Assembly (NCBI GenBank): GCA_014729775.1
Contig: WJJJ01000009.1
Span: 1 to 32,258, forward strand
DNA length: 32,258 bases
Source of the DNA: Candidatus Omnitrophota bacterium
GTDB taxonomy: Bacteria > Omnitrophota > Gorgyraeia > Duberdicusellales > 4484-171
Direction of reading: 5' to 3'
The notes beneath the pieces were generated by a model, which was not told the DNA's origin, searched no databases, and saw only the letters and a program-made list of their open reading frames with translations. The position numbers and the translations under genes are program-made. Positions 1 to 32,258 of this stretch are shown piece by piece. How positions within the stretch are numbered: the first letter of the stretch is position 1; every line of letters starts with the position of its first letter.

Positions 1-1
1 G

Positions 2-118
2 TATGTGGTCAAACGGATGATCGAGGAGAACCACAAGGGCAGGATCTGGTTTGAGTCGGCGTATATGGAGGGGATGACGTTCTTCATTGAGCTGCCCAAG
101 GGGGAGAGAGACGCTTGA
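2..118 (+). CDS. C-terminal fragment of a sensor histidine kinase (HATPase_c end), truncated at window start
   Basis: Frame 2 translates YVVKRMIEENHKGRIWFESAYMEGMTFFIELPKGERDA*, typical of the HATPase C-terminus (G-RIWFES...G-TFF-ELP). Confidence 0.75.
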   Translation, partial: YVVKRMIEENHKGRIWFESAYMEGMTFFIELPKGERDA

Positions 119-332
119 TCCTCGATCCTGGATGCTGGATGCGGAAGAAAGAGGCAAGAAGGAAGAGGGTAAGAAAATACGAGGCAGAGAAGCAGAGAGC
201 GCATATCAGCAGACCAGGATATCAGTGGACAGGAAATCAGGAAAGCAGAATATACCCCGCCGCTACTCTCCGGTTCCCGGATACTCTGATATGAGTCCTG
301 CTGATCTGCCGAGGTTCTGATCGGCTCTTGCG

Positions 333-353
333 GTTCAACCGCGTAGGTTGAAC
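333..353 (+). repeat. Dispersed palindromic repeat, copy 1
   Basis: GTTCAACC-GCGTA-GGTTGAAC; a diverged copy GTTAACTTCGTAGGTCGAAC lies at 399-418. Confidence 0.9.
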
Positions 354-606
354 TTTTGTTTGTGCCGGTTTTACTGGCCAAATCGCCCGTCCCCCCGAGT
401 TAACTTCGTAGGTCGAACTTCCCGCAGCCCCTGTGAATCGTTGAAAATGCTCCCCTCCCCGGACTCTCTCCCCCTGTTCACTTCTGAAGTGAACGGAGGG
501 TGATGCGGGGGAAGAAGAGGGTCGAAGCCGACCTGATGTCTGAGCAATCTCTGTTTCCTTCTCTTTTACTTCTTATTCAGAATGGAGAGATTCCTTCACC
601 GGCGGG

Positions 607-1785
607 TTAGGGCAAAAGAATAATCTTGCGTGTGAGTACGTTGTTGTCCGGATTTTCCTCCCACGCGGTCTGGCGGTAATTCGCGGTGATCGTGAACGGG
701 ATTGTGCCTGGGGAAACCGTCCGGTAGCGCCAGGTAAGGGTGTGAGTCTCTTTTCCTTCGAGGCCCGGAATGAGCTTTGCTTTCTTGAAGCCGTCCGGTC
801 CTTCGATAAGCACCCGGCTGGAGGGTACCGCTAAATCGCCGAAATTGGCTACTACCGCTTCCAGGATGAAGGTCGCTCCCCGGTCGAGATCCTTTTTCTC
901 TGCCATACGGAGCGATAACACCCCGAAATCAGGCAGTTGAGGCTGACGCGGGACGGGGATCTGCCGTGTGCGTGCCGCGAGCAACTCGCACAGTCTTTCG
1001 TCGACCTCATACTGGGCCAGCTGCATATCGGTGAGCGAGTTGATAAGGGAGATGTACCAGGTTCGATAAGCGAGCGGCAGATTCTCCGATACTTCCCGCC
1101 GCAGCGTCTCTTTCGCCCGCAGGAAAAGATCTTTCTGGTTCGCCAGCGCCGCTTTTAGTTGGCCTATGCGGTGTTCGCGGATGAGTCTTTTCATCTCGGC
1201 GTATCGCGCCCCGCATCTCCGGGTGAATTCATCCAGCGGCATGCCGAATGAATTTTCGAATTTCTCCATGTATACGTGAAAATAATACGCCGACCCTTCG
1301 CCTTCGAGGTCCGGAGAGAGTTGAGAGGAGTTCTGTGCGATCGTCTGATAATCCAGCTTTAATTCGCGAAGCTGCGCGCGAAGTTCTTCGGAATTTTCCT
1401 GATCCAGCGAGTTCAGGAACCGTGCGAGGGAGTCGAATTCGGCCCGGTTCTTTGCGCTTCTCTTTGCGGCATAGGCCGCCGCAGCCGCTACCTCCGGCAC
1501 GAGTTCTTTCTGCTCGCCGCGCTTTTCGCCGATGACGGGAGAATAGATCGCAAAGGTGAGTTCGTTGACCTTTTCCAGATCATCGAGCGCCGCGGTGAAC
1601 GCGTTCAGGAATTGCTGGTCGCCCGCGGAAATTTGTCCGGCCAGGAATTCCTTCTTTTGGACAAGCACGCGGCGGGGGATTTCCTGCGTCTGCGCAGGAA
1701 GAAGGATTCCGCTTGCCGCGTGAAGCATCACCGCGGCAGAGAATACCATTAATACGTACTGAACGGGGTTCGGTGTACCTTTCAA
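607..1785 (-). CDS. Secreted protein with C-terminal CARDB-like domain
   Basis: 392 aa ORF with hydrophobic N-terminal signal; C-terminus (GATFILEAVVANFGDLAVPSSRVLIEG...NPDNNVLTRKI) resembles CARDB domains. Confidence 0.6.
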   Translation of the reverse strand: MKGTPNPVQYVLMVFSAAVMLHAASGILLPAQTQEIPRRVLVQKKEFLAGQISAGDQQFLNAFTAALDDLEKVNELTFAIYSPVIGEKRGEQKELVPEVAAAAAYAAKRSAKNRAEFDSLARFLNSLDQENSEELRAQLRELKLDYQTIAQNSSQLSPDLEGEGSAYYFHVYMEKFENSFGMPLDEFTRRCGARYAEMKRLIREHRIGQLKAALANQKDLFLRAKETLRREVSENLPLAYRTWYISLINSLTDMQLAQYEVDERLCELLAARTRQIPVPRQPQLPDFGVLSLRMAEKKDLDRGATFILEAVVANFGDLAVPSSRVLIEGPDGFKKAKLIPGLEGKETHTLTWRYRTVSPGTIPFTITANYRQTAWEENPDNNVLTRKIILLP

Positions 1786-1854
1786 CAGTTGATATTATAA
1801 CTCAGAAGGCAAAAATGACAATAAAAATTATCCTTGCGGGTGCTTCGATTTATG

Positions 1855-1882
1855 TTGATTTCAAAGGTAATCCTGATAGAAT
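1855..1882 (+). promoter_or_regulatory. Putative sigma-70 promoter for glnA1
   Basis: TTGATT-N16-TAGAAT about 45 nt upstream of the GTG start. Confidence 0.5.
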
Positions 1883-1925
1883 AGAACGAAGTTTTCCTTG
1901 AAAGGCCTGAAACAAAGGAGGAACG

Positions 1926-3257
1926 GTGGCGAAGCAGTTCACGAAAAAAGACGTAATTCAATTAGTGAAAGCGAATGATGTGAAGTTTATCCGGTTTTGG
2001 TTTGCTGATATTACCGGACAGATGAAGGGATTTGCCATTACCAGTGATGAGCTGGAAAACGCGTTGGAGGACGGAATGGGGTTTGACGGTTCGTCGATCA
2101 AGGGGTTCGCCCGGATTGACGAATCAGACATGATCGCGATGCCTGATCCGACGACGTTCACGCTTCTCCCGTACCGGCCGAAGGAAAAAGCGGTGGCCGG
2201 GATGCTCTGTGATATCCTGAAACCCGACCGGACTCCCTACGAAGGCGATCCCCGGTTCGTCCTGCGCAAGATGCTCAAAAAAGCCAAAGATATGGGGTAT
2301 GATTTTTATATCGGCCCGGAACTTGAGTTTTTTGTGTTTGAGGATGAAAAATCGACCAAAACGATCGATGAGGGCGGATATTTCGATATCACTACCCTGG
2401 ATTCCGGGAACGAAGTGCGCAGGGAGATTATTCTTACGCTGGAACATATGGGAATTCAGGTGGAATATTCCCACCATGAGGTGGCTCCTTCCCAGCATGA
2501 AATTGACCTCCGCTATGCCGAAGCGAGGTCAATGGCCGATATTGTGATGATGTACCGTATGGTGGTGAAAGAGATCGCGCAAAAACACGGGCTGTACGCG
2601 ACCTTTATGCCGAAGCCGATGTTCGGCAAGAACGGGTCCGGGATGCATACTCATCAGTCGTTGTTTCGGGGAGAGAAGAACGCGTTTTTCGATCCCGCGG
2701 ATCCTTATCATCTGTCGGCCGAAGCGAAATCGTATATCGCGGGGGTACTCAAACACGCACCGGAAATTACCCTCCTGTGCAATCAGTGGGTCAATTCCTA
2801 TAAGCGGCTCGTTCCCGGATACGAGGCCCCGGTGTATATCTGTTGGGCCCGGCGTAACCGCAGTTCTCTGGTACGGGTGCCGATGTACAAGCCGGGTAAG
2901 GAGAAAGCGACCCGGATCGAATTCCGTTCGCCTGATCCGGCCTGTAATCCGTATCTGGCCTTTGCCTGTATGCTCGGTGCCGGGCTCAAAGGCATCGAGG
3001 AGGGATATCAGCTTCCGGATCCTCTGGAACGGGACGTGTATCATCTTACCTATCAGGAACGCAAAGAGCTGAATCTGCAATGTCTGCCTGGAAGTCTGAT
3101 TGAGGCGATTGAGGTCGCGGAAGAAAGCGAACTCCTGAAAGAGGTGCTGGGCGAACATATTTTCCGTAACGTGATCATGTCCAAGCACATTGAGTGGGAT
3201 GAGTACCGTAAACAGGTGCATGAGTACGAGATTAACACCTATCTTCCGCTGCTGTAA
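1926..3257 (+). CDS. glnA: Type I glutamine synthetase
   Basis: 443 aa; GS motifs MGFDGSSIKGF, NGSGMHTHQSL, EFRSPDPACNPYLAF; GTG start with AGGAGG RBS. Confidence 0.96.
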   Translation: MAKQFTKKDVIQLVKANDVKFIRFWFADITGQMKGFAITSDELENALEDGMGFDGSSIKGFARIDESDMIAMPDPTTFTLLPYRPKEKAVAGMLCDILKPDRTPYEGDPRFVLRKMLKKAKDMGYDFYIGPELEFFVFEDEKSTKTIDEGGYFDITTLDSGNEVRREIILTLEHMGIQVEYSHHEVAPSQHEIDLRYAEARSMADIVMMYRMVVKEIAQKHGLYATFMPKPMFGKNGSGMHTHQSLFRGEKNAFFDPADPYHLSAEAKSYIAGVLKHAPEITLLCNQWVNSYKRLVPGYEAPVYICWARRNRSSLVRVPMYKPGKEKATRIEFRSPDPACNPYLAFACMLGAGLKGIEEGYQLPDPLERDVYHLTYQERKELNLQCLPGSLIEAIEVAEESELLKEVLGEHIFRNVIMSKHIEWDEYRKQVHEYEINTYLPLL

Positions 3258-3265
3258 AAATTGAC

Positions 3266-3295
3266 TTGACAGTTCCGTGCCGCTTATGGTATTCT
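3266..3295 (+). promoter_or_regulatory. Sigma-70-like promoter upstream of the sigma-factor gene
   Basis: TTGACA-N18-TATTCT. Confidence 0.6.
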
Positions 3296-3323
3296 AAATT
3301 ACAACGAAGTGCGCAGGCAATGA

Positions 3324-3356
3324 AGCCCCAAAGACCGATCTTTGGGGCTTTTTTTT
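3324..3356 (+). terminator. Intrinsic terminator T1 (between promoter and sigma-factor CDS)
   Basis: AAGCCCCAAAGA-CCGA-TCTTTGGGGCTT followed by a T8 tract. Confidence 0.85.
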
Positions 3357-3365
3357 GGCAGTGAG

Positions 3366-3406
3366 GCCTCTCGACGGGGAAATTCCGTCCGAGAGGCTTT
3401 TTTTTT
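3366..3406 (+). terminator. Intrinsic terminator T2, tandem to T1
   Basis: GCCTCTCG-ACGG-GGAAATT-CCGT-C-CGAGAGGC followed by T9. Confidence 0.85.
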
Positions 3407-3431
3407 GGGAATATGGTCGAAGGAGTACGTA

Positions 3432-3959
3432 ATGGAGTTCGAAACATTACTCAACCGCATAGGGCCGAAATTAAAAGGGATTACCCGGTGTCTGGACCGG
3501 AAATACGCGCTCTTTTCCAATGAAGATCTCTATCAGGAAGCGGTGGGTCATTTGTGGGAAGAGTACTGCGCTCATCGTTTCACCCGGCGGAACGAGAGCT
3601 ATATTCTCCACGGGTGTTATTACTTTCTGAAAAATTTCATCCGGAAGTCCTCCCGGACGCTGGACCGGCGCACGCTGAGCCTGCATCGGCCTTCGGCAGA
3701 CGAATACCAGGAATACGCCGAACGTATCCCGGAGCGTGGCCCGGATTCTTTTTCCCGACTTAATGCCCGGATCTGTGAACGGGATTTAGACCGGCTGCTG
3801 GATCCGCGGGAATTGAAAATCATCCGGTTGAGGCTTGCAGGGTACACCGCCCGCGAGATCGGAGCACAGCTGGGGATATCACACGTGATGGTTGCCAAGC
3901 TCAGGGCGCGGATCAGAGAAAAATGCCGAGCCATAAAAAAAGAACTCGTTCGTATGTAA
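3432..3959 (+). CDS. Small sigma-70 family (ECF-like) RNA polymerase sigma factor
   Basis: Region 2-like DLYQEAVGHLWEEY...FLKNFIRKSSR and region 4 HTH DPRELKIIRLRLAGYTAREIGAQLGISHVMVAKLRARIREK; ATG at 3432 with AAGGAG RBS. The track start at 3342 lies in the terminators and is unlikely. Confidence 0.75.
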   Translation: MEFETLLNRIGPKLKGITRCLDRKYALFSNEDLYQEAVGHLWEEYCAHRFTRRNESYILHGCYYFLKNFIRKSSRTLDRRTLSLHRPSADEYQEYAERIPERGPDSFSRLNARICERDLDRLLDPRELKIIRLRLAGYTAREIGAQLGISHVMVAKLRARIREKCRAIKKELVRM

Positions 3960-3960
3960 A

Positions 3961-3994
3961 CAGGGTTACCAAAGACGCTGCCCGTTTACTTGTA
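3961..3994 (+). promoter_or_regulatory. Conserved bipartite element (copy 1), putative promoter of PII-1/amt
   Basis: CAGGGTTACC-N14-TTTACTTGTA, identical halves to 7272-7305 with divergent spacer. Confidence 0.55.
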
Positions 3995-4022
3995 CAGTTG
4001 AACACAGTGAAGTGAAGAACGA

Positions 4023-4050
4023 AGACGTTCCATCCGGAACGTCTTTTTGC
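4023..4050 (+). terminator. Leader terminator A1 upstream of PII-1
   Basis: AGACGTTCC-ATCC-GGAACGTCT with T-tract TTTTT. Confidence 0.75.
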
Positions 4051-4079
4051 GTTTTGAGGGTGCATGGAGCCCCCGGGGA

Positions 4080-4095
4080 GAAACACAGGCGTTTC
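4080..4095 (+). promoter_or_regulatory. Candidate ANTAR-target hairpin P2 (antiterminator) in PII-1 leader
   Basis: GAAAC[ACAGGC]GTTTC: 5-bp stem, hexaloop with A1 and G4; GCGTTTC shared with the 5' arm of the terminator at 4089. Confidence 0.6.
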
Positions 4096-4137
4096 ACTGC
4101 CGCAGGATGCGGCAGAGGAACGCTTTTTTTTATTTTT
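4089..4137 (+). terminator. Leader terminator A2 upstream of PII-1
   Basis: GCGTTTC-A-CTGCCGC-AGGAT-GCGGCAG-A-GGAACGC then TTTTTTTTATTTTT. Confidence 0.85.
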
Positions 4138-4171
4138 CAGGTCCTGACCCGGACCGAGAAAGGAGGTCAGA

Positions 4172-4492
4172 ATGAAGAAAATCGAATGTATATTACGAGC
4201 CGAAAGGCTGCGCGAGGTGAGCGCGGCACTGCGTCTGGCCGGGATCGGCGGGATGAGCGTGACTGAGATCAAAGGGTTTGGGCGCAACACGACTCGTCCG
4301 GAAGCGTATCTGTTCTTACCCAAAAGCAAGATAGAGATATACGTAACCGAAGACCAGGTCGAGGAAGTGGTGGGAGTACTGCTGAGGTACTGCCGGGACG
4401 AGCATCTCGGCAGCGGGAAGATCGCGGTGCTTCCCCTGGAAGAGTGTATCCGGGTGCGGACCGGAGAACGCGGCCCGGCGGCGATTGTGTGA
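4172..4492 (+). CDS. PII family nitrogen regulator with shortened T-loop
   Basis: 106 aa; MKKIECILRAERLREV...GGMSVTEIKGFGR...GSGKIAVLPLEECIRVRTGERG; AGGAGG RBS. Confidence 0.9.
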   Translation: MKKIECILRAERLREVSAALRLAGIGGMSVTEIKGFGRNTTRPEAYLFLPKSKIEIYVTEDQVEEVVGVLLRYCRDEHLGSGKIAVLPLEECIRVRTGERGPAAIV

Positions 4493-4518
4493 GGCGATGG
4501 AGAAGAAAGGAGGAGAAG

Positions 4519-5310
4519 ATGAACAGGTTTTTTCGGGTCATGAGTAAAATTGCGGGGATCTGTGTGTGCGGCGGGCTGATGTTTTCCTGGGGAGCGGCGT
4601 TTGCCGAAGGAGGGCTTCTGGAAAAAATGGATCTTGATATCGCCATCGAAGGAAGTCTTGATTTCTATTCCGATTACGTGTGGCGCGGATTCGTGCTGGA
4701 CCGGGATCCGGTGATCCAGCCCGGCTTTAATATCAGCGGATACGGCTTGACCTTTTCCTTTTGGAGTTCTTGGGACGCGGCCAATGAACATGGTTCCCAG
4801 TCTGATGAGATTGATTACGTGATCGATTATACCAAAGAGCTCGATGATTTGCTGAGCCTTTCGGTCGGCCACACCTATTACGATTTTCCGGCCGCGGATG
4901 CCTACAGCCGGGAATTTTACGTCGGAGTGGGCGTAAGCCGGATACCCGGAACGGACATCCCGGTGGAAACCAGTCTGACCTACTACCGCGATTACGGTGA
5001 CCAGAACGCCGGCGGAGGATTAGGGAACTATTTTTCGCTGGACGTGGCTTACAGTCAGACCATATCCGAGGATCCGGGAGTCACGCTTGACTACGGGCTT
5101 CATTTCGGGTACAACCGCAAGCTTTTTCTGACCGGGACGAGCGGCTATGACCTGGGTCTGAGCATGGGGCTTTCTCTGCCGCTTACCGACCGGCTGACCA
5201 TGACGCCTTCAGTGAACTACTCGATTCCGTTCGGGGATCTGAAAGACAGCGCCGACGGCGATCAGGAGGCGCGTTTCTATACAGGGGTGGGATTTTGGTA
5301 CGCATTATAA
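4519..5310 (+). CDS. TorF-family (Gcw_chp) putative outer-membrane protein
   Basis: Signal peptide ending AAFA; GSLDFYSDYVWRGFVLDRDPVIQPGFNISGYGLTFSFWSSWD motif; sits between PII and amt. Confidence 0.75.
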   Translation: MNRFFRVMSKIAGICVCGGLMFSWGAAFAEGGLLEKMDLDIAIEGSLDFYSDYVWRGFVLDRDPVIQPGFNISGYGLTFSFWSSWDAANEHGSQSDEIDYVIDYTKELDDLLSLSVGHTYYDFPAADAYSREFYVGVGVSRIPGTDIPVETSLTYYRDYGDQNAGGGLGNYFSLDVAYSQTISEDPGVTLDYGLHFGYNRKLFLTGTSGYDLGLSMGLSLPLTDRLTMTPSVNYSIPFGDLKDSADGDQEARFYTGVGFWYAL

Positions 5311-5331
5311 CAATGTGTTGAGGAGGTGAGA

Positions 5332-6669
5332 ATGATGACATTGAAAGGAAAGATGAAAAGTGTGTGGCTGTCGCTATCAATGGTGATGGGGCCGCTGCCT
5401 TTATTTGCGCAGCCCACAGGATTGAGCGAGATCGTTACCGGACTGGATACGGTATGGGTGCTGATCGCGGCCTTTTTGGTGTTCTTCATGCAAGCCGGTT
5501 TTGGAATGGTCGAGGCCGGGTTTATCCGGGCAAAGAATACCTGTAACATCCTTACGAAAAACTTTCTTGATTACTGCATGGCTTCACTGGGATTTTTTCT
5601 GTTCGGATACGCGATCATGTTTGGAGAAGGAAACGCTTTGATCGGATTGAAAGGCTGGTTTCTATCGGGAGCGCAGTCCGGGGCGGGAGTGCCGCTGTTT
5701 GCGTTCTGGTTGTTCCAGGCGGCGTTTGTGGGAGCCGCGGCTACGATCGTTGCCGGCGGAGTGGCTGAACGAATGAAGTTCAGTGCGTATCTGATCTATT
5801 CTTTCCTTATTTCCGCTTTTATTTATCCGGTGGTCGGCCATTGGATCTGGGGCGGCGGCTGGCTCGCGCAGCTGGGATTCGCGGATTTTGCCGGTTCTAC
5901 CGTGGTGCACGCCGTCGGCGGATTCGCGGCTTTGATTGGGACGATACTGCTCAAACCGCGGATCGGCAAATACAATGCCGACGGCTCGGCGAACGTGATC
6001 GCCGGACATTCCATCCCCCTGGCTTCGCTGGGGGTTTTTATTCTGTGGTTCGGCTGGTTCGGATTTAATCCCGGTTCATCTTTAGGTGTCGGAAACGGGG
6101 AATTGATTGCCCGCGTGGCGATCAATACTAATCTTGCCGCCGCACTCGGCGGGATTGCCGCGCTGATCACCGTCTGGAAGATGTTCGGCAAGCCCGATCT
6201 TTCCATGGCCATGAACGGCGCGTTAGCGGGACTGGTCGCGATCACTGCTCCCTGCGCGTTTGTAGAGCCCTGGGCGGCGATGCTCATCGGCGCCGTAGGC
6301 GGTATCCTGGTCGTGCTGGGAGTGGTCGTGCTGGATAAACTGAAAATCGACGATCCCGTCGGCGCGGTACCGGTGCACGGCCTGAACGGCGTGTGGGGTA
6401 CGCTCGCCATCGGTCTGTTTGGTCAGAAAGCACTGGGGCTTTCCTCGGACGGTCTCCTGTACGGAGGAGGACTCTCTCAGTTCGCTATTCAGCTGCTGGG
6501 TGTCTCTTCGGTGGTGGTATTCGTGCTGGTGACTATGGGGATTATCTTTAAAATCCTCGATCTAACCATCGGACTGCGGGTCAGCCGGGAGGAAGAACTG
6601 AAAGGACTTGATATCGGAGAGCACGGGATGGAATCGTACTCGGGATTTCAGGTCTTCACCACACAGTAG
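5332..6669 (+). CDS. amt: Ammonium transporter
   Basis: Multi-TM; Amt motifs FFMQAGFGMVEAGFIRAKN, DFAGSTVVHAVGG, WFGFNPGSSL, DDPVGAVPVHGLNGVWGTLA; GGAGGTG RBS. Confidence 0.96.
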   Translation: MMTLKGKMKSVWLSLSMVMGPLPLFAQPTGLSEIVTGLDTVWVLIAAFLVFFMQAGFGMVEAGFIRAKNTCNILTKNFLDYCMASLGFFLFGYAIMFGEGNALIGLKGWFLSGAQSGAGVPLFAFWLFQAAFVGAAATIVAGGVAERMKFSAYLIYSFLISAFIYPVVGHWIWGGGWLAQLGFADFAGSTVVHAVGGFAALIGTILLKPRIGKYNADGSANVIAGHSIPLASLGVFILWFGWFGFNPGSSLGVGNGELIARVAINTNLAAALGGIAALITVWKMFGKPDLSMAMNGALAGLVAITAPCAFVEPWAAMLIGAVGGILVVLGVVVLDKLKIDDPVGAVPVHGLNGVWGTLAIGLFGQKALGLSSDGLLYGGGLSQFAIQLLGVSSVVVFVLVTMGIIFKILDLTIGLRVSREEELKGLDIGEHGMESYSGFQVFTTQ

Positions 6670-6675
6670 GAAAAG

Positions 6676-6705
6676 ATGGGTGATCCCGGATCCGGGATCA
6701 CCCAT
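6676..6705 (+). repeat. Perfect 30-nt palindrome between amt and glnK
   Basis: ATGGGTGATCCCGGATCCGGGATCACCCAT. Confidence 0.9.
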
Positions 6706-6726
6706 CAGCAAGAATGAGGAGGAAAG

Positions 6727-7068
6727 ATGAAACTGATAGTAGCAATGATCCAGCCGCATAAACTGCCGGACGTGAAAAAAGCGCTGTTTGAGGCCGAGGT
6801 GCATAAGATGACGGTGACCAACGCGGTGGGGTGTGGTCAGCAGAAGGGATACACCGAAACCTACCGGGGCGTGATTACCGAGGTGAATCTGTTGAAGAAG
6901 GTTCGGCTGGAGATCGGCGTGAACGAAGAGTTCGTGGAGCCGACGGTAAAGGCGATCATCAAGGGCGCCCGGACCGGGGGGATCGGAGACGGGAAGATAT
7001 TTGTGCTTGATCTGCCCGAGTGTATCCGGATCCGTACCGGGGAGAGAGGGAATGAGGCGATTGGATAG
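6727..7068 (+). CDS. glnK: PII family nitrogen regulator (GlnK/GlnB-like, full T-loop)
   Basis: 113 aa; [30 protein letters not shown] and [26 protein letters not shown]; directly after amt. Confidence 0.93.
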
Positions 7069-7140
7069 CGCGTGCGATTCCGGATAGGCGATGCTTGATT
7101 TCCGCTCTTCGATCCTTGATGCTGGAGAGAAGGAGGCAGA

Positions 7141-7196
7141 TAAGAAGTAAGGGGTAAGAGATAAGAAGTAAGTAGTAAGGAGTAAGAGGTAAGAGG
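7141..7196 (+). repeat. Eight in-phase TAAGNNG heptamers (intergenic)
   Basis: TAAGAAG TAAGGGG TAAGAGA TAAGAAG TAAGTAG TAAGGAG TAAGAGG TAAGAGG. Confidence 0.9.
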
Positions 7197-7271
7197 GGGG
7201 AAAGGGAGCGGGGGCTGATATGCCGATTTTTCGGTACGCGCGGAGGCGGCCGGAAGGGAAAAGTGCAAAAA

Positions 7272-7305
7272 CAGGGTTACCGGAATGAAGGCGAATTTAC
7301 TTGTA
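7272..7305 (+). promoter_or_regulatory. Conserved bipartite element (copy 2), putative promoter of glnA2
   Basis: CAGGGTTACC-N14-TTTACTTGTA. Confidence 0.55.
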
Positions 7306-7325
7306 GATATAAGGCGGGGATTTTA

Positions 7326-7373
7326 CGCACAGAGACGTGCGCGATTACGCAGGAGGAGACAAGGGCGTTCTTC
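7326..7373 (+). promoter_or_regulatory. Candidate dual-hexaloop ANTAR target (P1 7326-7341, P2 7353-7373)
   Basis: P1 CGCAC[AGAGAC]GTGCG; P2 GAGG(A)GAC[AAGGGC]GTTCTTC; both hexaloops have A1 and G4; GGGCGTTCTTC (7363-7373) is also the 5' arm of the terminator. Confidence 0.65.
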
Positions 7374-7397
7374 ATTTGAGGAACGCTCTTTTTCTTT
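7363..7397 (+). terminator. Leader terminator upstream of glnA2
   Basis: GGGCGTTCTTC-ATTT-GAGGAACGCTC then TTTTTCTTT. Confidence 0.85.
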
Positions 7398-7444
7398 ATG
7401 TGAGTGGTTGTTAAAAACGGGATAGGTGAAGACAAGGAGGAAGT

Positions 7445-8776
7445 ATGGCAGAAAAAACAAAGGCAGACGTACTTAAATTAGTCAAACAGCATGATGTGAA
7501 GTTTATCCGGCTTTGGTTTACCGATCTTCTGGGGCAGGTGAAGAGTTTCGCGATTACCGCCGGAGAGCTGGAAGGTGCGATGGAGAACGGGATGGGATTT
7601 GACGGTTCGTCGATCACCGGTTATCAGGATATCGAGGAATCTGACATGATCGCGATGCCTGATCCCAGTACGTTCGTTCTGCTCCCCTGGAGGCCGAAAG
7701 AAAAAGCGGTGGCCCGGATGATCTGTGACGTGTTGACCCCGGATCGAAAACCGTATGAAGGAGATCCCCGCTACGTGCTGAAACGGGCGCTGGAACGGGC
7801 AAAGAAAATGGGGTTTGATCACTATTATGTCGGTCCTGAACTGGAATTCTTTTATTTCAAGTCCGACACCGGTACCGATATACTGGATAAGGGGGGATAT
7901 TTCGATCTTACTACGCTGGATATGGCCAGTGATTTGCGCCGCGAGACCGTACTCACGCTGGAGAAAATGGGGATCGACGTCGAATATTCGCATCATGAAG
8001 TCGCCCCGTCTCAGCACGAAGTCGACATGCGGTACAAGGACGCCCTTCAGATGGCCGACGCGGTGATTACCTATCGAATCGTGGTGAAGGAGATCGCGAC
8101 CAAGTTCGGAGTATACGCGACCTTTATGCCCAAACCGATCTTCGGCGAGAACGGATCCGGGATGCATACGCACCAGTCGCTTTTTTCGGGAGAGAAAAAC
8201 GCGTTCTTTGACGCCAAGAGCGATGATCATCTTTCCGAAGTCGGACACAGCTACATTGCCGGTTTGCTCAAGCACGCCAAGGAGATCTGTTCCATTTTTG
8301 CGCAGACGACGAATTCGTACAAACGGCTGGTTCCGGGGTACGAGGCGCCGGTGTATATCGCCTGGAGCCGGCGGAACAGGAGCGCGTTGGTGCGGGTGCC
8401 GCTGTATCATCCCGGCCAGGAAAAAGCGACACGGTGTGAGTTCCGGGCCTGCGATCCGGCCTGTAACCCGTATTTGACCTTCGCGGCCATGCTGCACGCC
8501 GGTCTGGACGGGATCGAGAAAAAATACCAAGTGCCGGCGGCAATGGAAAAGAATCTCTACCATTTGAGTGCCGCCGAACGCAGAGCGCAAGGGGTAGAGA
8601 CCCTTCCCGACAGTCTGGGAGGAGCTGTTGCCGAGACCAGCCAAAGCGAGTTGGTCAAACGGGTGCTCGGCGAACATATCTTTCCCCGGTTCGTCGAACT
8701 GAAACAGAAAGAATGGGACGAATACCGTATTCAGGTACCCCAGTACGAATTGGACAATTACCTGGCGGTGCTGTGA
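7445..8776 (+). CDS. glnA: Type I glutamine synthetase, second paralog
   Basis: 443 aa; same GS motifs as 1926-3257 (MGFDGSSITGY, NGSGMHTHQSL, EFRACDPACNPYLTF). Confidence 0.96.
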   Translation: MAEKTKADVLKLVKQHDVKFIRLWFTDLLGQVKSFAITAGELEGAMENGMGFDGSSITGYQDIEESDMIAMPDPSTFVLLPWRPKEKAVARMICDVLTPDRKPYEGDPRYVLKRALERAKKMGFDHYYVGPELEFFYFKSDTGTDILDKGGYFDLTTLDMASDLRRETVLTLEKMGIDVEYSHHEVAPSQHEVDMRYKDALQMADAVITYRIVVKEIATKFGVYATFMPKPIFGENGSGMHTHQSLFSGEKNAFFDAKSDDHLSEVGHSYIAGLLKHAKEICSIFAQTTNSYKRLVPGYEAPVYIAWSRRNRSALVRVPLYHPGQEKATRCEFRACDPACNPYLTFAAMLHAGLDGIEKKYQVPAAMEKNLYHLSAAERRAQGVETLPDSLGGAVAETSQSELVKRVLGEHIFPRFVELKQKEWDEYRIQVPQYELDNYLAVL

Positions 8777-9496
8777 ATGATTGTGATCGTTCAGCATATC
8801 TCATTGGAAGGTGCCGGAACATTCGAGGCCATATTACGCAGTTCCGGATGGGAAACGTACACGATTGATTTGAGTTCGCACGGTGCATCCGTTCTTGCGG
8901 ATGCACCGGCGTTCCGTCAGGATTTTTCTCCGGACGCCGTGGTGGTGCTGGGCGGACCAATGAGCGTGTATGACCAGCAGGAATATCCTTTCCTGCGGAC
9001 GGAAGAAGAATTCCTGATCCGTATGTTCCGGGAGCGGGTGCCGGTACTGGGAATCTGCCTGGGCGCGCAGCTGCTGGCAAAGGCCTGCGGGGCCGCTGTC
9101 AAAAAAGCCCCGGTCAAAGAAACCGGCTGGAGTTCCGTGCGCCTTACCGAGGCAGGAAAAAGAGATCCGATGTTTTCCGGTCTGCGTGACCGGTTGAAGG
9201 TGTTTCAACTCCATGAAGATACGTTTGATCTGCCGCCGGAGGCGGTCTTGCTGGCGACAGGCGAGCAGTGCGCACATCAGGCGGCGCGGTTCGGTCCCTG
9301 TGCCTGGGGTGTGCAGTTTCATCCGGAGATGAACCTTCGCATGTTGAAAGAGTGGATCGAATATTACGGGCTGGAAAAGGGAGAAGCCATACTGACGGAC
9401 TATTTTAATGCACAGGATGTCTATCTGGGCCAGGCACGTCAGTTATGCGCGAATTTTACCGGGATCATCAAATCCCGCAGGCCAATGACCGTGTAA
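8777..9496 (+). CDS. Class I glutamine amidotransferase (GuaA-N-like)
   Basis: VVVLGGPMSVYD, VPVLGICLGAQLLA (catalytic Cys), WGVQFHPEM; start abuts the glnA2 stop (TGA|ATG). Confidence 0.88.
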   Translation: MIVIVQHISLEGAGTFEAILRSSGWETYTIDLSSHGASVLADAPAFRQDFSPDAVVVLGGPMSVYDQQEYPFLRTEEEFLIRMFRERVPVLGICLGAQLLAKACGAAVKKAPVKETGWSSVRLTEAGKRDPMFSGLRDRLKVFQLHEDTFDLPPEAVLLATGEQCAHQAARFGPCAWGVQFHPEMNLRMLKEWIEYYGLEKGEAILTDYFNAQDVYLGQARQLCANFTGIIKSRRPMTV

Positions 9497-9564
9497 CTTT
9501 TTTTCAACCGTGATGCCCGGATTTTGGGCAGCACGGGCACAGGTAGTGTGCAAAGAGGGGAACG

Positions 9565-9945
9565 ATGATTACCATATTAGTACTTGAAGATGAGAGCAAA
9601 GTCTATAAAATACTTTCCGAAGTGCTGGAGGATCAAGGGTACCAGCTTTCCAACGATCCCCAGGCGGCGGATCTGATCAAGGTGGTCAAACGGGGGCAAC
9701 AGCCCGGTTCGGTTCCTTTTTGGCCCAAAAACTTCCTTGATTTTCAGGACGTACTGCTCCATCAAAGTAACGGCAATCTCTATAAGGCATTGCTGGAAAA
9801 ACTGGAAAAACCGCTCATCGAAGCGGCATTGAACCGGACGGAAGGCAACCAGCTCAAAGCCGCAAAACTGCTGGGCTTGAACCGGAATACGCTGTACTCG
9901 AAAATGAAACGGCTCCATATTCACGCGGAAAAATGGAAAAAATAA
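9565..9945 (+). CDS. Short regulator: degenerate REC-like N-terminus fused to Fis/NtrC-type HTH
   Basis: 126 aa; MITILVLEDESKVYKILSEVLEDQGYQL plus KPLIEAALNRTEGNQLKAAKLLGLNRNTLYSKMKRL; no AAA+ domain. Confidence 0.75.
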   Translation: MITILVLEDESKVYKILSEVLEDQGYQLSNDPQAADLIKVVKRGQQPGSVPFWPKNFLDFQDVLLHQSNGNLYKALLEKLEKPLIEAALNRTEGNQLKAAKLLGLNRNTLYSKMKRLHIHAEKWKK

Positions 9946-12900
9946 CGCGGTATCACTCAGCTTTTCCCCCTGCGCAGGGATTATATGATTCCCGCTGTGA
10001 AAAAGACGCCTGCGGCGTCGGTTTTGTCTGTGACGTAAAGGGGCGCAAATCGTCGTCGATCGTGCAGGACGGTCTGAACGTGCTTTTGCGGCTCGCGCAC
10101 CGGGGAGCGGTAGGATCCGATCCGGATACGGGAGACGGCGCGGGGATCCTGATACAGATTCCCGATGAATTTTTGCGCCACGCGGCCGAAGGAGAAGGCT
10201 TTTCCCTTCCCAAAAAAGGACGATACGGTACCGGTCTGATCTTTTTTCCCGTCGTCGCCGAAGAGCGCCAATTCTGCAAGCGGGTCGTCCGGAAGGTAGT
10301 CGAGGAGGAGGGACAGCGTCTTCTGGGATGGCGTGCCGTCCCGGTTGATAATTCCAAGATCGGCGAAGGCGCGCGGGAAACCGAGCCGGTATTTGAGCAG
10401 GTATTTATCGAAGCCGCAAAGGAGATGACCGACCAGACGCAGTTTGAACGAATCCTGTATGTGATCCGCAAACGGGTGGAAAATATCGTACGGTCTCAAA
10501 AATTACGGCAACGGGATTTTTTTTATATTACCAATATCTCCAGCTATACGCTCGCGTATAAAGGGCTCTTGATGCCGCATCAGGTGCGGGCGTTTTTCCT
10601 TGACTTGCAGGATTCTTCTTTGACGAGCGCCATTGCCCTGGTGCATTCACGTTACAGCACCAATACGTTCCCCACCTGGGATCTCGCTCAACCGTTTCGC
10701 TACTTAGCGCATAACGGAGAGATTAATACCCTGCAGGGTAATCTGAACTGGATGCGGGCCCGGGAGGGTCTTTTGCAAAGCAGTGTATTCGGAGAAAAGA
10801 TCGATGCGCTGAAACCGGTGCTACTGCCCGGCGTGAGTGATTCGGCGACGATCGACAGCGCGTTTGAGTTACTGGTGCGCGGCGGCCGCTCGCTGGCGCA
10901 CGCGATGATGATGCTGATCCCCGGCGCATGGGAGCACAACGCACTGCTCGATCAGAAACTGCGCGAGTTTTACCGGTACCACGCCTGTTTCATGGAACCC
11001 TGGGACGGGCCTGCGGCTATCGCGTTCACCGACGGAAGGAGTATCGGCGCGGTGCTGGACCGTAACGGCTTGCGGCCGGCCCGGTACCTGGTGACCACTC
11101 ACGATACCGTGGTGATGGCTTCGGAAGTAGGCGTACTGGATATCCCGTCCGAACAGATCCGGAGTTCGGGAAGACTGGAGCCGGGAAAGATGTTTTATAT
11201 CGATACCGAAGCCGGCCGGATCGTAAGCGACCGGGAAATTAAAGAAACCGTCGCCGCGGCGAAACCGTACGGCGCGTGGCTCAAAGAGCATTTGTGTGAG
11301 CTGGACCGCCGGCCGGAGGGGAGGGAAAAGAAAGAAGAGGAGAAGGTTCCTCGTTTCCAGAGGATGCAGATGTTCGGCTATACCCGGGAAGATTTACACG
11401 CGATCCTGGCGCCTATGGCCCGCAAGGGCGTCGAACCGACCGGGTCGATGGGCAATGACGCTCCGCTGGCCGTGCTCTCGGAGCATGATCAGCTTTTGTA
11501 TAATTATTTCAAACAGCTCTTCGCGCAGGTGACCAATCCGGCGATTGATCCCATTCGGGAGGAATGCGTGATGAGTATGATCAGTTTCGTGGGCCGTCAG
11601 GAAAACATCCTGGGAGAGACTCCACGGCATTGCCACAAGCTGATGGTAAAGGAACCGATCCTTACCAACGAAGATTTCCAAAAACTATACCGGCTGGATA
11701 ACGAAGGATTTCATACAAGAACGATCGCGGCCGTGATGGAACAGGACACACAAGAGGGGATTACTGATGCGATCGACCGTATCTGTGCAGAGGCCGAAGA
11801 AGCGGTTGCGCAGGGAGATACCCTGCTAGTGATAAGCGACCGCTCCGCAAATGCCGAACGGGTGCCGTTGCCGATGCTGCTTGCGACCGGGGCGGTGCAT
11901 CATCATCTTATCCGGCAGGCCAAGCGCACGCAGATCGGGATCATCGTGGAAAGCGGAGAACCGCGTGAAGTACATCATTTCGCGCTGTTGTTCGGCTACG
12001 GAGCCGATTGTATCAATCCCTATATGGCGTATGAAATTCTGGAAATGCTTGCCGCAGACCGGTCTCTGGAGCCGGCGGCGGCAGAGGCGATCGCCAATTA
12101 CCGAAAGGCATCGGTGAAGGGTATCCTGAAGATCCTTTCGAAAATGGGTATTTCGACGCTGAACAGTTACCGCGGCGCTCAGATCTTCGAAGCGCTGGGG
12201 ATTCACCGGGAAGTGATCGACCGCTGTTTTGAGGGAACGGCATCCCGCATCGGCGGTGTTCGCTTCAGCGAGATCGAACAGGAGGCGCGAACGCGTCACC
12301 GCCGGGCCTTCGCCCGGCGGAACCGGGAGGGGATCCTTGCCACAGGGGGCGTGTACCAGTGGAAACGGGACGGGGAATTTCACTTATGGAATCCGGAAAG
12401 CATCGCCGCGCTTCAGGACGCGGCCCGGCAGAACGATTACGAACGTTACCTTGAGTTTTCACGGTTGATCAACGACCAGTCCGCTCAACCTGCGACGTTG
12501 CGCGGCCTGTTGAAATTCGGACCGTGTCGGAGCATACCGCTGGAAGAAGTGGAATCGGAGGAGCGTATTTTTACCCGGTTTGCCACGGGCGCGATGAGCT
12601 ACGGCTCCATTTCCCGGGGCGCGCACGAGACGCTGGCCGTGGCGATGAACCGGATCGGCGGCAAGTCCAATACCGGCGAAGGAGGGGAAGATCCGGCCCG
12701 GTTTACGCCTCTGCCCAGCGGTGATTCCAAACGAAGCGCGATCAAACAGGTGGCGTCGGGAAGGTTCGGGGTGAGTACCAATTACCTTACCAATGCCGAC
12801 GAGATCCAGATCAAGATCGCCCAGGGAGCCAAGCCCGGCGAGGGAGGTCAGCTGCCCGGACACAAAGTGAGCGTGACAATCGCCCGTACCAGGTACACCA

Positions 12901-14477
12901 CTCCCGGGGTCACGTTGATCTCACCGCCGCCGCATCATGATATTTATTCGATCGAGGACCTTGCGCAATTGATCTTTGATTTGAAAAATACCAATCCCCG
13001 TGCCCGCATCAGCGTGAAGCTGGTATCGGAGATCGGAGTGGGAACGATTGCCGCGGGAGTGGCCAAAGGGCACGCCGATATGATCCTTATTTCCGGAGGT
13101 GACGGCGGTACCGGGGCTTCTCCCAAGAGTTCGATCCGGCACGCGGGGCTTCCCTGGGAATTAGGCCTTGCCGAGACACATCAGACCCTGGTGCTCAACG
13201 ACCTGCGTTCCCGGGTCCGGCTGCAGACCGACGGACAGATGCGTACCGGCAGGGATGTCGCGATCGCGGCGATCCTCGGAGCAGAAGAGTACGGGTTTTG
13301 TACCGCCGCGCTGATCGTCATGGGCTGCGTGATGCTGCGTCACTGTCATCTGAATAACTGCGCGGTCGGCGTCGCCACGCAGGACGATATTCTGGAAGGA
13401 CGGTTCCGCGGCCGCGCCGAACACGTGGTGAACTATTTTCGGTTCGTTGCCCGGGAATTACGGGAGATCATGGCCGGGCTGGGGGTGCGAACGGTGGACG
13501 AGTTGATCGGGCGAACCGACTTGCTCGAGGTCAATGCCGGGATTGTCCCGTCCAAGGCCGCGCATATCGATTATTCCAGGATTCTTTATAAACCCGAAGT
13601 GCCTCCCCAGATCGGGACGTATTGTACTATCCGGCAGAACCATCAAATTGCGCACGTGCTGGACCGTAAATTGATTGAACTGGCTCATCCTGCGCTTGCG
13701 CACAGTAAACCGGTACAGGAGACAGTGGTTATCGAAAATACGGATCGTACGACCGGCGCGATGCTGAGCGGAGAGATTTGCCGGCTGTACGGAGAAGGAG
13801 GCCTGCCGGAGGATACGGTGCGTTTTTCTTTTCACGGCGTTGCCGGCCAGAGTTTCGGCGCCTGGCTCGCGCACGGCGTGACCTTCGAACTCCGGGGGCT
13901 GGCCAATGATTATGTGGGCAAAGGGATTTCCGGCGGGAGAATAATCGTCCGTCCGGGGGAAAAGGCCGGGTATTGTCCCGGAGAGAACGTGATTATCGGC
14001 AACACGACCTTTTACGGGGCGATACGGGGGGAAGCGTATATCCGTGGATTAGCCGGTGAACGGTTCTGCATCCGGAACTCCGGCCTCCAGGCCGTGGTGG
14101 AGGGGGTAGGTGATCACGGGTGCGAATATATGACCGGCGGGAAAGTGGTGATCCTCGGCCCTACCGGAAGAAATTTTGCCGCGGGCATGAGCGGCGGGAT
14201 CGCCTACGTGTACGATCCTCACGACGAGTTCCCGTCGCGGTGCAACATGCACATGGTGGAGCTTGAGCCGCTGACCGAAGATGACGGGAGAATCGTGGCG
14301 CTCCTGATAAAGAATCACCTGCACTATACCGGGAGCACGATCGCCTCCCGTATTCTCGATGATATGAAAAAGGAATCATCTCATTTCGTGAAGGTGATGC
14401 CGGTAGAGTATAAGCGTATTCTGGAAGCAAAAAAAGTGGAACAGCAACTCGACGTCGCCGAACCGGCCGACGGATAA
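9933..14477 (+). CDS. gltB: Glutamate synthase large subunit
   Basis: 1514 aa; CGVGFVCDVKG amidotransferase N-terminus, LAHRGAVGSDPDTGDGAGIL, FMN domain GEGGEDPARF, C-terminal GXGXG domain; overlaps upstream ORF by 13 nt. Confidence 0.97.
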   Translation: MEKITRYHSAFPPAQGLYDSRCEKDACGVGFVCDVKGRKSSSIVQDGLNVLLRLAHRGAVGSDPDTGDGAGILIQIPDEFLRHAAEGEGFSLPKKGRYGTGLIFFPVVAEERQFCKRVVRKVVEEEGQRLLGWRAVPVDNSKIGEGARETEPVFEQVFIEAAKEMTDQTQFERILYVIRKRVENIVRSQKLRQRDFFYITNISSYTLAYKGLLMPHQVRAFFLDLQDSSLTSAIALVHSRYSTNTFPTWDLAQPFRYLAHNGEINTLQGNLNWMRAREGLLQSSVFGEKIDALKPVLLPGVSDSATIDSAFELLVRGGRSLAHAMMMLIPGAWEHNALLDQKLREFYRYHACFMEPWDGPAAIAFTDGRSIGAVLDRNGLRPARYLVTTHDTVVMASEVGVLDIPSEQIRSSGRLEPGKMFYIDTEAGRIVSDREIKETVAAAKPYGAWLKEHLCELDRRPEGREKKEEEKVPRFQRMQMFGYTREDLHAILAPMARKGVEPTGSMGNDAPLAVLSEHDQLLYNYFKQLFAQVTNPAIDPIREECVMSMISFVGRQENILGETPRHCHKLMVKEPILTNEDFQKLYRLDNEGFHTRTIAAVMEQDTQEGITDAIDRICAEAEEAVAQGDTLLVISDRSANAERVPLPMLLATGAVHHHLIRQAKRTQIGIIVESGEPREVHHFALLFGYGADCINPYMAYEILEMLAADRSLEPAAAEAIANYRKASVKGILKILSKMGISTLNSYRGAQIFEALGIHREVIDRCFEGTASRIGGVRFSEIEQEARTRHRRAFARRNREGILATGGVYQWKRDGEFHLWNPESIAALQDAARQNDYERYLEFSRLINDQSAQPATLRGLLKFGPCRSIPLEEVESEERIFTRFATGAMSYGSISRGAHETLAVAMNRIGGKSNTGEGGEDPARFTPLPSGDSKRSAIKQVASGRFGVSTNYLTNADEIQIKIAQGAKPGEGGQLPGHKVSVTIARTRYTTPGVTLISPPPHHDIYSIEDLAQLIFDLKNTNPRARISVKLVSEIGVGTIAAGVAKGHADMILISGGDGGTGASPKSSIRHAGLPWELGLAETHQTLVLNDLRSRVRLQTDGQMRTGRDVAIAAILGAEEYGFCTAALIVMGCVMLRHCHLNNCAVGVATQDDILEGRFRGRAEHVVNYFRFVARELREIMAGLGVRTVDELIGRTDLLEVNAGIVPSKAAHIDYSRILYKPEVPPQIGTYCTIRQNHQIAHVLDRKLIELAHPALAHSKPVQETVVIENTDRTTGAMLSGEICRLYGEGGLPEDTVRFSFHGVAGQSFGAWLAHGVTFELRGLANDYVGKGISGGRIIVRPGEKAGYCPGENVIIGNTTFYGAIRGEAYIRGLAGERFCIRNSGLQAVVEGVGDHGCEYMTGGKVVILGPTGRNFAAGMSGGIAYVYDPHDEFPSRCNMHMVELEPLTEDDGRIVALLIKNHLHYTGSTIASRILDDMKKESSHFVKVMPVEYKRILEAKKVEQQLDVAEPADG

Positions 14478-14495
14478 AGAAGAAGCGGGAAGAAA

Positions 14496-15944
14496 ATGGC
14501 AAAAGACGTAAAAGCATTTTTAAAGACACGGAGGAAAACAATCCCTTACCGGCCGGTATGTGAGCGGATCAAAGATTACAAAGAAGTCGTGACGCCGCCG
14601 GCGCCCGAACATACCGAAGAACAGGTCGCGCGTTGCATGGATTGCGGGACTCCGTTTTGTCACTGGGCGTGTCCCATCGGCAATTATATTCCCGAATGGA
14701 ATGATCTGGTGATGAACGGGCAGTGGGAAGAAGCGTTTCGTTTGCTGGACGCGACCAACAATCTGCCGGAGATCACCGGTCGGGTATGTCCGGCGCTGTG
14801 CGAATTTTCCTGCGTGCTGGGTATTACCGACGATCCGGTCACGATCCGTGAAAACGAACTGGCGATTATCGAGGAAGGCTTTCAAAAGGGGTATCTGAAG
14901 CCGAGACCGCCGCAGCGGCGTACCGGGAAAACAGTCGCGGTAATTGGATCGGGCCCGGCAGGATTCGCGGCTGCGGCCCAGCTCAACCGCGCCGGACACA
15001 GAGTGACGGTGTTCGAAAAGGATCCCGCTCCGGGAGGGATTATGCGTTACGGGATTCCCGATTTCAAATTGGAAAAAGGCGTGCTCGACCGGCGTATCGA
15101 TATTCTGCGCCGGGAGGGGATCGAATTCCGTACCGGTACCGAGATAGGGAAAGATATTTCTTCGCCGCAGTTGCGCCGGCAGTACGACGCCGTAGTGGTG
15201 ACGATTGGCTCCCGGGTGCCGCGGGATCTGTCGATTGAAGGACGTCGTCTCAGAGGGATTCATTTCGCCATGGATTATCTCATCCAGAACAACCGCCGCC
15301 TATGCGGTCTTCCCGCCGGCCCGGATGAACTGATCGAAGCCAAAGAGAAACAGGTGGTGGTCGTAGGAGGAGGAGATACCGGTTCCGACTGTGTCGGGAC
15401 TGCCAACCGTCAGGGCGCGGCGTGCGTGGTGCAGATCGAGTTGATGCCGCGGCCGCCGGAATGCCGCAGTGACGCCGATCCCTGGCCTCGTTATCCGTTG
15501 TTGTTGAAAACCTCCTCTTCCCACGAAGAAGGCGCCCAGCGGATGTGGTCGATACTCACCAAAAGATTTTTGGGAGAAAACGGGGCCGTGAAGGCACTTC
15601 AATGTGTACAGGTGGAATTTGCGCATGATGAGCAGAAAGGGTGTCCCGTGATGAGGGAAGTGCCTGATTCAGAATTTGAAATTCCCGCCGACCTGGTCAT
15701 TTTGGCGGTCGGATTTCTTTCTCCCGAAGCGCGGGGGCCGATCAGCGAACTGGGATTGGAGGTGGACCGCCGCGGCAATATCCAGACCGACGACCGGCAC
15801 CGGACTTCCGTCGAGGGAGTATTCGCCGCCGGCGATGCCCGGCGCGGGCAGTCGCTTATCGTCTGGGCGATCGCCGAAGGCCGCGCCGCCGCCCGCCATG
15901 TCGACGAATACCTGATGGGCTCTTCCGATCTTCCGGCAATTTGA
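14496..15944 (+). CDS. gltD: Glutamate synthase small subunit
   Basis: 482 aa; CMDCGTPFCHWACPIGNYIPEWNDL, VIGSGPAGFAAAAQLNRAGH, VVVGGGDTGSDCVGTANRQGA. Confidence 0.97.
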   Translation: MAKDVKAFLKTRRKTIPYRPVCERIKDYKEVVTPPAPEHTEEQVARCMDCGTPFCHWACPIGNYIPEWNDLVMNGQWEEAFRLLDATNNLPEITGRVCPALCEFSCVLGITDDPVTIRENELAIIEEGFQKGYLKPRPPQRRTGKTVAVIGSGPAGFAAAAQLNRAGHRVTVFEKDPAPGGIMRYGIPDFKLEKGVLDRRIDILRREGIEFRTGTEIGKDISSPQLRRQYDAVVVTIGSRVPRDLSIEGRRLRGIHFAMDYLIQNNRRLCGLPAGPDELIEAKEKQVVVVGGGDTGSDCVGTANRQGAACVVQIELMPRPPECRSDADPWPRYPLLLKTSSSHEEGAQRMWSILTKRFLGENGAVKALQCVQVEFAHDEQKGCPVMREVPDSEFEIPADLVILAVGFLSPEARGPISELGLEVDRRGNIQTDDRHRTSVEGVFAAGDARRGQSLIVWAIAEGRAAARHVDEYLMGSSDLPAI

Positions 15945-16054
15945 AAAGAGTAGTCAGAAGTAAGACTTAAGAAATAAGAAAGAGGAATACTCTATAAAAG
16001 TAAAAATATAATTCTTTCTTACAACTGACTTCTTGATCCTTATTCCTTATTCAG

Positions 16055-16534
16055 ATGTCCGATCTCTGGATCGCTCGCAAATACAGTTTCCGTATTCACG
16101 GCAGACGCGTGCCGTTACGCAAACAGCCCAACGAACGCCAGCGGCATGTCCTGCTTAAGGCGTGCGTGTATTCGTTATACCTGCCCGAATATCCCGATCT
16201 GCAGATCGAACGAAAGATCGGGGCCAAATACAAACCCGATCTCGTTCAGCTCGACGCTGACGGCCGGCCGCGGTTTTGGGCCGAGTGCGCCAAAGTATCG
16301 CCGCGCAAGGCCGTGCATATCGGGAAAAGATATCGGACGACCCGCATTGTATACGCGCATCTGGAATCTCAGCTTGAATCCTTAAAAAAGCACCTTCGCA
16401 CTCAATTGGCCGGAGTGTCCCGTTCGGCCCCAATCGAATTCCTGGAATTTCCCGAGCCGCTGTCCCGCTTTATCGCCGAAGACGGCACCGTCACGGTGAC
16501 GTTCGGCGATTGCCGGCGCAGTGAGCTGCAATGA
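16055..16534 (+). CDS. YaeQ-like protein (PD-(D/E)XK-like fold)
   Basis: KYKPDLVQLDADGRPRFWAECAKVSPRKAVHIGKRY resembles the YaeQ core. Confidence 0.55.
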   Translation: MSDLWIARKYSFRIHGRRVPLRKQPNERQRHVLLKACVYSLYLPEYPDLQIERKIGAKYKPDLVQLDADGRPRFWAECAKVSPRKAVHIGKRYRTTRIVYAHLESQLESLKKHLRTQLAGVSRSAPIEFLEFPEPLSRFIAEDGTVTVTFGDCRRSELQ

Positions 16535-16780
16535 CTGCCCGCCGTTTTTTTGACGGCATATTTCTCGGCCATAGTTGCTCCAAACAGCAGATCAGCATAT
16601 CAGCCCTTCCGCCCCCTTTCTCCCCTCTTACTACTTATCTCTCTCCTTCCCCTCCAAAATCAAGCACCGTGGACCCAGAACATCCCGCACTGCTTTTTGT
16701 AAACGGTTACGTAAATCTCCGGATAACCTGTTGAATCGGCTTTGCCGCGGTGAGAAGATAAGAGTGAAAGGAGGTGGGGA

Positions 16781-16978
16781 ATGAAGAAAAAAAGGAAGGA
16801 CGTGGTGAGAATTTTTCAGGTCGTGAGTTTAGGGGACGACTTGTTCGCGGAGCAGATCAAAGACGTATTGAGCAGGGAGATTACGTCGGATCCCCGCAAA
16901 CCAGAGGCATACTTTTCGGTAACTGACTGGACCGAAGAAAAGGAAGTTAAGTGCCGGCAAATTACCCTTCCGTCGTAG
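16781..16978 (+). CDS. Small hypothetical protein (65 aa)
   Basis: ATG preceded by AAAGGAGGTGGGGA RBS; followed by a GC-rich terminator-like hairpin. Confidence 0.6.
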   Translation: MKKKRKDVVRIFQVVSLGDDLFAEQIKDVLSREITSDPRKPEAYFSVTDWTEEKEVKCRQITLPS

Positions 16979-16984
16979 ATCGTG

Positions 16985-17026
16985 GCGCCGCCCGCACCCG
17001 GCCGGAGATGCGCCGGGTGCGGCGCG
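16985..17026 (+). terminator. GC-rich terminator-like hairpin
   Basis: GCGCCGCCCGCACCCGGC...GCCGGGTGCGGCGC, then GGATTTTG. Confidence 0.55.
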
Positions 17027-17157
17027 GATTTTGATGCCGGGGCCGGCAAAGCGGCGTCATAATCCGGCCCCGAAGCTTTTTGTTGCAAAACCAGCCAAAG
17101 AAGATACAATACCCTATGCGCGGTCCCGCGTAAATCTACGAACAGAGGTGAATACCC

Positions 17158-17823
17158 ATGGGTGTTTTTCTGGGGAGCCTGATGGTTCTCGGCGTGCTGC
17201 TGGTGATATGGGGATATCTCCTGCCCTCTTTTTCCCCGCCGCCGCCGGTTCCTGATCCGAACCGGCTTACGCTGCAGCGTTTGTCCAAACAAGTTGAGTC
17301 GCTTGAGTTCGAAACGGCAAAGACCAGCCGGATGTGCGTGCAGATGTCCGAAGAACTGCACCAGCTGAAGGAAAAGGAAACGGGTCTTTTGGAGCAGGTG
17401 CTCAAGCAGGAATGGGATCATGCCCAGGAAGTGATTGACCGCATCAGCCGTGAAACCGAGAAGCTACTCGCTGAATACAAGAAAGCGTTTTTTCTGGAAA
17501 AAGAAAACGCCAAACTGCTGGAGCATTTACAATCGGTCTCGGCGCAAGCGGACGGGTTGCGGACGCAGAGCGAGCGGCAGCAGAAGCTTATTGTCCGTTT
17601 GCGGGAACGGGATAAGTCTTTACGGGCACGCCTGGCGAAATTCATCGAATACCGGGAAAAGACCGGTCACCAGCTGAAAACGCTTGCCCAAAAGGAACAA
17701 AAGTTAAAAGGCAAACTCCAGGTAAAGGATACGCTGTCGAGTGAAACCGATACGGAAGTGGAGCGACTGCGCGAAGAAAATGAAAGATTACGCGATGAAT
17801 TGATGTATGAACGCAACAATTGA
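17158..17823 (+). CDS. Membrane-anchored coiled-coil protein
   Basis: N-terminal TM (MGVFLGSLMVLGVLLVIWGYLLP) followed by long charged heptad-rich coiled coil. Confidence 0.7.
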   Translation: MGVFLGSLMVLGVLLVIWGYLLPSFSPPPPVPDPNRLTLQRLSKQVESLEFETAKTSRMCVQMSEELHQLKEKETGLLEQVLKQEWDHAQEVIDRISRETEKLLAEYKKAFFLEKENAKLLEHLQSVSAQADGLRTQSERQQKLIVRLRERDKSLRARLAKFIEYREKTGHQLKTLAQKEQKLKGKLQVKDTLSSETDTEVERLREENERLRDELMYERNN

Positions 17824-17829
17824 GATGAT

Positions 17830-17858
17830 TTGACAAGCACGGGAAAAGTGAGTATACT
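17830..17858 (+). promoter_or_regulatory. Strong sigma-70-like promoter for FKBP gene
   Basis: TTGACA-N17-TATACT. Confidence 0.75.
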
Positions 17859-17883
17859 AACAATGCGAAAAGAAAGGGTGATA

Positions 17884-17920
17884 CCGCAAGTATTTCTCTG
17901 AATACTTGCGGTTTTTTTTT
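17884..17920 (+). terminator. Intrinsic terminator in the FKBP 5' leader
   Basis: CCGCAAGTATT-TCTCTG-AATACTTGCGG then T9; lies downstream of the promoter and upstream of the CDS. Confidence 0.85.
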
Positions 17921-17934
17921 GAGAAGGAGGACCT

Positions 17935-18444
17935 ATGAAATTCAAAAAAATCGCGGTACAGGCGATTATCGGTATGGTATGCATAGGATCAGGAATGAGC
18001 GCGAATGCGAAAGGAGAATCCGACATGGTAGCAGAAGGGAAAAAGGTGAAGTTTAATTACACGCTGACTGTTGAAGGTAAAGTAGTGGATACTTCCGAAG
18101 GCCGTGAGCCGTTGGAATACGTGCACGGAGAAGGACAGATCATTCCCGGGTTAGCCGAAGGGATGCAGGGAATGGAACCGGGTGAGTCCAAGAAGATCGA
18201 GGTCGCGCCTGATCAGGGGTACGGACAGGTCCGCGAGGATGCCTATCGGGAAGTACAGAAGAATACCCTGCCTGAGGGACTTGAACCGAAAGCAGGAATG
18301 ATGCTGCAGGCGCAGGGACCCCAGGGACAGGTGGTTCCGGTTACGGTAGAGGAAGTCAAAGACGAGACCGTAAAACTGAACTTTAACCATCCGTTGGCAG
18401 GAAAAACACTGCACTTTGACGTGAGTGTAGTTTCCGTCGAATAG
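17935..18444 (+). CDS. FKBP-type peptidyl-prolyl cis-trans isomerase, exported
   Basis: Signal peptide; VKFNYTLTVEGKVVDTSEGREPLEYVHGEGQIIPGLAEGMQGMEPGESKKIEVAPDQGYG (SlyD-like FKBP). Confidence 0.92.
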   Translation: MKFKKIAVQAIIGMVCIGSGMSANAKGESDMVAEGKKVKFNYTLTVEGKVVDTSEGREPLEYVHGEGQIIPGLAEGMQGMEPGESKKIEVAPDQGYGQVREDAYREVQKNTLPEGLEPKAGMMLQAQGPQGQVVPVTVEEVKDETVKLNFNHPLAGKTLHFDVSVVSVE

Positions 18445-18453
18445 TACACACTC

Positions 18454-18487
18454 CCGGCCTGTCTTCGCATCTCCGAAGACAGGCCGG
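18454..18487 (+). terminator. Hairpin terminator after FKBP gene
   Basis: 14-bp perfect stem CCGGCCTGTCTTCG/CGAAGACAGGCCGG followed by T-rich tail. Confidence 0.6.
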
Positions 18488-18565
18488 CCGCTTTCTTAAA
18501 TCTTTTCTTCTCTCCTTTGTATGTTATAATAAATTTGCTTGTTTTCTATATTACGGGGAATTAAT

Positions 18566-19267
18566 ATGCCTGATTCTGCGCCGAAGGATAAAAAATACCT
18601 GAATACGCTGAAACAGATCAGCAAGGCGATTACCTCCGAGCTGTATCTCGAGGATATTCTCAAGCTGGTGGTCAGTCTGACGGCCAACGTGATGAAAGCG
18701 AAGATCTGCGCGTTGTGGTTGTTGGACGAAGCGACCCAGGAATTGAAAATCCGGGCTACCCAGGCCATGAGCAGCGAGTATCTCAAGGAACGCTCGATCA
18801 AAGTGGGAGAGGGCGTGGTCGGTCTGGTGGCCAAGGAGCAAACACCTCTGGTAATCCTCGACGTATCGAAAGATTCGCGCTATAAAGAAAAGACGCTCGC
18901 CAAAAAAGAAGGCCTGGTATCGATGATCAGTGTGCCGATGTTCGTCAAAGACAAAGTGATCGGCGTTATCAATTGCTACACGACCGCCAAGTATAAGTTT
19001 ACCAGAAGCGATATCGATCTTTTAAGTACCGTGGCCAACCAGGCGGCAGTGGCAATCGAAAACACCGAACTGATGGTGAAGACCCGGGTCATTCAGGAAG
19101 AGCTGGCTACACGGAAAAAAGTTGAACGGGCCAAGGGGATTCTGATGCGTCAGCGCGGACTGAGCGAAGACGAAGCGTTTACGCTTATCCGCAAATCCAG
19201 TATGCACAAACGTCTTCCCATGAAAGAGATCGCCGAGGCGATTATCATTTCGTATGAAATCAAATAG
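18566..19267 (+). CDS. GAF-ANTAR transcription antitermination regulator
   Basis: GAF-like N-terminus; C-terminal ANTAR signature KKVERAKGILMRQRGLSEDEAFTLIRKSSMHKRLPMKEIAEAIIIS. Confidence 0.88.
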   Translation: MPDSAPKDKKYLNTLKQISKAITSELYLEDILKLVVSLTANVMKAKICALWLLDEATQELKIRATQAMSSEYLKERSIKVGEGVVGLVAKEQTPLVILDVSKDSRYKEKTLAKKEGLVSMISVPMFVKDKVIGVINCYTTAKYKFTRSDIDLLSTVANQAAVAIENTELMVKTRVIQEELATRKKVERAKGILMRQRGLSEDEAFTLIRKSSMHKRLPMKEIAEAIIISYEIK

Positions 19268-19275
19268 AGAAGAAG

Positions 19276-19317
19276 TAAGGGGTAAGAGATAGGTAGTAAG
19301 AGGTAAGAGATAAGGGG
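19276..19317 (+). repeat. Six in-phase TAAGNNG-type heptamers
   Basis: TAAGGGG TAAGAGA TAGGTAG TAAGAGG TAAGAGA TAAGGGG. Confidence 0.85.
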
Positions 19318-19413
19318 GAAGAGAGAGGGAGAGATCCCTTATCGCAATACACGTCCATACGTGCTGACGGCCCTGTGATCTTTCAGTACACCAAGAAGAT
19401 TTGAGGAGGAACG

Positions 19414-19884
19414 ATGCAACGGGTATACTTGACACAAGAAGGGTACGAAAAGATGGTCAATGAGCTGGAATATTGCAAAAATACCAAGCGGCGCGAGATC
19501 GCCAAAGCGCTGGAACATGCCCGTCAGCTCGGCGACTTACGGGAGAACGCCGAGTACGATTCCGCCAAGAACGCCCAGGCGCAGAATGAAGGGAAAATCG
19601 CGGAGCTGGAGGATAAGCTGAGCCGGGTGGAAATCGTTGACGAATCCAAGATCTCAACGGATAAAGTCTATATCGGGGCGAAAGCAAAAGTACTTGATCT
19701 GGACACCGGCCAGGAAGATCTTTATACGTTGGTCGGACCGGATGAGGCCAACGCGGTCGAAGGGCTTATTTCCACGACCTCGCCGGTGGGGAAAGGACTT
19801 CTGGGGCACGGCGTCGGCGAAGAAGTGGAAATTGAAGTGCCGGCAGGAACTCTCCGGTACCGGATTCTCGATATTTCCCGATGA
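19414..19884 (+). CDS. greA: Transcription elongation factor GreA
   Basis: YLTQEGYEKMVNELEYCKNTKRREIAKALEHARQLGDLRENAEYDSAKNAQ. Confidence 0.96.
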   Translation: MQRVYLTQEGYEKMVNELEYCKNTKRREIAKALEHARQLGDLRENAEYDSAKNAQAQNEGKIAELEDKLSRVEIVDESKISTDKVYIGAKAKVLDLDTGQEDLYTLVGPDEANAVEGLISTTSPVGKGLLGHGVGEEVEIEVPAGTLRYRILDISR

Positions 19885-19885
19885 A

Positions 19886-20302
19886 ATGAGCTGGCGGCGG
19901 TTCGTTCTTCTTTTCGTGGGTAGCGTGATCCTCAGCGGGTGTACGGTGATTGAGCGCATGGATCAACTGCTCACCTTGAAACGCGTCGCCGACAGTCAAA
20001 AAAAGATTCACCGGTATTTGAAACGGCAGGAACGGTATTTTGACCGGATCGTCCGGGACGTCCGCCGGGGCGCGCTTGAAACGGGTGTGTCCAGGGAGGA
20101 GATTACCGGGCGTTACGGAGAACCGGTGCTGCGTGATGACTCCGACGATCCCGCGGTCAGCGAGATCCTTTTGTATCGTCATCCTACCGAATATTTTGCT
20201 TCCGCCCGTGTCTATCTTTCGTTCGATCAAAGCGGTACGTTAGCGGAAATAGAATATCGCGAAGCGCCGGCTTCTGCGCAAAAAGAACGCATTCAAGAAT
20301 GA
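19886..20302 (+). CDS. Small lipoprotein
   Basis: MSWRRFVLLFVGSVILSGC lipobox; the 19637 track start lies inside greA and is unlikely. Confidence 0.7.
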   Translation: MSWRRFVLLFVGSVILSGCTVIERMDQLLTLKRVADSQKKIHRYLKRQERYFDRIVRDVRRGALETGVSREEITGRYGEPVLRDDSDDPAVSEILLYRHPTEYFASARVYLSFDQSGTLAEIEYREAPASAQKERIQE

Positions 20303-20997
20303 AAAAACATTTTTTATCTTCGTACACGCTCTCGATTTACCGCGAATGTCCCCGGTGCTTCTGGCATCATGTGCGAAAAGGAAAGACTTTCCAGCGTCCC
20401 GAGCCGCCGATTTCCACTCTGCCGAGAGGAATGGACGCCTTGATCAAAGAGTATTTTGACCAGTACCGCCGTGCGCATACACTGCCCCCGGAACTGATGT
20501 CCGTTTCTTCCGGCAGGCTCGTGGAACAGCAGCGGATGGATGCCTGGCGTTCATGGAAAACGGGCCTGCAATATTGCCGGTCCGACGGCCACCGGCTGAT
20601 CGGCGCGCTTGATGAGTGTTTGATCGAAGACGGCCGTTATGTGCCGGTCGATTACAAAACACGCGGGTTTGCGCTCCGCGATAATTCAGCTTCCTATTAC
20701 GTGTTTCAGATGAGCTGTTACCGGTTCTTGCTGGAAAAGAACGGATATCCGGCTCGCGACCACGCGATTTTAGTATTTTATATTCCTGCCCGGGTCGGTG
20801 ACGGCGGGAACGTGGAGTTTCACCGCAGGGCAGTGAGAGTGGAAACTCAGCCGGTCGATGTGACCAACGCCGTTTTCGAAGACGCCCTTTCGGTGTTATC
20901 CGGGGAACAGGCCCCGGCGCCTTCCGATTCGTGCACGTTCTGTGCCTGGGCCGCGAAAGTCGCCTCTTCGCCGGATCCGCAAATGAAACTTTTCTGA
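20299..20997 (+). CDS. PD-(D/E)XK nuclease superfamily, Cas4/RecB-like, with Cys pairs suggestive of Fe-S
   Basis: LSIYRECPRCFWHHVRKG, IGALDECLIEDGRYVPVDYKTRG, QMSCYRFLLEKNGY, C-terminal CTFCAW. Confidence 0.7.
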   Translation: MKKHFLSSYTLSIYRECPRCFWHHVRKGKTFQRPEPPISTLPRGMDALIKEYFDQYRRAHTLPPELMSVSSGRLVEQQRMDAWRSWKTGLQYCRSDGHRLIGALDECLIEDGRYVPVDYKTRGFALRDNSASYYVFQMSCYRFLLEKNGYPARDHAILVFYIPARVGDGGNVEFHRRAVRVETQPVDVTNAVFEDALSVLSGEQAPAPSDSCTFCAWAAKVASSPDPQMKLF

Positions 20998-21008
20998 ATC
21001 GGCGCGAA

Positions 21009-21827
21009 ATGAAACAGGTTATGTGGTGGGCAATTTTCTGTGTGGGGCTCGTGATCGCGGCGTTCGGATTCGCGAAATATCTCGAACGCCGGGCCGTCTA
21101 TTTTCCCCTTGCTGAACTGCCTAATACTCCCGCGGATATGGGCCTCGCTTACGAAAACGTGTGGGTCGTGAGCGGGCAGGGATACCGGATTCACGGCTGG
21201 TTTGTCCCCGGAGAAGAGGCCCGCTGTACGGTGCTTCTTTTTCACGGGAACGGCGGAAATATCGGGCACCGGATCGAAAAAATCGCGTTCCTGCATTCGG
21301 CCGGGGCCAACGTGTACCTTATTGACTATCGTGGCTACGGCAAAAGCGAAGGGAGTCCTTCCGAAGAGGGGCTGTACCGGGACGCGTTTGCCGCCTACCG
21401 TTATTTACGCGAGACAAAACACATTCCGCCGGAGCGCATCATTCTTTACGGAGAGTCGCTGGGGGGAGCGGTGGCGGTGCATACGGCGGTTCATCGTCCG
21501 GTGGGCGGCGTGATCCTGGAAGGAACGTTTTCCAGCGGACGGGATCTCGCGCGCGAATATTATCCCTGGCTTCCTTCCGTGTTTTTTTCCCCGCTGTACG
21601 ATTCAATGAGAAAAATTACCCGCGTTGATGCCCCGTTGTTGTTTCTTCACAGCAGCGAAGACGAAATCATCCCTTACCGGTGTGCGCGCCGCCTGTTCGC
21701 CCGGGCCGGGCGACCTAAGCGGTTCGTCACCCTGCGCGGAGGTCATAATATGGTTACCGCGGTATCCGCGCAGGAATACCGCGGTGCCATAGAGAATTTT
21801 CTCGCGCGTTTCTGCGCGCAGGATTAA
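21009..21827 (+). CDS. Alpha/beta hydrolase (Bem46/YfhR-like)
   Basis: VLLFHGNGGNIGHR, VYLIDYRGYGKSEGSPSEEGLYRDA, ILYGESLGGAVAVH, RGGHN. Confidence 0.88.
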   Translation: MKQVMWWAIFCVGLVIAAFGFAKYLERRAVYFPLAELPNTPADMGLAYENVWVVSGQGYRIHGWFVPGEEARCTVLLFHGNGGNIGHRIEKIAFLHSAGANVYLIDYRGYGKSEGSPSEEGLYRDAFAAYRYLRETKHIPPERIILYGESLGGAVAVHTAVHRPVGGVILEGTFSSGRDLAREYYPWLPSVFFSPLYDSMRKITRVDAPLLFLHSSEDEIIPYRCARRLFARAGRPKRFVTLRGGHNMVTAVSAQEYRGAIENFLARFCAQD

Positions 21828-21835
21828 GTTAAGTA

Positions 21836-21864
21836 TTGACAAGAAATTAAATATTCTATATGAT
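21836..21864 (+). promoter_or_regulatory. Sigma-70-like promoter for small membrane protein
   Basis: TTGACA-N17-TATGAT. Confidence 0.7.
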
Positions 21865-21913
21865 AAGAGTGTTTTCCCATAGGTAAAAATCGTACCAAAA
21901 GGAGGTGGACTCA

Positions 21914-22138
21914 ATGAATGAACAGGCACAGAATCCGCAGGAATCACAGGCGCAGACCAGCGCTTCCGGTCAGTCATCGAAAGCGATTCTGAAATATGTA
22001 GTCGGACTGGTACTCATCCTCGCGGGAGCGGTACTGCTGTGGACCTTCCGGAGCGAGTTCTTTACGCTGGTTCTGGGCTGTCTTGGGCCCTTTCTGCTTT
22101 TGGCCGGAGCGATTACCATTGCGATCGCGAAAGAATAA
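21914..22138 (+). CDS. Small membrane protein (74 aa)
   Basis: Two predicted TM segments; AAAGGAGGTGG RBS; own promoter and terminator. Confidence 0.65.
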   Translation: MNEQAQNPQESQAQTSASGQSSKAILKYVVGLVLILAGAVLLWTFRSEFFTLVLGCLGPFLLLAGAITIAIAKE

Positions 22139-22166
22139 TCGGCATACAATGAGGCGAAATAACGAA

Positions 22167-22195
22167 GGCAGGCGGTGCGCCTGCCTTTCTTTTTT
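22167..22195 (+). terminator. Intrinsic terminator
   Basis: GGCAGGCG-GTG-CGCCTGCC then TTTCTTTTTT. Confidence 0.85.
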
Positions 22196-22201
22196 CACGT
22201 G

Positions 22202-23098
22202 ATGAAATTCGGACTCGCATTAAGCGGCGGCGGAGCACGGGGGTTTTTCCATATCGGCGTGCTCAAAAGTCTTGCCCGTTTCGGGATCAGACCCGACGCG
22301 GTGGCCGGTACCTCTATCGGCGCGGTCATCGGCGGAATGTACGCGCTTGATCCGGACCCGTTCCGGCTGGAACAGAAAATTTTCCGGATATTCCGGAAAC
22401 ACCGCAAAGGAATCGGAGTATTAAAGAACTATTCCGCCTCTTCCAGCGTGGAAGAGAAAAAGATCTTTCTCGAGAAGTCTTATGAATTCGTGAAAGACCT
22501 TTTTTTGTGGAATTTGCATATCATTAAACCTTATCTCGTGGACCCTGCTCCGTTTATCCGCATCATGCGGGATCTGTTCGGCAGCGCGCGGTTCGCTCAC
22601 TGCCGGATCCCTTTTTTTTGTACGGGAGTGGATCTGCGCACCGGATCGGCAGTCGTACTGGATCAGGGCAGTGTTGCCCGGTCCGTCACCGCTTCCTGCG
22701 CGTTCCCCGGGTTTTTCCCTCCGATCGAAATTGATCAGCAGGAACTGGTGGACGGGGGAGTGCTTCTGCCCTTACCGGCTCAGGTCCTGAAAGAACGGGG
22801 ATACTGGGTGGTAGGGGTCAACGCTGACAATAAAGAAGAATTCGCCCAGCAGAAAAAAAATGCGGTGGAAATTCTGTTTCTCACGGAAAAAATCCGGCAC
22901 CGCGAAATACTCGCCAAAAACCTTGAATCGGCCGATTTTCTTATTTCCGCGGAGCTGGAAAACGTGCTGTGGGTCGACTTTGACCGGGCGCCGGATCTCG
23001 TCGCGATCGGCGAAGAAGTGGGGGATGAGTACGGCCGCAGACTCATGCGCACATTCCGGAAAGAGCGGATAAAACGGTTTTTCACTTTTCGCAGGTGA
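22202..23098 (+). CDS. Patatin-like phospholipase family protein
   Basis: LALSGGGARGFFHIGVLKSL, VAGTSIGAVIGG, LVDGGVLLPLPAQ; start could alternatively be GTG 22175. Confidence 0.9.
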   Translation: MKFGLALSGGGARGFFHIGVLKSLARFGIRPDAVAGTSIGAVIGGMYALDPDPFRLEQKIFRIFRKHRKGIGVLKNYSASSSVEEKKIFLEKSYEFVKDLFLWNLHIIKPYLVDPAPFIRIMRDLFGSARFAHCRIPFFCTGVDLRTGSAVVLDQGSVARSVTASCAFPGFFPPIEIDQQELVDGGVLLPLPAQVLKERGYWVVGVNADNKEEFAQQKKNAVEILFLTEKIRHREILAKNLESADFLISAELENVLWVDFDRAPDLVAIGEEVGDEYGRRLMRTFRKERIKRFFTFRR

Positions 23099-23209
23099 GG
23101 CTTTCCCAAATTTTCCTTTTGTTTTCAGTTTATTTGTGATAGAATTAACTCTTTCTTTTGGGGGGTTTTAGCGAGTCCGCGGCAGGCGGACAGGAGAAAA
23201 GGAGGAGGA

Positions 23210-23743
23210 ATGAACGCGATCGCATATACCCACAAACGTTCGGCATTGATCGATCTGGCCGGGATCATTTCCTGCGCGGGGCTCATGGTGTTGGCGTCTT
23301 ACGTGAAGATCCCGCTGTTCTTCACACCCGTCCCGCTGACCCTGCAGACGTTTGTCCTTTTTCTGAGCATTCTATATTTGCGTAAAAAAGCGGTTTTTTC
23401 TCAATTGCTCTACGTAGTGTGGGGAGTTTCGGGTCTTTCGGTATTCAGTCATGGAGGGGCCGGCCTGGCGTATTTCGCCGGACCGACCGGAGGATACATA
23501 CTTGGCTTTCTTTTCACTGCCCTTATCGTACCCTATCTTTTGCCCTCCCGGCGGTCGTTCGGCCGGATATTCGGGGTATTTTTCCTCGCGAATATATGTA
23601 TAGTGTACGGGATGGGGATACTGTGGTTATGGGGAGTTCATCATTTTTCCCTTCCGGCGGCAGTCGCTGCAGGCGTACTGCCTTTTTTCCTGGCTGATAC
23701 AGTGAAGATCGCGCTCGTATCGTCTTTCCCCCGCAATTCCTGA
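23210..23743 (+). CDS. bioY: Biotin transporter BioY
   Basis: LASYVKIPLFFTPVPLTLQTFVLFLSILYL, FAGPTGGYILGF. Confidence 0.92.
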   Translation: MNAIAYTHKRSALIDLAGIISCAGLMVLASYVKIPLFFTPVPLTLQTFVLFLSILYLRKKAVFSQLLYVVWGVSGLSVFSHGGAGLAYFAGPTGGYILGFLFTALIVPYLLPSRRSFGRIFGVFFLANICIVYGMGILWLWGVHHFSLPAAVAAGVLPFFLADTVKIALVSSFPRNS

Positions 23744-23810
23744 CCAGGACATCTTTTCTTTGGCTGTCCGGTTTACGCGCAGAGCGAAAACAAGGGAAGG
23801 TTATCACGTC

Positions 23811-24491
23811 ATGATAAGGAAAATATTTTTTACAGGCTTGGCCGCATTGGTTCCGTTGGTCATCACGGTGTACGTGCTTGTCGCGTTGTTTTCGTTCGCC
23901 GAAGGGATTCTCGGCGAGTACGTGAATTCCTATCTTCGTCAGACACTGGGCTATACGATTCCCGGGTTAGCGATTATTCTTACCCTGCTGATTATTTTCT
24001 TTGTCGGGCTGTTCGTGCAGATGACCCGCATGCGGGTATTGCGGTTCGTGGAACGGATGGTGTTCCGTATCCCTCTGGTGAACAAAATTTATTTTCCTGT
24101 CCGCAGGATTGTCGATTTCCTGTTTTTTTCCCCGCAGAAGGCGTTCAAGAGCGCCGTGCTGATTGAATATCCCCGGAAAGGAATGTACGCGCTCGGTTTT
24201 CTCACCAATCGTAGCGGCGCGGTGTTCGAACAGAAAACCGGCAGGAAGATGTACAACGTGTTTATTTCTTCTTCGCCTTCTCCTCTGACCGGGTTCACGG
24301 TGATCGTCGACGCGCAGGATATCATCCCTTTGGATATCGGCGTTGATGAAGCAGTAAAGCTGATCGTTTCCGGCGGGTTGCTCAATCCGAGTGAACGTTA
24401 CGAACAGCAATATAAGGTGGAGAGAGAAAATCCCGAGGGAGGTCCCGCCGGATATTCCGGAGAGTTTCATGCGGCAGGGGAGGAACGATGA
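23811..24491 (+). CDS. DUF502 family membrane protein
   Basis: FFTGLAALVPLVITVYVL, IPLVNKIYFPVRRIVDFLF, VFISSSPSPLTGFTVIV. Confidence 0.85.
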   Translation: MIRKIFFTGLAALVPLVITVYVLVALFSFAEGILGEYVNSYLRQTLGYTIPGLAIILTLLIIFFVGLFVQMTRMRVLRFVERMVFRIPLVNKIYFPVRRIVDFLFFSPQKAFKSAVLIEYPRKGMYALGFLTNRSGAVFEQKTGRKMYNVFISSSPSPLTGFTVIVDAQDIIPLDIGVDEAVKLIVSGGLLNPSERYEQQYKVERENPEGGPAGYSGEFHAAGEER

Positions 24492-25171
24492 GCCCTGCCC
24501 GGGGGAGGAATGAAGGGCGTTTCGCTTCAAAAGAGGCGTTCATCTTTGACCTGGACGGAACCCTGGTGAATGCTTATCAGGCAGTTCAGAAAAGCCTCAA
24601 CGCCACCCGGCAGCAGTTCGGCCATCCGCGGGTGAGCCTTCAGGAAGTCGTGCGGAAAGTCGGCCGGGGCGACGAAAAGTTTATCCGTATTTTTTTCCCG
24701 CGGCGCGAAGTGCGCGATGCGCTCGCGTATTACCGGAAGAGGCACGAGACGGACGTGAAATCGCATTCGCGGCTGATGCGCCATGCCCGCTGGATATTGT
24801 ATTTTTTAAAACGAAAGAAAAAGAAGCTCGCGGTTGCTTCGAACCGGCCCAGCCGGTTTACGTCTTTTTTGGTGCGCAAGTTTGATCTTGAAAAATATTT
24901 CGATCAGATCCTGTGCGCGGATCAGGTGCAGTCGCTGAAACCGGATCCGAAGATTCTCAGGGAACTCATGCGGCGGCTGAAGATCGAAGATGCCGCGGGA
25001 TGCGTGTTTGTCGGAGATATGGACATCGATATGGAAACCGCCCGGCGCGCGAAGATGGACGCGGTGTTTGTGAAGGGAGGTTCGACTCCCGTGCGTCAGG
25101 TGAAAAAATATCGAAATATATATATTGTTTCGGATCTTAAAGAAATGGGAGGAATGTGTGGACCAGCGTAG
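24488..25171 (+). CDS. HAD-superfamily hydrolase (phosphoglycolate phosphatase-like)
   Basis: IFDLDGTLVNAYQAV, AVASNRPSRFTSFL, LKPDPKILRELM, VFVGDMDIDMETA. Confidence 0.9.
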   Translation: MSPARGRNEGRFASKEAFIFDLDGTLVNAYQAVQKSLNATRQQFGHPRVSLQEVVRKVGRGDEKFIRIFFPRREVRDALAYYRKRHETDVKSHSRLMRHARWILYFLKRKKKKLAVASNRPSRFTSFLVRKFDLEKYFDQILCADQVQSLKPDPKILRELMRRLKIEDAAGCVFVGDMDIDMETARRAKMDAVFVKGGSTPVRQVKKYRNIYIVSDLKEMGGMCGPA

Positions 25172-28100
25172 TGAGCTATTGTCCAGCGGAGATTTTCAGA
25201 TAAAGAAATATAACAGCGCCTTTCCCTTTTCTAATTTTTTGCCCGGCATTGCCGGACCGTGGGGCGTGCCGATGTGGGTCTTTTATGTGAACCGAGGGCA
25301 GGGGATTATTTCTTTCGGGATTCAGGATAAAGACCACAGCATTACCGAATTTTACCCGGCCAATAAAGCGTACTGGCTCACCTCCACGATTGGATTCCGG
25401 ACATTCGTGAAGACCGGCCAGGGGGAGTTTTGCGAACCTTTTAAGGTCGACCGCGGGACGGGGAGTGAAGAGATGCTGGTCAAGAGCGATTCACTGGAGA
25501 TCAGCGAGCGTGATGAGCGCAGGAAGCTGGAATTCCGGGTGCGGTATTGCACCCTGCCCAACGCGCCGGTCGGCGCGCTGATACGGGAGCTTCGGATAAA
25601 AAATCTTTCGAACAGGAGCCGGAAGCTGGAGATCCTTGACGGCCTGCCCCGCATTATTCCTTTCGGCGCCAGCGACGGATTCTTAAAAGGACTCTCCCGG
25701 ACGATCGAGGCGTGGATGCACGCCGAAACCCGTCAGCACCTTTCGACCTTCCGGCTCATCGTCGACCCCCAGGACGTCAGTCAGACGACGTTTATCGAAG
25801 GGGCGAATTTCCACTGCGCGTTCTATGATGATGCCGGCACCAAAAAATATCCCGAATTGATCGTCGATCCGGACGTAATCTTTGCCCAGGATAAATCGTA
25901 CAGCGTCCCCGGAAAATTTCTCGACGGTACGTACAAGTCCGTCGCTCAGGTGTATTGCGGAAAAACTCCCTGCGCGTTCAGCGCGCTGGAGTGGGAGCTT
26001 GCCCCGGGCGAGGAAAAGGTGCTCTACAGCATGTATGGGGGGTCGTTTAAAGAGGAATTGATCCGTTCCTGCATCCCCCGTATTTCGGTTAAGCAGCTCA
26101 GGGCAAAACAGGAAGAGAACCGGGAAATCATCCGTTCAATCAAACACAACGCTTTATGCCGTTCGGGGAGTGAAGAATTCAACCAGTACGTGAGCAGCTG
26201 TTACATGGATAACGTGATGCGGGGCGGGTATCCCTATAAGTTTAACCGGGAGCACAGCTACTATATCTACTCCCGTAAACACGGCGACCTTGAACGGGAT
26301 TATAACCGGTTTAAGTTGTTGCCCAGCTGTTTCAGTGAAGGAGAGGGGAATTACCGGGACGTGAATCAGAACCGCCGGATGGATTTGTTTTTCAATCCCT
26401 GGATCGGGAAGAAGAACATTGTATACTTTCTGAATTTTCTGAAAATCGACGGATACAATCCGCTCGTGGTCAAGGGCGAGAAACTGTTTCTGCGGGCGAA
26501 AGACGCCGAAGCGCTGCTTGAAAAATACGGCATCAGGAAGAGCGCGGTGCTTCCGCTCATGGAGAAAGGATTTTTCCTGGGAGAATTTTTCCGCTTTCTC
26601 GACGAAGAAGGTATTGAAGTGAACGGCCGGGAGGAGTTGGCCCAAGAGTTGGTGAAGACCGGCATGCGGGAACCCCAGGCGGATTTCGGAGAGGGGTATT
26701 GGATCGATCACTGGAGATATAATCTGGATCTGATCGAAAGTTACCTCTATTTTTATCCCGACCGTGCCGATGAGCTCCTGCGGGAGAACGAATTTTATTT
26801 CTGGGATGACGAGGTGCGGGTAAAAAAACGCACTCAGCGGTATTCCGTCCGGGACGGGCAGGTGTATCAGGGGGAAAGCATCGAGCACTCGTCCGAGAAG
26901 CTCGATGTGCTGAAGAAGAGAAGAAGGTATACGAATTACCTGCGTGCCGAAGACGGGAGTCCTTATCGGACCAGTCTGGCCGAAAAACTGCTCACGCTGG
27001 TGCTCAATAAAGCCGCGACGCTGGACCCGTCCGGGATCGGCATCGAAATGGAGGCGGGCAAGCCCGGCTGGTGTGATTCGCTGAACGGCCTACCGGCCCT
27101 GTTCGGCTCCTCGCTCTGCGAAACCTATGAGCTCAAGCGGACCTGTCAGTTTCTGCTCTGGGCGCTGGAATTGCTCCGGTCTCAGGCCGACGGGATCGCG
27201 CTTTCCGAAGAAGTGAATTTATTTTTTCAGCGGCTGCACAAGCTCTTGAGGGAATATAACGCCCAGACGAAGAAAGAAAGGGATTTTTCCTGGTGGGAGA
27301 AAGCCAATATGGTGAAAGAGGCGTTCCGGAAAGACACCTTCTTTTGTCTGAGCGGAAAACGCAAGGTTCAGCCGGTGCAGAGCGTAAAAGAGTTCCTTCT
27401 GCTGCTGGTGGAGAAACTCGACGCCGGTATTCAGAAAGCGAAAGGGGACGACGGGATTCCCGCGACATATTTTACCTATAAAGTGACCCAGTATGATCAG
27501 GTCAAACAGATCGTGACGCCCAAGAAATTCGAACGCCACGCCCTGCCGCTGTTTTTGGAAGCGCCGGTACACGCCTTGCGGATCGACCGGGAAAAGGAGT
27601 TATACCGGGCGGTGAAGAGCTCCCCACTGTTTGACCCCCAGCTGAGGCTCTACCGGCTGAACGCTTCGTTGAAAGAGGAACCCCTGGAAATCGGCCGCAG
27701 CCGTATTTTCGTGCCCGGCTGGCTGGAAAACGAGTCCATCTGGCTGCATATGGAATATAAATATCTGCTGGAGACGGTGAAAGCCGGACTGTATGAGGAG
27801 TTCTATACCGATTTCTTTCAGGCCTGCGTCTGCTTTTTCGATCCCCGGCGGTACGGGCGGAACGTGATCGAGAATTCCTCGTTTATCGTGAGCAGCGCCT
27901 ATCCTGATAAATCCCTCTGGGGGAAAGGCTTCGTCGCCCGTTTAAGCGGGGCGACGGCGGAGCTGCTGCATATCTGGATTTATCTGTGCATGGGACCGGC
28001 TCCGTTTCAGATGAACGCCAGCCGGGAGCTGGAACTGCGGTTTGCGCCGATTCTGCACAAAGAGTTATTTACCGCCGCGGACCAGGAATGTGAGGTGAAC

Positions 28101-28334
28101 GGCCGGCGGGAGCGCATTCCCGCGGGATGTTTTGCGTTCAAGCTGTTTTCCTCAATCCTGGTTGTGTACCACAACAGAGGCGGGGGCAATCTTTATCCGG
28201 ACCGGGAGGCGGAAAAAATCACCATTACCGATTCCGCGGGGACCCATGAAATCTGCGGTGGACGTATTCCCGCGCCCTGGAGCGAAAAAGTACGCAATGT
28301 CGAAGTAAGCCGGATAGACCTGTATTTTCCGTAA
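25158..28334 (+). CDS. Large GH94-like (cellobiose phosphorylase-related) carbohydrate-active protein
   Basis: About 1059 aa; N-terminal beta-sandwich-like WGVPMWVFYVNRGQGIISFGIQDKDHSITEFYPANKAYWLT; GKPGWCDSLNGLPALFGSSLCET reminiscent of the GH94 GDWND(A/G)LNG catalytic-Asp region; GTG start with GGGAGG RBS. Confidence 0.55.
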   Translation: MDQRSELLSSGDFQIKKYNSAFPFSNFLPGIAGPWGVPMWVFYVNRGQGIISFGIQDKDHSITEFYPANKAYWLTSTIGFRTFVKTGQGEFCEPFKVDRGTGSEEMLVKSDSLEISERDERRKLEFRVRYCTLPNAPVGALIRELRIKNLSNRSRKLEILDGLPRIIPFGASDGFLKGLSRTIEAWMHAETRQHLSTFRLIVDPQDVSQTTFIEGANFHCAFYDDAGTKKYPELIVDPDVIFAQDKSYSVPGKFLDGTYKSVAQVYCGKTPCAFSALEWELAPGEEKVLYSMYGGSFKEELIRSCIPRISVKQLRAKQEENREIIRSIKHNALCRSGSEEFNQYVSSCYMDNVMRGGYPYKFNREHSYYIYSRKHGDLERDYNRFKLLPSCFSEGEGNYRDVNQNRRMDLFFNPWIGKKNIVYFLNFLKIDGYNPLVVKGEKLFLRAKDAEALLEKYGIRKSAVLPLMEKGFFLGEFFRFLDEEGIEVNGREELAQELVKTGMREPQADFGEGYWIDHWRYNLDLIESYLYFYPDRADELLRENEFYFWDDEVRVKKRTQRYSVRDGQVYQGESIEHSSEKLDVLKKRRRYTNYLRAEDGSPYRTSLAEKLLTLVLNKAATLDPSGIGIEMEAGKPGWCDSLNGLPALFGSSLCETYELKRTCQFLLWALELLRSQADGIALSEEVNLFFQRLHKLLREYNAQTKKERDFSWWEKANMVKEAFRKDTFFCLSGKRKVQPVQSVKEFLLLLVEKLDAGIQKAKGDDGIPATYFTYKVTQYDQVKQIVTPKKFERHALPLFLEAPVHALRIDREKELYRAVKSSPLFDPQLRLYRLNASLKEEPLEIGRSRIFVPGWLENESIWLHMEYKYLLETVKAGLYEEFYTDFFQACVCFFDPRRYGRNVIENSSFIVSSAYPDKSLWGKGFVARLSGATAELLHIWIYLCMGPAPFQMNASRELELRFAPILHKELFTAADQECEVNGRRERIPAGCFAFKLFSSILVVYHNRGGGNLYPDREAEKITITDSAGTHEICGGRIPAPWSEKVRNVEVSRIDLYFP

Positions 28335-28398
28335 ACAGACGGGAATAGAGGTGATTTTCGCTTTTTCAATACATGCAAAAATCTTTGCGAAAAAACGC

Positions 28399-28428
28399 TT
28401 GACAATGATTGCACCACTCGTTTAAAAT
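28399..28428 (+). promoter_or_regulatory. Strong sigma-70-like promoter for porin gene with A-rich upstream tract
   Basis: TTGACA-N18-TAAAAT; GCGAAAAAACG just upstream. Confidence 0.75.
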
Positions 28429-28438
28429 GAAGGCAGTT

Positions 28439-28485
28439 GTGTAACCGTGTGAGAGCTCTTTGAAAATAGTGATGTACGGTTATAC
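28439..28485 (+). promoter_or_regulatory. 5'-terminal stem-loop displaying a boxA-like motif
   Basis: GTGTAACCGT/ACGGTTATAC 10-bp stem (one G-U) enclosing GCTCTTTGAAAA (28455-28466). Confidence 0.5.
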
Positions 28486-28684
28486 CATCCACAGGCAATT
28501 TTAGTCTGGGCGCGAAAGGAGGTGGGGAGATACTAATTTCAGAATAAGCCCAAATTGTCGAAGAAAGGATGATATAACTATAGATAGGTAACAACAAGGC
28601 CCCGGACCTCATCCGGGACGAGGAAACCTTGTGAAAATAAATTCCACATCGCATACTTGTAATGAGTATGAAAGGAGGGACGTA

Positions 28685-30007
28685 ATGAGTAGGAAAATTA
28701 TCGCACTTACTGCGGTATTCTGTTTCGCCGTGATCGGCGCAGGGTTTGCCGCGGTAGAGAATATTAAAGTAAGCGGTGACGTTACTGCACAGGCAGTGAT
28801 CCGCGATCTGTCTCAGGGTTCTGAACAGGCAACAACCAACGATGCCGAAGATTTTCTGTTTTCGCAGATCCGTCTGCGTTTTGACGCGGATCTGACCGAA
28901 AACGTGAGCGCGGTCGTCGGTCTCATCAATGAGAGACTGTGGGGCGCAGAAACCTCGGCTGACACTGACATCGATCTGGACCTCGGCTACGTGGAACTGA
29001 AAGAGTTTCTGTACCAGCCGCTCACCCTGACCGTGGGTCGTCAGAGACTGATGTACGGCAACGGCCTGATCCTGGCGGATCCGGACACCAACCAGGGTGC
29101 CAGTGCTGCAGTACCGGCTGCCTTTGCCGATTTGTCGATGCGTAAGTCATTTGATTCGATCAAGGCAGTATTGGATTACGCGCCGTACACGATCGACATC
29201 ATCTACGCCCAGGTCGCGGAAAACAACACTGATATGATTGATGACATCAGCGTACTCGGTACCAACGTGGCCTATCAGTGGGCCGATTACAACGGGATCA
29301 CCGAAGGCTACTTCTTCGCCGTATGGGGCCGGAACAACATTCAGGACGAGGAAAATCAGGATAAGACTTACGTGTTCGGTGCCCGGACCCAGTGGGATCC
29401 TAACGACAAGCTGACCGTAGGGTTGGAAGGTGCCTATCAGTTCGGCGATGCAAGCAGAACCAACATCCCCGACACAGGCGATCAGCATTTGGAAGCTTAC
29501 GCAGCGCAGGTCGGCGGTGAGTACAAGTTCCTGGATGAGTACAATTCCAAACTTGGCTTAAGCTACACATTCTTAAGCGGCGACAATGATGCCGATGACG
29601 GGGATTACAACGGCTGGGATCCGTTGTTCGAAAATCAGACACCTGCGGAAATCATCAACCTGCTGACTGCCAATACCAACGCTCACTTCATCCAGGTGAC
29701 CGGATCGATGATGCCCAGAGAAGACATTACGCTTGGCTTGGTCTATGCCCACGCATTGCTGGCTGAGAAGTACAACGGCGGTTCAACATATCAGCCGTCA
29801 ATGGGCCCGGCGAATGGGAACACCTACACCGTTGACAGAAACGACAACCACTTCGGCGATGAAATTGATCTGTACGCGGTCTACGATTACACTGAAGACG
29901 TACAGCTCAAGCTCAAGGGCGCGCTCTTTATGCCCGGAAGCTTCTTCGCTGAAGAAAGCGACAACACCTCTTATTCCATAAGAGGCGCGATGAGCGTGTT
30001 GTTCTAA
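28685..30007 (+). CDS. Porin-like outer-membrane beta-barrel protein (alginate-export-like)
   Basis: Signal peptide FAVIGAGFAAVE; alternating beta-strand pattern, VGRQRLMYGNGLI, C-terminal SIRGAMSVLF; AAAGGAGGG RBS before ATG 28685. Confidence 0.7.
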   Translation: MSRKIIALTAVFCFAVIGAGFAAVENIKVSGDVTAQAVIRDLSQGSEQATTNDAEDFLFSQIRLRFDADLTENVSAVVGLINERLWGAETSADTDIDLDLGYVELKEFLYQPLTLTVGRQRLMYGNGLILADPDTNQGASAAVPAAFADLSMRKSFDSIKAVLDYAPYTIDIIYAQVAENNTDMIDDISVLGTNVAYQWADYNGITEGYFFAVWGRNNIQDEENQDKTYVFGARTQWDPNDKLTVGLEGAYQFGDASRTNIPDTGDQHLEAYAAQVGGEYKFLDEYNSKLGLSYTFLSGDNDADDGDYNGWDPLFENQTPAEIINLLTANTNAHFIQVTGSMMPREDITLGLVYAHALLAEKYNGGSTYQPSMGPANGNTYTVDRNDNHFGDEIDLYAVYDYTEDVQLKLKGALFMPGSFFAEESDNTSYSIRGAMSVLF

Positions 30008-30035
30008 CAGAAAAAAAGTAACGATTTGACCACGG

Positions 30036-30072
30036 ACCCCCGCTTTTCAGGTGAAAAGCGGGGGTTTCTTAT
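30036..30072 (+). terminator. Intrinsic terminator after porin
   Basis: ACCCCCGCTTTTC-AGGT-GAAAAGCGGGGGT then TTCTT. Confidence 0.85.
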
Positions 30073-30276
30073 TAGGAGGAGATGCGGGGGATGCGATCCT
30101 TGATCTGGATTCTGGTTCCTTGACGCTCGGCCCGGAGGGAAAAAAGAGGCAAGACGCAAGAAATACGACGGAATTCAGAAAAGCAGGAGAGCAGAATACA
30201 CTTTCCTCATATTTGGTAGTCTGATGGGCTGATACGCTTCCCGCCGATACGCGGATATCCTGCCAAGTGCACCGAA

Positions 30277-30297
30277 GTTCAACCGCGTAGGTTGAAC
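30277..30297 (+). repeat. Dispersed palindromic repeat, copy 2
   Basis: GTTCAACC-GCGTA-GGTTGAAC, identical to 333-353. Confidence 0.9.
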
Positions 30298-30385
30298 TCA
30301 GGTGGGCGGAATAGCCCAAAAACGGTTGCGAAACACCGAAAACGTACTATAATGAAACCTTAACCGACGGAAGAAAGGAGGAGGG

Positions 30386-30730
30386 ATGGACGAGGAATTA
30401 CAAGGACAGCCGTTACTGGATGAGCAGGAGATTAAGGAAGGCGCGCCGTTTGCCGCAATTAGCTATGTGCCTTTCTTGTGGATTTTGACCTTTCTCATGA
30501 AACGGCAGAATCAATTTGCGCTGTTTCACGCCCGGCAGGGGATCGTAATTTCCGTGGGGGTCTTTGCTTGTTTTTTTCTCCCCTTGATCCCGGCGATCGG
30601 ATTTTTTCTTTATCGCGTGGGACTTCTGGTGTTTCTGGTGACAATTCTTTACGGGATCTACGGTGCTTTGTCCGGAAAGATGATCCGAATCCCGAAAGTT
30701 TCCGATCTCGCCGATAAATTGGTGATCTAA
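30386..30730 (+). CDS. Small membrane protein, DUF4870/Tic20-like
   Basis: AAISYVPFLWILTFLMKRQNQFALFHARQGIVISV; multiple TM; AAAGGAGGAGGG RBS. Confidence 0.7.
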   Translation: MDEELQGQPLLDEQEIKEGAPFAAISYVPFLWILTFLMKRQNQFALFHARQGIVISVGVFACFFLPLIPAIGFFLYRVGLLVFLVTILYGIYGALSGKMIRIPKVSDLADKLVI

Positions 30731-30742
30731 CAAAGGAGAAGC

Positions 30743-31471
30743 ATGCGGAAATCAAAAAAAGACAGCACACCTCCGGTGAGGGCGCGGTCGCGTACGACCT
30801 TCGAGGACGACTTTACCCAGGCTGATACCTGGCGCGTATTCCGGATTATGAGTGAATTCGTGGAAGGATTTGAACATCTTTCCCGGATCGAGAATGGAGT
30901 CTGTTTTTTCGGTTCGCACCGGGTTGATGCCCAGCATCCGGCTTATCAGGACGCGTACCGGGCGGCGAAACTCCTTGCCAAGAAGGGATACACGATCATT
31001 ACCGGCGCTGGATCAGGAGTGATGGAAGCGGCCAACCGCGGGGCCTATGATGCTAAAAAGCGGTCGGTCGGGCTCAACATTCTTCTTCCGGAACAGCAGC
31101 TTCCCAACGAGTATATTAACGAACTGCTTGAATTCCGGTATTTTTTTGTGCGAAAAGTAATGTTTACCAAATATTCCTGCGCGGTAGTGGTGTTTCCCGG
31201 AGGGTACGGTACGCTGGATGAATTATTTGAGTCTTTGGCGCTTATCCAGACCCAGCGGATCAAGTCGATTCCGGTAGTGCTGGTCGGGCGGGAATATTGG
31301 AAAAATCTGGTCGCCTGGTTGAAAAATAAGCTGATCGCCGAAGGGACGATCGTGAAAATGGACCTGGATCTGTTTCATTTGGTCGATACCCCGGAAGAAA
31401 TATTAAAAGCGATCACGACAAATACGGCAAAAAAGAAATGCTGTAAGAAGCCTGGGAGAGGGAGAAAGTGA
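30743..31471 (+). CDS. LOG family (TIGR00730-like) Rossmann-fold protein
   Basis: GVCFFGSHRV, GYTIITGAGSGVMEAANRGAYDA, VVVFPGGYGTLDELFESLALIQTQ. Confidence 0.92.
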   Translation: MRKSKKDSTPPVRARSRTTFEDDFTQADTWRVFRIMSEFVEGFEHLSRIENGVCFFGSHRVDAQHPAYQDAYRAAKLLAKKGYTIITGAGSGVMEAANRGAYDAKKRSVGLNILLPEQQLPNEYINELLEFRYFFVRKVMFTKYSCAVVVFPGGYGTLDELFESLALIQTQRIKSIPVVLVGREYWKNLVAWLKNKLIAEGTIVKMDLDLFHLVDTPEEILKAITTNTAKKKCCKKPGRGRK

Positions 31472-31767
31472 GAGGATTCCTGCGCATATGGAAAAAATTC
31501 GATTTGGAAGAGGTCGAAAAGCATTTAATCGTGGTAGGAGAGCTGTCCAGTGAATGCTATGCCTGCCATCATCTTGGACTGGATGCGCGTGACGCGGTAT
31601 GCCCGCAGTGCGGCGCGGCATTTAAATACATGGGCTTCCGGCGGCATCTGACGATGAATTATCTGCAAAAACTGAATGATGAATTGCCGCACATGACGTT
31701 CATTGATTTTGAAGACTTTAAAAAGGTCCGCGGGAAGCGGGACGCCCGTCGGCTCCTGGATATGTGA
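31468..31767 (+). CDS. Small zinc-ribbon-like protein
   Basis: CYACHHLGLDARDAVCPQCGAAFKYMGFRRH; GTG start overlapping the previous stop. Confidence 0.65.
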   Translation: MRGFLRIWKKFDLEEVEKHLIVVGELSSECYACHHLGLDARDAVCPQCGAAFKYMGFRRHLTMNYLQKLNDELPHMTFIDFEDFKKVRGKRDARRLLDM

Positions 31768-31852
31768 GAACCGTGAACCCGGAGCCTTGATCCTTCGCTC
31801 CCCTCGGGAACCTCAGCGGCGAACAGGGATAAGGATTGATTTTATTACCTTG

Positions 31853-31873
31853 GTTCAACCGCGTAGGTTGAAC
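31853..31873 (+). repeat. Dispersed palindromic repeat, copy 3
   Basis: GTTCAACC-GCGTA-GGTTGAAC, identical to 333-353. Confidence 0.9.
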
Positions 31874-32038
31874 TTTGGGGATGAGGGAGTAAAGCTCCCA
31901 TAAAGCGCCAGATGAATTCCCGTCGGAAGGGGAAAGTCTGGCAGGATACGTCTACGACAACGTCGTAACCTCAGGCGTACCCCTGATATTTGAGAATACC
32001 GCCTTTGTTCGGAGAAGCGAACGAAGTGCGCCTTCGTA

Positions 32039-32128
32039 GGAGAGGTCGCGTAGTCCGGTTGAGCGCGCGTGTTTGGAGTACACGTAACCCGCAAGGGTTC
32101 CAGGGTTCGAATCCCTGCCTCTCCGCCA
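32039..32128 (+). tRNA. tRNA-Ser (anticodon GGA)
   Basis: GGAGAGG...CCTCTCC acceptor stem, CGTGT-TTGGAGT-ACACG anticodon arm, long variable arm, GTTCGAATC T-arm, encoded GCCA 3' end. Confidence 0.95.
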
Positions 32129-32202
32129 TTTTTCGCTTTGCGAAAAATGGCGAGATCTCGCCCACCAAAAATGTTTTGCATTTTTGGTGAGGCGGATCCG
32201 CC
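32124..32202 (+). repeat. Chain of GGCG/CGCC-bounded inverted repeats downstream of tRNA-Ser
   Basis: CGCCATTTTTCGC-TTT-GCGAAAAATGGCG, AGATCT, CGCCCACCAAAAATG-TTTTG-CATTTTTGGTGAGGCG, GATC, CGCC. Confidence 0.85.
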
Positions 32203-32221
32203 ACAATATTAAGGAACATAT

Positions 32222-32258
32222 ATGTATCACGTCTATATTTTGCTTAATGAAGCGAAAA
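32222..32258 (+). CDS. GIY-YIG endonuclease family protein, N-terminus only (truncated by window end)
   Basis: ATGTATCACGTCTATATTTTGCTTAATGAAGCGAAA = MYHVYILLNEAK, typical GIY-YIG N-terminus (MYYVYIL-S). Confidence 0.65.
   Translation, partial: MYHVYILLNEAK

Follow-up and report, generated by a model that had tools for sequence, protein, structure and literature searches.

In other phyla, ANTAR leaders are already known in front of PII, amt and gln genes, and some units carry several elements (PMC3369931). Desulfotomaculum acetoxidans, for example, has an ANTAR regulon of six units with a total of at least 13 elements, regulons of this kind standing before PII, amt, gltB and glnA (PMC3369931). 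In EutV, one dimer contacts one hexaloop at a time, the recruitment hairpin (P1) first and the antitermination hairpin (P2) next, with no specific protein contact to A1 of the loop (PMC8934654). Here, we report a leader from a Candidatus Omnitrophota bacterium (NCBI GenBank assembly GCA_014729775.1, 1.65-Mb genome, 94% complete) that, judged by its sequence, is an ANTAR-type antitermination leader of the PII-1/TorF/amt/PII-2 genes.

The window, meaning the whole stretch of DNA that was analyzed, is 32,258 nucleotides long (contig WJJJ01000009.1, positions 1 to 32,258, forward strand). The genes that matter here are as follows:

1926-3257, glnA1, from the gene order of the window
3432-3959, + strand, ECF-type sigma-70 family sigma factor (TIGR02937 match, 16-sequence alignment)
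4172-4492, + strand, PII-1, downstream of the leader
4519-5310, + strand, TorF-like porin, downstream of the leader
5326-6669, + strand, amt, downstream of the leader
6727-7068, + strand, PII-2, downstream of the leader
4172-7068, + strand, the putatively leader-controlled genes PII-1/TorF/amt/PII-2 together
7445-8776, glnA2, from the gene order of the window
18539-19267, + strand, GAF-ANTAR protein

After glnA2 come a glutamine amidotransferase, a Fis-type regulator, gltB, gltD and then the GAF-ANTAR protein. Between the amidotransferase and gltB, a short regulator (9565-9945) has a receiver-like start and an NtrC-like Fis-type helix-turn-helix (HTH); an AAA+ domain is absent from it. The gap between amt and PII-2 contains a perfect palindromic hairpin of 14 bp (6675-6706), which possibly affects the relative expression of the two genes. 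The region upstream of glnA1 (1780-1925) seems to carry neither the promoter element nor the hexaloop/terminator leader described below, so the two glutamine synthetases may be under different control.

The GAF-ANTAR protein is the only ANTAR protein found in the genome. When aligned to EutV (6wsh; a numbering offset of 2 was fixed by matching residues, and residue roles were taken from PMC8934654), it is identical at R142, K143, E146, K149, E160, R168 and M172, with K147 replaced by R and Y164 by F, i.e., its RNA-contact residues are kept or conservatively replaced. The GAF domain is similar to the one in NifA, scoring 74 bits against the NifA model, far short of the cut-off; the similarity suggests a nitrogen-status ligand. 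ANTAR genes were found in 44 of 58 related genomes, several of them directly beside a PII or sigma gene.

Between the sigma gene and PII-1, the following features were located:

3964-3994, + strand, promoter-like element GGTTACC-N14-TTTACTTGTA, 8 nt behind the sigma gene
4000, + strand, predicted transcription start, the sixth base after TTTACTTGTA (from the positional profile)
4003-4014, + strand, P1 (recruitment) hairpin CAC[AGTGAA]GTG, supported by the R2 model match and by promoter-selected sites
4017-4030, + strand, P2 of the first unit, GAAC[GAAGAC]GTTC, overlapping the 5' arm of A1
4021-4048, + strand, terminator A1 (T1), including its T run
4080-4095, + strand, P2' of the second unit, GAAAC[ACAGGC]GTTTC, overlapping the 5' arm of A2
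4089-4131, + strand, terminator A2 (T2), including its T run

The order is P1, AA, P2 with A1, about 30 nt, and P2' with A2. The core stem of A1 pairs GACGTTCC (4024-4031) with GGAACGTC (4036-4043); the run after it has only 5 T, a counterpoint to the ANTAR reading. A2 pairs GCGTTTC (4089-4095) with GGAACGC (4117-4123), contains an inner 7-bp stem and is followed by 8 T. As is characteristic of ANTAR leaders, the two hexaloop hairpins of the first unit are separated by a short linker (2 nt), and a P2-type hairpin overlaps the 5' arm of an intrinsic terminator, here in both units (4017-4030 with A1, 4080-4095 with A2). G stands at loop position 4 in all three loops (P1, P2 and P2'); position 1 is A in P1 (AGTGAA) and P2' (ACAGGC) and G in the unit-1 P2 (GAAGAC), whereas published ANTAR targets carry A there. 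Folding of the leader is far more stable than that of its dinucleotide shuffles (z of -3.9 for A1, -4.3 for A2 and -5.6 for both), and strong terminators with an overlapping [RNNGNN] hexaloop hairpin number 6 in the window, whereas 25 shuffles together gave 3.

All elements named in an earlier sequence-only reading of this DNA are present where it placed them. It had proposed an ANTAR-type leader before PII-1/amt, two tandem terminators and GAAAC[ACAGGC]GTTTC as a P2-type antiterminator, and each of these is borne out by homologous leaders, which keep the same anatomy, the tandem arrangement and such a hairpin at terminator 2; in the comparison of PII-1 operon leaders that it had called for, the order P1, P2/terminator 1, P2/terminator 2 is kept in relatives. 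Its anatomy was correct for P2' and the tandem terminators and overlooked the unit-1 P2. A1, which it had described as a separate terminator, is instead the first ANTAR unit with its own P1 and P2, and the "3-bp" hairpin CAC[AGTGAA]GTG that it had noticed upstream is real and takes the role of P1, which had gone unrecognized.

In leaders of relatives from the same family (PII-1 proteins 62-65% identical), xCAC[RNNGNN]GTGx is followed by AAC[AAAGSC]GTT on terminator 1, and terminator 2 is overlapped by AGAC[AGAGAC]GTCT-type hairpins. One relative (L004, in reverse-complement orientation) has three serial P2/terminator units about 55-170 nt before PII-1, with the P2 hairpins GGC[AAAGAA]GCC, GGC[AAAGAT]GCC and GGAC[AGAGAC]GTCC. 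In L163, L227, L236, L067 and L080, palindromic repeat-like inserts lie between tandem units or inside leaders. When hairpins overlapping leader terminators were collected with loop sequence unconstrained, six-base loops were found on 41 of 74 (other sizes, 8-26); position 1 was a purine in 38 of these 41 hexaloops and position 4 a G in 36, and G at position 1 was common in the clade (12/41 P2 hairpins). Units of the [RNNGNN] type lie on 37 of the 74 leader terminators (flank-only shuffles: mean 1.8, maximum 6). Because the sequences counted here and below are related, the counts do not stand for independent events, and the shuffle nulls take no account of phylogeny.

A covariance model (R2) was built from relatives only, without window sequences. 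A model built with two window sequences (R1) was dropped as support for the window leader, since its matches there prove nothing, and R2 was used instead. Over the 1.65-Mb genome, R2 ranked 4002-4031 first (30.0 bits, E 8e-4) and the leader of the sigma gene second (3299-3329; 23.6 bits, E 0.028), with the next match at 15.3 bits; at A2, it recognized the P2 half only (4081-4093). P1/P2 pairs were 100% kept in the R2 seed, with both-sided changes in 3 of 6 pairs, but the R1 and R2 seeds were picked by eye for the motif, which biases pair counts towards it, so this conservation is taken as supporting evidence only. Leader-model matches at E<=0.01 occur in 22 of the 44 genomes with ANTAR genes versus 1 of the 14 without.

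The core of the promoter-like element is GTTACC-N15-TTACTTGTA, with the predicted leader start about 6 nt downstream of the element, and AACAGGGTTACC-N14-TTTACTTGTA is common to the PII-1 and glnA2 leaders. The element has 2 exact copies in its own genome, both inside the window, and its core has 20 copies in 15 of 58 related genomes, in which a reversed-control pattern gave 0 matches. Scanned GTDB-wide, the pattern matched at least 110 stretches, the named ones mostly Omnitrophota with a few Elusimicrobia and others, and 132 sites among the matches listed were gathered by the promoter element alone. Among these listed matches, a homologue of amt, glnA, TorF, PII, gltB, amidotransferase or ANTAR follows within 1.8 kb at 100 sites, CAC[RNNG..]GTG follows the element within 80 nt at 86 (controls: 3 upstream, 4 on the reverse strand), and P2 hairpins lie on 74 of 109 first terminators (null mean 11.4) and on 35 of 41 second terminators (null mean 2.7). 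The positional profile of the listed matches has T at +5 (0.71) and G (0.55) or A (0.33) at +6; this T followed by a purine is likely the start site, which would be G4000 for PII-1 and A7311 for glnA2, placing P1 at the very 5' end of the predicted PII-1 RNA.

Distances from TTTACTTGTA to P1 cluster near 11, 21-23 and 31 nt over the 132 sites (among the matches listed), i.e., in steps of about 10.5 nt that recur within several gene classes, relatedness being a possible cause. In two relatives (L165 and L198), the element precedes an ANTAR gene, which suggests autoregulation.

The shared promoter probably belongs to a small dedicated sigma factor. The product of the adjacent gene (175 aa) matches TIGR02937 near full length (residues 3-166, 46.3 bits versus a cut-off of 42.9) and the Pfam region 4 models just below their cut-offs; it has sigma regions 2 and 4 without region 3, the layout of ECF factors. 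Relatives of this protein occur in 19 of 58 genomes, all 19 with ANTAR genes. Sigma gene and promoter element co-occur in 13 of these 19 versus 2 of the other 39 genomes (p 7e-7), partly because the two are neighbors; of the 19 sigma genes, 18 have a GTTACC-N15-TACTT-type element no more than about 50 nt behind them. The element ends in TTACTTGTA (GTA) for 11 of 11 sigma factors that are 36% or more identical to the window protein, and the GTA end is found for 0 of 7 in the divergent subgroup (at most 34% identity). Counter-cases are G039 and G054, which carry the motif with no sigma relative detected, and G020, which has the sigma gene and no exact promoter match. The adjacent ECF-type factor probably reads the GTTACC-N15-TTACTTGTA promoter.

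Two further leaders in the window bear on this arrangement:

3299-3329, + strand, sigma-gene leader, P1 TAC[AACGAA]GTG and P2 GGC[AATGAA]GCC (second R2 match), with a terminator at 3323-3350
3357-3399, + strand, sigma-gene leader, second unit GGC[AGTGAG]GCC, with a terminator at 3364-3399
7275-7305, + strand, glnA2 leader, second copy of the promoter
7327-7340, + strand, glnA2 leader, P1 GCAC[AGAGAC]GTGC
7358-7369, + strand, glnA2 leader, P2 GAC[AAGGGC]GTT
7362-7389, + strand, glnA2 leader, terminator

The double ANTAR leader of the sigma gene (3266-3399) lies behind a sigma70-like promoter match, TTGACA-N18-TATTCT. Nearly all sigma-gene leaders inspected have AAC[AAAGAA]GTT, 3-4 nt, and GGC[AATGAA]GCC with a terminator, often with a second unit. 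The glnA2 leader (7275-7389) has one ANTAR unit with a longer, 16-nt linker and the same promoter element as the PII-1 leader.

Taken as a whole, the locus is in our judgment very probably a protein-controlled transcription attenuator coupled to a sigma/ANTAR feed-forward circuit. RNA polymerase would start near 4000, and P1 would form at the extreme 5' end of the RNA. With no active ANTAR protein, A1 would form and transcription would stop, and polymerase passing A1 would be halted at A2. Active GAF-ANTAR dimers, probably present at nitrogen shortage, would load on P1 and be passed to P2 (blocking A1) and on to P2' (blocking A2), and with both terminators blocked the PII/TorF/amt/PII operon would be expressed; as two sequential escapes would be required, the off state should be tight. 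The promoter would probably be recognized by the neighboring ECF-type sigma factor. As a double ANTAR leader of this kind also precedes the sigma gene, ANTAR would allow sigma synthesis and sigma plus ANTAR would allow amt/gln expression. Sequence and comparison support the hairpins and terminators with their conservation and mutual exclusion, as well as the promoter element and the ANTAR gene. We infer binding by the GAF-ANTAR protein, the hand-off, a nitrogen signal (e.g., 2-oxoglutarate via the GAF domain) and use of the promoter by the sigma factor. More broadly, we lean towards a two-tier nitrogen circuit in Omnitrophota, in which GAF-ANTAR would first let a dedicated ECF-type sigma factor be made and later act a second time, on the leaders of the operons that depend on this factor, a single recruitment hairpin feeding two to three serial units.

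How A2 would be served is the point on which the anatomy allows more than one answer. The sequence-only reading had proposed 4058-4074 as a P1 dedicated to A2, and folding does predict a hairpin at this place, its loop carrying A in the first and G in the fourth position. Its loop is closed by a C-C mismatch, whereas the closing pair is C-G in every P1 and P2 of the seed (17/17 aligned relatives), and RNAfold pairs it as a pentaloop, GGG(U)GC[AUGGA]GCCCC. In 20 tandem leaders, terminator 1 and P2' are separated by a median of 20 nt, and only 2 of these leaders have a P1-like hairpin in the gap, one of which is a long-stem hairpin; L132 does have a good one between its two units. On the grounds of closing pair or loop size and of rarity in relatives, the candidate was rejected, and a dedicated P1 for A2 appears very unlikely. 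That ANTAR control reaches A1 only (through P1 and P2), the A2 hairpin being fortuitous or P1-independent, is somewhat less improbable, given that R2 sees just the P2 half at A2 and no good P1 lies between the terminators; against it, the second-unit hairpin is conserved across relatives and recurs in sigma-gene leaders and in the three-unit leader of L004. We therefore prefer one P1 shared by both P2/terminator units, since the only gap candidate closes with C-C or as a pentaloop and gap P1 hairpins are so few. One P1 serving serial P2 hairpins also fits the contact of an EutV dimer with a single hexaloop at a time.

The terminators themselves could be ordinary, A1 ending the sigma-gene mRNA and A2 acting as a back-up without ANTAR regulation; A1 does follow the sigma stop codon at a distance of about 60 nt, and the sigma transcript would also be subject to it. 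Both terminators sit, however, between a conserved promoter and PII-1, P2 hairpins occupy second terminators far more often than the 2.7 expected (35 of 41, promoter-selected, matches listed), and the P1/P2 pair is the best genome match of a model built from relatives only, which makes this reading very improbable. A metabolite riboswitch or T-box in place of a protein-controlled leader is barely credible: tandem terminators before nitrogen genes would fit glutamine-sensing RNAs in general, but the Rfam search of the leader, at gathering score and up to E 5, gave no relevant family, and only short hexaloop hairpins and terminators are conserved, with no aptamer-like core. A doubt of greater weight, though still an unlikely reading, is that GTTACC-N15-TTACTTGTA is the operator of another regulator or a variant housekeeping promoter with which the sigma gene merely travels. 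GGTTACC is nearly self-complementary, and, with one site per locus linked to the sigma gene, linkage accounts for part of the co-occurrence; on the other side, the spacing is fixed, a start-like T-purine stands at +5/+6, the -10-like end changes with the sigma subgroup and the motif is also found at unlinked sites in sigma-bearing genomes.

In the literature searched, which left most subscription journals outside its coverage, no relevant paper joined ANTAR with ECF sigma factors or with Omnitrophota, and three features look new: the tandem form with a shared P1, loops with a purine at position 1 and, in Omnitrophota, the link to an ECF-type sigma factor. The leader described here would extend ANTAR control to an uncultured phylum, and the shared promoter and leader signature makes an Omnitrophota nitrogen regulon readable. 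The layout of one P1 with several P2 hairpins bears on why both hairpins are needed if a dimer contacts a single hexaloop (PMC8934654); serial hand-off predicts that loss of the single P1 abolishes read-through at every terminator. An ANTAR-controlled sigma factor whose promoter precedes further ANTAR leaders would, if true, be a new link between control of initiation and control of elongation.

Like the ANTAR dual-hexaloop leaders of Enterococcus faecalis eut, Klebsiella nasF and Pseudomonas amiE (PMC3369931, PMC3369936), the PII-1 leader has two short hexaloops, G4 in every loop, P2 over an intrinsic terminator, an ANTAR protein in the genome and nitrogen-related genes downstream. Unlike them, it has one P1 followed by two P2/terminator units (three in L004), it belongs to a set of Omnitrophota leaders that allow G at loop position 1, and its P1 comes at the predicted 5' end, after a promoter that is conserved and not sigma70-like. 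The D. acetoxidans regulon has the same target genes and several elements per transcription unit, but belongs to a different phylum, and neither a shared P1 nor a sigma-factor link was found described for it in PMC3369931. The protein shares the TIGR02937 hallmarks of ECF sigma factors, namely the region 2 and 4 layout, small size and a conserved promoter beside its gene; it differs in that no anti-sigma gene was noticed beside it, its own gene lies behind ANTAR leaders and its linked promoter is GTTACC-N15-TTACTT(GTA). As in the recruitment and hand-off model of EutV (PMC8934654), P1 would recruit and P2 antiterminate; EutV has a receiver domain, whereas the sensor of the protein described here is a GAF domain, and the chain proposed here, unlike that of EutV, would have more than one antitermination step.
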